The position numbers and the translations under genes are program-made. From Alphaproteobacteria bacterium (GTDB lineage Bacteria > Pseudomonadota > Alphaproteobacteria > Rhodospirillales > WMHbin7): DNA of 64,000 nucleotides. The notes beneath the pieces were generated by a model. The model was not told where the DNA came from. It ran no database searches and saw only the letters and a program-made list of their open reading frames with translations. The stretch spans positions 310,001-374,000 of the forward strand of contig JADGAX010000002.1 in assembly GCA_015231795.1 (NCBI GenBank). Direction: 5' to 3'. Shown one piece after another: positions 1-64,000 of this stretch. Within the stretch, counting starts at the first letter, position 1; every line of letters begins with the position of its first letter.

Positions 1-1239
1 CATCACAGCGCCCAGCAGGCAGGCCACGCCGCAGATAGTGAAGGCCAGCGGGAAATTGCCAAGGTCGCCCAGCGCTCCGCCCAACAAGGGACCCGCGATG
101 CCGCCGACGCCGTAGGACAGAAACACATAAGGATAATTCTGCCCCACGCTGTTGGTGCCGAACGTGTCGGCGGTGATGGTGGGAAATAGCGCGAAATTGC
201 CGCCGAAATTAAAGCCGATCAGGGCGGCCCCCAGATACAGCGTGGCCTCGTGCCCCGCCATTTGGGTGAAAGCCAGAAAGATGGCGCCCTGCGTGGCGCT
301 CATCACCAGAATGGCCGCCCGCCTGCCGATGCGATCGCTGATAGCACCCCAGGCGATGCGCCCGATGCCGTTGGCCAGGCTGAAAAACACGGCCATCGCC
401 GTGCCTGCAATGGCGCTGGCCTCGGCCAGACTAAGGCCGTTCGCCTGCAAGGCCTCCATCGGATAGAGCTTCATCAGCCCCACCGCCATCAGCCCGGCGC
501 TGGCCCCCACCGCGAAGGTTAAGAAGATCAGATAGAATTGATAGGTCTTCAGCATGTCTTGCGGGGTGAAATCGCGCCCAGCGCTGGCTTGGGCCTTGGG
601 CGGCGGCGTCCAGCCTTGGGGCAACCAGCCGCCAGGGGGGAAGACCATCCATAGGCTGCCGATCAGGACCAGCCCGGCAAAGGCGATGCCGTAAACGATG
701 AAGGTGTTGGCCAGACCGATGGAGGGAATCAGATGGCCCCAACTGTCGGCCAGCTTCACCCAGCCCATGGCGCCGAAACCGAAACCGGCCACCGCGATGC
801 CGGTGATCATGCCCTTTTTGTCGGGAAACCAGCGCATGGCGACCGCGATGGGCACCACATAGCCCAGGCCGATCCCGGCCCCGCCCACCACGCCGATGCA
901 CAGGGCCAGCGCCCAGAAATTTGTGCCGCCCAGCAGCCCGGCCAACAGATAGCCCAGTCCCAGCACCAGCCCGCCCGAAGCCGCCAACTTGCGCGGCCCC
1001 CAAACGGCGATGCGCCTGCCCGCCCAGACCATGACGATGGCGAAGCTGGCCAAGCCAATGGAAAAAACGATCTGCGTATCCAGCTTCGACCAGCCCGCCT
1101 TGGTCAAAGCGGGCGTGAAGACCGACCAGGCGTAAATGGCGCCCAGCGACAATTGCACCAGCACCGCCCCCAGCACGACGAACCATCGGTTGGGGAAAGT
1201 CTTGCTTCCGGGCAGAACGAACAGGTCGCGCAGTTTCAT
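1..1239 (-). CDS. MFS transporter, oxalate/formate antiporter (OFA) family, 3' end cut by window edge
   Basis: The frame is open from an ATG at 1239 to the left edge (413 codons, no stop), so the C-terminus lies outside the window. The start reads MKLRDLFVLPGSK and the first helix ends in GAIYAWSVFTPAL, a hallmark of OFA-family major facilitator carriers, which exchange small carboxylates across the inner membrane. Many hydrophobic helices with glycine-rich turns follow (for example VGGAGIGLGYVVPIAVAMRW). A cytoplasmic loop near residues 210-240 is rich in Pro, Lys and Gln. It is divergent from the stress-protein gene that starts 64 bp away, so both promoters must fit in a very short gap. The substrate cannot be read from the sequence. 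Confidence 0.85.
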   Translation of the reverse strand, partial: MKLRDLFVLPGSKTFPNRWFVVLGAVLVQLSLGAIYAWSVFTPALTKAGWSKLDTQIVFSIGLASFAIVMVWAGRRIAVWGPRKLAASGGLVLGLGYLLAGLLGGTNFWALALCIGVVGGAGIGLGYVVPIAVAMRWFPDKKGMITGIAVAGFGFGAMGWVKLADSWGHLIPSIGLANTFIVYGIAFAGLVLIGSLWMVFPPGGWLPQGWTPPPKAQASAGRDFTPQDMLKTYQFYLIFLTFAVGASAGLMAVGLMKLYPMEALQANGLSLAEASAIAGTAMAVFFSLANGIGRIAWGAISDRIGRRAAILVMSATQGAIFLAFTQMAGHEATLYLGAALIGFNFGGNFALFPTITADTFGTNSVGQNYPYVFLSYGVGGIAGPLLGGALGDLGNFPLAFTICGVACLLGAVM

Positions 1240-1302
1240 GATCTAGATGTAACCGAACCCTGCCTTGAATACAAAGGACGAAACGATTAAGGTCGCATCA
1301 TC

Positions 1303-2172
1303 ATGACGATCAAAAGCATTCTGGCAACCCTGGACGGCGGCGAACAGACCACGGCAACGCTGGAAGCGGCGCTGGCGCTGGTGAAGCGGCTTGGCGTCCA
1401 TGCCGACATCTTGCATGTGCGCCCCGACACGCTGACCGAGGTTCCGGCCATCGGCGACGGCATGAGTTCCGATCTGGCAGACGCGCTGGCCAGCGGCGGC
1501 GATGTCCGTTCCGACCTTAGGGCCAAGCAGGCAAGGGCGGTGTTCGATCGGGTTCTGACAGGCTCGGGCATCGAGGTCGTGGCACCCGATGCCGTGCCGC
1601 CGGGCGCTTCGGTTTCCTTCATCGAACGCACCGGCAGGCGGCATGCCGTGATGGCGCGCCTGGGCCGCGTGCATGATCTGATCCTGACCGGACTGCCCTC
1701 CGATCCGCGCGACATGTCGCACAGCCTGACCATGGACGCCCTGTTCGAAACCGGGCGTCCGGTGCTGGTGCTCCCCCATCAGCCGCCCGCCAGCCTGGGC
1801 AAACATATCGCCGTGGCCTGGAACGGCAGCCGCGAATGCGCGCGCGCCCTGGGCGGGGCCACCAATTTCTTCGCCTTCGCCGAACAGGTGACGGTGCTGA
1901 CCGCCGAAAGCGAGCGCACGCCGCGCTCGGTGGTGCCGGATCTGGTCGATTATCTCAAGCGGCATGTTGCCAAGATCGACACCAAAATCATCGCCAGCCT
2001 GGGCAAGAAGCATCTGGGTGGTCGCCAATTGCTGGACGCGGTCAAGGATTGCGGGGCCGATCTATTGGTCATGGGGGCGCATAACGCAGGCCCCCTGAAG
2101 CGCTTGATGCTGGGCAGCGCCACCCACGAGGTTCTGGCCCAATCCCATGTGCCGGTTTTGATGGGCCATTGA
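1303..2172 (+). CDS. Universal stress protein, two UspA domains
   Basis: A protein of 289 residues, twice the length of a single UspA domain, so two tandem alpha/beta domains are inferred. The first begins at IKSILATLDGG, the second at about residue 165 (GKHIAVAWNGS). The C-terminal domain carries the nucleotide-loop pattern GAHNAGPLKRLMLGSATHEV (from residue 258), close to the G-rich ATP-binding signature of UspA. The N-terminal domain lacks a clear copy, as is common in tandem Usp proteins where one half is degenerate. Family role: cytoplasmic stress survival and nucleotide sensing; the exact ligand is unknown. It stands alone, divergent from the MFS gene. Confidence 0.88.
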   Translation: MTIKSILATLDGGEQTTATLEAALALVKRLGVHADILHVRPDTLTEVPAIGDGMSSDLADALASGGDVRSDLRAKQARAVFDRVLTGSGIEVVAPDAVPPGASVSFIERTGRRHAVMARLGRVHDLILTGLPSDPRDMSHSLTMDALFETGRPVLVLPHQPPASLGKHIAVAWNGSRECARALGGATNFFAFAEQVTVLTAESERTPRSVVPDLVDYLKRHVAKIDTKIIASLGKKHLGGRQLLDAVKDCGADLLVMGAHNAGPLKRLMLGSATHEVLAQSHVPVLMGH

Positions 2173-2203
2173 ACCCCTTGCCCTTTCTCTCTACATTCCG
2201 CTC

Positions 2204-2875
2204 ATGATGAATCGCCGCCCCTTCCTGTTTGCAGCCCTTGCCGCTGGCTTTTTGCTGTTCCAGTCCGTCCCCTTGGCCCGCGCCGCAAGCGTCAAGGCCA
2301 AACCCGCCAGCCTGACCGAAAGCCAGAAAGCGGAAGTAAGCCGCGCCGAGACTTATCTGAACGATATGCGCACGCTCAAAGCGCGCTTCTTGCAATCGGC
2401 CCCGGACGGCAGCTTTGCCCAGGGCACTTTCTATCTGTCGCGTCCCGGCAAGCTGCGTTTGGAATATGATCCGCCCAGCCCGATGCTGATCATCGGCACC
2501 GGCCATCTGCTGGTCTATCACGACACCCAGTTGAAGCAGACCTCACAAATGCCCATCGATTCCAGCCCGGCGGGCATTCTGGTGCGCCAGAAAATCGAGC
2601 TGACGGGGGGCGACGTCACCGTCACCGATTTTGCCCAGAAAAGCGGCCTTGCGCACATCACCCTGGCCCAGACCGACGATCCGCAAGCGGGCAGCATTAC
2701 CCTGATTTTCACCCGCGAACCTTATCAACTGCGCCAATGGATCGTTCGCGACCCGCAGGGCCAGTTTACCACCATCACCCTTTCCGACGCCCATCCGGGC
2801 ATCGCCATGGATCAAAAACTGTTTGTTTTCAATGATCCGAATGAGGCTTCGCCCTACCAGCGAAACCTACAGTAG
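2204..2875 (+). CDS. lolA: LolA-family outer-membrane lipoprotein carrier
   Basis: A protein of 223 residues with a signal peptide (Arg-rich start, hydrophobic stretch about 9-20, ARAAS cleavage region about 25-29). The mature part matches LolA: ETYLNDMRTLKARFLQSAPDG at the start of the fold, GTFYLSRPGKLRLEYDPP and repeated beta strands ending in DPNEASPY. LolA carries lipoproteins through the periplasm from LolCDE to the outer membrane. Two start codons lie side by side (2204 and 2207). It stands 31 bp after the stress-protein gene and is followed by an inverted repeat and a small-RNA candidate. Confidence 0.88.
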   Translation: MMNRRPFLFAALAAGFLLFQSVPLARAASVKAKPASLTESQKAEVSRAETYLNDMRTLKARFLQSAPDGSFAQGTFYLSRPGKLRLEYDPPSPMLIIGTGHLLVYHDTQLKQTSQMPIDSSPAGILVRQKIELTGGDVTVTDFAQKSGLAHITLAQTDDPQAGSITLIFTREPYQLRQWIVRDPQGQFTTITLSDAHPGIAMDQKLFVFNDPNEASPYQRNLQ

Positions 2876-2878
2876 AGT

Positions 2879-2901
2879 AGTCATGCGCGCTATGCATGAC
2901 T
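2879..2901. repeat. Perfect 8-bp inverted repeat just after lolA
   Basis: AGTCATGC, a 7-nt loop, then GCATGACT. It begins four bases after the lolA stop and has no T-run, so it could be a mRNA 3'-end stabilising hairpin or a protein-binding dyad rather than a full intrinsic terminator. Confidence 0.5.
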
Positions 2902-2924
2902 GATATTCAGCATCTCCCCCTAGA

Positions 2925-2953
2925 TTGCTTTCAAACTTTAACCACATACATAA
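2925..2953 (+). promoter_or_regulatory. Candidate sigma-70 promoter of the small RNA
   Basis: TTGCTT (2925-2930), a 17-bp spacer, then ACATAA (2948-2953). Transcription would begin near 2960, directly at the first hairpin of the small-RNA candidate. The match to consensus is moderate; the position is what makes it convincing. Confidence 0.45.
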
Positions 2954-2959
2954 CATGAA

Positions 2960-3079
2960 GGGCCGAGCCGCAATGGCTCGGGCCTGTGAGGCCGGTTTCC
3001 CCTGCCGAGCCTCACTGCTCCCCCCCCAAGGAGCAAGCACGGCGCCCGGTAACCCCCCTTACCGGGCGCTTTTCTTTTG
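2960..3079 (+). ncRNA. Putative structured small RNA with C-rich hairpin loops
   Basis: About 120 nt, almost entirely made of four consecutive hairpins. Stem 1: 2961-2969 pairs with 2975-2984 (one bulge). Stem 2: GTGAGGC 2986-2992 with GCCTCAC 3009-3015, plus an inner CGG/CCG stem, loop TTTCCCCTG. Stem 3: TGCTCC 3016-3021 with GGAGCA 3030-3035, loop CCCCCCAA. Stem 4: 3042-3052 with 3059-3069, loop CCCCCC, followed by TTTTCTTTT, a strong intrinsic terminator. Three of the four loops expose runs of C, as in alphaproteobacterial anti-Shine-Dalgarno small RNAs (alpha-r14/CcsR type), although the exact CCUCC motif is absent. It lies between lolA and the FAH gene and no plausible protein fits. I do not recognise a named family. 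Confidence 0.6.
3042..3078 (+). terminator. Intrinsic terminator of the small RNA
   Basis: An 11-bp perfect stem (GCGCCCGGTAA with TTACCGGGCGC) with a CCCCCC loop, followed directly by TTTTCTTTT. Confidence 0.85.
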
Positions 3080-3127
3080 CCCCGATCGGCGTCACCATGC
3101 GCCATCCGTTTCGAAAGGGATCGTCAC

Positions 3128-3817
3128 ATGGGTTTCGTCTTTTCGCCGCCTGTTCAGCCTTCGGTGCCGGTCGCTGGAACCAAAGATCTGTTTCCCGTGC
3201 GCCGCATCTGGTGCGTGGCGCGCAATTACGCGGCGCATGCCCGCGAGATGGGGGCGAACCCCGACCAGGAGCCGCCCTTCTTTTTCGCCAAGCCCGCCGA
3301 CGCCGTGGTGATGAACGGGGCCGTGCTTGCCTATCCCAGTGCCACTGCCAATCTGCACCACGAGGCCGAGCTGGTGGTGGCTCTGAAATCTGGCGGCCAG
3401 GACTTGTCGCAAGACAAGGCGCTAGATTGCGTGTTCGGTTATGCGCCAGGCATCGATCTGACGCGCCGCGATCTTCAAGAACAAGCCAAGAAGGCGGGCA
3501 GGCCCTGGGACGTCGCCAAGGGCTTCGACCATTCCGCCCCCATCGGCGTCCTGCGTCCGGCCAGCCAGATCGGCCACCCCGCCAAGGGTTCCATCACGCT
3601 TAGCGTGAACGGCCAGATGCGCCAGTCGGGCGATCTGTCCGACATGATCTGGCCGGTGGCGGACGTGCTGGCCCATTTGTCCAAGCTGGTCCGCCTTGAG
3701 GCGGGCGACCTGATCTTCACCGGCACGCCCGAAGGCGTGGGGCCGCTGGTCAAGGGCGATCATGCCCAGGTCGTGATCGAGGGCGTGGGGTCGCTGGACA
3801 TAACGATTGCACCCTAA
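3128..3817 (+). CDS. Fumarylacetoacetate hydrolase (FAH) family protein
   Basis: A protein of 229 residues from the ATG at 3128, which has a Shine-Dalgarno-like GAAAGGGA seven bases upstream; longer readings run into the small-RNA terminator. FAH-fold features: VRRIWCVARNYAAHAREMG near the N-terminus, FFFAKPADAV, the metal-binding HHEAELVVAL (E-x-E), LIFTGTPEGVGPL and a final VEGVGSLDITI. Family members cleave or decarboxylate acylpyruvates and related keto acids, often in aromatic or sugar-acid breakdown, with Mg2+. Single-domain proteins of this length include acylpyruvase and oxaloacetate decarboxylase types. The substrate is not decidable, and the neighbours do not help. Confidence 0.85.
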   Translation: MGFVFSPPVQPSVPVAGTKDLFPVRRIWCVARNYAAHAREMGANPDQEPPFFFAKPADAVVMNGAVLAYPSATANLHHEAELVVALKSGGQDLSQDKALDCVFGYAPGIDLTRRDLQEQAKKAGRPWDVAKGFDHSAPIGVLRPASQIGHPAKGSITLSVNGQMRQSGDLSDMIWPVADVLAHLSKLVRLEAGDLIFTGTPEGVGPLVKGDHAQVVIEGVGSLDITIAP

Positions 3818-3828
3818 GCCGTCAGGCA

Positions 3829-3866
3829 TCAGCTTTCAGCCGCCAGCAAGATGGCGGACAAGCTGA
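3829..3866. repeat. Imperfect palindrome carrying a 19-bp repeat
   Basis: TCAGCTTTCAGCCGCCAGC (3829-3847) begins a nested dyad: TCAGCTT pairs with AAGCTGA (3860-3866) and CCGCCA with TGGCGG. The same 19 bases recur after rho at 41770-41788. It is followed by two near-identical 14-mers, TGATCGCTGAAGGC and TGATTGCTGAAGGC. It looks like a small REP-like intergenic element. Confidence 0.55.
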
Positions 3867-3897
3867 TCGCTGAAGGCTGATTGCTGAAGGCATTCTC

Positions 3898-4707
3898 ATG
3901 CGTCTGGTTACTTGGAACATCAATTCGGTGCGCTTGCGCTTGCCGCTGCTTGAGCGACTGGCGCATGAGGTCAATCCCGACGTGATCTGCCTTCAAGAAA
4001 CCAAGGTCGAAGACCATCTGTTTCCCAAGGACGCCATCGCTGAACTTGGCTTTCCTCATCAGGCTTTCGCTGGCCAAAAAAGCTATAACGGCGTGGCGGT
4101 GCTCTCGAAGCGGCCCATCCTGTCCAGCCGGGTCCAAAATTGGTGCGGGCGCGTTGATTGCCGCCATCTGATCGTTTCGCTCGATGGCGGCGTCGAGTTG
4201 CACAACATCTATATTCCGGCGGGCGGCGATCTGCCCGATCCGGAGGCGAACGACAAATTCGCCCACAAACTGTCATTTCTGGAAGAGCTGGCCCAATGGT
4301 ACGGATCGGCCTATGCGTCCAGCGACAAGCTGATCTTGGTGGGTGATTTCAATGTCGCCCCGCTCGAAAACGATGTTTGGTCGCACAAGCAGATGCTGAA
4401 AATCATCAGCCATACGCCGGGCGAGGTCCTGCGCCTGAACCGTTTCCAAGACTCGTTGGGCTTCATCGACGCGCCAAGGCATTTCGTGCCGCCGGATCTG
4501 AAACTTTACACTTGGTGGAGCTATCGGGCGGCCGACTGGGCGGCCTCGGATCGCGGACGGCGCCTCGATCACATTTGGGTGACGCCGCCCCTCAAAAGCG
4601 CCCTGGCGGGATCGATGGTGGTGCGCGAGGCCAGAAGCTGGCCGCAGCCTTCCGACCATGTGCCGCTGATCGTCGATTTCTATTCGGACGAAATGTTCAG
4701 CCGATAG
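3898..4707 (+). CDS. xthA: Exodeoxyribonuclease III
   Basis: A protein of 269 residues, the usual length. Motifs of the EEP nuclease fold are all present: WNINSVR at the start, CLQETKV (metal-binding Glu), VGDFNVAP (catalytic Asp/Asn), RLDHIWV and the terminal SDHVPL His. It acts in the cytoplasm as an AP endonuclease and 3'-5' exonuclease in base-excision repair. The ATG has GAAGG seven bases upstream. Its 3' end overlaps the convergent response-regulator gene by 28 bp. Confidence 0.93.
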   Translation: MRLVTWNINSVRLRLPLLERLAHEVNPDVICLQETKVEDHLFPKDAIAELGFPHQAFAGQKSYNGVAVLSKRPILSSRVQNWCGRVDCRHLIVSLDGGVELHNIYIPAGGDLPDPEANDKFAHKLSFLEELAQWYGSAYASSDKLILVGDFNVAPLENDVWSHKQMLKIISHTPGEVLRLNRFQDSLGFIDAPRHFVPPDLKLYTWWSYRAADWAASDRGRRLDHIWVTPPLKSALAGSMVVREARSWPQPSDHVPLIVDFYSDEMFSR

Positions 4708-5270
4708 CCGCCATCCTCGGTCAGAAGATAGACGGGATTGGCGGGATCGGTCTCGATCTTCTGGCGCAGGCGGTAGATGTGGGTTTCCAGCGTATGCGTG
4801 CTGATGCCCGAGCCATAGCCCCAGACATTTTCCAAAAGTTCGTCCCTGGCGGCAAATCCATCGTGATCGCACAGATAGACCAGAATGGCCGCCTCCTTGC
4901 CGGTCAGCCTTTGACGTTCGGACCCGCCGATCAGAATCCCCGCCCCGACATCCAGCAGCCAGGGGCCGATCCGATAGCTGCGCTCGTCATGGCCGCGCCT
5001 AGCCGTTTGCTGCAAGGCCTCGGCCAATTGGGCTAGGCGCACCGGCTTGACCAGATAGGCTTCGTCGCAACCCGGCTCGCAGCCGGGCGCTACCAGCCGC
5101 AGGACAGGACCCAGCCCCGGATCGACCGTCTGCAGGCCATCCAGCAGAACGGCGTCGAAACGCTCGGAACCCGCCTCGCCAGTGCAGGCAAAGCCCAGCG
5201 GTTCCAGCTGGGCGGCCAGGGCCTGGCGGAACAAGGGTTCGTCGGAAATCAGCAAAAGTCGCAATTTCAT
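4680..5270 (-). CDS. Winged-helix response regulator (OmpR/PhoB type) with shortened receiver
   Basis: A protein of 196 residues against about 225-240 for typical OmpR-family regulators. The N-terminal receiver has the acidic pair (LLLISDEPLFRQ), a phospho-acceptor candidate (DAVLLDG) and the lysine (AYLVKP), but the segment between the Asp and the Lys is short. The C-terminal winged helix (about residues 100-196) is canonical: LTGKEAAILVYLC, the recognition helix THTLETHIYRLRQKI and the wing TEDGGYRL. It should bind DNA; no sensor kinase is adjacent, so it is an orphan here. It converges on xthA and diverges from ribA. Confidence 0.85.
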   Translation of the reverse strand: MKLRLLLISDEPLFRQALAAQLEPLGFACTGEAGSERFDAVLLDGLQTVDPGLGPVLRLVAPGCEPGCDEAYLVKPVRLAQLAEALQQTARRGHDERSYRIGPWLLDVGAGILIGGSERQRLTGKEAAILVYLCDHDGFAARDELLENVWGYGSGISTHTLETHIYRLRQKIETDPANPVYLLTEDGGYRLNISSE

Positions 5271-5374
5271 GGCGTGGCCATGCTATCATGATCGCCCTTT
5301 GTTGCGTTTTTCTTTTACCCAACCCAGATTCCCGCTATGTTGCGCACTTGTCTAATATGTATGCCTCGAGTTCG

Positions 5375-6511
5375 ATGACCCACGCCTTGGAACGCCCCTC
5401 TGACACAATGTCGGCCTCACCCTGCCTGCGCCAGGTGGATCGGGCGCTGTCGGAACTGCGCCGGGGCGGCCTTGTGATCTTGTTAGGCGAGAATGGCGAG
5501 TCCGGCCTGGTCCTGGCCGCCGAGGCCGTTACCCAACAGGCTTTGCAGCAACTGAGGCAACTGGCCGCCAGCCGCCCGGTTCTGGCCATCACCAATCGCC
5601 GGGCCGAGGTTCTGGGCCTGGGCAGCGCCCAATCAGAGGCCGTTTCCCTGACCCTCGATGACGGGGCGGATGCGGAATTCGTGCAATCCATCGCCGACCC
5701 TTTGGCGCCGCGCCCCATTGCCACCCGCCCGATGGGCCTAGCCCCGGCTGACGGCGCCTGCTGCGCCGGCGCCGCCGTTCGTCTGGCCAAGCTGGCCCGC
5801 CTTCTGCCCGCCGCCCTGATGGCCCCTCTGCCGCAGGAAGGCCAGCGCGAAGCCCTGGCCAAAAGCCACGACCTGCTGACCGTGACCGTGGCCGACATCC
5901 TGGCCTATCCGGAAACCGCGGCGCGCTCGATGCGCCAAGTCGCCTGGGCGCGCGTGCCGCTTGAATCCGAACTGGAAACCAAGATCCTGGCCTTTCGCCC
6001 CGCCGATGGCGGCATCGAACATCTGGCCATTCTGATCGGCAACCCGGATGTTTCGCAGCCGGTCCTGGTGCGCCTGCATTCGGAATGTTTCACCGGCGAT
6101 CTGCTGGGCAGCCTGCGCTGCGATTGCGGCGACCAGCTGCGCGGCGCCATCGCCGAAATCGCCAAGACGGGCGGCGGCGCGTTGCTTTATCTGGCCCAGG
6201 AAGGCCGCGGCATCGGTTTGGTCAACAAGTTGCGCGCCTACCGGCTTCAGGACGCGGGCCTGGACACACTGGACGCCAATGGCGAACTGGGATTCGAAGA
6301 TGACGAGCGCGTCTACCTGCCTGCCGCCGAAATGCTGCGCCAGCTTGGCTTTTCCAGCGTTCGCCTGCTGACCAACAATCCCCTGAAGGTCAAGGCGTTG
6401 GCCAAGCACGGCATCGACGTCGCCGAGCGCGTGCCGCATGTTTTTCCCTCGAACGGCCATAACGAATTCTATCTGCGCACCAAGGCGGACAAGGCCGGGC
6501 ATCTTTTTTAA
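5375..6511 (+). CDS. ribA: GTP cyclohydrolase II with degenerate DHBP-synthase N-domain
   Basis: First step of riboflavin synthesis: GTP to a diaminopyrimidine. The C-terminal half (from about residue 175) has all key GCH-II features: SECFTGDLLGSLRCDCGDQL with three zinc cysteines, EGRGIGLVNKLRAY and the closing TNNPLKVKALAKHGI. The N-terminal half is related to RibB, but where RibB has its acidic Mg-binding loop this protein reads LLGENGESGLVLAAE, so DHBP synthase activity is unlikely; this arrangement is known in alphaproteobacteria. The start is uncertain: ATG at 5288, 5357, 5375 and 5408 are in frame and none has a strong ribosome site. A TAATAT -10-like box near 5350 favours 5375 or 5408. 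Confidence 0.88.
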   Translation: MTHALERPSDTMSASPCLRQVDRALSELRRGGLVILLGENGESGLVLAAEAVTQQALQQLRQLAASRPVLAITNRRAEVLGLGSAQSEAVSLTLDDGADAEFVQSIADPLAPRPIATRPMGLAPADGACCAGAAVRLAKLARLLPAALMAPLPQEGQREALAKSHDLLTVTVADILAYPETAARSMRQVAWARVPLESELETKILAFRPADGGIEHLAILIGNPDVSQPVLVRLHSECFTGDLLGSLRCDCGDQLRGAIAEIAKTGGGALLYLAQEGRGIGLVNKLRAYRLQDAGLDTLDANGELGFEDDERVYLPAAEMLRQLGFSSVRLLTNNPLKVKALAKHGIDVAERVPHVFPSNGHNEFYLRTKADKAGHLF

Positions 6512-6633
6512 TTGTCCCTTGAAGCGCCGGGGTAAGCGGGCATATTTGGCCCTTTGGCCGATCCGCCCCGGTAAAAGCTGCCGCCTTTGGCGCGCCCTCT
6601 CTTCTATCTTGCTGTTTTCATTGGCTTAATAAC

Positions 6634-6650
6634 TTGGCACTGCCCTTGCA
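6634..6650 (+). promoter_or_regulatory. Sigma-54 (-24/-12) promoter
   Basis: TTGGCACTGCCCTTGCA fits the RpoN pattern TGGCAC-N5-TTGCA exactly: GG at 6636-6637 and GC at 6648-6649 are ten bases apart. Transcription would begin near 6661, about 21 nt before the ATG at 6682. No clear upstream activator site was identified. Confidence 0.7.
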
Positions 6651-6681
6651 GAACATCTCTTGCCGTTCAACGAGGTGTGCC

Positions 6682-7716
6682 ATGAGCGTTTCATTTCCCT
6701 ACAACAACATCTACGAGACTCATCCGCCCCCGGCTCCCAGCGTTTCCCACGCCGCCCCGAAGGGCGATCAGGCGCCGTTCGCCAATCAGTCGGACACGCC
6801 CAGCTTCTGGGACTTCGTTGACGCCATCAATCCGCTGCAACATCTGCCGGTGGTTTCCACCATCTACCGCGCCATCACCGGCGACGAGATCGCACCCGTG
6901 CCGCGCATCGTGGGCGGCATGTTGTTTGGCGGCCCTTTGGGGCTGATCGGCGCCATTGCCAACGAAACGGTTCGCCAGGATACGGGACAGGATTTGGGCG
7001 AACACGCATTGGCTTTCCTGTTTCCGCAGGAGGCGCAGCCGCAATTCGCCAAGCAGGGCGAAACGCTGGCCCAACCTGGCGAGATGGCGATGCAGGCTTT
7101 CGACGCCGTGAACGAACAGACGGCCCAGGCGAGCGCCGAAGAACCGCCGATGATCCTGCCGCAGCCGCCGATGCCGGTCGCCCAGGCCCCTTTGCCCTTG
7201 CAAGCCCAGCCCCCTCAGTCGCAAGGCGCCATTACGGGTTCCTTGTTCGTGCCCTTGAACCAGCCGCTTAGCATGTCGGCGGCCGAGCCGCCCGCCGAGA
7301 TTCTGGCGGCGGCCCCCACTGTCGTTCCACCACCGCCGCCGCCCCCTTCTTTCATGCCCGCTCAGGCGACATCGGCAGCCGAGAAGCTGGCTAATGTCGG
7401 CGCGGTTCAACCCCTGACCGCCCCGCCAACCGCCCCCGGCGCGGTTGCCGCCGCCAGTTCCAAGACCTTCGAGGCCAAGGTTTCTCCCCTGCAGCACGGC
7501 AAGATGTTCGCCGCCGCCGCCCCTTACATGAACAAGGTCGATCCGGCCCAGAAGATCGCGCAGGCCCAGGGCATTCCGGCCACCCATCCGATGTTGCTGG
7601 CCGCCCAGAACGGACAGTCCGACTGGATGGCGGGCGCCATGACGGACGCGCTTGAAAAATATGGCCGCACCCAAAAGCTGGTGCCTGAAACCCAGGCAGG
7701 CGGCCCGCCCTCATGA
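6682..7716 (+). CDS. Unknown Pro/Ala/Gln-rich protein
   Basis: A protein of 344 residues from the ATG at 6682, preceded by GAGGTG. A conserved-looking block occurs near residues 40-110: SFWDFVDAINPLQHLPVVST, then IYRAITGDEIAPVPRIVGG, a short hydrophobic glycine-rich stretch (MLFGGPLGLIGAIANETV) and QDTGQDLGEHALAFLF. The rest is low-complexity, with Pro/Gln/Ala runs (about residues 150-245) and a helical C-terminus. I recall this block in uncharacterised alphaproteobacterial proteins but know no function. No signal peptide; a weak amphipathic or membrane-touching segment is possible. It is driven by a predicted sigma-54 promoter and overlaps the YkuD gene by ATGA, so the two are probably co-transcribed. 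Confidence 0.7.
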   Translation: MSVSFPYNNIYETHPPPAPSVSHAAPKGDQAPFANQSDTPSFWDFVDAINPLQHLPVVSTIYRAITGDEIAPVPRIVGGMLFGGPLGLIGAIANETVRQDTGQDLGEHALAFLFPQEAQPQFAKQGETLAQPGEMAMQAFDAVNEQTAQASAEEPPMILPQPPMPVAQAPLPLQAQPPQSQGAITGSLFVPLNQPLSMSAAEPPAEILAAAPTVVPPPPPPPSFMPAQATSAAEKLANVGAVQPLTAPPTAPGAVAAASSKTFEAKVSPLQHGKMFAAAAPYMNKVDPAQKIAQAQGIPATHPMLLAAQNGQSDWMAGAMTDALEKYGRTQKLVPETQAGGPPS

Positions 7717-8216
7717 TCCTGACCGTTTCGCCTGAAGGAACCCTGGTCGTCCCGAACATCGCCAACTTTAGATGCGCCTTGGGAAGATCCGGCGTTTCGA
7801 CGGCGAAGCGCGAGGGCGATGGAGCCACGCCCGCAGGCCGCTTTCCCTTGCGCCGCGTCTTTTTTCGCCCTGACCGGCTTGATCCGCCGCTGACCCGCCT
7901 GCCCGTTCTGGCCCTGCATCCTGACGATGGCTGGTGCGACGACCCCGGCCATCTTGATTACAACCGGCCCGTCCGCCTGCCTTTCGCCGCCTCGCACGAG
8001 AAGATGTGGCGCGAGGATGCGCTATATGACCTGGGAGCCGTGCTGGGCCATAATGACGCGCCGCCCGTGCCCTATCTGGGCAGCGCCATCTTCTTGCATG
8101 TGGCCAAGCCCGATTACGCGCCCACTGAAGGCTGCGTCGCCTTGGCGCTGGACGATTTGCGATCGTTGCTGTTGCGCGCCGAGCCGGGCGATTGCCTGGA
8201 CATTCAAGCCGAGTAA
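7713..8216 (+). CDS. YkuD-fold L,D-transpeptidase/carboxypeptidase, no signal peptide
   Basis: A protein of 167 residues. The catalytic motif is seen as HVAKPDYAPTEGCVAL (His, then Gly-Cys), and DGATPAGRFPLRRVFFRP is the usual strand before it. Unlike classical L,D-transpeptidases it has no signal peptide or anchor, so it should be cytoplasmic. Cytosolic YkuD proteins such as ElsL/LdtK of Acinetobacter act as L,D-carboxypeptidases in peptidoglycan recycling; this assignment is inference from size and location. Its ATGA overlap with the preceding gene implies coupled translation. It converges on yggS with a 13-bp overlap. Confidence 0.78.
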   Translation: MILTVSPEGTLVVPNIANFRCALGRSGVSTAKREGDGATPAGRFPLRRVFFRPDRLDPPLTRLPVLALHPDDGWCDDPGHLDYNRPVRLPFAASHEKMWREDALYDLGAVLGHNDAPPVPYLGSAIFLHVAKPDYAPTEGCVALALDDLRSLLLRAEPGDCLDIQAE

Positions 8217-8881
8217 TCGCGCCTGCCAAAAATGGCCGTTCCGATGCGCACATGGGTAGCACCGCAGGCGATGGCCTGGGCGAAATCATCGCTCATGCCC
8301 ATGGAAAGAATATGCAGGCCGTGGCGCGCCGCCAAAGCGCGCAAGATTTCAAAATGCGCCACGGGATCGCAGCCCACCGGCGGAATGCACATCAGCCCCG
8401 CCACCGGCAGGCCCCATTTCGTTTTGCAGTCTTCGATGAAAGCCTCGGCGTCTTGCAAAGCAACGCCCGCCTTTTGCGGCTCGGCCCCGCTATTGACCTG
8501 AATCAGGCAAACGGGACGACGATTTTGCCGCGCCATTTCCTTGGTCAGGGCCTCGGCCAAGGAAGGGCGGTCAAGGCTTTCGATTACGTCGAACAGCGCC
8601 ACGGCGTCCTTGACCTTGTTGGTCTGCAAGGGTCCGATCAGATGCAATTCCACGTCCTGAAACGCTTCCTGCAAGGCGGGCCATTTCGCCTTGGCTTCCT
8701 GCACGCGGTTCTCGCCAAACACCCGATGCCCGGCCTGCAGGGCGGGCAGGATGCGCTCGGACTCGTGCGTCTTGCTGACCGCCACCAGGGTGACGTCGCC
8801 CTCAGGGCGGCCCGCCTGTCGCAAGGCAGCGGCGATGCGGTCTTGAACTTCCGCCAGATGCTGTTGTACGTCATTGTTCAT
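8204..8881 (-). CDS. YggS/PROSC-family PLP homeostasis protein
   Basis: A protein of 225 residues, a one-domain fold-type III PLP-binding protein. The PLP lysine is in LVAVSKTHE (about residue 37); other family marks are FGENRVQEAKAKW, LHLIGPLQTNKVKDAV, QVNSGAEPQKAGV, GLMCIPP and MGMSDDFAQAI followed by HVRIGTAIFGRR. Role: binds and buffers pyridoxal phosphate in the cytoplasm and affects amino-acid homeostasis; no catalytic activity is known. The NSGAEPQKAG segment deviates slightly from the common N-x-GEEPQK. Divergent from the TPR gene. Confidence 0.92.
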   Translation of the reverse strand: MNNDVQQHLAEVQDRIAAALRQAGRPEGDVTLVAVSKTHESERILPALQAGHRVFGENRVQEAKAKWPALQEAFQDVELHLIGPLQTNKVKDAVALFDVIESLDRPSLAEALTKEMARQNRRPVCLIQVNSGAEPQKAGVALQDAEAFIEDCKTKWGLPVAGLMCIPPVGCDPVAHFEILRALAARHGLHILSMGMSDDFAQAIACGATHVRIGTAIFGRRDYSA

Positions 8882-8961
8882 GGTGACATTATGCTGCTTG
8901 AATTTGTTTTCGCAACCAGGGACGGCGTCTGTCGCATGAATGACATGGAAGATTGCGCTTA

Positions 8962-10869
8962 ATGACGCAGCCCTCTTTTGCGCCGATTGTTCAGCTGTAT
9001 CAGTCTGGCCAGCACGCCCTGGCGGCGGCGCAATGCCGCTCCCTTTTATCGGTCAATCCGAAGCACCCAGACGCCAATCATCTGTTGGGCGTCATTTTGC
9101 TTCAAGGCGGCCATGTGCCTGATGCCGTGTCCCATCTTGAGGCCGCCGTCCAGGCGCGTCGATCGAACCACGATGCGCAGATGTTGCTAGGCCAGGCGCT
9201 AGGCATGAGCGGGCAGCTTGAAGCCGCTTTGCGCTGCTTCGAGAAGGTTGTCCGCGCACAGCCCGACAATTTGCCTGCACTCTACAATCTTGGTCTTTCT
9301 CAGGCCTATCTTGGCAGACACGAAGCGTCGCGCCAGATCTTTGCCAAGCTGTTGGCCAAGGATTCCAAGAATGTCGACTATTGGGTCGGTCAGGGCAATG
9401 CGCTCGCAGCGCTGGGCGAATCAGATCGGGCAACTGACAGTTTTGCCAAGGCCAATTCCTTGGCGCGGGGCCACCCCGATCTGTTGGAACGCCTTGCCAT
9501 GACCTATCTGAGCAGCCGCAGATTTGAGGAGGCGGCAGCCATTGCCAGACAGGCCTTGTCCATCAGGCCCCTGCCCCGCTTGCGCGCCATTCTTGGTCAC
9601 GCCCTGTATGTGCTTGAGGCATTCGATTCGGCAGAGATTGAGCTGCGCTCCGCCGTCCATGATCAGCCAAACGATACCCAAACACGCACCTTGCTTGCCT
9701 CGTTGCTGCGCCGCGTCGGCAAGTTGGACGAGGCGCACGACATGCTTGCCGATTTGGTCAAACTGGTTCCCACCACCCGTTTGAATTTCAGCTTGTGCCT
9801 TAAGGATATGGGGCGGCTTGAGGAAGCTCTTGCCCAGGCCGATGCGGCCCTGGCATTGAATCAAGGCAATCCGGATATGCGCCACTGCAGGGCGCAACTT
9901 CTTCTTCAGGCAGGGCAATTGGAGGAGGGCTGGCGGGAATATGCCGCCCGTTTTGACACCGTCATTGATCCGGTTGCAAGATTGAATTTTTCATTTCCCC
10001 CTTTGTCGCCAGGCGATGATCCGGCAAAGGAGACCGTTCTAGTCTGGCCTGAGCAGAGCATCGGTGCGCAAATCACCTTCGTCTCTGCTCTTCCCGATTT
10101 GATTGACCGTGCGGGCGCGGTCGAGTTGATGACATTCCCCAAGCTGGTTCCCCTTTTCAGCCGGTCATTTCCCAAGGCCCGCGTGTTTGCCAGCCAGCAT
10201 GAAACCAAGGCTAGTCGGCATATGCCAAGCGGCGACCTGTTTTCCATGTTCCGTCGCAAGATCGAGAGTTTTCCGAAAGCGCCCTATCTCGTTTCAGATC
10301 CAGACAAGGTAGCCAGTATCAGCTCTAGGCTTGACTCTTTTGGCCCTGGATTGAAAGTGGGCATCGGTTGGCGTAGCACCTCTGTTAACCGCGAGCGCCA
10401 GAAGCATTTCTTTTCTTCTCTCTTGCAGTTGGGTCCTATCCTCTCTGTTTTGGGTGTTGTCTTTGTCAATTTCCAACCCAAGTCGGAGCCTCAAGAATTG
10501 GACGAGGCGCGCAGGGCTTTCGGGTGCCGGATAGAGAATTTCGAAGACATCGACCTCTTTGACGACCTGGACACCACGGCAGCCCTTTCCTCCGCGCTTG
10601 ATCTTGTCGTTAGCAATGGTTCCGCCAACGCGTTTCTGGCGGCCGCTCTTGGAACCCCGGTATGGATGTTTTTCTTAGCCGATGCGCATTGGGACAAGCT
10701 AGGCAGCGATCATATTCCCTGGTTGCCATCCCTGGTTCCTGTTGAGAGACTATGGAACGAGAGCTGGGATTCGGCTGTCAAGCGTATCGCCGACGCGTTG
10801 GATTCAAGCGTCAGGAATCACTCTTTGATAGCCCCGCAAGCCGCTTCGCCGCTTAGAATGCCGCTCTGA
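8962..10869 (+). CDS. TPR protein with C-terminal glycosyltransferase-like domain (copy 1)
   Basis: A protein of 635 residues from the ATG at 8962. About nine TPR-like units fill residues 1-320 (for example DANHLLGVILLQGGHVPDAV, ALYNLGLSQAYLGRHEASRQ). The C-terminal region (about 350-620) resembles the GT-B-like domain attached to bacterial TPR proteins: VLVWPEQSIGAQITFVSALP, GLKVGIGWRSTS, SNGSANAFLAAALGTPVWM and a final IPWLPSLVPVERLW. Where copy 2 reads GVGDQ, this copy reads SIGAQ, losing the acidic residue. Probable role: a transferase that modifies proteins or a surface glycan; the substrate is unknown. A close paralogue starts 44 bp downstream. Confidence 0.75.
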   Translation: MTQPSFAPIVQLYQSGQHALAAAQCRSLLSVNPKHPDANHLLGVILLQGGHVPDAVSHLEAAVQARRSNHDAQMLLGQALGMSGQLEAALRCFEKVVRAQPDNLPALYNLGLSQAYLGRHEASRQIFAKLLAKDSKNVDYWVGQGNALAALGESDRATDSFAKANSLARGHPDLLERLAMTYLSSRRFEEAAAIARQALSIRPLPRLRAILGHALYVLEAFDSAEIELRSAVHDQPNDTQTRTLLASLLRRVGKLDEAHDMLADLVKLVPTTRLNFSLCLKDMGRLEEALAQADAALALNQGNPDMRHCRAQLLLQAGQLEEGWREYAARFDTVIDPVARLNFSFPPLSPGDDPAKETVLVWPEQSIGAQITFVSALPDLIDRAGAVELMTFPKLVPLFSRSFPKARVFASQHETKASRHMPSGDLFSMFRRKIESFPKAPYLVSDPDKVASISSRLDSFGPGLKVGIGWRSTSVNRERQKHFFSSLLQLGPILSVLGVVFVNFQPKSEPQELDEARRAFGCRIENFEDIDLFDDLDTTAALSSALDLVVSNGSANAFLAAALGTPVWMFFLADAHWDKLGSDHIPWLPSLVPVERLWNESWDSAVKRIADALDSSVRNHSLIAPQAASPLRMPL

Positions 10870-10913
10870 ATCCGTGAAGTCCATTTTGCCGCAAATTTGG
10901 AGCGCCTTAGACC

Positions 10914-12782
10914 ATGGATAGGAAGATTCGCAGGGCCGGTAAGGCGACATCAAAGACCCAGGCGAAGATGTCGCCCTTTCTGGTTCAGGCCATGCAACTG
11001 CATCAGGCAGGTCAACTTGCCCAGGCTGAAGCCGCTTATCGCACAGCCCTAGCCCAGAATGACAAGAACGCCGACGCGCTTTATTTGCTTGGCGTATTGT
11101 GCGCCCAGAAGGGCGCTTTCGCCGATGCCGAGCAACTGCTGAAACAGACCACCGGATTGCGGCCCTTGTTTCCCGACGCCTGGTACAATCTGGCTACGCT
11201 TTATCTTCAAACCACGCGACAGGCCGAGGCCGAAGCGGCGCTGAAAGCCTGCCTTAAGCAACAGCCGCAACATGTGGGCGCGTTGTGGAATTTGGGCAGT
11301 CTTTATTATGAAATTGGCAAGCCGCTCGAGGCGGAGCCGCTGTTCACAAGATACGTGAAGCTGAGGCCGGATCATTTTGAAGCACGGCTTGCCTTGGCGA
11401 CGATTTTTTCTAAGCAGCACCGCTATGGCGATGCCGCAACCGAAGCCCAGGCTGCGCTCAAAATTCGCAATGACCCCACCGCGAATGCCCTGCTTGGCCA
11501 TGCGCTTTATATGCTGAACGATCTTGATGCCGCAGAGGCGCATCTGCAAAGGGCCATTGAGGACTTTCCAGATCAAGTCGTCTACCGCACGCTGATGGCC
11601 ACCCTTCTCAGCCGGATTGGCGACTTCTCAAATTCCGCCAAGTTGTTTGAATCATTGCTGCGCGAGTTTCCTAACGACCCCTATGTGCTTTTCAATCATG
11701 GCACCATGCTTGTCCATATGGGACAAGCAGATAAGGGCCTTGAGCAGGTCGAGCTGGCTAATGCCTTGAAGCCGAACGATCCCGGCATTCTGACCAGTCG
11801 TGGCATGATTTTTCTGCAAATGGGTAGGCTTGAGGAAGGCTGGCGCGACTTTCGTTTTCGGTTTGATTCCAACCAAAGAGATGCCAGACGCCAAAATTTT
11901 AAGTTCCCGGCCTTTGACGACAAGGATCAACTGGCCGATCATTCCATATTGCTCTGGCCCGAACAGGGCGTTGGCGACCAGATTACCTATGCTTCAGCCA
12001 TTTCAGACGTGATCAAGGATACGCGCGAAGTCGAAATTCTTTCCGTACCCAAGCTGGCCACCTTGTTCAAACGCAGTTTTCCGAATGCGCGCATCATTAC
12101 TGACCCTGGCCGCAGCCGGGCGTCGCGCCACATGCCGCTTGGCGAGCTATTTTCACGCTATCGCCCCAGCCTGTCCGCATTTTTGGGCCGAGGCGCCTAT
12201 TTGACCCCCGACCCCTCTGCCGTCATGCAGTTCAAGAAGCGTCTGGAACTGCTTGGGCCAGGCCTGAAGGTCGGCATCGGCTGGCGAAGCACATCGGTCA
12301 ATCGTGAAAGACTGAGACATTTCTTCCCTTCTTTGCTGCCCTGGGCCCCGATCTTGAAAGTTCCGGGGGTCATTTTCATTAATTGCCAGCCCAATATCGC
12401 GCCTCATGAGCTTGATGAGGCGAGGCAGGCCTTTGGTTGCCGAATTGAAAATTTTGCCGATGTCGATCTGTTCGACGATCTGGATGCATCTGCCGCATTA
12501 AGCGCAGCTCTTGACCTGCTGATTTGCAATGGCTCGGCGGGCGCATTTCTGGCAGCGGCCGTCGATACGCCGGTTTGGATGTTTTACGCTTCCGATGCCC
12601 ATTGGGACAGATTGGGCACGATGTCCATTCCCTGGCTGCCTTCCCTGATCCCTGTAGAACGGCTTTGGAACGAAGGCTGGGATTTGGCTGTAGGGCGCAT
12701 CGCCGAGGCGCTGGGTGAAAGTGCGCGACTGGGGCATTTGGTCAACCCGGCAAGCGCCTCTCCGCTAAGAACGCATTCGTGA
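10914..12782 (+). CDS. TPR protein with C-terminal glycosyltransferase-like domain (copy 2)
   Basis: A protein of 622 residues, paralogous to the gene just upstream. An N-terminal basic tail (about 20 residues) is followed by TPR units to about residue 310, then the same C-terminal domain: ILLWPEQGVGDQITYASAIS, GLKVGIGWRSTSVNRER (identical in copy 1), AFGCRIENF (identical), NGSAGAFLAAAVDTPVWMF and IPWLPSLIPVERLWNEGWD. Similarity is much higher in the C-terminal domain than in the TPR part, suggesting that the pair shares chemistry but differs in partner recognition. It overlaps the ThiE-like gene by GTGA. Confidence 0.75.
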   Translation: MDRKIRRAGKATSKTQAKMSPFLVQAMQLHQAGQLAQAEAAYRTALAQNDKNADALYLLGVLCAQKGAFADAEQLLKQTTGLRPLFPDAWYNLATLYLQTTRQAEAEAALKACLKQQPQHVGALWNLGSLYYEIGKPLEAEPLFTRYVKLRPDHFEARLALATIFSKQHRYGDAATEAQAALKIRNDPTANALLGHALYMLNDLDAAEAHLQRAIEDFPDQVVYRTLMATLLSRIGDFSNSAKLFESLLREFPNDPYVLFNHGTMLVHMGQADKGLEQVELANALKPNDPGILTSRGMIFLQMGRLEEGWRDFRFRFDSNQRDARRQNFKFPAFDDKDQLADHSILLWPEQGVGDQITYASAISDVIKDTREVEILSVPKLATLFKRSFPNARIITDPGRSRASRHMPLGELFSRYRPSLSAFLGRGAYLTPDPSAVMQFKKRLELLGPGLKVGIGWRSTSVNRERLRHFFPSLLPWAPILKVPGVIFINCQPNIAPHELDEARQAFGCRIENFADVDLFDDLDASAALSAALDLLICNGSAGAFLAAAVDTPVWMFYASDAHWDRLGTMSIPWLPSLIPVERLWNEGWDLAVGRIAEALGESARLGHLVNPASASPLRTHS

Positions 12783-13393
12783 CAATTTCTTGGACTGACA
12801 CAGGACTGGTGGGGCCAGTCAATACCGTCTTTGGCAAGCCTGTTCTTGTTTTGATGACAGATCGCCGCCTTGCAGACCCCTTGTCAGCAGTTGCAAAGCT
12901 GCCGCGTGGATCCTGGGTTATTTTGCGTTTTGAAGATGCGGCGTCTCCACCGTCTTATGCCGTCGCTCTGCGCGGACTTTGCCGACTGCGCAGACTTCGA
13001 TTTCTGGTTGCTGGAAATCATAGATTGGCCGCAAAGCTGAAGGCAGACGGTCTGCACATGTCAGAGCGCCAGGCGCAATCAGCCTGCCTATCTGCGTCGC
13101 TAAGTTGGCTTGCCAACAAAAAGCCCCGGCGATTGTTGAGCGTTGCCGCTCATTCTTCACTGGGATTGGCGCGAGCCGCATGTATCAAGGCCGATGCGGC
13201 GATTTTATCGCCAGTCTTTGCAACAAGCAGCCACCCAGATGCTAGGCCGCTCGGCTTGATCAAATTTCGCAACCTGTCCAGGGCGGCCAAACTCCGCGTG
13301 ATTGCCCTGGGAGGCGTCACGATGCAATCCGCTAGGCAACTGAGGAGTGCCCGGATTGTCGGCCTAGCAGGCGTTTCTATGTTTGAGGTTTAG
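12779..13393 (+). CDS. ThiE/TenI-like protein, probably not a true thiamine phosphate synthase
   Basis: A protein of 204 residues with a GTG start overlapping the previous stop (GTGA). A TIM-barrel ThiE/TenI pattern is visible: VLMTDRRLADP near the start, LLSVAAHSSLGLARAACIKA, DAAILSPVFATSSHPDARPL and VIALGGVTMQSARQL, ending in GLAGVSMF. However, the conserved HLGQ-x-D motif of ThiE is replaced by GLHMSERQAQ, so substrate binding is probably changed. It follows the TPR-glycosyltransferase pair and is likely in one transcript with it. Thiamine synthesis is possible but not supported by the neighbours. Confidence 0.65.
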   Translation: MTISWTDTGLVGPVNTVFGKPVLVLMTDRRLADPLSAVAKLPRGSWVILRFEDAASPPSYAVALRGLCRLRRLRFLVAGNHRLAAKLKADGLHMSERQAQSACLSASLSWLANKKPRRLLSVAAHSSLGLARAACIKADAAILSPVFATSSHPDARPLGLIKFRNLSRAAKLRVIALGGVTMQSARQLRSARIVGLAGVSMFEV

Positions 13394-13410
13394 AGCCTCT
13401 GTATTGAACG

Positions 13411-13443
13411 GAAAGAAAACCCCGCCAGCTTGCGCTGACGGGG
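13411..13443 (-). terminator. Intrinsic terminator of porin 1 (may serve the ThiE-like gene too)
   Basis: CCCCGCCAGC (13420-13429), TTGC, GCTGACGGGG (13434-13443), one mismatch; on the minus strand it ends in TTTTCTTTC. It lies between the two convergent stops. Confidence 0.8.
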
Positions 13444-13470
13444 CTTCTTCTGTTCGGAACTTAGCTTCGA

Positions 13471-14646
13471 TTAGAAGCTGAGCTTCAGACCGGTGATCAG
13501 AGCAAGCGATTCTTGCTTGTTGCCAACCGTGGTCGCATTTTCTTCCTGGTTCTTCAGATAGGCCACGTTCGCCGTCACAACGACGCCCGGACCCATCGTG
13601 TACTGGCCGCCACCATTGTGGACGTCCTGCTTGTCGCGACCCTGGTTGGTCACGATGTCGCCAGCCAGCGAAGACTTGTAGTAGGCATAGCCGAACTTCC
13701 AGGGGCCGGTCGTGTAGGCAGCGCCGACATCGAAGGCATAGCCGTCGAACGAACCAGCAGCGGCGTTGTTGGCAGTGCCCTGACCCGTCTTCATGCTGTC
13801 CATGATGCGGATGTAAGAACCACCGAATTCGAAGCCGGCATAACCCAACTTCACGCCAACGGGCACGCCATGAACGACGCCAGTGGCGTTATTGGTGAGC
13901 GAGCCAGTGACGTTGATGCTGTGGTCATAGTCGAAGCGCGCGTAAGCGACGTCGGCATTGACGGCGACGGGACCCCACTTGTCGGCATAGACGAAAGCGG
14001 CGCCCATCAGATCGTTCAGGCTGTTGCCTTCCTGAGCGAAACCGCGGCTGTTGATGTTCGGGGTATAGGTGATGCCGAAAGCGAACGGGCCAAACATCGG
14101 CGAGATGTAGTCAATGGCCATCGAGCAACGACCAGCGTTGGCGATGCCGTCAACCGAAGTGTACTGGTTGGCCATGCCCGTCATCGTGTTGCCGTTCGGC
14201 ACCGAGGAGGGGAACATGTTCACGGCGTCGGCGTTGTTGGCGCCAGCGGTGGGGGCCTGGTTGTGGACGAGCTGGGCGGCGTTCAGCATTTCACCGACGC
14301 GAACCTGACCCCAGCCACCCGACAGGGTGACGAACTGCTGGTCAGAGTTGCGGCCGGTCGCCGAAGCGGTGCGCTCGGCTTCGAGTTCGATCACGACGGC
14401 GACCTTGAGGCCGTTGTCCAGCGTGGTGGCGCCCTTGAAGTGAACTTCGGTGTCCGACACCAGCGAAACGTTGCCGTATTCGCGGACGCGGCCCGTGGCG
14501 TAGGTGTAGCTATCGACGTCGCCGATCGCCATGAACTGGTTCATGAAACCGCCAACCGACAGCTTGATCGGCTCGGCGGCCTGAGCGGCAGTGCCGAACA
14601 TGCCAGCGGCAACCAGCGCGGTCGTGCCGAAAAGTACTTTCTTCAT
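13471..14646 (-). CDS. Outer-membrane porin 1
   Basis: A protein of 391 residues. Signal peptide MKKVLFGTTALVAAGMFGTA with an AQA cleavage site, then LSVGGFMNQF, the usual first strand of gram-negative trimeric porins of Rhodospirillales. Alternating aromatic/glycine strands and acidic loops run through the protein (VVIELEAERT, FVTLSGGWGQVRVGEMLNAA), and the last residues LALITGLKLSF end in Phe, as needed for BAM-mediated insertion. It forms a general diffusion channel. The ribosome site AGAGGAG is clear, with a promoter at 14722-14750 and a terminator after the stop. It is a tandem paralogue of the porin at 14913-16085. Confidence 0.92.
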   Translation of the reverse strand: MKKVLFGTTALVAAGMFGTAAQAAEPIKLSVGGFMNQFMAIGDVDSYTYATGRVREYGNVSLVSDTEVHFKGATTLDNGLKVAVVIELEAERTASATGRNSDQQFVTLSGGWGQVRVGEMLNAAQLVHNQAPTAGANNADAVNMFPSSVPNGNTMTGMANQYTSVDGIANAGRCSMAIDYISPMFGPFAFGITYTPNINSRGFAQEGNSLNDLMGAAFVYADKWGPVAVNADVAYARFDYDHSINVTGSLTNNATGVVHGVPVGVKLGYAGFEFGGSYIRIMDSMKTGQGTANNAAAGSFDGYAFDVGAAYTTGPWKFGYAYYKSSLAGDIVTNQGRDKQDVHNGGGQYTMGPGVVVTANVAYLKNQEENATTVGNKQESLALITGLKLSF

Positions 14647-14721
14647 TTAAAACTCCTCTCTTCTGCTTGATCGCGGGAACTGCCGACTACCGGCGCACCC
14701 AGGTACATGCCAAGTCCGAGC

Positions 14722-14750
14722 ATCTAGCCACGATCGGACTTTAGGGTCAA
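14722..14750 (-). promoter_or_regulatory. Promoter of porin 1
   Basis: On the minus strand: TTGACC (14750-14745), 17-bp spacer, CTAGAT (14727-14722). This leaves a leader of about 70 nt before the ATG at 14646. Confidence 0.65.
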
Positions 14751-14785
14751 CAAGCGATCAACGCTTCTGTGATGAAACTGGCGCA

Positions 14786-14804
14786 CTGTGGCAATCGCGC
14801 AACA
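14786..14804. promoter_or_regulatory. Upstream element shared by both porin promoters (copy 1)
   Basis: CTGTGGCAATCGCGCAACA, which matches 17 of 19 bases of the element at 16232-16250 and sits exactly 35 bp from the -35 box, the same distance as in porin 2. Its arms form an imperfect GTTGC/GCAAC dyad. Likely a regulator-binding site. The rest of the 266-bp gap between the porins holds only the porin 1 promoter and the porin 2 terminator. Confidence 0.55.
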
Positions 14805-14857
14805 TCTTTGGTTTGATGACAGCTTAATTCGGCGCACAACGCACTGATATTCAAAGA

Positions 14858-14889
14858 AAATCCCCGCCACCTGACGATGACGGGGATTT
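14858..14889 (-). terminator. Intrinsic terminator of porin 2
   Basis: AAATCCCCG (14858-14866) pairs with CGGGGATTT (14881-14889); on the minus strand the hairpin is followed by TTTTCTTTG. It lies 23 bp past the porin 2 stop. Confidence 0.75.
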
Positions 14890-14912
14890 CCAAAATTGCG
14901 GCTGACTTCAGA

Positions 14913-16085
14913 TTAGAAGGCCAGCGACAGGCCGGTGATCAGGCCAAAGGCTTCCTGCTTGTTGCCGACGACGGACGAGTCCTCGTCGCGGTACTTCTGA
15001 TAGGCGGCATTGGCCGAAACGGTAACGCCAGGACCCATCGAGTAGGCACCACCCGCATTGTGGATGTTGTGCTGGTCCTTGCCCCTGACGGTCAAGTCGC
15101 CAGCGAGCGACGAGCTGTAATACTGGTAGCCGAACTTCCAAGGACCGGTCGTGTAAGCAACGCCGGCATCCCAGGCATGGCCGTCATACGAACCGGCGGC
15201 GGCATTGTTGGCAACGCCCTGGCCCGTCTTCAGGCTGTCCATGATGCGGATGTAAGAACCACCAACTTCAAAGCCGGCATATCCGAACTTCAAGCCAAAG
15301 GGCACGGCTTGCGTAACGCCAGTGGCGTTGTTGGTGACGGTGCCGGCAGAGCCGATGCTGTGGTCATAGTCGAAGCGCGCATAGGCGATGTCGGCATTGA
15401 CGGCGACCGGACCCCACTTGTCAGCATAGACGAAAGCAGCGCCCAGCAGATCGTTCAGGCTGTTGCTTTCCTGCGCGAAGCCACGGCCCAGAACGCGCGG
15501 CGTATAGGTGATGCCGAAGGCGAAGGGGCCGAACATCGGCGAGATATAGTCCATGGCGACCGAACCGGCGCCGGCATCGGCGATGCCGTCAACCGTGGTG
15601 ACGCTGCTCGACAGAGTCTGGAGGCTGCCGCCATTGGGAACGCTGGCGGGGAAGACGGCGGAAACGTCAGAGAATGCGGCGCCAGCGCCAGGAGCCTGGT
15701 TATGGACGATCGTCGCGGCGTTCAGCATTTCACCGACGCGAACCTGACCCCAACCACCCGACAGGGTGACATACTGCTGATCGGCATTGCGGGCCGTCGA
15801 ACCATCGGTGCGCTCGGCTTCCAGTTCGATCACAACGGCGACCTTCAGGCCGTTGTCGAGCGTGGTGTCGCCCTTGAAGTGGACTTCGGTGTCGGAGATG
15901 AGTCCGACATTGCCATATTCGCGAACGCGGCCCGTGGCATAGGTGTAGCTGTCGACATCGCCGATGGTCAGCCACTGGTTCATCATACCGCCCACGGAAA
16001 GCTTGATGGGATCGGCAGCCTGGGCGGCGCCGGCAAGGGTGCCAACCGCAATCAGGGCCGTCGTACCGGCAAGAATCTTCTTCAT
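14913..16085 (-). CDS. Outer-membrane porin 2
   Basis: A protein of 390 residues from the ATG at 16085, which has GGAAGGA just upstream and begins a clean signal peptide (MKKILAGTTALIAVGTLAGA, then AQA). It is a close paralogue of porin 1: the blocks GDVDSYTYATGRVREYGNV, VTLSGGWGQVRVGEMLNAA, ISPMFGPFAFGITYTP and YADKWGPVAVNAD are shared, while extracellular-loop segments differ (for example around residues 130-165). It ends in SLAF, with C-terminal Phe. An in-frame ATG at 16133 would only add residues before the signal peptide. The duplication probably gives pores with different loop selectivity. Confidence 0.92.
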   Translation of the reverse strand: MKKILAGTTALIAVGTLAGAAQAADPIKLSVGGMMNQWLTIGDVDSYTYATGRVREYGNVGLISDTEVHFKGDTTLDNGLKVAVVIELEAERTDGSTARNADQQYVTLSGGWGQVRVGEMLNAATIVHNQAPGAGAAFSDVSAVFPASVPNGGSLQTLSSSVTTVDGIADAGAGSVAMDYISPMFGPFAFGITYTPRVLGRGFAQESNSLNDLLGAAFVYADKWGPVAVNADIAYARFDYDHSIGSAGTVTNNATGVTQAVPFGLKFGYAGFEVGGSYIRIMDSLKTGQGVANNAAAGSYDGHAWDAGVAYTTGPWKFGYQYYSSSLAGDLTVRGKDQHNIHNAGGAYSMGPGVTVSANAAYQKYRDEDSSVVGNKQEAFGLITGLSLAF

Positions 16086-16166
16086 TTTGTATCCTTCCAA
16101 GTTTCGCATGTAGCGTTTGTGGGCATTGTTCACAGCAAAGCGGCGCTAACGCCTAAAATCTGACCT

Positions 16167-16196
16167 TTTATATTTCACAGACTAATTATCGGTCAA
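16167..16196 (-). promoter_or_regulatory. Promoter of porin 2
   Basis: On the minus strand: TTGACC (16196-16191), 18-bp spacer, TATAAA (16172-16167). The -35 is identical to that of porin 1. Confidence 0.65.
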
Positions 16197-16231
16197 ACTG
16201 AATGTGACAGACCCTTGACGAAGGTCACAGT

Positions 16232-16250
16232 CTGTTGCAATCGGGCAACA
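16232..16250. promoter_or_regulatory. Upstream element shared by both porin promoters (copy 2)
   Basis: CTGTTGCAATCGGGCAACA, with a clean GTTGC-N6-GCAAC dyad, 35 bp beyond the -35 box of porin 2. Between the two lies another dyad, TGTGAC (16204-16209) with GTCACA, unique to porin 2. The gap also carries the -10 of the next operon. Confidence 0.55.
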
Positions 16251-16292
16251 GGTGAGGCAACCTTGCCCGCACGAGACTCTTAACAGATGCTT

Positions 16293-16298
16293 TATAAT
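16293..16298 (+). promoter_or_regulatory. -10 box (TATAAT) for the DUF3576-leuS operon
   Basis: A perfect TATAAT 42 bp before the DUF3576 start. No good -35 is visible at 16-18 bp, so an activator may be needed. Confidence 0.4.
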
Positions 16299-16339
16299 AG
16301 GTTAAGCCTATGGGCCTCGAACCACTGGAAAGACCGGAC

Positions 16340-16909
16340 ATGTCCCTACCCGCCTTCCCCCGCGCATATCCCCGCCAATTTTTTGGGCTGCTTTTTGGCT
16401 TGGCCGCCATTCTGGCGCTGAATGCCTGCGGCGCAGACACCAAAGCCGTCTATCCCGAGAAGGGACGCGGCGACACCAGCCCGACCTGGGGCGAAAAACC
16501 CAGGGAAACCATCTTTGGCGATTGCGGTTTGTTCGACACCAGCTGCAAGCGCAAGTCGGCGCAAGAGGCCAGCGGCGGCGGCATCGGCGTTAACGCTTTC
16601 CTCTGGCGCGCCGCCCTCGACACTTTCGCCTTCATGCCGCTTTCTTCAGCCGATCCCTTTGGCGGCGTCATCATCACCGACTGGTATCAGCCCCCCGAAA
16701 CCCAGAACGAGCGTTTCAAGACGCAGATCTATATTCTGGACAAAGTGCTGCGGGCCGATGGCGTGAAGGTGAATCTGTTCCGTCAGGTGCGCGATTCCAC
16801 CGGCAACTGGGCCGATGCGCAGACCGACGCCAAGACGGTGGTCGATCTTGAGAATTCCATTCTTACCCGGGCGCGTCAGTTGCGCACGGCCAGTCAGGAC
16901 GCAAACTAG
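16340..16909 (+). CDS. DUF3576 lipoprotein
   Basis: A protein of 189 residues from the ATG at 16340, preceded by GGAAAG; an ATG at 16310 would place ten residues before the signal peptide. Lipoprotein signal: a hydrophobic stretch ending in LALNACG, with Cys about residue 31. The domain reads [20 protein letters not shown], then [20 protein letters not shown] and [11 protein letters not shown], the DUF3576 pattern found in alphaproteobacteria directly before leuS. Presumed outer-membrane or periplasmic lipoprotein; function unknown. Nine bases separate it from leuS, whose products and LptE may share one transcript. Confidence 0.85.
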
Positions 16910-16917
16910 GTTTCATT

Positions 16918-19479
16918 ATGGCGCGCTACAACGTCAAGGAAAACGAGGCCCATTGGCAGGCCGAGTGGGAACGTCAGGCTGTATTCGCAGCCAGGCTCGA
17001 TCCGTCCAGACCTAAATACTACGTGCTCGAGATGTTTCCCTATCCCTCGGGACGCATCCATATGGGCCATGTGCGCAATTACACGCTGGGCGATGTGGTC
17101 GCCAGGCTGAAGCGCGCTCAGGGCTTCAATGTTCTGCATCCGATGGGTTGGGACGCTTTCGGCCTGCCTGCGGAAAACGCCGCCATTCAGAACAAGGTCC
17201 ATCCCGCAAAATGGACGCGCGAGAATATCGCGGCCATGCGCGAGCAATTGAAAAGCATGGGCCTGTCCTACGACTGGTCGCGCGAGCTAGCCACCTGCGA
17301 GCCGGACTATTATCGCTTCGAACAAAAGATGTTTCTCGATTTCCTGAAAGCGGGTTTGGTTTACCGCAAGGAATCCTGGGTCAATTGGGATCCGGTCGAG
17401 AATACCGTGCTGGCCAATGAACAGGTCATCGACGGCAGGGGCTGGCGCTCGGGCGCCTTGGTTGAAAAGCGGCTGCTGAGCCAATGGTTCTTGAAAATCA
17501 CGCATTATGCCGAAGAGTTGCTGGCCGCTCTGCCGGGTCTGGAGCGCTGGCCGGACCGCGTGCGCCTGATGCAGGAAAATTGGATCGGACGGTCCGAGGG
17601 CTTGCGCTTTACCTTCGACATCGCCGAGCGCGACGACAAGATCGACGTTTACACCACGCGACCCGACACATTGTTCGGCGCCAGTTTCTGCGCTATCGCC
17701 GCCAACCATCCTTTGTCGGAATCCCTGGCCCTGGACAACCCGGCGCTTAAGGATTTCGTCGCCGAGTGCAATCGCATGGGTACCAGCGAAGTCGCCATCG
17801 AAACCGCCGAGAAGAAGGGATTCGATACCGGCCTGCGCGTCGTGCATCCGTTCGACCCCGACATCACCTTGCCCGTTTACGTGGCGAATTTCGTGTTGAT
17901 GGATTACGGCACCGGCGCGATTTTCGGCTGTCCGGCGCATGATCAGCGCGATTACGAATTCGCCAAGAAATACGGCCTGCCCATCATGCCGGTGGTCTGT
18001 CCCAAGGGCGTCGATGCCGCAACTTTCACGCTGAATGACGGGCCTTTTACCGAAGACGGCACGCTGATCAATTCCCGTTTTCTCGATGGGCTGGATGTCG
18101 CCTCGGCCAAGAAGGCGGCCATCGACAAGATGGAATCCATGCATCGCGGCCAGCGGATGGTGAATTGGCGGCTGCGCGATTGGGGCGTGTCGCGCCAGCG
18201 CTATTGGGGCTGCCCGATTCCCATTATCCATTGCGATTCTTGCGGCATCGTCAAAGTGCCCGAAGCGGATCTTCCCGTCGTGCTGCCCGAGGATGTGGGT
18301 TTCGACAAGCCCGGCAATCCGCTTGAACATCACCCGACCTGGAAAAACGTTCCTTGCCCGCAATGCGGCAAGCCGGCTAGGCGCGAGACAGACACGTTCG
18401 ACACCTTCTTCGAATCATCTTGGTATTTCGCCAGATTCACCTCGCCCGGTTCCGAGCGCGCCTTTGACCGTGAGGAATGCGATTACTGGATGCCCGTCGA
18501 TCAGTATATCGGCGGCATCGAACATGCCGTGCTGCATCTTCTCTACTCACGTTTTTTTACCCGCGCCCTGAAGGAATGCGGCTATCTGAACGTGCCCGAG
18601 CCCTTCGCGGGCTTGATGACCCAGGGCATGATCTGCCACGAGACCTACAAGGATGGCGATGGCCATTGGCTTTTCCCAACCGAGGTCGAACGCAAGGCGG
18701 ATGGCGCGCTGGCCAGGATCAAGGATGGCGCGGCCGTAACTTCGGGCCGCTCCGAGAAAATGAGCAAGTCGAAGAAGAACGTCGTCGATCCCGAGATCAT
18801 CATTCAGACCTACGGCGCCGACACGGCCCGCTTATTCATGCTGTCGGACAGCCCGCCGGATCGCGATCTTGATTGGACGGAATCGGGCATCGATGGCGCT
18901 TGGCGCTATGTGAACCGGCTGTGGCGCATGATCGACGAGCCTTGCGTCGAGATCGCGCCCATGAATTCGCCAATGCCGGAGTTGGACGACAGCGGCAGGA
19001 AGTTGTGGAGCCTGGTCCATAAAACCATCGCCGCCGTCACCGAGGACCTGGACAAGTTTCACTTCAACAAGGCCGTGGCCCGCATTCGCGAGCTGACCAA
19101 TGCGCTTGGAGATTTGAAACCAGGCCAAGCCGGGGCTGGCTGGCTGATGCGCCAAGGGCTAGAAACGGCTCTGGTGCTGATCAATCCCATGACGCCGCAT
19201 CTGGCGGAAGCCTTGTGGCAAAAACTTGGGCACGCCAAGATGCTGGTGGACACGGCCTGGCCGAAGGCGGATCCTGCCTTGTTGACCGACGACAGCGTCA
19301 AGCTGGCCGTGCAGGTGAACGGTAAATTGCGCGGCGACATCGAATTGCCTCGCGACGCCAGTCAGGAGCAGGCGGAAGCGGCGGCGCTGGCGCATCCCAA
19401 TGTTCAGCTGGCCATCGGCGGCAAGGCTGTGCGCAAAATCATTCTCGTGCCAAACCGGATCGTCAATGTCGTCATCTAG
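16918..19479 (+). CDS. leuS: Leucyl-tRNA synthetase
   Basis: A protein of 853 residues, a full-length class I synthetase. The HIGH signature is HMGH at residues 48-51 within [15 protein letters not shown], and the KMSKS loop [10 protein letters not shown] is near residue 614. The CP1 editing domain (about 225-420) includes [14 protein letters not shown] and a [15 protein letters not shown] segment with the editing Asp. A zinc-ribbon-like set of cysteines is present ([14 protein letters not shown]). It charges tRNA-Leu in the cytoplasm. The last 14 bases overlap lptE. Confidence 0.97.
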
Positions 19480-19996
19480 AAAAGTCCTGTTTCCGATTGC
19501 GCTGTTGGCCATGCTGGCTCTTTCGGCCTGCGGCTTCCAGCCTTTGCATGGCGGCAAGGGCAAGCAATCGGCGACTGTGCCCGAAATGGCTCATATCAAG
19601 ATTCTGACGATTGCCGACCGCAGCGGCCAGCTGGTGCGCAATGCGCTGCTGGATCGCTTGACCCCCACGGGTCAACCGGAGAAGCCCGTTTATACTTTGA
19701 CGGTGAAGCTTTCCGAATCCAAACAGTCGCTGGGAATTTTAAAAGATGAAACAGCCAGCCGGGCGAATTACACCCTGAACGCAGGATTCGCTTTGGCAAA
19801 CAAAGATGGAGCTACTTTGTACAGCAGTTCGACCTCGTCACAGGCCAGCTACAATATTCTGACCGAACATTACGCTTCCACGGCTTCGGAAAAGAATGCC
19901 CGCGACAGAACGGCCGAGGAAGTGGCTGACGCCATCGCCATGCAGCTGGCCGCTTATTTCTCGCGGTCTCGCGTTGCGAAAGAGCAGGCCAAATGA
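19466..19996 (+). CDS. lptE: LPS-assembly lipoprotein LptE
   Basis: A protein of 176 residues from the ATG at 19466, inside the leuS 3' end. Signal peptide and lipobox [13 protein letters not shown] (lipidated Cys about residue 23); GFQPLHG after the Cys is typical of LptE. LptE plugs the LptD barrel in the outer membrane and delivers LPS to the cell surface. The remainder shows the LptE alpha/beta pattern ([20 protein letters not shown], then [15 protein letters not shown]-like closing helix). Its stop overlaps the holA start by ATGA; leuS-lptE-holA is the conserved order in proteobacteria. Confidence 0.9.
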
Positions 19997-21042
19997 AGAT
20001 CCAGGCCGGGCGCGCCGATGGTTTCGTTGCCCGCCCGCCCCCTGATTGCCGGGCGATTTTGTTGTATGGACCTGATGCCGGGCTGGTGCGTGAGCGCCTG
20101 ACCATCGCCACCAAAGCAATTGCCGACGACGTCTCTGACCCTTTTCGCGTGGCTGACTTGTCGCCCTCCCTTCTGAAGGACGACCCGGCCCGGCTGCGTG
20201 ACGAGGCCGCCGCCCTGTCGCTGACCGGCGGGCAACGCGTGGTGCGCGTCTTGAATGCCCCGGATTCCCTGGCCGGTCTGCTGGGAGATTTCCTGGCCAA
20301 GCCAATCGGCGATGCCCTGATTTTGATCACTGCCGGCGAGTTGGGTCCGAAATCACCCCTGCGCAAATTGTTCGAAGACGAGCCAGCCGGGGCCGCCATC
20401 GCCTGCTATGCCGACGAGGGCCAGGGGCTTGATGGGCTGATCACCCAGCATTTGGCCAAGCAGAATTTGCGAATCAACCCCGACGCCTTGCAAGTTCTTG
20501 CCGCAAGGCTGGGGGCCGACCGTTTGATGGTGCGCAGCGAGTTGGACAAACTGGCGCTGTATGTTGGCAACGCTGGCGCGGTCACGCTCACCGATATCCA
20601 GGAATGTATGGGCGACGGTGCCGAGGCGACCCAGGACGAATTGGCGATGGCCGTCATGTCGGGCAGGCAGGCCGAGGCGCAAACCGCCCTCGAAAGATTA
20701 TTGCGCGAAGGCACGGCCGCGGTGGGAATTTTACGCTCGGTCGGGCGCCATGTGCAGCGCCTTCATTTGGCATCCGGTCATGTTCGCAAGGGCAAGTCGC
20801 CGGATCAGGCGATCGACTCCCTGCGCCCCCCGGTCTTCTTTAAGCACAAATCCAACATGGCCAGCCAACTGCGCGGCTGGTCGCCCGAGCGTCTCGCCCA
20901 GGCCATGGAGATGCTGGTGCAAGCCGAGCTGGATTGCAAAACCACCGGCATGCCGGCGGACGCGGTCTGCGGGCGCGTCCTGATGCAGATTACGCGCGCC
21001 GCTCCCCAGCCCCGTTCGCCTGCTCCTCGTCGGGCAGGATAA
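19993..21042 (+). CDS. holA: DNA polymerase III subunit delta
   Basis: A protein of 349 residues. It begins [18 protein letters not shown] and shows the AAA-like fold of HolA: AILLYGPDAGLVRERL in place of a functional P-loop, RVVRVLNAPDS and ALILITAGELGPKSPLRK, then the helical collar domain (QDELAMAVMSGRQAEAQTAL, LRSVGRHVQRLH). The delta subunit opens the beta clamp in the clamp loader. It is translationally coupled to lptE, and its last 53 bp overlap the convergent parB 3' end. Confidence 0.92.
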   Translation: MKIQAGRADGFVARPPPDCRAILLYGPDAGLVRERLTIATKAIADDVSDPFRVADLSPSLLKDDPARLRDEAAALSLTGGQRVVRVLNAPDSLAGLLGDFLAKPIGDALILITAGELGPKSPLRKLFEDEPAGAAIACYADEGQGLDGLITQHLAKQNLRINPDALQVLAARLGADRLMVRSELDKLALYVGNAGAVTLTDIQECMGDGAEATQDELAMAVMSGRQAEAQTALERLLREGTAAVGILRSVGRHVQRLHLASGHVRKGKSPDQAIDSLRPPVFFKHKSNMASQLRGWSPERLAQAMEMLVQAELDCKTTGMPADAVCGRVLMQITRAAPQPRSPAPRRAG

Positions 21043-22075
21043 GATCGCCCAGCTCCAAAATCTCTTCGCCCTCGCCCGCGAGCAGATCGGTTTCCGCGAC
21101 TTGCTGATCGACGTTCCCAGCAAAATCCAGCGACTCTTCTTCACCCTTGCCCGGGCGACGCTCTTCCTTGGGCGAGCTTAAACGGTGCAGCACGTCGTCA
21201 AGCTGCTCAAGCGACTTATAATGAATCACCAGTTCGCCGCCATCGCCGCGAAATTTGATGTTCACCTTCAAACCCAGCAAATTCGACAAATCGCGCTCGA
21301 GCGCCAGAGTGTCGGCGTCATGTTCCTCGCCCGTCCCCTTGGCTGTGGCGGAAGCGGAACCTGCCCTGACCGGCTTGCCGCCCTCGGCCTGCGCCAGCTT
21401 CTCAGTTTGGCGGACGCTTAAACCCTTGGCGACGACTTTCTCGGCCAGTTCCTCGGCATTGGGCGCGCCAAGCAGTGCGCGGGCATGCCCCGCCGAAAGC
21501 GTTCCTTCCTCAACCAATGTCCTAACAAGCGCCGGTAACGTCAAGAGACGCAAAGTATTTGCCACATGGCTTCGACTTTTACCGACTACCTTGGCCAAGT
21601 CTTCCTGCGTGTGCCGGAATTCCTCCATCAGTCGCTTATAGCCCTCGGCCTCCTCGATGGCAGACAGATCCTGGCGCTGCAAATTCTCGACCAGAGCGAC
21701 TTCCAACGCTTCCTTGTCGGAAAATTCGCGAACGATGACGGGAACATCATGCAGCTTCGCCATCTGAGCGGCACGCCAACGTCGCTCGCCCGCGATTATT
21801 TCGAAACTGTTACGTTCATCCGGGTGACGCCGCACCAAAATAGGCTGCAGGATGCCCTTGGCACGCACCGACTCAACCAGCTCCTGGAACTTGTCGTCGT
21901 CAAAGTTATGCCGCGGCTGGAACTTTCCCGGCCTTAGGAATTCGACTGGCACGTTCTTCGAAGAGCGCAGCTTGTCAAGTTCGCCCAAATCGGCGGCAGG
22001 CTCGTCGTCGCCCAACAGCGACGACAGGCCGCGTCCCAGATTGCGCTTTTTATGTTCGACGTCTGCTGGACTCAT
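20990..22075 (-). CDS. parB: Chromosome-partitioning protein ParB
   Basis: A protein of 361 residues, longer than the usual 290-300. The N-terminal domain has the CTP-binding box IIAGERRWRAAQ and RRHPDERNSFEI; the helix-turn-helix is HTQEDLAKVVGKSRSHVANT; the dimerisation part ends at LDDVLHRLSS, where most ParBs stop. Here about 58 further, strongly acidic residues follow (GEGEEILELGDLILPDEE). ParB loads on parS sites and, as a CTP-dependent sliding clamp, organises the origin. It is coupled to parA (ATGA) and overlaps holA by 53 bp; the overlap coincides with the extension. Confidence 0.95.
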   Translation of the reverse strand: MSPADVEHKKRNLGRGLSSLLGDDEPAADLGELDKLRSSKNVPVEFLRPGKFQPRHNFDDDKFQELVESVRAKGILQPILVRRHPDERNSFEIIAGERRWRAAQMAKLHDVPVIVREFSDKEALEVALVENLQRQDLSAIEEAEGYKRLMEEFRHTQEDLAKVVGKSRSHVANTLRLLTLPALVRTLVEEGTLSAGHARALLGAPNAEELAEKVVAKGLSVRQTEKLAQAEGGKPVRAGSASATAKGTGEEHDADTLALERDLSNLLGLKVNIKFRGDGGELVIHYKSLEQLDDVLHRLSSPKEERRPGKGEEESLDFAGNVDQQVAETDLLAGEGEEILELGDLILPDEEQANGAGERRA

Positions 22076-22902
22076 GCCGCCAAATCCCGCTCACGGCGAA
22101 GCACTTCGCCCGCCAAATGCAGATAGGCTTCGGAGCCGGGGCACTTCATGTCATAGACAATCACCGGCTTGCCGTGCGACGGCGCTTCCGAAACGCGGAC
22201 ATTGCGCGGGATGACGGTCTTATAAACGATGTCGCCGAAATGGCCGCGAACGTCCGAGGCCACCATGTCGGAGAGGTTGTTTCGCTTATCAAACATCGTC
22301 AGCACGATGCCTTGGATTTCCAACTCGGGATTCAAAGCCTTCTTAACGCGCTCGATGGTACGCACCAGATGGCTGATACCTTCCAGGGCAAAGAACTCGC
22401 ATTGCAGGGGAACCATCACGGCATGCGTGGCGACAAGACCATTCAAGGTCAGCAGGCCCAGCGAGGGCGGGCAGTCGATCAGCACGTAGTCGTAATGACT
22501 TAGGTCGCCGCTGGCCAGCGCATCACGCAGACGGAATTCACGCCGCTCCAGATCGACCATCTCAATCTCGGCGCCCGACAGATCGACGCCAGCCGGGATG
22601 ATATCCAGACCAGGGATCAGTGTTGGGATAATGGCCTCGCGGATGGGGGCCTCACCAATCAAGATATGGTAGGCGTTGACGCGTCGGTTATGACGCTGAA
22701 TGCCCAGGCCGGTGCTGGCATTGCCCTGAGGATCAAGGTCGAAAATCAGAACCCGCTTTTTCACCGCCGCCATGGCCGTCGCCAGATTGATCGTGGTGGT
22801 TGTCTTTCCCACCCCGCCCTTCTGGTTGGCGATTGCTATAACCCTCGGTTTTTGTTCAGTTTTTTCCAGGTTGAGCTGGTTCAGATCGGTCAGTTTTTCC
22901 AC
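22072..22902 (-). CDS. parA: Chromosome-partitioning ATPase ParA
   Basis: A protein of 276 residues from a GTG at 22902, chosen because GAGGTG lies five bases upstream; a GTG at 22932 would add ten residues with no such site. Deviant Walker A motif NQKGGVGKTTTTINLA at about residue 30, Walker A' DLDPQGNASTGLG, Walker B YVLIDCPPSLG. ParA binds the nucleoid as an ATP dimer and pulls the ParB-parS complex. The start lies inside rsmG (47-bp overlap), so par expression is tied to the mnmE-mnmG-rsmG transcript. Confidence 0.95.
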   Translation of the reverse strand: MEKLTDLNQLNLEKTEQKPRVIAIANQKGGVGKTTTTINLATAMAAVKKRVLIFDLDPQGNASTGLGIQRHNRRVNAYHILIGEAPIREAIIPTLIPGLDIIPAGVDLSGAEIEMVDLERREFRLRDALASGDLSHYDYVLIDCPPSLGLLTLNGLVATHAVMVPLQCEFFALEGISHLVRTIERVKKALNPELEIQGIVLTMFDKRNNLSDMVASDVRGHFGDIVYKTVIPRNVRVSEAPSHGKPVIVYDMKCPGSEAYLHLAGEVLRRERDLAA

Positions 22903-23509
22903 GGCGCACCTCGCTAATTTTGAGGATCGCACCCTCCGGATCAGTCCGGCTGGGGATGCTCTCTGCGCGCATCATCCATTTTTTTTCTGCGCTCGTCAAT
23001 TCCTCTTGCCACGATTTTCCCTTCAGGAAGAGGCACTGACCCCCTATATCTAGGAAAGGGTAAGCAAATTCAAGCAGATGGTCGAGTGAAGAAAGTGCGC
23101 GCGAGGTGACAAAATCTACCGAAAACGGGGTCAGTTTCTCTATTCGGACAGCATGAAGATGGATATTTGCCCCGGTCAGCCTCCCCGCCTCGCGCATGAA
23201 GGCCACTTTTCGCTGATCACTCTCGACCAGGTGAACCTCCAGCCTCTCCCCCATGATGGCTAGGATGAGACCGGGGAATCCCGCCCCGCTTCCTAGGTCG
23301 AGTATCTTGCTCCCTGGCTTGGTGTGCGGCAGGAGCTGTGCGCTATCCTGGATATGCCTCCGCCAGACATCTTCCAGGCTCTTGGGGCTGACCAGATTTA
23401 TCCTGGCCTGCCATCGAATCAGCTCGCTGACGAAACAGTCAAGGCGCCGGATTGTTTCACGTGAAACATGCTCACAGGCAGCGAACTCGTCAGCGGTCAT
23501 GATTCTCAT
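22856..23509 (-). CDS. rsmG: 16S rRNA (guanine-527-N7)-methyltransferase RsmG (GidB)
   Basis: A protein of 217 residues. SAM-binding motif KILDLGSGAGFPGLILAI at about 70-87, then VHLVESDQRKVAFMREA and TSRALSSLDHLLEF. It methylates G527 of 16S rRNA; loss of the enzyme gives low-level streptomycin resistance in bacteria. The segment encoding VSRET near residues 16-20 is a perfect parS site (23453-23468). Its start codon overlaps the mnmG stop by one base. Confidence 0.95.
   Translation of the reverse strand: MRIMTADEFAACEHVSRETIRRLDCFVSELIRWQARINLVSPKSLEDVWRRHIQDSAQLLPHTKPGSKILDLGSGAGFPGLILAIMGERLEVHLVESDQRKVAFMREAGRLTGANIHLHAVRIEKLTPFSVDFVTSRALSSLDHLLEFAYPFLDIGGQCLFLKGKSWQEELTSAEKKWMMRAESIPSRTDPEGAILKISEVRRGKTDRSEPAQPGKN
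23453..23468. promoter_or_regulatory. parS site 1 (in rsmG)
   Basis: TGTTTCACGTGAAACA, the perfect 16-bp palindromic ParB-binding consensus, placed in the rsmG 5' coding region. Confidence 0.95.
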
Positions 23510-25392
23510 TACAAGGTCTCCGATGTTTCACGTGAAACATATGGGCGCTTCGTGACATGCGCCAGTAGCGCGATAATCGCCGCCGGTGTGATGCCGGGAA
23601 TTCTGCCCGCCGCCCCCAAAGAGGTTGGGCGAACCGCTTTCAACTTGGCTCGCACCTCATTCGAAAGACCACCAACGGCATCGTAGTCCAAATCACTTGG
23701 CAGCTTCTTCTCCTCTTCACTCCGATAAGAGTCGACATCTCTCTGCTGACGGGACAGATAGCCTTGATAGCGCCCCTCAATTTCAAGGCTCTCTCTGGCG
23801 GCACCCCCAATCCCTCCTAACTCAGGCCAGATAGCCGACAGCCGCTCGAGCGAAACGTCAGGATAGGATAGAAGGTCGAAAGCTGACCTTGCTTGTCCGT
23901 CCAGTCGGACCTGAAGACCTGCTTCCACTAAGCTGGTTGGGCTTGCCGTCAACTTCGTTAAAAGAGTCTTACCCTGATCGTAATCAGCGCGACGAGCGGT
24001 AAAAGATGTACGGCGCTCGGAGCCGACACAGCCGATTGCCAAGCCCCTCTCAGTCAAACGAAGGTCTGCATTGTCGTTGCGCAGGAGCAGGCGATACTCC
24101 GCCCGCGAGGTGAACATGCGATAGGGTTCGTTGGTGCCCAGGGTTGTCAGGTCATCGATCATCACGCCCATATAGGCCTCTGAGCGATCCAAAATGAACG
24201 GGGGGCGTCCCGCTACAGCTAGTGCAGCATTGATACCTGCCCACAATCCCTGGGCCGCTGCCTCCTCATAGCCCGTTGTCCCATTAATCTGGCCCGCAAA
24301 GAACAGACGCTTGAGCCGCTTTGTCTCCAAACTCGGCCATAATTCCCTAGGATCGACGAAGTCATACTCAATGGCATAGCCGGGCCGAAGGATCTCTGCT
24401 CTCTCCAATCCCGGAATAGACGCGATCATTTGGGCCTGAACATCCTCGGGCAGAGAGGTCGAAATGCCGTTCGGATAGACCGTGTCGTCATCCAAACCCT
24501 CCGGTTCAAGGAAGATTTGATGGGCCTGACGGTCGGAAAATCGCACCACCTTATCCTCTATCGAGGGGCAATATCTTGGTCCCACACCCTGAATCTGGCC
24601 ACTGAACATCGGTGCCCGATGTAGGTTGTCCTGGATGATTTGATGGGTTTCTGGGGTGGTGTGCGTAATGCCACACCAGATTTGGGGGGTCGAAATGGCT
24701 CTAGTCAGACTGGAAAAGGGGGTCGGCACCTCGTCGCCATACTGTTTCTCCAATCTGTCCCAATCGATGCTGCGTCCATTCAGCCTGGCGGGGGTTCCGG
24801 TCTTCAGACGGCCCATGGGAAAACCGATCCGACGCAAACTATCAGACAGGCCCAGGCTAGGTGAATCGCCAAATCGCCCGGCCTGGAAAGTCACTTCCCC
24901 AACATGGATAAGGCCGGACAGGAAGGTTCCGGTGGTCAAAATCACAGCCTCAGCCGAGAATTGCCGACCATCGGCCATAACTACGCCTGCTGCCCGTTCG
25001 TTACCCTCCGTCACCAGATCCTCGACAGAACCGATTTCTATATGTAGATGAGCCGTCTGACGCAGCGCCGTCTGCATGGCCTGCCGATAGAGCTTGCGGT
25101 CTGCCTGAGCGCGAAGCCCCTGAACCGCTGGTCCCTTGCTTCGATTGAGCATGCGAAACTGGATGCCCGCCCGGTCAATAACCCGTCCCATAACCCCATC
25201 CAGGGCATCGATCTCGCGGACAAGGTGCCCCTTGCCCAAGCCGCCAATGGCTGGGTTACAAGACATCTCACCGATGGTTTCCATTCTTTGGGTAATTAGA
25301 AGCGTCTTGGCGCCCATGCGGGCCGCTGCCGCCGCCGCCTCGCAACCGGCATGACCGGCCCCGATCACAATCACGTCCCAGTCATTTCTCAT
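23509..25392 (-). CDS. mnmG: tRNA uridine-5-carboxymethylaminomethyl modification enzyme MnmG (GidA)
   Basis: A protein of 627 residues, full length. The FAD-binding Rossmann motif [20 protein letters not shown] is at residues 7-26; [20 protein letters not shown] and the FAD-domain block [20 protein letters not shown] are typical. The C-terminal helical domain ends [17 protein letters not shown]. With MnmE it installs cmnm5U34 in tRNAs. The last codons include a second perfect parS (encoding VSRET). Three bases (25393-25395) separate it from the mnmE stop region, so the genes are in one operon. Confidence 0.97.
23524..23539. promoter_or_regulatory. parS site 2 (at the 3' end of mnmG)
   Basis: A second perfect TGTTTCACGTGAAACA, 55 bp from the first site, in the last ten codons of mnmG. 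Confidence 0.95.
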
Positions 25393-25394
25393 AG

Positions 25395-26699
25395 CTATTT
25401 ACCAATGCAGAATTCACCAAAGATCAAATCAAGCAACTCCTCTACCCCGACCCGTCCGGCAATGCGCCCAAGCGATTGGGCGGCCAGACGCAGCTCCTCC
25501 CCGGCGAGGTCAGCCGAGGGGGCGGTCATATAACGTTGGAGGGCAGATAGGGATTCCTCGATCGCCTGGCGATGGCGCAGCCGAGTGATCAGAACCGACT
25601 CACCCAGTCCAAACATTTCGCCGACACGCTGCTCGATGAGGGACAGTAGAGCATCCAATCCCTCGCCGGTCTGAACCGACAGGCCCAGACGCCCACCCAG
25701 GTCTATATCCGCCACTCGATCGATCCGGCTAACCACCTCGATGGCTCGCTCGTCCAATTGGCCTAGGCTGGATATATCCCTCTCCGGCCAGACCGAAGCA
25801 TCGAACAGAACCAGCTTCAGATCGGCGGTCTCGGCCCTGGCCAAAGCGCGGCGAATGCCCTCCGCCTCGATCCCCTCCTCTGCCTCGCGCAAACCGGCTG
25901 TATCAAGCAAGGTGACGGGATAGCCGCCCAGATCGAGATGCACTTCCAGCACGTCACGGGTGGTTCCGGCATGTTCCGAGACGATGGCGACGTCTCGTCC
26001 GGCCAGCGCATTCATCAGGCTCGACTTCCCGGCATTCGGCGCCCCCAGAATGGCGACCACAATCCCTTCCCGCAGCCGTTCGCCACTGCGCCGGTACTCA
26101 AGATATGGGGTAATATCACCAATCAAATCCGCTACAATTTGGGTTATATCGCCGCTCAGCCCATCTGGCAGCTCCTCGTCGGGGAAATCGATCATGGCTT
26201 CCTGACGCGCCAGGGCCGAAACCAACCGCTCTCGCCAGGCTTCAACCTCCTTCGAAAGCGCGCCGCCCTCCTGCCTGAGGGCCTGACGACGCTGACATGC
26301 CGTTTCGGAATCGATCAGATCGGCCAGCGCCTCGACCTGGGTCAGGTCCAGCTTACCATTCTCGAAGGCGCGTCTGGCGAAATCGCCCGGCCCCGCCGGT
26401 CTCATCCCCAGAGCCAACAGCGCCTTCGATACTCCCTCGACCACCGCCCGCCCGCCATGAAGATGGAACTCGACCATGTCCTCGCCGGTAAAACTGGCCG
26501 GGGCGGGGAACCACAGAATCAGGGCATGATCCAATGATTCGGACTCATAACGAAGATGGGCCAGGGTGGCGCGCCTTGCTTTGGGCAGCGTTCCAGCGAT
26601 AGAAGCGCAAACGGGACCGCAAAGCGGTCCCGTGGCGCGGATCACAGCGATTCCGGAACGACCGGGTGCCGTGGACAGGGCAAAAAGAGTTTGGGTCAC
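25395..26699 (-). CDS. mnmE: tRNA modification GTPase MnmE (TrmE)
   Basis: A protein of 434 residues with a GTG start. N-terminal folate-binding domain ([23 protein letters not shown]), helical domain, and an inserted G domain: G1 [14 protein letters not shown] at about 220, G2 region GTTRDVLE, G3 DTAGLRE. The NKxD motif is not obvious: the region reads [13 protein letters not shown], so G4 is altered to SRID. The C-terminus is FGEFCIGK, the CxGK motif needed for modification. It works as a K+-dependent GTPase with MnmG. The (2Fe-2S) ferredoxin gene lies just upstream, 7 bp away. Confidence 0.95.
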
Positions 26700-26706
26700 T
26701 GTCGCG

Positions 26707-27042
26707 TCAGGCGGGCACCATCAGGCGCTTGACCCGCTCGCCCTTGGCCAGATGCGACTTCAGAACCTCTTCCACATCTTCCTTGGTCTTCACCGTGTAC
26801 CAAACGCCCTCGGGATAGATCACCAGGGCGGGCTTCTTGTCGCAGCGGCCCAGACAGCCGGAAGCCGCAACGCGGGCATCCTCAATCCCCAGCTCTTTGA
26901 AGGTCTGGCGCAGATGGTCGGCCAATTCCTGCGCCCCCTCCTCGCCACACGACCCCCAGGGATTGCCGGGCGGCCGCTTGTTGGTGCACATGAACAGATG
27001 CGCCCGATAGAAGGGGGGCGGGTCATCGGGAAGACGGGTCAT
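26707..27042 (-). CDS. Thioredoxin-like (2Fe-2S) ferredoxin
   Basis: A protein of 111 residues. Four cysteines in the thioredoxin-like ferredoxin pattern: HLFMCTNKRP (Cys19), WGSCGEEGA (Cys32), then ASGCLGRCDKKP (Cys62 and Cys66), followed by ALVIYPEGVWYTVKT. Such proteins carry one 2Fe-2S cluster; the physiological partner is unknown. It sits between a DUF6489 gene (3 bp away) and mnmE on the same strand, so it may be part of the mnmE operon. Confidence 0.88.
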   Translation of the reverse strand: MTRLPDDPPPFYRAHLFMCTNKRPPGNPWGSCGEEGAQELADHLRQTFKELGIEDARVAASGCLGRCDKKPALVIYPEGVWYTVKTKEDVEEVLKSHLAKGERVKRLMVPA

Positions 27043-27045
27043 CGA

Positions 27046-27297
27046 CTATTTCTCCTTGCTGTTCGGAAAACCGGCGCCAAATTGCGACCAGAACATTTTT
27101 TGCATCTGCTCCATACCCTGGATGCCGGCGGGCATCCAGATCTTCATCATCGTATCGGGGTCCATGGCCGACAAGGCTTGCTTCATCCTTTCCTCGACCT
27201 GACGCATCATGGCTTCCTGCATGGGCTGCACGTCGGGCAGGCCCAGAAAGGTTCGGGCCTCTTCGGGCGTACATTCGACATCGACGGTAAATTTCAT
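27046..27297 (-). CDS. DUF6489 family small protein
   Basis: A protein of 83 residues from the ATG at 27297 (GGAGAGG just before). Sequence KFTVDVECTPEEARTFLGLP is typical of the alphaproteobacterial DUF6489 family, followed by a Met-rich helix (MQEAMMRQVEERMKQALSAM) and a Phe/Met-rich tail (QMQKMFWSQFGAGF) resembling phasin-like or amphipathic helices. Function unknown. First gene of the probable run leading into the ferredoxin and mnmE. Confidence 0.75.
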   Translation of the reverse strand: MKFTVDVECTPEEARTFLGLPDVQPMQEAMMRQVEERMKQALSAMDPDTMMKIWMPAGIQGMEQMQKMFWSQFGAGFPNSKEK

Positions 27298-27394
27298 GGC
27301 CCTCTCCAATCCAAGCGCTTTGCCCTTGCAGGGACAGTTCTTTCCACCAACCTAATCATGAGCCATCCTTTGTGCAACAGCCCCAGGTGAAACG

Positions 27395-29368
27395 ATGAAC
27401 CGGCTGCATCTTGAAACCAGCCCCTATCTTTTGCAGCACAAGGACAATCCAGTCCATTGGCGGGCCTGGAATCCCGAGGCGTTCGAGGAATCGAAGCGCC
27501 TGAATCGTCCCATCTTGCTGTCGGTCGGCTATGCGGCCTGTCATTGGTGCCATGTCATGGCCCATGAAAGTTTCGAGAATGACGAAATCGCCAAATTGAT
27601 CAATCAGCACTTTATTCCCGTAAAGGTTGATCGCGAAGAACGCCCCGACGTCGATCTGATCTATCAGCAATCCCTGTCCTTGACCGGCCAGCATGGCGGT
27701 TGGCCCTTGACCATGTTCCTGACCCCCGAAGGCGACAGTTTCTGGGGCGGCACCTATTTTCCGCCCTTCGCCAATTTCGGCCGTCCAGGCTTCGCCGATG
27801 TTCTGCTCAGCATTTCCAAACATTGGCAGGAATCACCGGGCCAGGTCCGGCACAACGCCATGCAAGTCAGGGCGGCCCTGCAATCGCTGGCACTGCTGGG
27901 ACAGGCGGGCGCGGGACAGGAATGCAGCCAGGCCTTTCAGGATTTCGCCGCCAGCCAACTGCTGCAAGACATCGACCCGGAATTCGGCGGCTTTCAGGGA
28001 GCGCCGAAATTTCCCCAAATTCCCAGCCTGATGTTTCTGTGGCGGGGCTGGCGCAGAACGGGTTCCAAGCCCATGCGCCGCGCGGTGCTGAACACGCTGG
28101 ACTCCATGATCAAGGGCGGCATCCACGATCATGTCGGCGGCGGCTTTGCCCGCTACGCCACCGATCACCGTTGGCTGGTGCCGCATTTCGAAAAGATGCT
28201 TTACGACAATGCCCAGATTTTGGAACTGCTGGCCCTGGTCTGGCCCGAAAACAAGAAGCTGCCCTATCTGATGGCGGCGGAAGGAATCGTCGGCTGGCTG
28301 GCTCGCGAGATGAAAGGCCCCCAAGGCGGCTTGTGCGCCTCGCTTGACGCCGACAGCGAAGGCGAGGAAGGGCTTTACTACACCTGGACTCAAGACGAGA
28401 TCGAACAGGTCCTGGGCAATCTGGCTCCCACTTTCATGAAGGCGCATGGCGTACATGCCGACGGCAATTGGGAGAATGGGCGCAACATCCTGAACCGTTT
28501 GACTGCGCAAGATGATTGGGACGATTCCTTCGCTCCCGATCTGCAATTGCTGCTGAAGGCGCGCCAATCGCGCACGCCGCCAGGACGCGACGACAAGATT
28601 CTGGCCGACTGGAACGGCATGGCCATCGCCGCCATGGCGCGCGCCGGTTGGGTCTTCGACCGGGCCGATTGGGTGGTGGCGGCTAGAGACGCCTATCGCT
28701 TCGTGCTGACCCACATGACCAAGGACGGCTGTCTTTATCATTCCTGGTGCGCGGGCAAGGCGGGAACGCCGGGGATTTTGGACGATTATGCCCAAATGGC
28801 CAGGGCGGCTTTGTTCATTCACGAAATCACCGGCGAAGAGGCCTTCCTCAGCCATGCCCAGGTCTGGGCGGAATCGGCGATAACCCATCACTGGGACGAG
28901 GAAGGCGGCGGCTTCTTCCTGACGGCGGCAAACAGTTGCGATCTTCCGGTGCGGGCCAAGCCCTTTCACGACAACGCCACCCCCGCGGGCAATGGCGTGA
29001 TGGCCGAGGTGATGGCCAGGCTTTACCATCTGACCGGCGAAAGCCAATGGTTCGAGCGTTGCCAAGCCACGCTGCAGGCCTTTTCTGGCGCTTATGAACG
29101 CCAGTTCCAGGGCATGACCAGCCTGCTGGGAGCGGCCGGGCATCTGGACGGCGGCATGCTGGTCAGCGTGCATGGCGGTTTGCACGCCAAGGATACCGAC
29201 CTGCTGATCGGCGCAGTTCTCGACCTGTCCTTGCCCGACCGCATCTTGCGTTTCCTTGAGCAAGATGAGGGTCCCGCCTATGCCACCGTCTGCCGTGATC
29301 AGGTTTGTTCGGCCCCCATCTTCGATGCAGACGCGTTGCGAAGCGAACTGCTTTCGGGTTACGCTTGA
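27395..29368 (+). CDS. DUF255 thioredoxin-domain protein (YyaL/spermatogenesis-associated protein 20 family)
   Basis: A protein of 657 residues. It opens with [20 protein letters not shown], then the thioredoxin-like [12 protein letters not shown] with a CxxC pair near residue 50, then [13 protein letters not shown]. The large C-terminal part is an (alpha/alpha)6 six-hairpin-like domain ([44 protein letters not shown]). Widely conserved, with no firmly assigned activity; a cytosolic redox or sugar-binding role has been proposed. The ATG at 27395 has CAGGTG upstream. It stands upstream of ogt. Confidence 0.9.
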
Positions 29369-29371
29369 CCC

Positions 29372-29821
29372 ATGGCCCAGCTTTCATTTCACTCTCCGAT
29401 TGGCGATCTGACCTTAAGCGAGGAAGAGGGACGCATCGTCTCGCTGGATTGGGGTTGGGCGCGCGACCAGCAGGCCACGCCGCTTCTGAATCAGGCCAGG
29501 GACCAAGTGCAGGATTATCTGGCGGGCAAGCGCAAGGATTTCGATCTGCCGCTTGATCCCATGGGCACCGATTTTCAAAAGCGGGTCTGGAAGGCGATGG
29601 TCGCCATCGGCTATGGCAAGACCAAAAGCTATGGCGAGATCGCGGTCAAACTGAAATCGTCGCCCCGCGCCGTCGGCACCGCTTGCGGGCGCAATCCCAT
29701 TCCTTTGATCATCCCCTGCCATCGCGTGCTGGGCGCCAAGGGCGCATTGGGCGGTTATTCAGGCGAAGGCGGCACCGACACCAAACGCTGGCTTTTGAAT
29801 TTGGAAGGATTGACGGCATGA
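29372..29821 (+). CDS. ogt: Methylated-DNA-[protein]-cysteine S-methyltransferase
   Basis: A protein of 149 residues, the single-domain Ogt length. The active site IIPCHRVLGAKGALGGYSG contains the acceptor Cys; GTACGRNPIP and FQKRVWKAMVAIGYGKTKSY form the helix-turn-helix/wing. It removes methyl groups from O6-methylguanine in DNA by suicide transfer. Its stop overlaps the start of the quinone oxidoreductase (ATGA); the preceding gene ends four bases before its start. Confidence 0.93.
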   Translation: MAQLSFHSPIGDLTLSEEEGRIVSLDWGWARDQQATPLLNQARDQVQDYLAGKRKDFDLPLDPMGTDFQKRVWKAMVAIGYGKTKSYGEIAVKLKSSPRAVGTACGRNPIPLIIPCHRVLGAKGALGGYSGEGGTDTKRWLLNLEGLTA

Positions 29822-30795
29822 CCAAGGCGATCCGCATCCACGAACATGGCGGCCCCGACGTGCTGCGCTGGGAAGAGATCGAGGTCGGCACACCCGGCCC
29901 CGGCCAAGCGCGCATCCGCCATCATGCGGTGGGGCTTAATTATATCGACACCTATCACCGCACCGGTCTTTACCCGCCCGGCCCGCTGCCTTGCGTGCTG
30001 GGCATGGAAGGGGCTGGCGAAGTGACGGCGCTGGGCGACGGCGTGGCCGATTTGAAAATCGGCGATCGCGTGGCCTATGCGATGGCTCCCTGCGGCTCCT
30101 ATGCCGAAGAACGCCTGTATCCGGCCGAGCGTCTGGTCAAACTGCCAGACGCCATCTCGTATCAGCAAGCCGGGGCCATGATGCTGCAAGGCATGACGGC
30201 GGAATATCTTGTACGGCGCACCTATCCGGTGAAAGCTGGCGAGGCCATTCTGGTTCATGCGGCGGCGGGCGGCGTTGGCCTTATCTTGTGCCAATGGGCC
30301 AAACATATCGGCGCCACTGTGATCGGCACCGTGGGGTCCGAGGCCAAGGCCGAATTGGCCAGGGCGCATGGCTGCGACCATCCCATTCTGTACGCCAAGG
30401 AAGATTTCCAAAAGCGCGTCCGCGACCTGACCGACGGAAAAGGCGTGCGCGTGGTTTATGACGGCATCGGCAAGGACACGTTCGATGCCTCGCTCGATTG
30501 TCTGGGCCTGCGCGGCATGATGGTGACGTTCGGCAATGCGTCGGGACCGGTGCCGCCGCTCGATCTATTAAAGCTGTCGGCCAAGGGCGGCCTGTTCGTC
30601 ACCCGCCCCTCGCTGGCCAATTACACCGCCACGCGCGACGAATTGCTGGGCAGCGCCAACGCCCTGTTCGACATGGTGGGCAAGGGCGCGGTGAAGATTG
30701 AGATCAACCAGACCTATGCGCTGAAGGACGCCGCCAAGGCGCATCGCGATCTGGAAGCCAGGAAGACGACCGGTTCCACCATTCTGATTCCGTGA
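29818..30795 (+). CDS. NADPH:quinone oxidoreductase (zinc-less MDR family)
   Basis: A protein of 325 residues from the ATG at 29818. QOR pattern: VGLNYIDTYHRTGLYP, PCVLGMEGAGEVTALGDGV, VHAAAGGVGLILCQWAKHIG (NADPH-binding AAxGGVG) and VVYDGIGKDTFDASL. No structural-zinc cysteines of alcohol dehydrogenases are present. It reduces quinones by one or two electrons in the cytoplasm; the true substrate is uncertain. It overlaps ogt upstream and the methyltransferase downstream (GTGA). Confidence 0.9.
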   Translation: MTKAIRIHEHGGPDVLRWEEIEVGTPGPGQARIRHHAVGLNYIDTYHRTGLYPPGPLPCVLGMEGAGEVTALGDGVADLKIGDRVAYAMAPCGSYAEERLYPAERLVKLPDAISYQQAGAMMLQGMTAEYLVRRTYPVKAGEAILVHAAAGGVGLILCQWAKHIGATVIGTVGSEAKAELARAHGCDHPILYAKEDFQKRVRDLTDGKGVRVVYDGIGKDTFDASLDCLGLRGMMVTFGNASGPVPPLDLLKLSAKGGLFVTRPSLANYTATRDELLGSANALFDMVGKGAVKIEINQTYALKDAAKAHRDLEARKTTGSTILIP

Positions 30796-30800
30796 TCCGC

Positions 30801-31421
30801 ATGGATCGCAAACAGCATTGGGAAAAAGTTTACCAAACGAAATCCGCCGAGACCGTCAGCTGGTTCCAGCCGCAGGCCCAAACCTCGCTGCGCCTGATCC
30901 AGAACACGGGCGCTGAGAAGACGGCTTCGATCATCGATGTCGGCGGCGGCGCCTCGACGCTGGTTGATGGATTGTTAGACGACGGCTATCTCGATGTGTC
31001 GGTGCTGGATCTGTCGGGTGAAGCGCTGTCGGTGGCCAAAAAAAGACTGGGCAAAAAGGCGAAGCGCGTGACCTGGATCGAAGGCGACATTACGAACGCG
31101 CCGCTGCCTCGCCACCGATACGACATCTGGCACGACAGGGCGGTCTTTCATTTCCTGACCGAGCTGAAAGATCGCCAGGCCTATGTGGACCAAGTGCTAA
31201 AGTCGGTCAGGCCGGGCGGTCATGTCATCGTGGCGTCATTTGCCGAAGACGGACCCGAAAAATGCAGCGGTCTGGACGTGGTGCGCTACAGCCCCGATGG
31301 TTTGCATTCGCAATTCGGCGGCGCATTTCGCCTGCTCGGTCACGAACGCGAAACGCACCGAACGCCCGCTGGCAAGGAACAGCTGTTCGTCTATTGCTAT
31401 TGCCGGATGGAAAATAATTAA
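30801..31421 (+). CDS. Class I SAM-dependent methyltransferase
   Basis: A protein of 206 residues from the ATG at 30801. A GTG at 30792 overlaps the previous stop and may be used through coupling. It begins DRKQHWEKVYQTKSAETVSW, as in a common methyltransferase family, with SAM motif I IIDVGGGASTLVDGLL, then VLDLSGEAL and WHDRAVFHFLT. The substrate is unknown; relatives include thiol and small-molecule methyltransferases. The end overlaps mltA (convergent) by four bases. Confidence 0.85.
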   Translation: MDRKQHWEKVYQTKSAETVSWFQPQAQTSLRLIQNTGAEKTASIIDVGGGASTLVDGLLDDGYLDVSVLDLSGEALSVAKKRLGKKAKRVTWIEGDITNAPLPRHRYDIWHDRAVFHFLTELKDRQAYVDQVLKSVRPGGHVIVASFAEDGPEKCSGLDVVRYSPDGLHSQFGGAFRLLGHERETHRTPAGKEQLFVYCYCRMENN

Positions 31422-32563
31422 GAACCCGCCTGTTCGGGCGTCATGCCGACCGGCAACAACAACCAGTAACGGCCCGCTTCCTTCTGCCGCCCCGCCTTTT
31501 CGAAGGCGGGCTTTCCGGTTCCAAAAAAGATGTCGCCGCGCACGGCGCCCTTGATGGCCGATCCCGTATCCTGGGCCAGCATCAAGCGCTGATAGGTTTG
31601 GCCACCCGCCAGTTTCGTCGCCAACCAGACAGGCGCGCCCAAGGGCAGAAGCGTATTGTCGATGGCCAGCGAGCGCTCCGGCGTCAGCGCCACGCCCAGG
31701 GAACCGACCGGCCCCTCGCCCTCGACCTTGCGGAAAAAGATGTATCGCGGATTCTCGGCCATCAGACGCCGCCCCTCGGCCTGATTGGCGCGCAGCCAGC
31801 GTTCGATGGCGGGCATGGTGGAATCCTCGCCCGGTCGGATCTTGCCCTTTTCCTTCAAGATGGCCCCGATACCCTTGAAGGCATGACCGTTCGATCCGGC
31901 GAACCCGGCGCGCATCACGCTGCCGTCATCCATCTGCAGGCGGCCCGATCCTTGGATGGACAGAATATGCGCATCCACCGCATCGGCCCAGGCCAGGACC
32001 GGGGCCTTGCCGTTCAAGACGCCGCTTTCGATTTCGGCGCGGCTGAAATAGGGAATCATCTTGCGCTGCTCGACGCGCCCATCGATCCGCCTGCCCTTTA
32101 GGCTATTGTCGAACAAGGCAAGATCAGCCGTCACCAAATCGGGGGGCGGCCCCAACAGCGGCACCTGATGGGCGGACGTCTGATGGCGGGTGACGGGAAA
32201 TTCCGCCTCATAATAGCCGGTAAACAGGCCATCGGGATTGCCCCCGCCCGCCTGCACGCGCCAGGGACGGAATTGTCCTTCCAGAAAATTCCTGATGATG
32301 GCCGGATCGCCAGAAAGGTTTTGCGCTGTCTTGCAAGAAGCCGCCCAGCCGGGCTTGCTTTTCAGCTTAAGACAAGATTTTTGAAAGGCGGGCAAAACGC
32401 CTGCAAAAGCGTCGCTTCCCCAGCCCGGCAGATCGGAAAATTGGGCGGGCACGATCTCAAGACCCGTGGTCGGGCGGGCGGGGGGCGATGGTTCGGGCGG
32501 CACGCCCGTCCTGGGCGCGCAGGCAGCCAGCAACAACAACAGGAGGGCCGCTAGGAACCTCAT
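31418..32563 (-). CDS. mltA: Membrane-bound lytic murein transglycosylase A
   Basis: A protein of 381 residues. Lipoprotein signal with lipobox LLAACAP (Cys15), then a Pro-rich linker. MltA domain: LFTGYYEAEFPVTR, ILSIQGSGRLQMDDGSVMRA and the C-terminal double-psi barrel with LAQDTGSAIKGAVRGDIFFG that holds the catalytic Asp. It cleaves glycan strands of peptidoglycan at the outer-membrane inner face. It is coupled to the Tim44-like gene upstream (4-bp overlap), a common alphaproteobacterial pair. Confidence 0.93.
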   Translation of the reverse strand: MRFLAALLLLLLAACAPRTGVPPEPSPPARPTTGLEIVPAQFSDLPGWGSDAFAGVLPAFQKSCLKLKSKPGWAASCKTAQNLSGDPAIIRNFLEGQFRPWRVQAGGGNPDGLFTGYYEAEFPVTRHQTSAHQVPLLGPPPDLVTADLALFDNSLKGRRIDGRVEQRKMIPYFSRAEIESGVLNGKAPVLAWADAVDAHILSIQGSGRLQMDDGSVMRAGFAGSNGHAFKGIGAILKEKGKIRPGEDSTMPAIERWLRANQAEGRRLMAENPRYIFFRKVEGEGPVGSLGVALTPERSLAIDNTLLPLGAPVWLATKLAGGQTYQRLMLAQDTGSAIKGAVRGDIFFGTGKPAFEKAGRQKEAGRYWLLLPVGMTPEQAGS

Positions 32564-33270
32564 TCCGGAGATTGGGTCTCGGCCAGGAACCAGTTGGGAT
32601 CGCGCGAACGGGTATCGCGGGTGAAGGTCCAGATATCGACGACGCGCTCGACCTTGGTTGGATCGCCATCGATCACAGCGCCGGACTTGTCCTTCAGGGC
32701 GTTCACCTGCTCGCTGACGAAGCGAACGGTGACATGGGCCTGGGTTCCGTCAAGCCGGGCATTGTCGACCGTGCTGCTGATCACGCCCACCAGTTCGCTG
32801 ACCAGCGTTTGGCCTTCCTTGGCCCTGGCCTCGATGGCGGACGAGAAATCCTTGAAGACATGCGGGGCCAGCAGGGTTTTCAGGGTTTTGCCGTCACCCT
32901 TGGCATAGGCGGTGACAATCATATCGAACGCGCCCTTGGCCCCTTCCAGGAAGGACTTGGGATCGAAAGAAGGATCGGCCTTATGAATGGCCTCAAGCCC
33001 CAATCCGGCGGCGCCAAAGGCTTCGAAATCGATGGGCGGTTTGACGGGCGGCTTGGCGGCGGCTTCCTCGAACTCGGCCTCACGCACGTCGGCGGGCTGG
33101 CTTTGGCCAGGAAAACGCACGACCTTGCCTTCGTCGGGTTCGCTGGGGCGGGGCGAATAGGGATCGGTGGGCGGCTTTTCCTCGCCATTGCGCTGGCCCA
33201 GCACGCTTCGCAGGCGCAAAGCCAGAAAAACCGCGATCAATCCAAAAATCAGAATATCGAAATAATGCAT
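32560..33270 (-). CDS. Tim44/TimA-like membrane-anchored protein
   Basis: A protein of 236 residues from the ATG at 33270 (GAGGG nine bases upstream; 33276 is also possible). One N-terminal membrane helix (HYFDILIFGLIAVFLALRLR), a charged proline-rich linker, and a C-terminal Tim44-like domain (about 110-236): KSFLEGAKGAFDMIVTAYAK, LAPHVFKDF and DIWTFTRDTRSRDPNWFLAE. Mitochondrial Tim44 anchors Hsp70 to the import channel; the bacterial homologue TimA is of less clear role. It lies upstream of mltA and divergent from secB, as in related genomes. Confidence 0.85.
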   Translation of the reverse strand: MHYFDILIFGLIAVFLALRLRSVLGQRNGEEKPPTDPYSPRPSEPDEGKVVRFPGQSQPADVREAEFEEAAAKPPVKPPIDFEAFGAAGLGLEAIHKADPSFDPKSFLEGAKGAFDMIVTAYAKGDGKTLKTLLAPHVFKDFSSAIEARAKEGQTLVSELVGVISSTVDNARLDGTQAHVTVRFVSEQVNALKDKSGAVIDGDPTKVERVVDIWTFTRDTRSRDPNWFLAETQSPE

Positions 33271-33422
33271 GTCCATCAGCCCTCGGACGCCGGGCGCGCC
33301 AATTTCGTTCACACTCTAGATAAGCCTGTCATGGTCCCAGGGCAAGGGCTAAACCATTCGCCGGGCTTGAGACTTGCCCCGCTTCGTGCTAGCCCTTGGA
33401 AAGAATTGAAGGAGACCCAGAA

Positions 33423-33956
33423 ATGACCGATGCCCCGGCCCAGCCGCCCAGCGCCACTCCCGACCATCCGCCCGCTCACGGCCAGCCCCCGATCGTCATC
33501 AATACCCAATATATCCGGGATTTGTCTTTCGAAGTGCCGGGCGCTCCCGAAGTCTTCCGCCAGCAGGGCGAGGGCCAGGAAATTCCCATCGGCATCGAGG
33601 TGCAGACCCGCCATCTCGAAGCCAACATGTTCGAAGTCGTGCTGCATATGCGCGTCGAGGCCAAGAACCAGACCCGCCAGCTTTTCATGCTGGAAATCGC
33701 CTATGGCGCGCTTTGCACCATCAATGTCCCCGAGCAGCATCTGCAGCCGGTGCTGCTGGTCGAAGTGCCGCGCCTGCTGTTCCCCTTCGTGCGCTCGCTG
33801 ATCGCCGACCTGACCCGCGACGGCGGCTTCCCGCCCCTGCTGGTCACGCCCATCGATTTCGCCGAACTCTATCGCCAGCGCCTGGCCCAGATGCAGGCCC
33901 AACAAGCCCAGCAGGCCCAGGCCCAGACGCCGCCCGAAGGGGCTGCGATCAACTAA
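33423..33956 (+). CDS. secB: Protein-export chaperone SecB
   Basis: A protein of 177 residues from the ATG at 33423 behind a strong GAAGGAGA site. The N-terminal 25 residues are Pro/Ala-rich, then the SecB core: NTQYIRDLSFEVPGAPEVF, AKNQTRQLFMLEIAYGALCT, LLFPFVRSLIADLTRDGGF, PIDFAELY. The C-terminal tail is rich in Gln/Ala. SecB keeps preproteins unfolded for SecA. Its last eight bases overlap dnaQ (convergent). Confidence 0.95.
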   Translation: MTDAPAQPPSATPDHPPAHGQPPIVINTQYIRDLSFEVPGAPEVFRQQGEGQEIPIGIEVQTRHLEANMFEVVLHMRVEAKNQTRQLFMLEIAYGALCTINVPEQHLQPVLLVEVPRLLFPFVRSLIADLTRDGGFPPLLVTPIDFAELYRQRLAQMQAQQAQQAQAQTPPEGAAIN

Positions 33957-34647
33957 GGTCGGCCAGCCACATTGGGTTCTTGATTTTGGAAAGCGCCTTC
34001 GCATGCGCCTCCAGCTCGTCGGGGCTGGGCGCGTGGGGCCTGGCTTCCCGCTTCACCGCCTCAACCAGAACGACCGAGCCTTGCTGCTGCGCTGCCGCAG
34101 CGCCCAGCCCCAATAATTCAAGCCCCGGCTGACGGCCGCCGATCAGTTCCAGATACACTTCGGCCAGCAACTGGGAGTCGAGCAAAGCGCCATGCTTGTC
34201 GCGGGCCGACAGATCGATGCCGAACCGCTTGCACAACGCATCCAGATTCACCTGGGCGCCCGGAAAGCGACGTCTGGCCATGGGAATGGTGTCGGTGACC
34301 CGGCTCATGGGAATGGGCGGAAAGCCCAAGCGGCCCAATTCGTGATTGAGGAAACCCATGTCGAACGAGGCGTTATGGGCCACCAGCTGGGCGTCGCCCA
34401 GAAAATCCAGAAAATCAGCCACCACTTCGGCAAAGGTGGGGTGGTTGATCAGGAATTCGCGGGTCAGCCCATGCACGCGCACCACCTCGTCGGGCACGTC
34501 GCGCTCGGGATTCAGATAACGGTGAAAATGATTGCCCGTCGGCAGGTGATTGAACAATTCGACGCAGCCGATCTCGACGATGCGATGGCCCGAATTGGGA
34601 TCAAGACCGGTGGTTTCCGTATCGAAAACGATCTCGCGCAAAATCAA
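33949..34647 (-). CDS. dnaQ: DNA polymerase III subunit epsilon (proofreading exonuclease)
   Basis: A protein of 232 residues with a TTG start overlapping the coaE stop (TTGA). DEDDh exonuclease: Exo I VFDTETTGLDP, Exo II LVAHNASFDMGFLN, Exo III HGALLDSQLLAEVYLEL. The C-terminal tail should bind the alpha subunit. It removes misincorporated bases during replication. It is the last gene of a five-gene minus-strand run starting at ppsR beside the origin. Confidence 0.96.
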   Translation of the reverse strand: MILREIVFDTETTGLDPNSGHRIVEIGCVELFNHLPTGNHFHRYLNPERDVPDEVVRVHGLTREFLINHPTFAEVVADFLDFLGDAQLVAHNASFDMGFLNHELGRLGFPPIPMSRVTDTIPMARRRFPGAQVNLDALCKRFGIDLSARDKHGALLDSQLLAEVYLELIGGRQPGLELLGLGAAAAQQQGSVVLVEAVKREARPHAPSPDELEAHAKALSKIKNPMWLADLS

Positions 34648-35237
34648 TCCTCTCGAAGGGTCGATACGATGGCCCGAATGCGTCTGAAGGTATGCAACTT
34701 TCCCTGCCCTGTTTTCAAGACCCAGGTGGCGCGGCGCATCTTTTCATGCTCGGGCATTTGGCGAGCGCGGATGTTCTGGAATTTTTCCGCCGTCATGCCA
34801 GGACGCTTCAAAACGCGGCTTCTTTGCATGAACAAAGGGGCCGTGACCACCGCCACCGCATCGCATCGCTCGTCGCCGCCGGTTTCGAACAAGAGCGGAA
34901 TGTCGAGCACGGCCAATTTACAGCGCCTCGCCCTGGCCCGTTTCAAGAAACGCTCTTCGGCCGCCCGCACCATCGGATGCAAAATAGCTTCCAGCCTCTT
35001 CAAAGCCGCATCGTCGCCGAAGACCAGAGCGCCCAGCTTCTGGCGGTCGATGCCGCCTTGCGCGTTCAACGAAGCGGGAAATTGCCTTGCGATGGCCGAC
35101 GCCGCGCCGCCGCCCGGCGCCATCAGATCATGCACCGTTCGGTCGGCGTCGTGCACCGGACAGCCCAGGCGTCGGAACATGTTGGCCGCTGTGCTTTTGC
35201 CCATGCCGATCGATCCGGTCAGGCCCAAGACGAACAT
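34644..35237 (-). CDS. coaE: Dephospho-CoA kinase
   Basis: A protein of 197 residues. P-loop GLTGSIGMGKSTAANMF at residues 5-21, VHDADRTVHDLM, and the LID-like segment with LKRPGMTAEKFQNIRARQMP. It carries out the last step of coenzyme A synthesis, phosphorylating the 3'-hydroxyl. It is coupled on both sides: to aroE by a one-base overlap and to dnaQ by TTGA. Confidence 0.95.
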   Translation of the reverse strand: MFVLGLTGSIGMGKSTAANMFRRLGCPVHDADRTVHDLMAPGGGAASAIARQFPASLNAQGGIDRQKLGALVFGDDAALKRLEAILHPMVRAAEERFLKRARARRCKLAVLDIPLLFETGGDERCDAVAVVTAPLFMQRSRVLKRPGMTAEKFQNIRARQMPEHEKMRRATWVLKTGQGKLHTFRRIRAIVSTLRED

Positions 35238-36082
35238 CAGCCATCCGCCAGCACATGGTTGCGTAATTCCTGGCTGATTTCGGGGGCCAGGCCGAACCAG
35301 GCGGCGAATCCGGGCCGCGCCTGATGCAACAGCATGCCCAGTCCATCGACGGTTTTGTTGCCGCGCGCCTTTGCCTCGGCCAGCAGCGCTGTTTCCAAGG
35401 GGGCGTAAACGATGTCGGTCACCAGGGCCGATTTGGGCAAATGGTCAAGGGCGATGTTCAAGATGGGTTGGCCGTTCATGCCCAGGCTGGTGGTGTTGAC
35501 CAGCAGAGCGGCCCCCGCAAGCGCCTGGGCGCGCTCTTCCCAGGCGATCACCTTGGCCTGTCCATCAAGGCGCTGGGCCAGCGCGTGGGCCTTTTCGGGC
35601 GTGCGGTTCGCGATGCGTATTTCTGGGCAGCCATCCTCTTGCAGCGCGAAGGCGATGGCGGCCGCAGCGCCTCCCGCGCCCAATATGACGGCAGGGCCCT
35701 TGGCGCACGAAAAACCAGCAGAGGAATGGCGCAGATTTTCCAAAAATCCCAAACCGTCGGTGCAAGAACCGATCGACTTGCCCTGGCTGGTGAAAATGAT
35801 GGTGTTGACGGCGCCGATGCGCATGGCCGTTGGGTCGACCTGATCGACCAGGCGCAAAGCCGCTTCCTTATGCGGCAAGGTCAGGTTGACGCCCACGAAT
35901 CCCATGCGGGGCAGGGCCTTCAAGACCTCGCCCAGATGATCGGGATGCACCGGCAAAGGAACGTAAACTCCGTCGATCTTGTGCTTTTCCAGCCAGTAAT
36001 TATGCAGCCTGGGCGATCTGGAATGTGAGACCGGCCAACCGATCACGCCAGCCAGTTTGGCGCTGCCGCTGATCGCTCTCAT
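35237..36082 (-). CDS. aroE: Shikimate dehydrogenase
   Basis: A protein of 281 residues. N-terminal substrate site GVIGWPVSHSRSPRLHNYWL, NLTLPHKEAALRLVD (catalytic Lys) and the NADP-binding motif VILGAGGAAAAIAFALQ; the C-terminal domain has VTDIVYAPLETALL and GLGMLLHQARPGFAAWFG. It reduces 3-dehydroshikimate to shikimate in the aromatic amino-acid pathway. Start overlaps the maf stop (ATGA). Confidence 0.95.
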   Translation of the reverse strand: MRAISGSAKLAGVIGWPVSHSRSPRLHNYWLEKHKIDGVYVPLPVHPDHLGEVLKALPRMGFVGVNLTLPHKEAALRLVDQVDPTAMRIGAVNTIIFTSQGKSIGSCTDGLGFLENLRHSSAGFSCAKGPAVILGAGGAAAAIAFALQEDGCPEIRIANRTPEKAHALAQRLDGQAKVIAWEERAQALAGAALLVNTTSLGMNGQPILNIALDHLPKSALVTDIVYAPLETALLAEAKARGNKTVDGLGMLLHQARPGFAAWFGLAPEISQELRNHVLADG

Positions 36083-36663
36083 GCGGGCAAGACTCCTCTG
36101 TCGCGCAACTCCCGAAGCAAGGCCAGCAGGGGCAGGCCCTGAATGGTGAAAAGATCGCCTTTCACGGTTTCGAACAATTGCGCGCCCAATCCTTCAAGCC
36201 GGTAAGCGCCAACCGATTGCAGCGCCAAGTCGCCCTCGCGCTCAAGATAATTTGAGATGAAGTCGTCGGAAATCTCGCGCATGCGCAAGACCGCCTCCTC
36301 GACATGATGCCAAAGAACCGCTCCATCCTTGACCAGGGCGGCCGCGCTGATCAAGCGGTGTTTCCTGCCGCGAAGCGTTTTCAATTGGCTGGCCGCCGCC
36401 TGTCGGTCGATAGGCTTGTCGTAAAGCCGCCCCTCGCACTCCAGCAATTGGTCCGCCCCCAGAACCAGCTTGCCGGGATGGCGCTGGCTGACATCCTTGG
36501 CCTTGGCTTGGGCCAGAAAAATGGCCAGTCGTTCGAGAGAAAGCAGGGCTTGCTCGGATTTTATCCGGGCTTCGTCGATCCGGCTGGGTTCGGCCAAGAC
36601 GTCCAATCCCGCATCGGCAAGCAGCCGCATCCGCGCTTGGCTTGCCGAGGCCAGGACAATCAT
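36079..36663 (-). CDS. Maf-family nucleoside triphosphate pyrophosphatase
   Basis: A protein of 194 residues. Conserved Maf features: LASASQARMRLLADAGLDV (S-x-x-R), SRIDEARIKSEQ, the K-A-K run LAQAKAKDVSQRHPG, LVLGADQLLECEG (metal-site Asp) and IQGLPLLALLRELR. It hydrolyses non-canonical nucleotides. The LECEG variant of the D-x-V segment is the kind seen in YceF-type or dTTP/UTP subtypes; the exact substrate is undecided. Overlaps ppsR (ATGA) and aroE. Confidence 0.88.
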   Translation of the reverse strand: MIVLASASQARMRLLADAGLDVLAEPSRIDEARIKSEQALLSLERLAIFLAQAKAKDVSQRHPGKLVLGADQLLECEGRLYDKPIDRQAAASQLKTLRGRKHRLISAAALVKDGAVLWHHVEEAVLRMREISDDFISNYLEREGDLALQSVGAYRLEGLGAQLFETVKGDLFTIQGLPLLALLRELRDRGVLPA

Positions 36664-37481
36664 GCCGCCTCGCCCTGGCGTTTGGCCAGCAATTGCAGAA
36701 TGCTGGCCGAGGCTTCCTCGATCGAGCGGCGCGTCACGTCGATGACCGGCCAGCCATGCGCCGCAAACAGGCGCCTGGCCGACAGCACTTCCTCGCGCAC
36801 CTTTTCTTCGTCAGCATAGTCGCTTTCTTCGTCGTGATCGAGCAAGCGCAGGCGATTCTTGCGAATGTCGGAGAGGCTGGACGGCTCGCGCGTCAAACCG
36901 ACGATCAAAGCCTTCTTGGCTTGCAAAACTTCGTCGGGCAGCGGCATGCCGGGCACCAGGGGCACATTGGCCGCCTTGACGCCGCGATTGGCCAGATACA
37001 TGCAAGTCGGGGTTTTCGAGGTGCGCGAAACGCCCAATAAGATAACGTCGGCTTTTTCAAGCCCGGCCATCAACTGCCCATCGTCATGGGCGATAGTGTA
37101 ATGCATGGCGTCGATGCGCTTGAAATATTCGTCATCCAGAACATGCTGGCGGCCCGGCGATGGCTTGTCCATTTCATGATGAAGATAATCTTCCAAACCG
37201 GCCAGCACGGGGTTGAGAATGCCGATGCAGGGCAGCCCCAAGGCCCGGCAGCCTGTGGCCAGCCTCTCGCTGATGATCGGATCGACCAATGTATAAAGAA
37301 CGATTCCCGGATGGTGGGAAATTCCCTGCAGCGCCCGGTCAACCTGTCCTTCGCTGCGAACCAGCCACCATTGATGCAAAGTGGATTGGATGGTTTCGAA
37401 CTGGACCAGACAGGCTCTGGCAACGCTGGTGACCGTCTCGCCGGTGGCATCCGAGACCAGATGGAGATGAAAGTTTTTCAT
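36660..37481 (-). CDS. ppsR: Pyruvate, phosphate dikinase / PEP synthase regulatory protein (DUF299, RP001 homologue)
   Basis: A protein of 273 residues. DUF299 pattern: NFHLHLVSDATGETVTSVAR at the start, the ADP-dependent kinase P-loop region ILLGVSRTSKTPTCMYLANR and GLPCIGILNPVLAGLEDYL. It switches PEP synthase or PPDK on and off by phosphorylating and dephosphorylating a Thr. Its homologue in Rickettsia is RP001 and in Caulobacter the gene beside oriC. First gene of the maf-aroE-coaE-dnaQ run; its ATG at 37481 borders the origin region. Confidence 0.93.
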   Translation of the reverse strand: MKNFHLHLVSDATGETVTSVARACLVQFETIQSTLHQWWLVRSEGQVDRALQGISHHPGIVLYTLVDPIISERLATGCRALGLPCIGILNPVLAGLEDYLHHEMDKPSPGRQHVLDDEYFKRIDAMHYTIAHDDGQLMAGLEKADVILLGVSRTSKTPTCMYLANRGVKAANVPLVPGMPLPDEVLQAKKALIVGLTREPSSLSDIRKNRLRLLDHDEESDYADEEKVREEVLSARRLFAAHGWPVIDVTRRSIEEASASILQLLAKRQGEAA

Positions 37482-37863
37482 AAGCCGCTTGTGGATGGTT
37501 TCTGCGTTGCGTGGACAGGTCCGAACATATCCACAATCGCTTGCCGATGCCAGCGCCTATCCCGAATCCGCCCGACCTTGCATCCTCATGTGGGGCTTTT
37601 TGCCCCCGGTCCTTTGTCAGGATGGACAATCTGTTTTATCCCCGTCATTCACAGAGGGGTCAACTTGACGGCAAGAGAGGCAATAGCCAAGGTTTAGCAG
37701 CCTGTCTTCCCCGTCGGCCAGGACCTGAAAATTCCTGTCGATAAGCCGTGGATGACCGCTCCTCCCCGTTATCCACAGGCCCTACCTACAACAACTACCT
37801 TTTTACTTTTATATAAAGATTGTAGAGATAGGGGGTCATGGGGAAAACGGTGAGAGAAAGACC
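37482..37863. other. Candidate chromosomal replication origin (oriC)
   Basis: A 382-bp non-coding region between divergent ppsR and hemE, the conserved alphaproteobacterial origin position. DnaA boxes: a perfect TTATCCACA (37769-37777); one-mismatch ATATCCACA (37527-37535) and TCATTCACA (37645-37653); weaker boxes CCATCCACA (minus, 37490-37498), TTATCCCCG (37636-37644) and TCATCCACG (minus, 37747-37755). An AT-rich run at 37798-37829 (TTTTTACTTTTATATAAAG) next to the perfect box is a likely unwinding element. parS sites lie 14 kb away. No other function explains a gap this long in an otherwise packed region. Confidence 0.82.
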
Positions 37864-38895
37864 TTGAGCGACAAACTTCTGATTCGTGCCCTGAAGGGTG
37901 AGCGAACCCGCCCCACACCCTTCTGGCTGATGCGCCAGGCCGGGCGGTACTTGCCCGAATATCGGGTAATCCGCGCCAAAGCCAGAAACTTTCTGGATTT
38001 CTGCGCCAGCCCGGGCCTGACGGTCGAAGCCACGCTGCAGCCGCTTCGCCGCTACAACATGGATGCCGCGATCCTGTTTTCGGACATTCTGGTGGTGCCA
38101 CACGCGCTGGGCCAGGAAGTCAGCTTCCAGGAAGGCGAGGGGCCAAAATTGAAAGCCCTGACCGGCAAGGACGACATCGCCCGTCTTAGCATCGAACAAT
38201 TTCACGAACGGCTCGAGCCGTCCTACGAAACCTTGCGCCAACTGGTTTTCGCCATTCCGGAAAGCACGGCGCTGATCGGTTTCGCGGGCGCTCCTTGGAC
38301 CGTGGCCACCTATATGATCGAGGGTGGGTCGTCGAAGGAATTCGTCAAGGCCAAGGGCTGGGCCTATCGCCAGACGGCTGATCTTGAACGTCTGATCGAT
38401 CTGCTGACCGAAATGACGGCGGAATATCTCTTGATGCAGATTGCCGCCGGGGCTGAAGTGATTCAGCTTTTCGACAGTTGGGCCGGCGTGTTGCCGGAAG
38501 AGGAATTTCGCAAATGGTCGATCCGGCCCGCCCGCCAGATCGTGGAACGTCTGCGCGCCCGCTGTCCCAACGTACCCATCATCGGTTTTCCCAAGGGGGC
38601 CGGAGCGCTCTACGAGGCCTATGTCAAGGAAACGGGCGTCGATGCGGTCAGCCTGGACAGCACGGTGCCGCTTTCCTGGGCTGCCAAGACCTTGCAGCCG
38701 CATGCCGCCCTACAGGGCAATCTAGACAATGTGTTGCTGTTGGCCGGCGGCGAGGCGATGGAGCGCGAAACCAAGCGCATCATCAATACGCTGGGCGATG
38801 GCGGCTTCGTCTTCAATCTGGGGCATGGCATCTTGCAGCAAACGCCGCCGGAACATGTAGCCCGGCTGGCCGACATCATTCGCGAGGCCGGTTGA
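37864..38895 (+). CDS. hemE: Uroporphyrinogen decarboxylase
   Basis: A protein of 343 residues with a TTG start (no in-frame ATG or GTG upstream fits; GAGAGAAAG precedes). Typical motifs: PFWLMRQAGRYLPEY near residue 20, AILFSDILVVPHALGQEV, GFAGAPWTVATYMIEGG and NLGHGILQQTPPEHV. It removes four carboxyls from uroporphyrinogen III in heme synthesis. First gene of a hemE-hemH-hemJ run, transcribed away from oriC. Confidence 0.96.
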   Translation: MSDKLLIRALKGERTRPTPFWLMRQAGRYLPEYRVIRAKARNFLDFCASPGLTVEATLQPLRRYNMDAAILFSDILVVPHALGQEVSFQEGEGPKLKALTGKDDIARLSIEQFHERLEPSYETLRQLVFAIPESTALIGFAGAPWTVATYMIEGGSSKEFVKAKGWAYRQTADLERLIDLLTEMTAEYLLMQIAAGAEVIQLFDSWAGVLPEEEFRKWSIRPARQIVERLRARCPNVPIIGFPKGAGALYEAYVKETGVDAVSLDSTVPLSWAAKTLQPHAALQGNLDNVLLLAGGEAMERETKRIINTLGDGGFVFNLGHGILQQTPPEHVARLADIIREAG

Positions 38896-39899
38896 TGCAG
38901 CAAAAAACGGCGGTCGTTCTGTTCAATCTGGGCGGACCCGACAGTCTTGCCGCGGTGCGGCCCTTTCTGTTCAATCTGTTTAGCGATCCGGCGATCATTG
39001 CAGCGCCCAGGCCCATTCGCTGGCTGCTGGCCAAATATATTTCCGCCAAGCGCGCCCCCGTGGCCCAGGACATTTATCGCCAGATCGGCGGGCGCTCGCC
39101 GCTTTTGGAACAAACCCAGCGCCAAGCCTCTGCGCTGGAAGCCAGGCTGGGCAACGGCTATAAATGTTTCATCGCCATGCGCTATTGGCATCCTTTTACC
39201 GAGGAAGCCGTAGAGGCAGTTCGCCAATTCGCCCCCCAGCGCGTGGTCTTGCTGCCGCTCTATCCTCAATATTCCCACACCACCAGCGGCTCTTCCTTTG
39301 GCGCTTGGGCCAAGGCGGCTGCGGATCTGCCCGACCCTTATCGCATTTGCTGCTATCCGGAACTGCCGGGTCTGGCCCAGGCCTTCGCCGAAGGCCTGCA
39401 TCAGGCCTTGATCGAAGCCTCTCGCTTCGGGCCGCCCAAAGTGCTGTTTTCGGCGCATGGCCTGCCCAAGAAACTGATCTTGAAGGGCGATCCTTATCAG
39501 CATCAGGTCGAACGCACGGCGGCGTCCATCAGGCGAGCGCTTGGCGAAAAAATCGACAGCCAAGTCTGCTATCAAAGCCGGGTCGGGCCTTTGGAATGGA
39601 TCGGACCGGAAACAGTGACTGAGATCAAGGCGGCGGGGGCCGAAAGCAGGCCCGTGATCGTCGTGCCGCTGGCTTTCGTTTCCGAACATTCCGAAACGCT
39701 GGTCGAATTGGACATCGAATATCGGCATGTGGCCGAGGCGTCGGGATCGCCTTGTTATCTGCGCGTACCAACACCTTGCGACCATCCGGCCTTCATCGCC
39801 GATCTGGCCGAGTTGGCGCAGAACGCCAAGCCGGGCACCGAGCCGGGCGGCGCTGCCTGCGCCGGAACGGGTTTCACATGTCCGGGGGCGCATCTGTGA
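38895..39899 (+). CDS. hemH: Ferrochelatase
   Basis: A protein of 334 residues from the ATG at 38895 (one base overlap with hemE). VVLFNLGGPDSLAAVRPFLF at the start, LLPLYPQYSHTTSGSS, VLFSAHGLPKKLILKGDPY with the metal-binding His, and PLAFVSEHSETLVELDIEY with the conserved Glu. It inserts Fe2+ into protoporphyrin at the inner membrane. The C-terminal tail has several Cys (CAGTGFTCPG), which may bind an iron-sulfur cluster as in some ferrochelatases; that is inference. Confidence 0.95.
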   Translation: MQQKTAVVLFNLGGPDSLAAVRPFLFNLFSDPAIIAAPRPIRWLLAKYISAKRAPVAQDIYRQIGGRSPLLEQTQRQASALEARLGNGYKCFIAMRYWHPFTEEAVEAVRQFAPQRVVLLPLYPQYSHTTSGSSFGAWAKAAADLPDPYRICCYPELPGLAQAFAEGLHQALIEASRFGPPKVLFSAHGLPKKLILKGDPYQHQVERTAASIRRALGEKIDSQVCYQSRVGPLEWIGPETVTEIKAAGAESRPVIVVPLAFVSEHSETLVELDIEYRHVAEASGSPCYLRVPTPCDHPAFIADLAELAQNAKPGTEPGGAACAGTGFTCPGAHL

Positions 39900-40339
39900 T
39901 CGAGATGTCCGCAACCGCCTATCTGTGGCTGAAGGCTTGGCACGTCATTTCCTTCGCAGCCTGGATGGCCGGGCTTTTTTATCTGCCGCGCCTGTTCGTC
40001 TATCACAGCCAGACGCGGGTCGGCAGCGAGCAGTCGGAATTGTTCAAGGTGATGGAGCGCCGCCTTTATAAGGCGATCATGATGCCCGCCATGCTGGCGA
40101 CCGTCGCTTTCGGCCTGCCCATGCTGCTGGCCTCCGATCACCTAACCCAGGGCTGGATGCATGCCAAGCTGCTGCTGGTGCTGGGACTGGTGGTCTTTCA
40201 TTTCTACTGCGCTCGCTGGAAGAACGATTTCGCCGCCGATAAGAATCAACGCTCGCAGCGCTATTTTCGCATCGCCAACGAAATCCCCACCCTTCTGATG
40301 ATCGGCATCGTCATTCTGGTGATTGTGAAACCTTTCTAA
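39896..40339 (+). CDS. hemJ: Protoporphyrinogen IX oxidase HemJ
   Basis: A protein of 147 residues from a GTG at 39896 overlapping the hemH stop; an ATG at 39905 is the alternative. Four membrane helices; the conserved His is in LKAWHVISFAAWMAGLFYLP and a second in RLFVYH, and MERRLYKAIMMPAMLATVAF and FRIANEIPTLLMIGIVILV are typical. It oxidises protoporphyrinogen to protoporphyrin, the heme-binding HemJ type used by many alphaproteobacteria. Gene order hemE-hemH-hemJ-rho is a known arrangement. Confidence 0.93.
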   Translation: MIEMSATAYLWLKAWHVISFAAWMAGLFYLPRLFVYHSQTRVGSEQSELFKVMERRLYKAIMMPAMLATVAFGLPMLLASDHLTQGWMHAKLLLVLGLVVFHFYCARWKNDFAADKNQRSQRYFRIANEIPTLLMIGIVILVIVKPF

Positions 40340-40345
40340 CCCCCA

Positions 40346-40374
40346 TTGACAGCAAGGCCCAGGCCAGCTACATC
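40346..40374 (+). promoter_or_regulatory. Candidate promoter of rho
   Basis: TTGACA (40346-40351), a 17-bp spacer and TACATC (40369-40374). The -35 is perfect, the -10 weak. The leader of about 125 nt contains the hairpin GGGGC-TTC-GCCCC (about 40407-40419) and C-rich tracts, as expected for a Rho-autoregulated mRNA. Confidence 0.5.
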
Positions 40375-40506
40375 ATAGCGCAACACAAGGGCACCCCCAT
40401 TTGACGGGGCTTCGCCCCAGGCCCCGCCACGATCCATGGGGCGCGCTTCTCCCAGAAACAAACATCCTTCTTTGCCTTCCCTCCCCCCTTTCCATTCGGA
40501 ATTTTC

Positions 40507-41763
40507 ATGAATCTTCAGGAATTAAAAGCCAAAACGCCCGCCGAGCTGCTCGCCTTCGCCGAAGAGCTGCAAATCGAAAACGCCAGCGCCATGCGCAAGC
40601 AGGAGCTGATGTTCGCCATCCTGAAGACGCTGGCCGACAACGACACGCCGATCTATGGCAGCGGCGTTTTGGAAATCCTGCAAGACGGCTTCGGCTTTCT
40701 GCGTTCGCCCGAAGCCAATTACCTGCCTGGCCCCGACGACATTTACGTCAGCCCCAGCCAGACGCGCCGTTTCGGCCTGCGTACCGGCGACACGGTGGAA
40801 GGCCAGATCCGTTCGCCCAAGGACGGCGAGCGCTATTTCGCCATGCTCAAGGTCAATACGATCAATTTCGAGCCGCCCGAGAATGTGCGCCACCGCATCA
40901 ACTTCGACAATCTGACGCCGCTTTATCCCGACCGCCGCTTGAAGCTTGAAGTGGATGATCCGACCAAGAAGGACAACACGTCGCGCGTCATCGACCTGAT
41001 CTCGCCCTTGGGCATGGGCCAGCGCGCCCTGATCGTGGCGCCGCCGCGCACCGGCAAGACGGTGATGCTGCAAAATCTGGCGCACGCCATCGCCGCCAAT
41101 CATCCGGAAGTTTATCTGATCGTGCTGCTGATCGACGAGCGCCCGGAAGAAGTGACCGACATGGCGCGTAGCGTGAAGGGCGAAGTGGTCAGCTCCACCT
41201 TCGATGAACCCGCCACCCGCCATGTGGCGGTGACCGAAATGGTTTTGGAGAAGGCCAAGCGATTGGTCGAACACAAGCGCGACGTGGTGATCTTGCTGGA
41301 CTCGATCACGCGTCTGGCTCGCGCCTACAACACCGTGGTTCCCAGCTCGGGCAAGGTGCTGACCGGCGGCGTGGACGCCAATGCGCTGCAACGCCCCAAG
41401 CGCTTCTTCGGCGCAGCCCGCAACATCGAGGAAGGCGGTTCGCTCACCATCATCGCCACGGCGCTGATCGATACCGGGTCTCGCATGGACGAAGTGATCT
41501 TCGAAGAGTTCAAGGGTACGGGCAATTCGGAAATCATCCTGGATCGCAAACTGTCGGACAAGCGCACCTTCCCCGCCATCGACATCACCAAGTCGGGTAC
41601 GCGCAAGGAAGAGCTGCTGGTCGACAAGGGCACGCTGTCGAAAATGTGGGTCCTGCGCCGTATCCTGATGCCGATGGGCGTGGTCGATTCCATGGAATTC
41701 CTGGTCGACAAGCTGAAGGGCACCAAGAACAACAACGACTTCTTCGACGCCATGAACAGCTGA
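40507..41763 (+). CDS. rho: Transcription termination factor Rho
   Basis: A protein of 418 residues, the usual compact form without an inserted N-terminal domain. N-terminal Rho domain [20 protein letters not shown], the RNA-binding OSB fold with [19 protein letters not shown], Walker [15 protein letters not shown] at about residue 180, Walker [17 protein letters not shown], and Q/R loop segment [20 protein letters not shown]. It is a hexameric RNA helicase ending transcription. A clear intrinsic terminator follows. Confidence 0.97.
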
Positions 41764-41769
41764 TCACGG

Positions 41770-41788
41770 TCAGCTTTCAGCCGCCAGC
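41770..41788. repeat. Second copy of the 19-bp element seen at 3829
   Basis: TCAGCTTTCAGCCGCCAGC, identical to 3829-3847. Here it sits seven bases after the rho stop, before the terminator, and lacks the complementary right arm. Confidence 0.6.
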
Positions 41789-41796
41789 CGTCAGCG

Positions 41797-41825
41797 AAAA
41801 GCCCGGGGAAATCCCGGGCTTTTTG
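41797..41825 (+). terminator. Intrinsic terminator of rho
   Basis: AGCCCGGG (41800-41807), loop, CCCGGGCT (41813-41820) followed by TTTT. Confidence 0.85.
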
Positions 41826-41906
41826 CCGTCTTACCGGTTTACCTGCTTGGAATCCTACCTTATTCTGGCCGCGGAGTAGGTATTTTCCGCAAGGGGGACA
41901 AACGAG

Positions 41907-42257
41907 ATGAGTGAAGCCTTGGTACCGCCCCAAGAGGGCAAGACAGCCAATTTGATTTACATTCTTTATCTGGCCAGCCTGCTGGTGGGCATCACCGGCC
42001 TGATCGGTCTGGTCATGGCCTACATCAATCGCGCGGGTGCTCCGGAATGGGTGCAGACCCATTACCGTTTCCAGATCCGCACCTTCTGGATCAGCCTGCT
42101 GATGGGGGTGATCGGCGTGATGACGACGATGATCGGCGTCGGTTTCCTGATCTTGCTGTTCATGATGGTCTGGTTTGTCGTGCGCTGCGTCAAGGGCATG
42201 AAATACGTGGCCCAGGGTCAGGCGCATCCCAATCCGGCGGGTTGGATGTTTTCGTAA
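41907..42257 (+). CDS. DUF4870-like membrane protein
   Basis: A protein of 116 residues with three hydrophobic helices: IYILYLASLLVGITGLIGLV, FWISLLMGVIGVMTTMIGV and FLILLFMMVWFVVRCVKG. The pattern THYRFQIRTFW between helices 1 and 2 is typical of DUF4870 proteins. Inner-membrane location; function unknown. The ATG at 41907 has AGGGGG upstream. It stands as its own transcription unit between two terminators. Confidence 0.82.
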   Translation: MSEALVPPQEGKTANLIYILYLASLLVGITGLIGLVMAYINRAGAPEWVQTHYRFQIRTFWISLLMGVIGVMTTMIGVGFLILLFMMVWFVVRCVKGMKYVAQGQAHPNPAGWMFS

Positions 42258-42260
42258 TGG

Positions 42261-42287
42261 AAAAGCCCGGCGAAAGCCGGGCTTTTT
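42261..42287 (+). terminator. Intrinsic terminator after the DUF4870-like gene
   Basis: AAAAGCCCGGC, GAAA tetraloop, GCCGGGCTTTTT. It also isolates the lut operon. Confidence 0.9.
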
Positions 42288-42354
42288 CCTTCTCCGCTTG
42301 CCTTTTCGACCCCGAAAGACCATCCTTGGCTTTCGCACTTTGAGGGACGAAAAG

Positions 42355-43116
42355 ATGGCCAAAGAGCCGCGTGTCGGGCTTTTCGCGACCTGTCTGGTGG
42401 ACGCCATGCGTCCGCAGATCGGCTTTGCCGCGGCCAAGCTGTTGGAAGATGCCGGTTGCATCGTCGAGGTTCCCCCCAGCCAGACCTGCTGCGGCCAGCC
42501 TGCCTACAACAATGGCGATCGCGAAACCGCGCGCGCCCTGGCCCGCCAAGTCATCGACGCCTTCAAGGAATATGACTATGTCGTCGTGCCGTCGGGATCA
42601 TGCGCTGGCATGATTCACGCGCATTATCCGGCCCTGCTGGCCGACGATCCCAATTACGCCGCCCTGGCCTTGTCGCTGGCCAGCCGCACTTACGAACTGG
42701 TCAGTTTTCTGGTGCGCGTTCTGAAGCTGGAACGGGCCACGGCCAGCTATGGCGAAGCGGTGGCCTATCACGATTCCTGCTCGGGCCTGCGCGAACTGGG
42801 CATCAAGGACGAACCCAGGCAATTGCTGGCGGGCGTCGATGGGCTTGAGCTTCGGGAACTGGCGGGGGCCGAGGAATGTTGCGGCTTCGGCGGCACCTTC
42901 TGCGTCAAATATCCCGACATCTCCACCAAGATGGTGAATGACAAGGTTGCCGATATCGAAGCGACCGGGGCCACCACCATTTTGGCGGGTGATCTGGGCT
43001 GCTTGATGAACATCGCCGGGCGCTTGAAGCGCAAAGGATCCGGCGTAAAGGCGCGCCATGTCGCCGAAGTGCTGGCAGGTTTCGTGGGCGGCCCCGCCAT
43101 CGGCGAGGAGCGCTAG
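42355..43116 (+). CDS. lutA: Lactate utilisation iron-sulfur protein LutA
   Basis: A protein of 253 residues from the ATG at 42355 with GAGGGACG upstream. Two cysteine-rich CCG domains (PF02754): PPSQTCCGQPAYNNGD near residue 42, YHDSCSGLRELGIKDEP near 142 and AEECCGFGGTFCVKYPDIS near 180. LutABC oxidises L-lactate to pyruvate; LutA resembles the Fe-S subunit of glycolate oxidase. It leads a four-gene operon, with lutB four bases after its stop. Confidence 0.92.
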   Translation: MAKEPRVGLFATCLVDAMRPQIGFAAAKLLEDAGCIVEVPPSQTCCGQPAYNNGDRETARALARQVIDAFKEYDYVVVPSGSCAGMIHAHYPALLADDPNYAALALSLASRTYELVSFLVRVLKLERATASYGEAVAYHDSCSGLRELGIKDEPRQLLAGVDGLELRELAGAEECCGFGGTFCVKYPDISTKMVNDKVADIEATGATTILAGDLGCLMNIAGRLKRKGSGVKARHVAEVLAGFVGGPAIGEER

Positions 43117-43120
43117 CCCC

Positions 43121-44548
43121 ATGAGAAGCCGCCCCGGCAGCATCAAAAGCAACACCGGCGCCGCCCTGGCCGATCCGGTCTTGCAAGAGGCGTTGGCCAA
43201 ATTGAAAACCGGCTTCCAGGCCAAACGCAAAATAGCGGCGGCCAATCTGCCTGAATTCGACGCCCTGCGCGATCAGGCCCGCGACATGAAACGCGCCGTG
43301 CTGGACGATCTCGATTCCTATCTCGAGATTTTCGAATCAAAGGTGATTGAACAAGGCGGCCAAGTCCATTGGGCCGAAACAGCCCAAGACGCGCGCGACA
43401 TCGTGCTGGCGATCTGCAAGAAGGCCAATGCGAAGCTGATCGCCAAGGGCAAATCGATGATCTCGGAAGAGATCATGCTCAATCACTGGCTGGAAGAACA
43501 CGGGCTTGAGGTGGTGGAAACCGACCTTGGCGAATATATCATCCAATTGCGCAAGGAACCGCCCAGCCACATCATCGCCCCCGCCATCCATCTGAACCGC
43601 AAACAGGTGGCGAGCGCCTTCAAGGAACGCCACAAGGAATTGGACGGCGACCGTCCGCTCGATGAACCGCGCGCGCTGCTTGATGAAGCCAGAGCCATTC
43701 TGCGCCAGAAATTCCTGGCCGCCGACGTGGGCATCACCGGGGCCAATTTCCTGGTCGCCGAAACCGGCAGTTTCGTGTTGGTCACCAACGAGGGCAATGG
43801 CGATCTGACGCAAACCCTGCCTCGCGTGCATATCGTGCTGGCCAGCATCGAAAAGCTGGTGCCGACGCTGGAAGCGGCCAGTCTGGCGGTGCGTCTGCTG
43901 GCCCGTTCGGCGACCGGCCAGGAGATGACCTCATATACCACCGTCACCACCGGACCGAAGCGCGCCGGCGATCTGGACGGGCCTGACGAATTCCATATCG
44001 TGCTGCTCGACAACGGGCGCACGGCGATGATGGGCGGTCCTTTCGAAGACATGCTGCGCTGCATCCGCTGCGCCGCTTGCATCAATCACTGTCCGGTTTA
44101 CGGCGCCATCGGCGGGCACGCCTACGCCTCCTTCTATTGCGGACCGATGGGCGCCGTTCTAACGCCCGCCCTGGCCGGTCTCGAGGACTGGGCCGAAATG
44201 CCCGACGCCTCCACCTTTTGCGGGCGCTGCGAGCAAGTCTGTCCGATGCGCATTCCGCTGCCGCGCATGATGCGCGCCTGGCGCGAACGCGCCTTCGAGC
44301 GCGCCATCACGCCAGCCGCCACGCGCTTCGGCCTGGGCGTTTGGGGGTTCGTGGCGCGTCGACCCTGGCTGTACCGAACGTTGGTCAATCTGGGCATGCC
44401 GCTGCTGGCGATGCTGGCGGGCAAGCGCGGGCGTTTCGCCCAGCTGCCGCTGGCTTCGGGCTGGACGAAATCACGCGATCTGCCAGCGCCCGAGGGCAAG
44501 ACCTTTCTGGCGCAATGGGAAGCCTACAAGAAGGGCGGCCAGCGATGA
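43121..44548 (+). CDS. lutB: Lactate utilisation iron-sulfur protein LutB
   Basis: A protein of 475 residues from the ATG at 43121. LUD domain (about 60-290) with KSMISEEIMLNHWLEEHGLE, FLVAETGSFVLVTNEGNGDL and RVHIVLASIEKLVPTLE; then a ferredoxin domain with two 4Fe-4S motifs, LRCIRCAACINHCPVYGAIG and FCGRCEQVCPMRIPLPRMM. It carries electrons from lactate within the LutABC complex. Stop overlaps the next gene's ATG (ATGA). Confidence 0.93.
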   Translation: MRSRPGSIKSNTGAALADPVLQEALAKLKTGFQAKRKIAAANLPEFDALRDQARDMKRAVLDDLDSYLEIFESKVIEQGGQVHWAETAQDARDIVLAICKKANAKLIAKGKSMISEEIMLNHWLEEHGLEVVETDLGEYIIQLRKEPPSHIIAPAIHLNRKQVASAFKERHKELDGDRPLDEPRALLDEARAILRQKFLAADVGITGANFLVAETGSFVLVTNEGNGDLTQTLPRVHIVLASIEKLVPTLEAASLAVRLLARSATGQEMTSYTTVTTGPKRAGDLDGPDEFHIVLLDNGRTAMMGGPFEDMLRCIRCAACINHCPVYGAIGGHAYASFYCGPMGAVLTPALAGLEDWAEMPDASTFCGRCEQVCPMRIPLPRMMRAWRERAFERAITPAATRFGLGVWGFVARRPWLYRTLVNLGMPLLAMLAGKRGRFAQLPLASGWTKSRDLPAPEGKTFLAQWEAYKKGGQR

Positions 44549-45063
44549 CGCGCGAGGAAGAAATGTTCATGGCCCTGAAGGCGGCCTACGAACACAGCAT
44601 GCTGGATGCGGTGGGCAACATGAAAATGCTCAATCATCCCCACTCGCCGCTTTATAATCCCTGGGACAATGTAGGGCCGCTGCTGGTGCTGATTCTGGGC
44701 AGTCTCGCCATCATGATGGTCTACAAACTTCTGTGGGGCACCATTGCCCTGTTGGCTGCCTGCGGCATTTACATTTTCGTGGTCCGCCGCTGGATGGCTT
44801 GGCGTCTGCACGGACGCCTGATCGGTTTGCTGCTGCGCGATCTGCACGCTTTCAAAATGCTTTGGCGGCTGGGCGGCTTTTCGCTGGTCTGGGCGGGCTA
44901 TCCGCCCGACTACTGTCAGGCCCCCAAAGGCGACTGGCAGAAATTCGCCGAACGTCACGCCCAGCCGCTGGCCCTGCCCGGAGCCGAGCAGGCGGAAGGC
45001 GAGAGCGGGGAAGGCGATGAGGAAGGCGGGCTGGGCAAGCGCGAGGAAAGGCGAAGCGCATGA
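44545..45063 (+). CDS. Unknown membrane protein within the lut operon
   Basis: A protein of 172 residues from the ATG at 44545. N-terminal acidic/amphipathic part (TREEEMFMALKAAYEHS), then two closely spaced hydrophobic segments (GPLLVLILGSLAIMMVYKLL and GTIALLAACGIYIFVV), a basic stretch (RRWMAWRLHGRLIGLLLRD) and a highly acidic/charged C-terminal tail. I do not recognise a family. Its ATGA overlap with lutB and its place before lutC suggest that it anchors the soluble LutABC proteins to the membrane or links them to the quinone pool; this is inference. Frame extension upstream into lutB is a shadow. Confidence 0.75.
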   Translation: MTREEEMFMALKAAYEHSMLDAVGNMKMLNHPHSPLYNPWDNVGPLLVLILGSLAIMMVYKLLWGTIALLAACGIYIFVVRRWMAWRLHGRLIGLLLRDLHAFKMLWRLGGFSLVWAGYPPDYCQAPKGDWQKFAERHAQPLALPGAEQAEGESGEGDEEGGLGKREERRSA

Positions 45064-45088
45064 CGATTATTGATAGGGCATGCATCGC

Positions 45089-45751
45089 ATGACGACTTCA
45101 AAGGAAGCCATTCTGTCGCGCATTCGCCAGTCCAAGGGCCGCCAAGCCTTGGATGCGGCGCGCAGGCTTGATGTGGAAAGGCGCATTGCCGACCGCAAAC
45201 CCTTCCTGGTTCCCGCCCGCGCCCAATTGGGGGTCGAGGAGCTGCGCACCTTGTTCATCGCCAAGGCCGAGGAAGTGTCGGCCCGCGTGCTGGCCCTGCG
45301 CTCGAAAAACGACATTCCCGCCGCCATCCGGCCGTTGCTGGACGAGTCCGGCCTGGCCTATCGTCTGGCCGTTTCGCCCGATCCCTGGTTCGACGGCATC
45401 GACTGGAACGAATTCGAGATTCACAAGGGCGCGCCCCGGCCCGACGATATGGCGGGTCTGGCCCATGCCAGGGCGGGCATCGCGGAAACCGGCACCTTGA
45501 TGCTGTCGTCGGGTGCGGCCAGCCCCACGCTGATGAATTTCATGCCCGATCTGCATATCGTGGTTCTTTCGGAATCGCGCATCCTGGGCACCTATGAAGA
45601 CGCCTGGGACATGCAAAGGCGCGAAAGCAACGCCATGCCGCGCGCCATCAATCTGATTACCGGGCCGTCGCGCACCGGCGATATCGAACAGACCATCCTT
45701 CTGGGCGCGCATGGCCCCAGGCGTCTGGTCATTCTGCTGATCGAGGATTGA
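45089..45751 (+). CDS. lutC: Lactate utilisation protein LutC (LUD domain)
   Basis: A protein of 220 residues from the ATG at 45089 (45080 is an in-frame alternative). LUD-domain pattern: ITEA-like GLAHARAGIAETGTLMLSSG and ASPTLMNFMPDLHIVVLSES, ending in TGPSRTGDIEQTILLGAHGP and LVILLIED. Third structural component of the lactate oxidation system. An unusual 25-bp gap separates it from the membrane gene, with AGGGC upstream. It is followed closely by the Smr gene. Confidence 0.92.
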   Translation: MTTSKEAILSRIRQSKGRQALDAARRLDVERRIADRKPFLVPARAQLGVEELRTLFIAKAEEVSARVLALRSKNDIPAAIRPLLDESGLAYRLAVSPDPWFDGIDWNEFEIHKGAPRPDDMAGLAHARAGIAETGTLMLSSGAASPTLMNFMPDLHIVVLSESRILGTYEDAWDMQRRESNAMPRAINLITGPSRTGDIEQTILLGAHGPRRLVILLIED

Positions 45752-45759
45752 CCAGTCCC

Positions 45760-46320
45760 ATGTCGTTTCGCCGCACGCGTCATCCCACGCACGAGGAAAT
45801 TTTACTTTGGCGCCATGTCATGCGCGAGGCGCAGCCTTTGCGCCCGGTGCCCGAAATGTCGACCTATGCCGACAATGACAACGAAAAACCTGTTGCCGTC
45901 GCCAAGGCGAAGCCTGCGGCGGCTGCGCCGCAACCGCCGTCCCCCAAGCCGAAGGGCAAGCTGAAGGAGCTGGTGCCCGATCTGTTGCCCGACATGGACA
46001 AGCGAACGGCGGAACGTTTGGCCAAGGGGCAGATGGCCATCGAAGGCAGGCTTGATCTGCATGGGTTGACCGAACCGCAGGCGCATGCGGCACTTCTGAA
46101 ATTCCTGCATGTCTCCAGTTCGCTGGGCAGGCGTTGCGTGATGGTGATCACCGGCAAGGGCGTGGAAGGCAAAGGCGTGATCCGCGCCGCCCTGCCCAAA
46201 TGGCTGAACACGGTCGAGCTTCGCCCGCTGGTGCTGGGCATTTCGCAAGCCAAGCCCAAGGATGGCGGGGCAGGCGCCTATTATGTGTTGCTCAAACGCC
46301 GCCGGGGCCTGGCTGAATGA
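45760..46320 (+). CDS. Smr-domain protein
   Basis: A protein of 186 residues from the ATG at 45760 (a TTG at 45748 overlapping the lutC stop is possible). Lys/Pro/Ala-rich linker, then the Smr domain: GRLDLHGLTEPQAHAALLKF near residue 100 and VMVITGKGVEGKGVIRAALP. Smr domains bind or nick nucleic acids, for example stalled-ribosome mRNA. In many alphaproteobacteria this gene lies next to mltA; here it is 13 kb away. Stop overlaps the XRE gene (ATGA). Confidence 0.9.
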   Translation: MSFRRTRHPTHEEILLWRHVMREAQPLRPVPEMSTYADNDNEKPVAVAKAKPAAAAPQPPSPKPKGKLKELVPDLLPDMDKRTAERLAKGQMAIEGRLDLHGLTEPQAHAALLKFLHVSSSLGRRCVMVITGKGVEGKGVIRAALPKWLNTVELRPLVLGISQAKPKDGGAGAYYVLLKRRRGLAE

Positions 46321-46673
46321 CGCCTTTTGGCGCTCGCATTCGTCAATTGCGCCAGGATAAGGGCCTGACCCTGTCTCGCATGGCGGAGGATTTGGGCGTC
46401 ACCCCCGCTTACCTGTCGGCCCTTGAACATGGACGGCGCGGCAGGCCCGCCCCTGGGCTGATCATGCAAATGTGCGGCGTGCTGAATCTGATTTGGGACG
46501 AGGCGGCGGAGCTGAAGGAACTGGCGAAAATATCGCATCCCAAGGTGACGTTGGATACGTCGGGCCTGACGCCGCTGGCCACCGAATTCGCCAACCGTTT
46601 GCAAAGCGCCATTCGCGATCTGGATGACGAAACGATTGCCTCCATGCTGGCGCATTTGCCGGAGCGCAAATGA
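46317..46673 (+). CDS. XRE-family helix-turn-helix regulator
   Basis: A protein of 118 residues. Cro/C1-type HTH near residues 5-60: GARIRQLRQDKGLTLSRMAE, then LGVTPAYLSALEHGRRGRPA. The C-terminal helices (about 65-118) are uncharacterised but similar regulators of this length follow Smr genes in alphaproteobacteria. Targets unknown. Coupled to Smr (ATGA) and to the glycosyltransferase (its start overlaps the XRE stop). Confidence 0.88.
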   Translation: MTPFGARIRQLRQDKGLTLSRMAEDLGVTPAYLSALEHGRRGRPAPGLIMQMCGVLNLIWDEAAELKELAKISHPKVTLDTSGLTPLATEFANRLQSAIRDLDDETIASMLAHLPERK

Positions 46674-47569
46674 GATTAAGCGTTGTCATGCCGGTCTACA
46701 ACGCAGCACCCTATGTAAGGGCGGCGGCAAGCAGCGCGCTTATGCAAATGCAAGGTGATGCAGAGTTGATTTGCGTCGATGACGGCAGCACGGACACATC
46801 CTGGGATGAAATCGCAAGAATATCCGATCCGCGTTTGAAGCGTCTGCGCCAAGAAAACCAAGGAGCCGCTGCGGCTCGCAATGCGGCGCTTGATTTGGCG
46901 CAAGGCGACGCCATCGCCTTTCTGGATGCCGACGATCTAGCACTTCCTGGGCGCTTCGAGATTCCCTTGCAAGCGCTGACGGCGGATTCTTCCTTGTCCA
47001 TCGTGGGGGCATCGTTGCGCGTCATTGATCCCCAAGGCCTTGTGCTGCGCGACGATGGCAAATCCGCGCAAGATACTTATCTGCGATGGATCACCCTGTT
47101 CAACTCGCCCTTCACCTTTAGCGCCGTCACGGTGCGACGCAGTGATTTACGCTTCGATTCATCGGTGATTCCGGCGGAAGATTACGCCTATTGCGCCGAC
47201 ATGCTGGACAGGGGCAAGGGCGTCATTCTGGCGGATGTGCTTTGCGCCTACCGCGTCCATCCGGGCCAAGTAACCCAGCGCAGGAACGACGCGCTACGCG
47301 ATTCAGGCAACCGCATCTCGCAAAGAAAGATCCGCGAGCGCCTTGGCGTGGATGTGCCGCTGGAGCTGGTGTTTCTGATGCGCCATTTGCTGGCCTTCGG
47401 CTGGGAGCGATTAAGCCCCGAACATCACGCCATGGCCTTCGAGGCGCAAAGAACGCTTCAGCATCTGTTCTCGCTGTTCAAACGGGGTGATGGCTTGGAT
47501 GCGGGGGACGTGGCGAAGATCGAAGAAGGATTTTGCCATTTTGGGCTTAAGAAAAGCGCCTCATCCTGA
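46670..47569 (+). CDS. Family 2 glycosyltransferase
   Basis: A protein of 299 residues. GT-A fold: LSVVMPVYNAAPYVRAAASS, ICVDDGSTDTSW, ENQGAAAARNAALDLAQGDA and the DxD-like FLDADDLALPGRFE. The C-terminal part contains DYAYCADMLDRGKGVILADV and a helical tail. Likely transfers a sugar to a surface polysaccharide or lipid; donor and acceptor are unknown. The C-terminal residues ASS and the stop codon are encoded by an intergenic repeat (47559-47601), so the natural end may have been changed by that insertion. Confidence 0.88.
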   Translation: MRLSVVMPVYNAAPYVRAAASSALMQMQGDAELICVDDGSTDTSWDEIARISDPRLKRLRQENQGAAAARNAALDLAQGDAIAFLDADDLALPGRFEIPLQALTADSSLSIVGASLRVIDPQGLVLRDDGKSAQDTYLRWITLFNSPFTFSAVTVRRSDLRFDSSVIPAEDYAYCADMLDRGKGVILADVLCAYRVHPGQVTQRRNDALRDSGNRISQRKIRERLGVDVPLELVFLMRHLLAFGWERLSPEHHAMAFEAQRTLQHLFSLFKRGDGLDAGDVAKIEEGFCHFGLKKSASS

Positions 47570-47601
47570 GGAGGGCCGAAGGCCCGTCTGGAAGGATGAG
47601 G
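47559..47601. repeat. Palindromic intergenic repeat overlapping the glycosyltransferase stop
   Basis: CCTCATCCT (47559-47567) with AGGATGAGG (47593-47601), and inner GGGCC-GAA-GGCCC (47573-47585). It resembles the widespread alphaproteobacterial CCTCATCCTGAGGAG...AAGGATGAGG element. A second dyad (CTTCGC...CTCA-AGA-TGAGGCGAAG, about 47638-47664) and a CCCGGGACAAGCCTGGG piece follow up to the hslU stop; this 153-bp gap has no gene. Confidence 0.7.
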
Positions 47602-47722
47602 GGCAGCACGTTCCATCTTCGCCGCATCTTTCGTGACGCTTCGCTCCTCAAGATGAGGCGAAGAAGGCCAGAATGCTTAACCCAAGCAGCCCCGGGACAA
47701 GCCTGGGTGTGACGAAATAGCG

Positions 47723-49039
47723 CTACAAAATAAACTTCGACAGATCGGTATTCTCGGCCAGCACGGCGACTTTTTCCTGCACCAGCTTGGGATCGATGGT
47801 GATGCTGGCGCCGGAATTGTCGGTGGCGGAAAAGCTGATGTCTTCCAGCAATTTTTCCAGCACCGTATGCAAGCGCCTGGCCCCGATGTTTTCCACCGAA
47901 CGGTTGATGGCGGCGGCCAAGCTGGCCAGTTCCTCGATGGCTTCTTGCGTAAAGTCCAGCGTCACTCCTTCGGTCGCCATCAGGGCCTTGTATTGCACGA
48001 TCAGGCTAGCTTCCGGTTCGGTCAGGATACGCACGAAGTCGTCCTTGTCCAGGGCCTTCAGCGCCACGCGGATGGGCAAGCGGCCCTGAAGTTCGGGCAG
48101 CAGGTCGGATGGCTTGGCCAGATGGAAAGCACCCGAGGCAATGAACAAGATATGGTCGGTCTTGACCGAACCATGCTTGGTCGAAACCGTGGTGCCTTCG
48201 ATCAGGGGCAACAGGTCGCGCTGCACGCCTTCGCGCGACACGTCGGAGCCAGAGCGATGCTCTTCCGAGCGGGCGCAGATTTTGTCGATCTCGTCCAGAA
48301 AGACGATGCCGTTGTTTTCCACCGCCTCGATGGCTTCGCGCACCACCTTGTCCTGATCCAATAATTTGTCGCCTTCCTCGGCGATCAGCACCTTGTAGGC
48401 CTCGCCCACCGAGAGCTTGCGGGGCTTGGTGCGCCCGCCCATCATCTTGCCCAGCATGTCGTTGATGTTGAGCATGCCCACACTGGTGCCGGGCTGTCCC
48501 GGCATGTCGAACATGGGAAAGGCGGCCCCGGAATTGTCGGCCAAATGAATTTCGATCTCGCGGTCGTTCAGCAGATTCTCGCGCAGCATCTTCCTGAATT
48601 TCTGGCGGGTCTCCACGCTTGAATTGTCGCCCACCAGCGCGTCCAGCACGCGTTCCTCGGCGGCCAGCTCGGCTTTGCCCTCGACCGAGCGGCGCAATTT
48701 CTCGCGCGTCATGACGATGGCGCTGTCCAACAGGTCGCGCACGATCTGTTCGACGTCGCGCCCCACATAGCCGACTTCGGTAAAGCGCGTCGCTTCCACC
48801 TTGATGAAGGGGGCCTGGGCCAACTTGGCCAGCCTGCGGGCGATTTCGGTCTTGCCGACGCCGGTGGGTCCGATCATCAAGATGTTCTTGGGCAGCACCT
48901 CTTCCTTCAGTTCGGGCGACAATTGCTGGCGGCGCCAGCGATTGCGCAGCGCGATGGCGACGGCGCGCTTGGCGTCGTGCTGGCCCACGATGAACCGGTC
49001 GAGTTCGGAAACGATCTCACGCGGAGAAAAACTGCTCAT
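47723..49039 (-). CDS. hslU: HslU ATPase subunit of the HslVU protease
   Basis: A protein of 438 residues from the ATG at 49039, overlapping the hslV stop (ATGA); longer in-frame readings run into hslV and are shadows. [20 protein letters not shown], Walker [18 protein letters not shown], the pore motif region [16 protein letters not shown], Walker [12 protein letters not shown] and the C-terminal LSKFIL tail that activates HslV. It unfolds substrates for HslV in the cytoplasm. Confidence 0.97.
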
Positions 49040-49590
49040 AGGCATTCGACGATGATCCGCTCGTTGGTGTAAACGCAAATGCCCGCCGCCACGGCCATCG
49101 CTTTCCTGGCGATGGTTTCGGCGTCCAGCCCCTCGATGTCCTGAAGCGCACGGGCAGCCGACAGCGCATACATGCCGCCCGAACCGATGCCGATCAATCC
49201 GTCCTCGGGTTCCAGCACGTCGCCAGTACCGGTCAGCACCAAGGAAACATCCTTGTCGGCCACCGCCATCATGGCTTCCAGGCGGCGCAGATAACGGTCG
49301 GTGCGCCAATCCTTGGCCAGTTCCACGCAGGCCCGCATCAACTGGCCGGGATGTTTTTCCAGCTTGGCTTCCAGGCGCTCGAACAAGGTGAAGGCGTCGG
49401 CGGTAGCACCCGCGAAACCGCCAATCACCAATCCGTCCGCACCCAGCCTGCGCACTTTCTTGGCGTTCGATTTGATGACCGTGGCCCCCAGGGTCACTTG
49501 GCCGTCGCCCGCGATCACCACCTTGCCCCCCTTGCGGATGGACAGAATGGTGGTGCCATGCCAGCCGGTGGGGTCGTGCGCCTCGCCCAT
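49036..49590 (-). CDS. hslV: HslV peptidase subunit of the HslVU protease
   Basis: A protein of 184 residues. The catalytic Thr is in [20 protein letters not shown]: an N-terminal propeptide of about 12 residues must be cut before [24 protein letters not shown] and [15 protein letters not shown] are typical. Proteasome-like beta subunit, cytoplasmic, forming a double hexamer capped by HslU. Three bases separate it from pyrF, which is upstream on the same strand. Confidence 0.96.
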
Positions 49591-49593
49591 GAT

Positions 49594-50316
49594 CTATGCC
49601 CTCTTCTCGAAATAGGCCTTGATGCGGGCCTGAACGTCTTGGGCTGCCTGTTTGGGATTCTCGGCACCCCGGATCGGACGCCCCACCACGATATAATCGG
49701 CCCCCATTTCGAAAGCCTCTTCCACATCCACCGTGCGCTTTTGATCGTCGGCGGGCTTGTTGGCGACCGGGCGGATGCCGGGCACCACCACCAGCAGGCG
49801 GTGGTCCAGATTGGCGCGCAGTTGGCTGGCCTCCAGTCCCGACGAAACCACGCCGTCGCAGCCGATCTCGAGTGCTCGTTTGGCGCGCGACAGCACCAGG
49901 GCGGCGACGTCGGTCTTGAAGCCCAGATCGTCGATATCGCCCTGGTCCAGGCTGGTCAGCACGGTCACGGCCAGCAGTTTCAGGTCGCCCTTTTCGCGCA
50001 CGGCGGCCCGCATGATGGAATCATTGCCGTGAATGGTGGCCAGATCGGCCCCCCTTGTGCGCAATTGACGCACCGCCGAGGCCACGGTTTCCGGGACGTC
50101 GAAGAATTTCAGATCCACGAAAACCTTCTTGCCCCGTGCCTTCAGCCAGTCGAGCAGCTCGAAATAGCCCCCGGCCATGAACAGCTCCAGGCCGATCTTG
50201 TAGAATTGTACGCTGTCGCCCAGAAGCTCGACCAGTTTCCTGGCCTCGTCGGGGCTGGGGACGTCAAGAGCCAGAATCAAGCGTTCTGCAACGGAAATGT
50301 CTTTTGGCGCTAACAT
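49594..50316 (-). CDS. pyrF: Orotidine-5'-phosphate decarboxylase
   Basis: A protein of 240 residues from the ATG at 50316 with GAGGT upstream; longer in-frame readings add a poor N-terminus. [20 protein letters not shown] at the start, the catalytic D-x-K-x-x-D segment [25 protein letters not shown] and [19 protein letters not shown]. Last step of UMP synthesis. Divergent from hisB; co-oriented with hslVU. Confidence 0.95.
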
Positions 50317-50433
50317 GGGACCTCGTGATTTATTACCCCCCCACATATACGGCTTGTCAGCCATGCGCTCAACCGCTCTGGCAAAAAAGGGCGGCACCTG
50401 CTAAAAAATCGGGTCAATTCAGGAGATATCCCT

Positions 50434-51021
50434 ATGCGCACGGCCAGTTTAGAGCGCGCCACCATGGAAACCCGCATTTCCGTCTCGGTCAATCTGGACG
50501 GAACGGGCCAATATACGGTCTCGACCGGGATCGGCTTTCTCGACCATATGCTGGAACAATTGTCCCGCCACGGCTTGTTCGATCTGACGGTCAAGGCCGA
50601 GGGCGACCTTCATATCGATTTTCACCACACCACCGAAGATGTCGGCATCACGCTGGGCCAGGCTTTCGCCAAGGCGCTGGGCGACCGCAAGGGCATCCGC
50701 CGCTATGGCGATTCCACCTGTCCGATGGATGAAACCCTGGTCAGGGTGGCGCTGGACATTTCGAACCGGCCCTATTTGATCTGGCGGGTCGAGTTCCCCA
50801 AGCCCAAGGTGGGCGAGATGGATACCGAACTGTTCAAGGAATGGTTCCAGGCCTTTGCGCAGGCGGCGGGCATCACCTTGCATGTCGAATGTTTCTATGG
50901 CGACAACAGCCACCACATCGTCGAGGCCTGTTTCAAGGCGCTGGCCCGGGCCTTGCGCCAGGCCACCGAAATCGACCCCAGGCGTTCGGATGCCGTTCCC
51001 TCGACCAAGGGGGTTTTGTAA
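50434..51021 (+). CDS. hisB: Imidazoleglycerol-phosphate dehydratase
   Basis: A protein of 195 residues, the single-domain form. [38 protein letters not shown], the metal-binding HHTTEDVGI and [18 protein letters not shown]. Histidine pathway step 6. Strong AGGAGA upstream. First gene of a his run with hisH, hisA, hisF, hisE. Confidence 0.97.
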
Positions 51022-51024
51022 ACG

Positions 51025-51672
51025 GTGTCCACGGTCGCCATCATCGATTACGGCTCGGGCAACCTGCGCTCGGCCGCCAAGGCCTTCGAGCGCGCCGTCC
51101 TTGAAGAAGGACTGGCCCAGAAGATATTGGTGACCGCCGATCCCGAGGCGGCAAGGCAGGCCGGGCGCATCGTGCTGCCCGGCGTCGGGGCTTTTGCCGA
51201 TTGCAAACGCGGCCTGGATGCCGTTCCCGGCATGGTCGAGGCGTTGGAAGAGCGCGTGCTGAAAGCGGGCGTGCCCTTTCTGGGCATTTGCGTGGGCATG
51301 CAGCTTCTGGCCAGCCAGGGCCACGAACATGGAGACCATCAGGGGCTGGGCTGGATCGAAGGCGAGGTCGATCATATCGCCCCCGCCGATGCCGCGCTGA
51401 AAATCCCCCATATGGGTTGGAACGAACTGGCCTTCGAGCCGGGCGCGCATCCGCTTTTGAAGGGGTTGTCGGCGGGCGCGCATGCTTATTTCGTACACAG
51501 CTACGCATTCAAGGCCAAAAACCCGGCCCATGTGCTGGCCACGGTCGATTACGGCGGGCCGGTCAATGCCTTGATTGGGCGCGACAATATCGCGGGCACC
51601 CAGTTTCACCCCGAAAAAAGCCAAAAGGCGGGGCTTTGTCTGATCGCCAATTTTCTGAAGTGGACGCCATGA
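51025..51672 (+). CDS. hisH: Imidazole glycerol phosphate synthase, glutaminase subunit
   Basis: A protein of 215 residues with a GTG start three bases after hisB. Class I glutaminase: [18 protein letters not shown], the nucleophile in [20 protein letters not shown] (Cys) and the His-Glu pair [20 protein letters not shown]. It feeds ammonia to HisF through an inter-subunit channel. Stop overlaps hisA (ATGA). Confidence 0.96.
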
Positions 51673-52412
51673 TCCTGTTTCCCGCCATCGACCTCAAAGA
51701 AGGGCGCTGTGTCCGCCTGAAGCTGGGCGACATGAGCCAGGCCACCGTCTTTAACGACGATCCCGCCGATCAGGCCGCCAAGTTCCAGGCCAGCGGCTGC
51801 CAGTGGATTCATGTCGTCGATCTGAACGGCGCCTTCGCAGGCAAGCCGGTGAATGGCGAGGCGGTGGACGCCATCTTGAAGGCGGTGACGGTGCCCATTC
51901 AGTTGGGCGGCGGCATCCGCGACCTAGCCACCATCGAAATGTGGCTCGATCGCGGGGTGGCGCGGGTCATTTTGGGGACGGTGGCGCTGAAAAATCCGGC
52001 CCTGGTCAAGGACGCCTGCGCCCTGTTTCCCGGCCGGGTGGCGGTGGGCATCGATGCCAAGGGCGGCAAGGTGGCGGTGGAAGGCTGGGCCGAAACCAGC
52101 GAATTGACGGCGCTGGAACTGGCCAAAATGTATGAGGGCGCCGGGGCGGCGGCCATCATCTATACCGATATCGACCGCGACGGCGTGCTGAAGGGCGTCA
52201 ATGTCGAGGCCACGGCCTTCCTGGCCCATGAGATCGAAACGCCGGTCATCGCCTCGGGCGGCGTGTCGTCGGTGGAAGATCTGAAGCGCCTGATGGCGGC
52301 GAAGGAACCCGGCATTCTGGGCGTCATCTCTGGCCGCGCCATCTATGACGGACGGCTGGACCTGGGGGAAGCCTTGAAGGTGTTAAATGAACGGAGTTTG
52401 GGCGATGCGTAG
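51669..52412 (+). CDS. hisA: ProFAR isomerase HisA
   Basis: A protein of 247 residues from the ATG at 51669. Phosphate-binding barrel: [19 protein letters not shown] (catalytic Asp), [32 protein letters not shown] and [19 protein letters not shown]. Isomerises N-(phosphoribosylformimino)aminoimidazole carboxamide ribotide. Followed by a structured 96-bp gap before hisF. Confidence 0.96.
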
Positions 52413-52428
52413 CATCGAACAAACGACT

Positions 52429-52487
52429 GGGCGCAAGCGCCCCGCGCGAATTTTCGCGCGTGAGCCAAGCGCCCACAGGGCGCGCCC
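52429..52487. repeat. Array of three GC-rich hairpins between hisA and hisF
   Basis: GGGCGC-AA-GCGCCC (52429-52442), CGCGCGAA-TT-TTCGCGCG (52443-52460) and GCGCCC-ACA-GGGCGC (52469-52483), with a further GCGCCC overlapping at 52482-52487. All stems are perfect. No T-run follows, so it is not a simple terminator. Confidence 0.6.
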
Positions 52488-52508
52488 GGCGATTGAGGGG
52501 CAGACAAA

Positions 52509-53270
52509 ATGCTAAAAATGCGGGTGATTCCTTGCCTGGACGTAAAAGACGGGCGGGTGGTCAAAGGGGTCAATTTCGTCAATCTGACCGATGCGGGCGA
52601 TCCGGTCGAACAGGCCAAACTGTATGATCGCGAAGGGGCCGACGAGCTGACCTTCCTTGACATCACCGCCAGCCATGAAAACCGCGACACCATATATAAC
52701 GTGGTCAGCCGCACCGCCGAACAATGTTTCATGCCGCTGACCGTGGGCGGCGGCGTGCGGGTGGTGGAAGACATCCGCAAGCTGCTGCTGGCCGGGGCCG
52801 ACAAGGTGTCGATCAACACGGCAGCCGTGAAGCGCCCGGAATTCGTGGCCGAGGCGGCCCAGAAATTCGGCAGCCAATGTATCGTAGTGGCCATCGACGC
52901 CAAGTCGGTGGGGCCGGATCGTTTCGAGATTTTCACGCATGGCGGGCGCGAAGCCACCGGCATCGACGCCGTCGCCTGGGCGAAACGGATGGAAGAATAT
53001 GGGGCGGGCGAGATTCTGCTGACCTCGATGGACCGCGACGGCACCAAACAAGGCTTCAATCTGCCCCTGACCCGCACGATAGCCGATGCCGTAACGATTC
53101 CTGTCATCGCCTCGGGCGGGGTGGGGACGCTTGAACATATGGCCGAAGGCATTCTGGAAGGCCATGCCACCGCCGTGCTGGCGGCCAGCATTTTTCATTT
53201 CGGTACATTCAGCATCCGCCAAGTAAAGGAATATATGTCTAGTCGCGGCATCCCGGTGCGACTGGCTTAG
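52509..53270 (+). CDS. hisF: Imidazole glycerol phosphate synthase, cyclase subunit
   Basis: A protein of 253 residues. [19 protein letters not shown] (catalytic Asp), [20 protein letters not shown], the second half [11 protein letters not shown] with the other catalytic Asp, and [17 protein letters not shown]. With HisH it forms IGP and AICAR. GAGGGG lies upstream. It is the only gene of the run separated from its neighbour by a longer gap. Confidence 0.97.
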
Positions 53271-53281
53271 GGAGGGCGTTC

Positions 53282-53605
53282 ATGGGTCCGGAAATCATCG
53301 ACGACCTCTTTCGCGTGATCGATTCTCGCAAAGAATCCGATCCCGAAACGTCTTACACCGCCAAGCTGTTCGCCAAGGGGCGGCTGAAAATCGCCCAGAA
53401 GCTGGGCGAGGAGGCGGTGGAAACCGCCCTAGCCGCCGTCGCCCAGGGGCCTGAGCAAGTGGCTTCGGAAAGCGCTGACCTGCTCTATCACCTGTTGGTG
53501 CTGTGGGCCGATGCGGGCGTTCAGCCTGCCGATGTGTGGGAAAAACTGGCGGAACGCAAGGGTCGTTCCGGTATCGAAGAGAAATCTTCAAGGCCCAAAT
53601 CATGA
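53282..53605 (+). CDS. hisE: Phosphoribosyl-ATP pyrophosphohydrolase
   Basis: A protein of 107 residues, single-domain. MazG-like helices: SYTAKLFAKGRLKIAQKLGE, EEAVETALAA and SESADLLYHLLVLWADAGV. Second step of histidine synthesis. GGGAGGG upstream. Its stop overlaps the HIT gene start (ATGA). Confidence 0.95.
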   Translation: MGPEIIDDLFRVIDSRKESDPETSYTAKLFAKGRLKIAQKLGEEAVETALAAVAQGPEQVASESADLLYHLLVLWADAGVQPADVWEKLAERKGRSGIEEKSSRPKS

Positions 53606-53973
53606 CCTACGACCCCAAGAACGTCTTTGCCAAGATTCTGCGGGGCGAGATCCCATCTCAGAAGCTGGGCGAGGATGAGCACAGCCTAGCCTTCGAAGAC
53701 ATTCACCCCCTAGCCCCGGTCCATACGCTGGTCATTCCCAAAGGGCCTTACGAAAGCCTGCTCGATTTTGCCGACCAAGCGAGCGACGCCGAGCTGGCCT
53801 CGCTGGTTCGCATGCTGGCTAAGGTGGCGCGTGACAAACAGGTCGATAGGACCGGATTCCGCATCATCGCCAATACCGGCAGCGATGGCGGCCAGGATGT
53901 GCCGCATCTGCATTTTCATGTTCTGGGTGGTCGCAGGCTTGGGCCGATGGTCAAGCGGCCCAGCGACGGCTGA
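53602..53973 (+). CDS. HIT-family hydrolase (HinT type)
   Basis: A protein of 123 residues from the ATG at 53602. NVFAKILRGEIPSQKLGEDE and the histidine-triad motif DVPHLHFHVLGGRRLGP. Hydrolyses AMP-linked compounds such as adenosine phosphoramidates. It follows hisE in many alphaproteobacteria. Confidence 0.93.
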   Translation: MTYDPKNVFAKILRGEIPSQKLGEDEHSLAFEDIHPLAPVHTLVIPKGPYESLLDFADQASDAELASLVRMLAKVARDKQVDRTGFRIIANTGSDGGQDVPHLHFHVLGGRRLGPMVKRPSDG

Positions 53974-54272
53974 TTTTAATTTTTCCTTAACTTTCAAAGA
54001 CTGTAAACGCATTCTTAAAGTAGGGCTTTGCGGCGTCTTTGTTGCGCAGCGAGAAGAGTCGGGCAAAGGTTAACAGATTATTATCCTGGGGATAACTGAG
54101 ATTGTAGTTGCAGCCCCCTTGATTCTCCGCGATTTTCAACCACAAGAGTCGTTAACCATTCCAAGCGCCCAAACCAGCGCCTACATGCGCAGTCCTGTGG
54201 ATGAATCGAAATCTGACTTTATTTATATAGTGTTGGAAACCGATGCTCAGACACTAGGGGCTGGGATCGGAT
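53974..54272. other. AT-rich convergent intergenic region without recognised gene
   Basis: 299 bp between two convergent 3' ends. It holds an inverted repeat TTATCC-TG-GGGATAA-like segment (about 54077-54094), a DnaA-box-like TGTGGATGA (54196-54204) and an AT-rich run TTTATTTATATAG (about 54217-54229). No intrinsic terminator is clear, and the only open frame (54119-54322) lacks homology and a good start. Purpose unknown. Confidence 0.5.
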
Positions 54273-55799
54273 TCAGGCCACCGCCAGTGGATTGCGGCCC
54301 GGCACGACGCGCCGATAGCTGAGCGCCTCGGCGACATGCAGGCGGGCGACGTTTTCCGATCCTTCCAGATCGGCCAAGGTGCGCGCCACCCTAAGCACCC
54401 GGTGATAGCCCCTGGCCGACAGTTTCATGCGTTCGGCGGCCTCGGTCAGCAGCTTGCGTCCCTGGGCATCGGGCGAGGCCACCTCTTCCAGCAACTGGCC
54501 GTCGGCCTCGGCATTGGTGCGCATTGTCGTGCCTGCATAGCGCTCGGCCTGAATTCGTCTGGCCTCGGCCACGCGGGCCGCCACCTGCGCCGACCCTTCG
54601 GCGGGCGGGGGCAGCGACAGGTCGGAGGGGTTAACCGCAGGCACGTCGATATGCAGATCGATGCGGTCGAACAAAGGCCCCGAGATGCGCGACTGGTATT
54701 CGTGGGCGCATTTGGGGGCCCTGGAACAGGCAAGCTGAGGGTCGTCAAGGTGCCCGCACTTGCAGGGATTCATCGCCGCCACTAGTTGGAAGCGGGCGGG
54801 GTAGCGAACATGGGCCTGGACACGGGCGATCACGGCATGGCCGCTTTCCACCGGCTGGCGCAATGATTCCAGTGCTTGGCGCTGGAACTCGGGCAGTTCA
54901 TCCAGGAACAAAACGCCCAGATGCGCCAGCGACACTTCGCCCGGCTTGGCCTTCGATCCGCCGCCCACCAGGGCAGGCAGCGACGCCGAATGATGCGGAT
55001 CGCGAAAGGGCCGGTTGCGCTTCAGTTTGCCGTTGTTCAAAAGCCCGGCCACGCTATGGATCATGCTGACTTCCAGCGCCTCGGCCGGAGACAGGGGCGG
55101 CAGAATGCCCGGCAGGCGGCTGGCCAGCATCGACTTGCCAGCCCCCGGCGGGCCGATCATCAGCAGATTATGTCCACCGGCGGCGGCGATCTCGAGCGCC
55201 CGCTTGGCGGTTTCCTGACCCTTGATGTCAGCCAGATCAAGATGCGAAATCAGCTCGTCGTCGATCTCGCCTTTGGGCGCGCTCAAAACCTGCGTGCCCT
55301 TGAAATGATTGACCAGCGACAGCAAGGATGAGGGCGCCAGCACGCGGATCTCGCCCGCCCAGGCCGCCTCGCCGCCTTGGGCCTGCGGACAGATCAGCCC
55401 CTTGTCTTGCGCATTGGCGGCAATGGCGGCGGGCAACACGCCCGCCACCGGGGCGATGCTTCCATCCAGCCCCATCTCGCCCAGGGCCACGAATTCACTT
55501 AGTTCGTCTTGCGGCAACACGCCCATGGCGGCCAGCAGGCCCAGCGCGATGGGCAGATCGAAATGGCTGCCTTCCTTTTGCAGATCGGCAGGCGCCAGGT
55601 TCACGGTGATGCGCTTGGGCGGCAGGGCCAAACCGATGGCGTTCAGCGCGGCGCGCACGCGTTCTTTCGATTCACCCACCGCCTTGTCGGCCAAGCCCAC
55701 CAGCGTGAAGGCGGGCAGACCGTTGGCCAGTTGCACCTGCACATCAACCGGACGGCAGTCGATGCCCTGAAAAGCGACGGTGGCGATATGGGCGGTCAT
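54273..55799 (-). CDS. comM: ComM/YifB-family AAA+ Mg-chelatase-like ATPase
   Basis: A protein of 508 residues. N-terminal LonC-like domain (IDCRPVDVQVQLANGLPAFT, ALGLLAAMG), AAA+ core with Walker A MIGPPGAGKSMLASRLPG at about 217, LGVLFLDELPEFQRQALESL (Walker B), and ARFQLVAAMNPCKCGHLDD with zinc-like Cys. C-terminal HTH-like domain (LTEAAERMKLSARGYHRVLR). ComM is a hexameric branch-migration helicase used in natural transformation. The first eight codons are repeated upstream of the adjoining toxin-antitoxin pair. Confidence 0.94.
   Translation of the reverse strand: MTAHIATVAFQGIDCRPVDVQVQLANGLPAFTLVGLADKAVGESKERVRAALNAIGLALPPKRITVNLAPADLQKEGSHFDLPIALGLLAAMGVLPQDELSEFVALGEMGLDGSIAPVAGVLPAAIAANAQDKGLICPQAQGGEAAWAGEIRVLAPSSLLSLVNHFKGTQVLSAPKGEIDDELISHLDLADIKGQETAKRALEIAAAGGHNLLMIGPPGAGKSMLASRLPGILPPLSPAEALEVSMIHSVAGLLNNGKLKRNRPFRDPHHSASLPALVGGGSKAKPGEVSLAHLGVLFLDELPEFQRQALESLRQPVESGHAVIARVQAHVRYPARFQLVAAMNPCKCGHLDDPQLACSRAPKCAHEYQSRISGPLFDRIDLHIDVPAVNPSDLSLPPPAEGSAQVAARVAEARRIQAERYAGTTMRTNAEADGQLLEEVASPDAQGRKLLTEAAERMKLSARGYHRVLRVARTLADLEGSENVARLHVAEALSYRRVVPGRNPLAVA
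55776..55796. repeat. Direct repeat bounding the toxin-antitoxin module (copy 1, in comM)
   Basis: A 21-bp unit (ending ACGGTGGCGATATGGGCGGT on the plus strand) that is codons 2-8 of comM. Identical bases occur at 56520-56540. Confidence 0.85.
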
Positions 55800-56045
55800 T
55801 TAAAGCTCATCGCCCGGCATAGGCGGATTGCCTTTGCCTGCCCGCTTCAGAACCTTCAGCGCTGCGGGCACATTGCCGCGCTCGGCTCGCTCGCGAAAAT
55901 AGTCTTCGGTTCGCAAAGCGGACAATTTCTCGGCAACGGCGACATTGATGAATTGGTTCAGCGCTACCCCCTCACACTCGGCCACCTTGCGAACCTCGTC
56001 CAGCAAGGATGGTTGGAGCCTAAGCGCGAAATTGCTTTTCCTCAT
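55800..56045 (-). CDS. HicB-like RHH antitoxin
   Basis: A protein of 81 residues. N-terminal ribbon-helix-helix: NFALRLQPSLLDEVRKVAEC, EGVALNQFINVAVAEKLSAL. Pairs with the PIN gene upstream by ATGA overlap. The order toxin-antitoxin is reversed from many systems but usual for COG1569 PIN / HicB-like pairs. Its stop codon directly precedes the comM ATG. Confidence 0.85.
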   Translation of the reverse strand: MRKSNFALRLQPSLLDEVRKVAECEGVALNQFINVAVAEKLSALRTEDYFRERAERGNVPAALKVLKRAGKGNPPMPGDEL

Positions 56046-56470
56046 GGCTGTTTCTCCAACAGCCGGGCGGCTTCGCCCGGCGAAAGAATGGATAGATTAA
56101 AACGCCTGACGCCGGAACGAAAGTCCTGCTGGTTGAAAGTGACGATGGCGTCCGCCTGACCGTTCACCGCTGTTTCGAGAACCATGTCGTCATTGGCGTC
56201 TTTCAACGCCGGTCGCCACAGAAAGGCCAGACGAACTTGCGTTGCCACCAAGGCGGCGGCATCCAGAAGCAGCCCGACATCGCTTGCAGACAGGCGAGAG
56301 GCTGCTAAATGCTCTGGCCTCGTCATCACGGCTTCGTATTCAATCAGCAGCGGAACTGACAGAAGCAAAGAGAAGCGTGCTTCAAGCGCCGCAGACAAAA
56401 GCCTGCGCGATGCTCCCGCATCGCTGCGGATGGCCGCCACCAGCACATCGGTATCCAAAACCCAGCGCAT
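56042..56470 (-). CDS. PIN-domain toxin (COG1569 type)
   Basis: A protein of 142 residues from the ATG at 56470 (a TTG at 56476 would add two residues). PIN nuclease acid set: RWVLDTDVLVAAIRSDAG (first Asp), LLIEYEAVMTRPEHL (Glu), LKDANDDMVLETAVNGQADA (Asp) and IVTFNQQDF (last Asp). Expected to cut RNA when free of antitoxin. All four acidic positions are present, so the toxin looks active. Confidence 0.87.
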   Translation of the reverse strand: MRWVLDTDVLVAAIRSDAGASRRLLSAALEARFSLLLSVPLLIEYEAVMTRPEHLAASRLSASDVGLLLDAAALVATQVRLAFLWRPALKDANDDMVLETAVNGQADAIVTFNQQDFRSGVRRFNLSILSPGEAARLLEKQP

Positions 56471-56485
56471 CAGCAATCATATGCT

Positions 56486-56497
56486 ATTGCATGCAAT
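56486..56497. promoter_or_regulatory. Putative operator of the toxin-antitoxin pair
   Basis: A perfect 12-bp palindrome ATTGCATGCAAT 16 bp upstream of the PIN start, followed by a further ATATTGCAA half site. RHH antitoxins commonly autoregulate through such dyads. Confidence 0.5.
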
Positions 56498-56519
56498 ATT
56501 GCAAGTGGCCGCCACGAGT

Positions 56520-56540
56520 GACGGTGGCGATATGGGCGGT
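56520..56540. repeat. Direct repeat bounding the toxin-antitoxin module (copy 2)
   Basis: The same 21 bases as in comM codons 2-8; on the minus strand the preceding triplet is ATT instead of ATG. Between 56541 and 56640 no gene is seen. Confidence 0.85.
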
Positions 56541-56640
56541 AATAGCGAGAAACGAACCAAGTAATCTAAATGAGGTCAATGGCGATAAAGTTAGGGTACT
56601 CCACGCATGCAGGCAATGATTGAACCTTTCCAGGCCTTCA

Positions 56641-58278
56641 TCATGGAAATGACAAGTAAGGCGGTATTAACCATTTCTCTATCCTGGCCGCCAGATCGTC
56701 TGAAATATTGGGGTTCCGTTCCTTCGAATCTGCACCCGTGAAGCGGCGCAGCCAGTCCAGCGGCGTCTCCTCGGCCATGGGATAGCTATTATGGTTCTGT
56801 GCTTTGGCAGTTGGGCGCGCACCCTTGTCGAGCAGCAACCGGATGAAGGTCGGCGAGGCGTAGCGGATGGCATAGTGCAGCGGAGTCATTTTGAATGTAC
56901 GCAGTGTGTAATAACAACTATCTGCCGGCTGGGTCGTCTCTGCATTAACATCGGCACCATGTTCGATCAGCAAGCTAGCAGATTCAATTTGGTTGTACTG
57001 GGCGGCATACATAAGAGGTGTTTTCCCAAAACCATTGCTGTGATTCGGGTTAAGGCCTGAATGAAGAAGAAGACGCAAGGCCTCCGGATGTTCAATCGCA
57101 ACGCTAAGAATAGATTCAGACAGTTCAGGTGCCACACTCCAAGGGTTCTCTTTGTAATCGATATTTTCTATATCAAAAGGGATGGTGCGGATCACACTGA
57201 TATCCTGCTTCTCCAGAATGGCCTGCCTCAATTCCTCTTCGCCCTTCGCAAAATGAGGATCATACATGTAGAAACGAATCCCCCCGCTCACAGCACCCTT
57301 TAGGGCTTCTGAAGCCATTTCCATTGCCGTGTCCGTAGGCCAGCCGTTTGCCTTAAGGAAATACGCCGCCAACTGGTTCGTTGTCGCCATAAATTGAGTT
57401 CGGAAGCGTTGAAGCGCGCGGTATTCGGAGATGCCAAGCAAGGACCATTGCTTCAAGTATTTCATATCATTTTGGTAACTGCCGTCTTCATCGACGCCGG
57501 GATAACGTTCTCGAAGTGTCCAGGGCCGATAGAGGACTGTTTGAAAGGCATCGTCAACTCTATCAATCCATCGAGAATGCGTCCGCATTGTGCCACAACT
57601 ATAGCCAGACCCGCGCATCAGACCTCCCACCGACTGACGTAATTGTGCCAGCGAGTCCAATAGCTGGGAATTGTTGAAAGGCTCCCTCTCAGGCATTTTC
57701 AAAGGTGCCGTCGAAATCCTGCAGGCCATTGCCCAGCGACCTTCTAGGGCCAAGCGATAGACCAGGATTTGATTCTCGAATGCGCTAGCGTGCGACACGG
57801 AAAAAAGATAAACGCTATCCTCGGAGGCCCTGGCAATCGTGTAATTGTAACCAACGACAGGCGGCGCTTGCTCGGCCAGCGACTGCAGATAAGCATAGTC
57901 ACGCGGCTTCGGAAACGGTTCCTTGGAGATCAGCGGCTGATTGGTTTCACAGGCGCCGCCGCAACCAGGATGATTCACGTAATCGAGATAATAGGTATTT
58001 CCAAATGCTTTGATTTCGCCCTGGCCCACCCCGCCGACGACTTCCCAATCCAATATTGTGCCTGTCTCCGAAAAGCCGAACCCTCTGACGCCATAGGCCT
58101 CATTAAAACTCGAATCCGAAAAGAATTTCTCTCGTGCGTCCTTCAATAAGTTTTTACAGGCGGGATCGTTGTCCTCCGTCAAGACCGGCATAAACCAGGA
58201 CGAAGCTATGTTGAGATTTTCTGCAAATGCAGGCCTTCCCAGACAAGCCAATATGATCAGAAAGAGAAAGCGCCGCAT
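56641..58278 (-). CDS. Secreted ankyrin-repeat protein
   Basis: A protein of 545 residues from the ATG at 58278 (GAGGAA upstream; a GTG at 58290 is the alternative). Signal peptide (RRFLFLIILACLGRPAFAEN). The N-terminal 330 residues are unknown, with several Cys (CGGACETN, SCGTMRTH). Three to four ankyrin repeats follow at about 385-515: ILSVAIEHPEALRLLLHSGL, GKTPLMYAAQYNQIESASLL, MTPLHYAIRYASPTFIRLLL. It is visibly richer in A/T than its neighbours, so probable horizontal transfer. Periplasmic or secreted; function unknown. Confidence 0.75.
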   Translation of the reverse strand: MRRFLFLIILACLGRPAFAENLNIASSWFMPVLTEDNDPACKNLLKDAREKFFSDSSFNEAYGVRGFGFSETGTILDWEVVGGVGQGEIKAFGNTYYLDYVNHPGCGGACETNQPLISKEPFPKPRDYAYLQSLAEQAPPVVGYNYTIARASEDSVYLFSVSHASAFENQILVYRLALEGRWAMACRISTAPLKMPEREPFNNSQLLDSLAQLRQSVGGLMRGSGYSCGTMRTHSRWIDRVDDAFQTVLYRPWTLRERYPGVDEDGSYQNDMKYLKQWSLLGISEYRALQRFRTQFMATTNQLAAYFLKANGWPTDTAMEMASEALKGAVSGGIRFYMYDPHFAKGEEELRQAILEKQDISVIRTIPFDIENIDYKENPWSVAPELSESILSVAIEHPEALRLLLHSGLNPNHSNGFGKTPLMYAAQYNQIESASLLIEHGADVNAETTQPADSCYYTLRTFKMTPLHYAIRYASPTFIRLLLDKGARPTAKAQNHNSYPMAEETPLDWLRRFTGADSKERNPNISDDLAARIEKWLIPPYLSFP

Positions 58279-58304
58279 AATGTTCCTCACTGAATCAGTT
58301 AGAA

Positions 58305-58418
58305 TTAGCGACTTGTCAACATTCCCAACCAGGTGTTCAGCTCAGCGCCATAACCCTTGTCGCCCTCGGCGCGCTGCGAGATGAAGACGACGACATAGTT
58401 GGGCGATTCACACGGCAT
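58305..58418 (-). pseudogene. Remnant of an antibiotic-biosynthesis-monooxygenase-like gene
   Basis: A 37-codon reading frame (ATG at 58418) with NYVVVFISQRAEGDKGYGAE, which matches the N-terminal strand of ABM-family proteins (typical form: VVFTSQRT-GD-GYG). After GYGA the similarity is lost and a stop comes within 13 codons; the rest of the domain (about 60 residues) is absent. It overlaps the transglutaminase stop by 11 bp. Likely a truncated leftover next to the ankyrin-gene insertion. Confidence 0.4.
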
Positions 58419-59064
58419 CCGGCAGATTCTCCAACAACGCATCCCAGCTTTTGAATCTCGTCAGCGCCGCCGCCACCTCGGGCAAGGGTTCGGCATGGCG
58501 CTCAGGCAAATCGCCCTCGCCGTTCAGCTTGGGCTTAAAGGCCAGATGTTCTTGCGGCGGATCGAAACGCGCCGCCACGCCCGGCTTGTTGCCGCGCGCA
58601 TCAATGCGATACCAGCCGATGCCCTTCAAATGTACGGCATTCAAGCCATGCAGGCAGAAGGGCGGGCCATTGTCGTCGATGCTTAGGCGCTGATAGCAAA
58701 GAGCGGTGGGAATCTGGTTGGCGCGCAGCAACGCCGCCAGCAGATGGCTTTTGGCATAGCAATAGCCGGTGCCGTGCTTCAGCACATCGGATGCTTTGCA
58801 GGTGACGGGATTTTGTTGCGCATCGACGCTGTGCGAAATTCTGTCGCGGACAAATTCAAAACAGGCTTTGGCGATCTCGACGTCGCTGGACTTTCCCGCC
58901 GCCAGTTCAAGCGCTTTCGCCAACACATCCGGTTGGTCGAAGTTGATGATGGAAGAGGCCAGCAGAAAGGAATCGAATTCTCTGGTCACCCCAGAAGGGC
59001 TGGCCTTGCCATCGGCAGGCGGCGAAGCCGGATCAAGGGCTGGCTTGCGAAGCGGATCGGTCAT
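58408..59064 (-). CDS. Transglutaminase-like cysteine protease family protein
   Basis: A protein of 218 residues from the ATG at 59064 (GGAAAGGGG upstream). Catalytic triad of transglutaminase-like proteins: Cys in KHGTGYCYAKSHLLAALLR, His in FCLHGLNAVHLKG and Asp in GWYRIDARGNKPG. No signal peptide. Family members act as proteases or amidases; the substrate is unknown. The gene begins 49 bp after the dac stop. Confidence 0.85.
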   Translation of the reverse strand: MTDPLRKPALDPASPPADGKASPSGVTREFDSFLLASSIINFDQPDVLAKALELAAGKSSDVEIAKACFEFVRDRISHSVDAQQNPVTCKASDVLKHGTGYCYAKSHLLAALLRANQIPTALCYQRLSIDDNGPPFCLHGLNAVHLKGIGWYRIDARGNKPGVAARFDPPQEHLAFKPKLNGEGDLPERHAEPLPEVAAALTRFKSWDALLENLPDAV

Positions 59065-59112
59065 GGCAAATGGCCCCTTTCCCCACAACCATAATGCGAG
59101 TTGGGGCCAGCT

Positions 59113-60330
59113 TCAATCCCTGGCTACGAAGCGCGACAAGCGCCGCTGTTCCTCGAAGGCGCCCTTTAGCATCTGCGGATTCAGCACCAGACAATCGCCG
59201 CCCTTGGCGCGGTAATTAAGGCAGCTTTTTACCGCCGTCTCCTCGCTAAGGCCCGCCAGCAATCCGCGATAGCGGGCATCGCCACTGAAGGGCGCTCGCA
59301 CCACCAGGGTCTGGCCGCCAAGCCCCAAGCGGCTTTGCGCCGCCAGCAGATCGCGATGCGCCGTTCCCGCCTGGCGGGCGAAAGACAGTTCCAACGCCCA
59401 GCCCGACGGATAGCTGACGGCCACTCTGCCATTGTCGCCCGGCACGATGCCGCCAGCACAAACCGTGCCCGACAGGTCCGGCAGCGAATTGGCCAGCGAG
59501 GCCTTTTCCAAGACGCTGGCCGGTTCCTTGGGCGTGCCGTTTTTGAAGGCGCGGCTGAGATTCTGCGCCATCAAGGATTCGCGCTCTTCCTTCGAGCGAG
59601 CGCCCAGCACAACGCCGATGATGCGCTTGCCGTCGCGTTGGGCGGCGGCGACCAGATTATATCCGGCTGGGCAGGTAAAGCCGGTCTTCAAACCCTCGGC
59701 CCCCGAAAAAGCGCCCAGAAAACCGTTCAGATTGGGCAGTTGCTGGCGCTTCCAATCAACGCTGCGCCGCGCGAAACGCGCATAGTCGGCGGGAAAATCG
59801 CGCCTGAGCGCCATCGCCAATCCCGCCATGTCGGCGGCGGTCGTCACCTGCCCTTGGGCGCTAAGACCGGTGGCGTTCTTGAAGCTGGTCGCCATCAGGC
59901 CCAGCCTCTTCGCCTGTTCGGTCATGCGGCTGGCGAAACCAGCTTCCGATCCGCCCAGATATTCGGCCAGCGCCACGGCGGCGTCATTGGCCGAGCGGGC
60001 GATCACGGCCATCACGGCCTCTTCCACCGTCAGGCTGTCGCCTGTTCGCAAACCCAAAACCGAGCCGCCCTGAAGGGCCGCCTGCGCCGAGACCTTGATC
60101 GTCGTGTCCCAGCGCGCCTGGCTTTCTCCGATCGCCTTGAAAGCGAGATAGACGGTCATCAGTTTTGCCAGCGAAGCCGGATGACGGGGCTGGCTGGCCA
60201 GACGCGAATCAAGAATCACGCCGGTCTGTCCATCGGCCACCACATAGGCGGGCAGCGGCGGATCGCGGGCCAGGGCCGGTTCCGCTTGGGTCAGAAAAAC
60301 CGTAACCCCAAGTAATAGAAGGCGCTTCAT
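59113..60330 (-). CDS. D-alanyl-D-alanine carboxypeptidase (PBP5/6 family)
   Basis: A protein of 405 residues from the ATG at 60330, start of the signal peptide (KRLLLLGVTVFLTQAEPALA). Serine motif HPASLAKLMTVYLA (S-x-x-K), SxN motif ARSANDAAVAL, KTG motif GLKTGFTCPAGYN. The C-terminal part (from about 290) is not the usual PBP5 domain but a region with QAGTAHRDLLAAQSRLGLGG and a Cys pair (CLNYRAKGGDC), resembling SPOR-like C-domains. It trims pentapeptides in the periplasm. Confidence 0.92.
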   Translation of the reverse strand: MKRLLLLGVTVFLTQAEPALARDPPLPAYVVADGQTGVILDSRLASQPRHPASLAKLMTVYLAFKAIGESQARWDTTIKVSAQAALQGGSVLGLRTGDSLTVEEAVMAVIARSANDAAVALAEYLGGSEAGFASRMTEQAKRLGLMATSFKNATGLSAQGQVTTAADMAGLAMALRRDFPADYARFARRSVDWKRQQLPNLNGFLGAFSGAEGLKTGFTCPAGYNLVAAAQRDGKRIIGVVLGARSKEERESLMAQNLSRAFKNGTPKEPASVLEKASLANSLPDLSGTVCAGGIVPGDNGRVAVSYPSGWALELSFARQAGTAHRDLLAAQSRLGLGGQTLVVRAPFSGDARYRGLLAGLSEETAVKSCLNYRAKGGDCLVLNPQMLKGAFEEQRRLSRFVARD

Positions 60331-60368
60331 ATGAAAGAGGTAAGAGCGCAACTAAAAAAGGGCAAGCG

Positions 60369-61313
60369 CTATTTGTGCAATCTAGCCTCGATGGCGTTCC
60401 AGATGTCGGCTTCGATCTTGGTGTGCGACAGCCGGTTGATTTCCTGAATGCCGGTGGGAGAGGTGACGTTGATCTCGGTCAGCCGGTCGCCGATTACGTC
60501 GATGCCCACGAAAATCAGCCCGCGCCTTTTCAGCTCGGGACCGATGGTCTCGCAGATCTCGTGCTCAATCCGCGTCAGCTCGGTCGCGACGGCGCGCCCG
60601 CCCACATGCAGATTGGCCCTGGCCTCGCCCTGGCTTGGCACGCGCAGAACGGCGCCTTTCGCCACGCCATCGACCAGGATGATGCGCTTGTCGCCCGCCC
60701 TGACCTCGGGCAGATATTTTTGCGCCATGATCGGTTCCGAAGATTGGCTGGCGAACATTTCCAACAAGGCGTTGAAATTGTCGTCTTGCGCGGTGACGTG
60801 AAAGACGCCAGCGCCGCCATTGCCGTAAAGAGGCTTCAGAACGATCTCGCCGTGGCGGGCGCGAAAATCGGCGATGGCTTTGGCGTCGGCGCTGATCAAG
60901 GTGGGCGCCATCAGGCCGGGCCAAAGGGTGGCGAACAGTTTTTCCGGAGCGTTGCGCACGCTGGCCGGGTCGTTGACGACCAGCGTTTTGGGGTGAATGC
61001 GCTCCAGCAAATGGGTGGCCGTGATATAGGCCATGTCGAAGGGCGGGTCCTGGCGCATCAGCACCACATCCATCTGCGCCAAATCAAGACGAAGCGATTG
61101 TCCCAGCGTGAAATGGTTTCCCTTCTCGCGCCGCACGCCTAAAGGATGGGCAAGGGCGGTCAGACGACCATCCTCCAGCGCCAGACGCTGGGGCAGGTAA
61201 TGATAAAGAACATGGCCGCGGGCTTGCGCTTCCAGGGCCAGCATGAAAGTGGAATCGGCATCGATGTCGATGGACGCGATCGGGTCCATCTGAATGGCGA
61301 CGCTTAAGACCAT
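60369..61313 (-). CDS. gshB: Glutathione synthetase
   Basis: A protein of 314 residues. ATP-grasp enzyme: [80 protein letters not shown]. Joins gamma-Glu-Cys and glycine. Overlaps the UppP-like gene by ten bases. The ATG at 61313 sits inside the end of that gene. Confidence 0.96.
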
Positions 61314-62125
61314 GGCGTCAAACCATACAGGAACAGCAGCAAAGCCAGGCCAACGGCAAGGCGATAAAGCACGAAAGGCAACAGGCTGGACTGCCTGAGC
61401 CAGCTCATCAGAAATGAAATGGCCAGCAGGCCCGCCAGCGCCGTTGCGCCAAAGGCGATCAGCAAATCCTGCGCGCCCACCAGGGAAGCGTTTGCCCCGC
61501 CGCCGACCAGCCCGTAGACATCAAGCGCCAGTCTGCCCAGCAGCAGGGGGATGAACAAAAGCAGCGCAAAGCGCGCCGCCTCGGTGCGCTCGTAACCTAG
61601 AAAGCGGGCGGCGGTCAGGCTTGCCGCCACGCCCCCAATTCCCGGAATGAAGGCCAAGCAAAGGGCGCAACCGATGAACAGCGATTGGCTTATCGACATA
61701 TGCTGCATGCGCCAGATGGTGACGCCGAACTTGTCGAACAGAAACAGGAGCGGGGCGAAACCGGCCATCGCCCAGGCGATGGTCAGGGGCGCGCTGGGCG
61801 GCTCGATGCCGAGATATCGCAAGGCAAAGGCCAGGGCAAGCGTTGGAATCGTGGCCGCCAGCAGCAGCAGGGCCAGTTTGGCGCCCGGCCTAGTGCGGCC
61901 CTTGAACAGGCTGGGCAAGTCCTTGGCGATGTCCCAGACATCGCGCCAGAAATAAAGCAGCAAAGCGACCAGGGCACCGCCATGCAGCGCGGCGCCGAGG
62001 GAAAGCCCCGCCGCCTGCCAGCCGAGGAAAAGCGGCGCCAGCCCCAGATGGCCCGAGGCAGACAGGGGCAGAAACCCGGCCAGCCCTTGAATCACAGCCA
62101 TCACTACGACCTGTTCGATCGGCAC
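61304..62125 (-). CDS. UppP/BacA-family membrane protein, catalytic residues altered
   Basis: A protein of 273 residues with about seven helices, same length and fold as undecaprenyl-diphosphatase. Motif 1 in active enzymes reads (E/Q)GLTEFLPVSSSGH; here it is [14 protein letters not shown]: the catalytic Glu is Gly, while the His is kept. Motif 2, normally PGxSRSG, is here [18 protein letters not shown]: Ser and the catalytic Arg are missing. Later helices ([19 protein letters not shown]) still match. It is probably inactive as a phosphatase or has a changed role. It precedes gshB on the minus strand and diverges from the FzlA-like gene. Confidence 0.85.
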
Positions 62126-62242
62126 GCCATTCCTCTCAAGAGTTTTTTAGGATTCACTTTGGTAGCATCATAACCGGACATCTCTTGCGCCGCCAGGGTC
62201 ACTGGCGTTATAGACTCCTCAGGTGGGGAAAATTACCAAGAC

Positions 62243-62911
62243 ATGCGCACGCTTCATCATCTCTGGCTTTCAGCGCATTCGCGCAAGGTGCGCATAGCGC
62301 TTGGCGAGAAAAAGCTGGGCTTTCGCCTGGAGGCGGAAAAAACCTGGGAGCGCCGTCCTGAATTTCTGGCCCTGAACCCGGCGGGCGAGGTTCCGGTGCT
62401 GATCGAGGAAGATGGTCTGACCCTGGCCGAACATGCGTCGATCTGCGAATATCTGGACGAAACCTATCCCGAGCCGCGGCTGATCGGGGCCGACCCGGTC
62501 GAGCGGGCCGAGGTGCGCCGTCTTTGCGCCTGGTTCGACCAGAAGTTCGAAACCGAAGTAACGCGGCATCTGGTCACTGAAAAGTTGATGAAGCGCTTTT
62601 TGGGCCTGGGCGAGCCGGACTCGCGGGCCATCCGGGCCGGTTTGCAAAATCTGGAAAGCCACCTGGCTTATCTGACCTGGCTGACCGAGCGGCGCAACTG
62701 GCTGGCCGGGAACAGCTTTACCTTGGCCGATATCGCGGCGGCGGCCCATCTGTCTTGCATCGATTATGTGGGCGACATCGCCTGGGACCAAGTGCCGCAT
62801 GTCAAGGATTGGTACGCCAAGATCAAATCGCGCCCCTCCTTCCGCCCTCTGCTGACCGATCACATCCCAGGTGCGCGGCCGCCCGCGCATTACGCGGATC
62901 TCGATTTTTAA
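62243..62911 (+). CDS. GST-fold protein, probable FzlA-type cell-division factor
   Basis: A protein of 222 residues. GST N-domain LHHLWLSAHSRKVRIALGEK and LNPAGEVPVLIEEDGLTLAE, C-domain with AGNSFTLADIAAAAHLSCI. The first lines and the C-terminal PLLTDHIPGARPPAHYADLD resemble FzlA, the FtsZ-binding GST-like protein of Caulobacter, more than catalytic GSTs. FzlA binds FtsZ and affects division; loss is lethal or severe there. A neighbouring uppP gene is also typical. Orthology is inference from memory of the sequence pattern. Confidence 0.7.
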   Translation: MRTLHHLWLSAHSRKVRIALGEKKLGFRLEAEKTWERRPEFLALNPAGEVPVLIEEDGLTLAEHASICEYLDETYPEPRLIGADPVERAEVRRLCAWFDQKFETEVTRHLVTEKLMKRFLGLGEPDSRAIRAGLQNLESHLAYLTWLTERRNWLAGNSFTLADIAAAAHLSCIDYVGDIAWDQVPHVKDWYAKIKSRPSFRPLLTDHIPGARPPAHYADLDF

Positions 62912-63328
62912 TTAGCCGTCGATCAACGACCAGTCGGAGAAAACAGCCGCCTCGCCGCGTTCCTGGCGTGGGCGAATTTCGCCGGTCTCGATATCGACAT
63001 AGGCAAGATGGCGCTGGCCATCCTTCTTAATATCCAGAACTTTGATGAAGCGCTTGCCGCTTTCCAGCACCAGCGCGTCGCCCGGCTGCATTTGCTCGCC
63101 CTTGGATCTTGGCTGCGTCTGCACGAACTGAGGGGCCTCGCCCATCGGCTCCAATTCCGTTTCTGGATCGATATAAGCCAGCGTCAGGCCGGGGCTGGCC
63201 ATGGCGGCGACGAGATAGTGATTGACGTAATCCTTGCTGTCGCGCCAGGCCTTCAGCCAAAGACGGTCTTGATGGCGGACCAAGCGGCCCCCTGGCATGT
63301 CATGGGCGGGCAGTTTGGGCTGGCTCAT
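62912..63328 (-). CDS. Unknown protein
   Basis: A protein of 138 residues; no family recognised. Contains MPGGRLVRHQDRLWLKAWRD, MASPGLTLAYIDPETELEPM and SGKRFIKVLDIKKDGQRHLA, then AYVDIETGEIRPRQERGE. No signal peptide or membrane segment; mixed alpha/beta composition. Its start overlaps the TPR gene's stop by four bases, so both are in one unit. It ends right at the stop of the FzlA-like gene (convergent). Confidence 0.65.
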   Translation of the reverse strand: MSQPKLPAHDMPGGRLVRHQDRLWLKAWRDSKDYVNHYLVAAMASPGLTLAYIDPETELEPMGEAPQFVQTQPRSKGEQMQPGDALVLESGKRFIKVLDIKKDGQRHLAYVDIETGEIRPRQERGEAAVFSDWSLIDG

Positions 63329-64000
63329 TTTTCGGCCCCCTTCACATCCATCAGTTCAAGATTGCGCCTTGCATTGTCCGCCGTTTCGCCATCGGGATTG
63401 ATCGCCAGAATGGCCAGCCAGTCCTGGCGCGCCCCCGCCTTGTTTCCCTTAAGCCTTCTCAAGATGCCGCGTTCCAGCAATGCCTCGGGATACTTGCCGC
63501 CCGACAGGGTGACGGCCTGCTCGGCATCCGCCAAGGCGGGGTCTACCATATCCTGGAATCGTTTCGCCGCCGAACGAAGCGCGTATGGCTCGGCCCTCTT
63601 GGGCGACAACAGAATGGCGGCATCCAAATCCTTGACCGCGCCGCCGTAATCGCCCGCCGCGAACATCACCACCGCCCGGTCGATATATATATCGGGGTTG
63701 CGGGAATCGAGTTTCAAGGCGGCTGTCAAATCTGCATTGGCTTGGCTCAGATTATCCAGCATCAGCTGGGCCTGGGCGGCCTGGGCCAACATCTCGGCCC
63801 GCTTGGGCGCTGGCAGCAGGGTCGAGATGGCCAGCGCCTCCAACCGATAGGCCGCCTCGTCATGCTTGCCCAGATACATCAGGGCCACGGCCTGGCAATG
63901 TTTGGCGGCGTCCCCGCCGCCCATGCCCTGCCATCCCACGGCATGTTCATAGGCCGTCGATGCATCCTGCTTGGCCAGGGCCAGGCAATTTACATATTCC
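63325..64000 (-). CDS. TPR protein, 5' end cut by window edge
   Basis: Open frame of 225 codons from the right edge (reading EYVNCLALAKQDASTAYEHA) to the stop at 63325, with no start in the window that fits; an internal GTG at 63939 is not the true start. TPR units: AKHCQAVALMYLGKHDEAAY, AQAQLMLDNLSQANADLTAA, IYIDRAVVMFAAGDYGGAVK and PEALLERGILRRLKGNKAGA. Such proteins scaffold interactions; a periplasmic place is likely if a signal peptide lies beyond the edge. Function unknown. Confidence 0.8.
   Translation of the reverse strand, partial: EYVNCLALAKQDASTAYEHAVGWQGMGGGDAAKHCQAVALMYLGKHDEAAYRLEALAISTLLPAPKRAEMLAQAAQAQLMLDNLSQANADLTAALKLDSRNPDIYIDRAVVMFAAGDYGGAVKDLDAAILLSPKRAEPYALRSAAKRFQDMVDPALADAEQAVTLSGGKYPEALLERGILRRLKGNKAGARQDWLAILAINPDGETADNARRNLELMDVKGAEK

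Follow-up and report, generated by a model that had tools for sequence, protein, structure and literature searches.

The region between lolA and the next genes downstream raises the question of whether it encodes a regulatory RNA of its own and, if so, to which known family this RNA belongs. The window analysed here is the whole stretch of 64,000 nucleotides. An earlier note on this DNA read positions 2925-3079 as a small RNA candidate; an RNA of approximately 120 nt is indeed supported, but the interval comprises the putative promoter plus the RNA, which itself would begin at approximately 2957.

Architecture and conservation of the RNA

The predicted fold of positions 2950-3079 has a minimum free energy of -72.5 kcal/mol, compared with -45.5 ± 3.4 kcal/mol for 200 dinucleotide shuffles (z = -7.9), none of which (0/200) reaches the native value. 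Four consecutive hairpins, SL1 to SL4, are arranged on the + strand within 2957-3079 and leave few free bases, which bears out the stack of four hairpins described previously (Table 1). The three C-rich loops of that description are likewise present in the fold, namely UUCCCCU in SL2, CCCCCCAA in SL3, and CCCCCC in SL4, the last capping the terminator. Once the closing U-G pair of SL2 is opened, its loop becomes the TTTCCCCTG of the earlier note. In the fold, the terminator hairpin at 3041-3070 is followed by UUUCUUUUG, and the same hairpin was recovered by a terminator pattern scan. The promoter-like start is weaker than had been claimed: a loose pair, TTGCTT/CATAAC, exists with an 18-nt spacer, but a strict sigma-70 scan gives no promoter match for this RNA. 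Because this best pair occupies 2925-2954, the RNA probably starts near 2957 and is approximately 120 nt in length. An alignment of the homologs does not bring their true starts into register, so that the promoter consensus derived from them is weak.

Table 1. Features at the small RNA locus, in window coordinates
Feature	Position	Strand	Basis or remark
lolA, outer-membrane lipoprotein carrier	2204..2875	+	Pfam LolA, E 3.3e-27
Putative operator GTCATGC-GCGCTAT-GCATGAC, perfect inverted repeat	2880..2900	.	core ATGC-N7-GCAT, ~75 nt before the RNA
Weak promoter-like pair TTGCTT (2925-2930) / CATAAC (2949-2954), predicted	2925..2954	+	best loose sigma-70-like pair, spacer 18
Small RNA, almost certainly of the RusT family	2957..3079	+	~120 nt, start predicted; fold, model R2 match, covariation
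SL1, variable stem, GCAAU loop	2959..2985	+	fold; 7/7 modelled pairs with compensatory changes
SL2, conserved C-rich loop UUCCCCU at 2997-3003, putative seed	2986..3015	+	fold, loop conservation
SL3, C-rich loop at 3022-3029, lineage-specific	3016..3035	+	fold
SL4, intrinsic terminator, CCCCCC loop at 3053-3058, U-rich tail	3041..3079	+	fold and pattern scan
Fumarylacetoacetate-hydrolase (FAH) family gene, between RNA and xth	3128..3817	+	Pfam FAA_hydrolase, E 8.4e-55
xth-like exodeoxyribonuclease III	3898..4707	+	Pfam Exo_endo_phos, E 1.2e-31

A DNA search of 60 relatives yielded clear homologs, and a first alignment of ten homologs already contains changes on both sides in 15 of the 25 predicted pairs. 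A covariance search of the kind suggested earlier, using model R1 built from this alignment and a match threshold of E ≤ 0.01, finds the RNA in 135 of the 199 genomes of the order and in 61 of 385 genomes spread over the class. Each genome generally has one strong match, and one is present in the window's own genome. Where a genome has a second match, its E-value is mostly above 1e-4, and the lowest-scoring of these are probably noise. At one locus (L049, genome G223, family f68), the RNA and its upstream sequence are identical to those of the Dongia mobilis locus L140, and f68 is probably the Dongia family.

In the alignment of 92 distinct homologs, compensatory changes occur in 21 of the 25 modelled pairs, and 91.6% of the cells are paired; in SL4, the paired share reaches 97.4% of the alignment cells of distinct homologs. 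Changes on both sides are found in 499 cells of this alignment, compared with 153.7 ± 15.4 after shuffling; none of the 500 shuffles reaches 499, and the signal is lost when the pair partners are slid by one to three columns. Because the alignment had been fitted to the model, a second test was made without it, in which the six-base arms of SL2, taken from each RNA's own fold, give a pairing of 0.88, compared with 0.60 ± 0.015 when the arms are swapped between homologs. The RNA structure is under selection. The earlier note had named a lack of compensatory changes as an observation that would speak against its candidate; such changes are present, and the candidate is therefore a conserved structured small RNA.

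When folded individually, 88 of 101 distinct RNAs form exactly four hairpins. The CCCC run is present in the SL2 loop of 94 of 96 distinct homologs and in the SL4 terminator loop of 100 of 101, both counts running somewhat high, as these loops were part of the search model, whereas the SL3 loop carries it in only 5 of 85. The C-loop of SL3 is therefore a peculiarity of the genus to which the window belongs and of few others, so that of the three loops previously treated as a unit, those of SL2 and SL4 are conserved and that of SL3 is lineage-specific. The family rule is two C-rich loops, located in SL2 and in the terminator. In family f10 (L013 and L016), with RNAs at seemingly the same locus, the SL2 C-run is lost, with the loop GCCAAAA in L013, and the terminator loop is extended to C9-C10, a pattern that is the reverse of that in Caulobacter.

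Probable identity with RusT

In the open-access literature, RusT is an iron-stress small RNA that has so far been studied only in Caulobacter. In C. crescentus, it is a 118-nt RNA with four stem-loops (CCNA_R0199), encoded in the gap between lolA and xth (Vogt et al. 2024, PMC11005374). Hfq binds RusT at nt 72-87, corresponding to SL3, and the SL2 loop, with its C53, has been tested as the site that binds the targets. The targets are mRNAs of TonB-dependent receptors of the outer membrane and of ompW; its action on fused reporters is in trans, with RusT as the acting RNA, and Hfq is needed to repress the receptor and ompW fusions. Furthermore, RusT is induced by iron chelation and zinc, and its promoter is bound by NtrX (PMC11005374 for all of these properties).

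The earlier note had described the RNA as a form that it did not recognise; by locus, by the match of model R2, and by the UCCCCU of the SL2 loop, the form is recognisable as RusT. Caulobacter genomes were recognised by 97-98% identity to the ParB of PDB 6T1F, which we take to be that of C. crescentus, and the sequence upstream of xth was read. If the numbering of the RNA in the Caulobacter lolA-xth gap starts one base into the conserved ACGCATGG, SL3 (GAGAGACUAGACUUUC) spans precisely nt 72-87, and a C within UAUCCCCU, part of the SL2 loop, is at nt 53, in agreement with the published coordinates. Model R2, trained without any Caulobacteraceae, was used to search the xth loci of 21 Caulobacteraceae entries. 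The best nine matches of R2 in this group are all situated at the RusT position, with E-values ranging from 3.9e-6 (L247) and 7.2e-5 (two Caulobacter loci) to 1.2e-4 to 7e-3 for the others, and the R2 alignment places the same UCCCCU loop of SL2 in the Caulobacter and window RNAs. In the window, R2 covers 2958-3079 with 88.1 bits, the window sequence itself being in the training set. The loci nearest C. crescentus (e.g., L259) give no R2 match at E ≤ 10, though their congeners are matched, and the link to C. crescentus therefore runs through close relatives. Taken together, the shared lolA/xth locus, the R2 match, and the common SL2 loop indicate that the window RNA is almost certainly a RusT ortholog, and that the family would extend far beyond the Caulobacteraceae.

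Neighbouring genes and the upstream operator

Upstream of the RNA, lolA is accompanied by a universal-stress-protein gene, and downstream of xth there is a response regulator gene on the opposite strand. A mechanical ORF at 3077 has a TTG start directly after the terminator; the start of the FAH gene is more likely ATG 3128. Of 104 homologous loci, 82 have LolA upstream and 58 have xth downstream, in each case on the strand of the RNA, and LolA, Xth, or the convergent response regulator is at the expected place in 99. The first gene recognised on the downstream side is xth in 48 of these loci, the convergent regulator in 21, and FAH in 16. It lies on the same strand in 64 of the 104, at a distance of 49 nt in the window, an arrangement that would suit a leader acting in cis on the FAH or xth gene that follows, as an attenuator or riboswitch with the last hairpin as a regulated terminator. 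Such a leader is very unlikely, as in the 21 loci with a convergent neighbour there is nothing to lead, and the role is therefore excluded as a general function. In addition, the same-strand neighbour varies between FAH and xth while the RNA persists, the conserved parts are the loops, with no alternative antiterminator, and RusT itself works in trans.

On the other side, 82 nt separate the RNA from the end of lolA, which has the same orientation, and the gap contains a perfect inverted repeat with the core ATGC-N7-GCAT. In the upstream regions of 101 homologs, which had no part in building the covariance model, this core is present in 42, compared with 0.12 expected, and other spacers are found 0-3 times; its start is mostly at -77 to -74 relative to the RNA. 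In many homologs, a second copy is located 22 bp downstream, forming tandem 15-bp palindromes with half-sites phased by approximately 11 bp. Simultaneously, the motif GCA-N9-TGC, formed between the two palindrome copies, is present in 40 of the 101 regions, compared with 2.7 expected. The window carries a perfect, extended first palindrome and a degenerate second copy. These upstream palindromes constitute a strongly conserved putative operator. GCA-N9-TGC was proposed as an NtrX site by Lemmer et al. 2020 (PMC7240162), while other authors favour CAAN2-5TTG, for which no clear enrichment is seen in the 101 homologous upstream regions; judged from these motifs, control of the putative operator by NtrX is a reasoned guess.

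The closeness of lolA on the same strand, together with the empty strict promoter scan, could also mean that the RNA lacks its own promoter and is no more than the tail of the lolA transcript with its terminator, or a fragment processed from the 3'UTR of lolA mRNA. This is quite improbable. The strongly conserved putative operator is situated in the gap and fixed at -75, NtrX binds the promoter of RusT, and the RNA persists in several lineages in which lolA is 0.85-3 kb away. Moreover, a plain terminator needs no three further hairpins, two of which have been shown to covary.

Proposed mode of action and comparison with known small RNAs

The preferred reading, which is held with good confidence, is that of a trans-acting regulatory RNA of approximately 120 nt, orthologous to Caulobacter RusT, with its own promoter, operator, and terminator, SL2 as the main seed, and SL4 and SL3 as extra seeds. 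Transcription would begin at its own promoter between lolA and FAH/xth, under the upstream putative operator, and would end at its own terminator. The SL2 loop would offer UCCCCU as the main seed to pair with AGGGGA or G-tracts near the start codons of targets, as RusT does with Hfq on its targets, while the C6 terminator loop and, in the window, SL3 would act as extra, partly redundant seeds. For this organism, we infer the expression, regulator, Hfq dependence, targets, and extra-seed role; Hfq dependence is uncertain because the Caulobacter SL3 sequence is not conserved.

Pairing of the loops with the ribosome-binding GGAGG, as proposed earlier, is poor, at -3.5 to -5.9 kcal/mol against -8.2 kcal/mol for CCUCCUCCC. 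According to duplex energies, the best partner of the SL2 loop is CAGGGGAAA/AGGGGA, and loops of C6-C8 pair best with G6. With such poor pairing to GGAGG and good pairing to AGGGGA and GGGGGG, the loops look like G-tract seeds, as in 6C/B11, and not like anti-Shine-Dalgarno mimics. The window's genome contains only one Plug-domain TonB-dependent receptor, and the regulon must therefore differ from that of Caulobacter. This receptor (L307, ~1360-1380) has GAGGGGAUCAAG directly before its ATG, which complements the core of the SL2 loop exactly over six bases. Since AGGGGA occurs at the Shine-Dalgarno position in 6 of 275 sampled genes (2.2%) and the duplex energy of the receptor is unremarkable (rank 74 of 275 genes), the receptor is a lead only; in target prediction on the 275 called genes, nothing trustworthy stood out.

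More tentatively, RusT may be the Caulobacter form of a class-wide RNA with two redundant C-seeds, one of them the terminator loop, and an ancient tandem NtrX-type operator, either seed being lost by lineage: the terminator C-tract in Caulobacter and the SL2 C-run in family f10. If this is true, the terminator is a stop signal and a target-binding seed at once, and the conserved C-tract in its loop suggests that one hairpin can both terminate transcription and serve as a seed for base pairing. RusT homologs were previously described by its authors as conserved in closely related Caulobacteraceae (PMC11005374). With matches across the class, and in two of every three genomes sampled from the order, RusT becomes a widespread alphaproteobacterial small RNA. 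A covariance model, a putative seed, and a putative operator are thereby provided for an RNA without an Rfam family at threshold, as the scan of the whole window brings no family up to its gathering score.

The loops of CcsR-type RNAs are anti-Shine-Dalgarno CCUCC motifs, and these RNAs often adjoin a DUF1127 gene. The previously suggested kinship with alpha-r14/CcsR extends to C-rich loops in an alphaproteobacterial small RNA but does not hold beyond this: Rfam gives no ar14 or CcsR family for this stretch even at E ≤ 10, the loops of the window RNA are plain C-runs in place of CCUCC, and there is no DUF1127 gene among its neighbours. Among the other candidates, ChvR was ruled out because it is confined to C. 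crescentus, where it lies in the region of recF, and GsrN was ruled out by location and architecture. In the case of GsrN in Caulobacter, an exposed cytosine-rich loop also pairs with G-rich targets, but its homologs lie by a general-stress locus, use the 5' loop only, and are controlled by the EcfG/SigT sigma factor (PMC5869019).

The 6C family (RF01066) gives a sub-threshold match on SL3 and SL4, with 29.4 bits (E 0.034) against a gathering score of 47. The 6C RNA B11 of actinobacteria likewise presents C-runs on its hairpins, with G-tracts as their presumed partners, and either of its two C-rich loops suffices (PMC10470900); it differs in phylum, locus, and hairpin number. On these likenesses, the window RNA might be an unrelated C-rich small RNA of the 6C/B11 type that shares the lolA-xth site with RusT by chance. 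Such a coincidence is extremely improbable, given that the 6C gathering score is not reached, that R2, trained without Caulobacteraceae, scores the RusT position significantly with SL2 included, and that other genera of Caulobacteraceae (L247 and L248), with Brevundimonas-like ones among such forms, carry the intermediate C-rich terminator loops CCCTCC and CTCCCC.

In comparison with these systems, RusT shares with the window RNA the flanking genes lolA upstream and xth downstream on the same strand, a length of 118-120 nt, and four stem-loops, the last of which is the intrinsic terminator. UCCCCU in the SL2 loop is common to both, its seed role in the window being putative. There are also clear differences between the two forms. 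The window RNA has a C6 terminator loop and a C-rich SL3, and Caulobacter has neither; the Hfq-footprint sequence of the Caulobacter SL3 is replaced in the window by a GC-rich SL3, while a U-rich tail is present. Meanwhile, an FAH-family gene is inserted between the RNA and xth in the window, and the Caulobacter loci carry a 15-bp palindrome of different sequence, TGTGACATTCTCACA, at the equal distance of -75.
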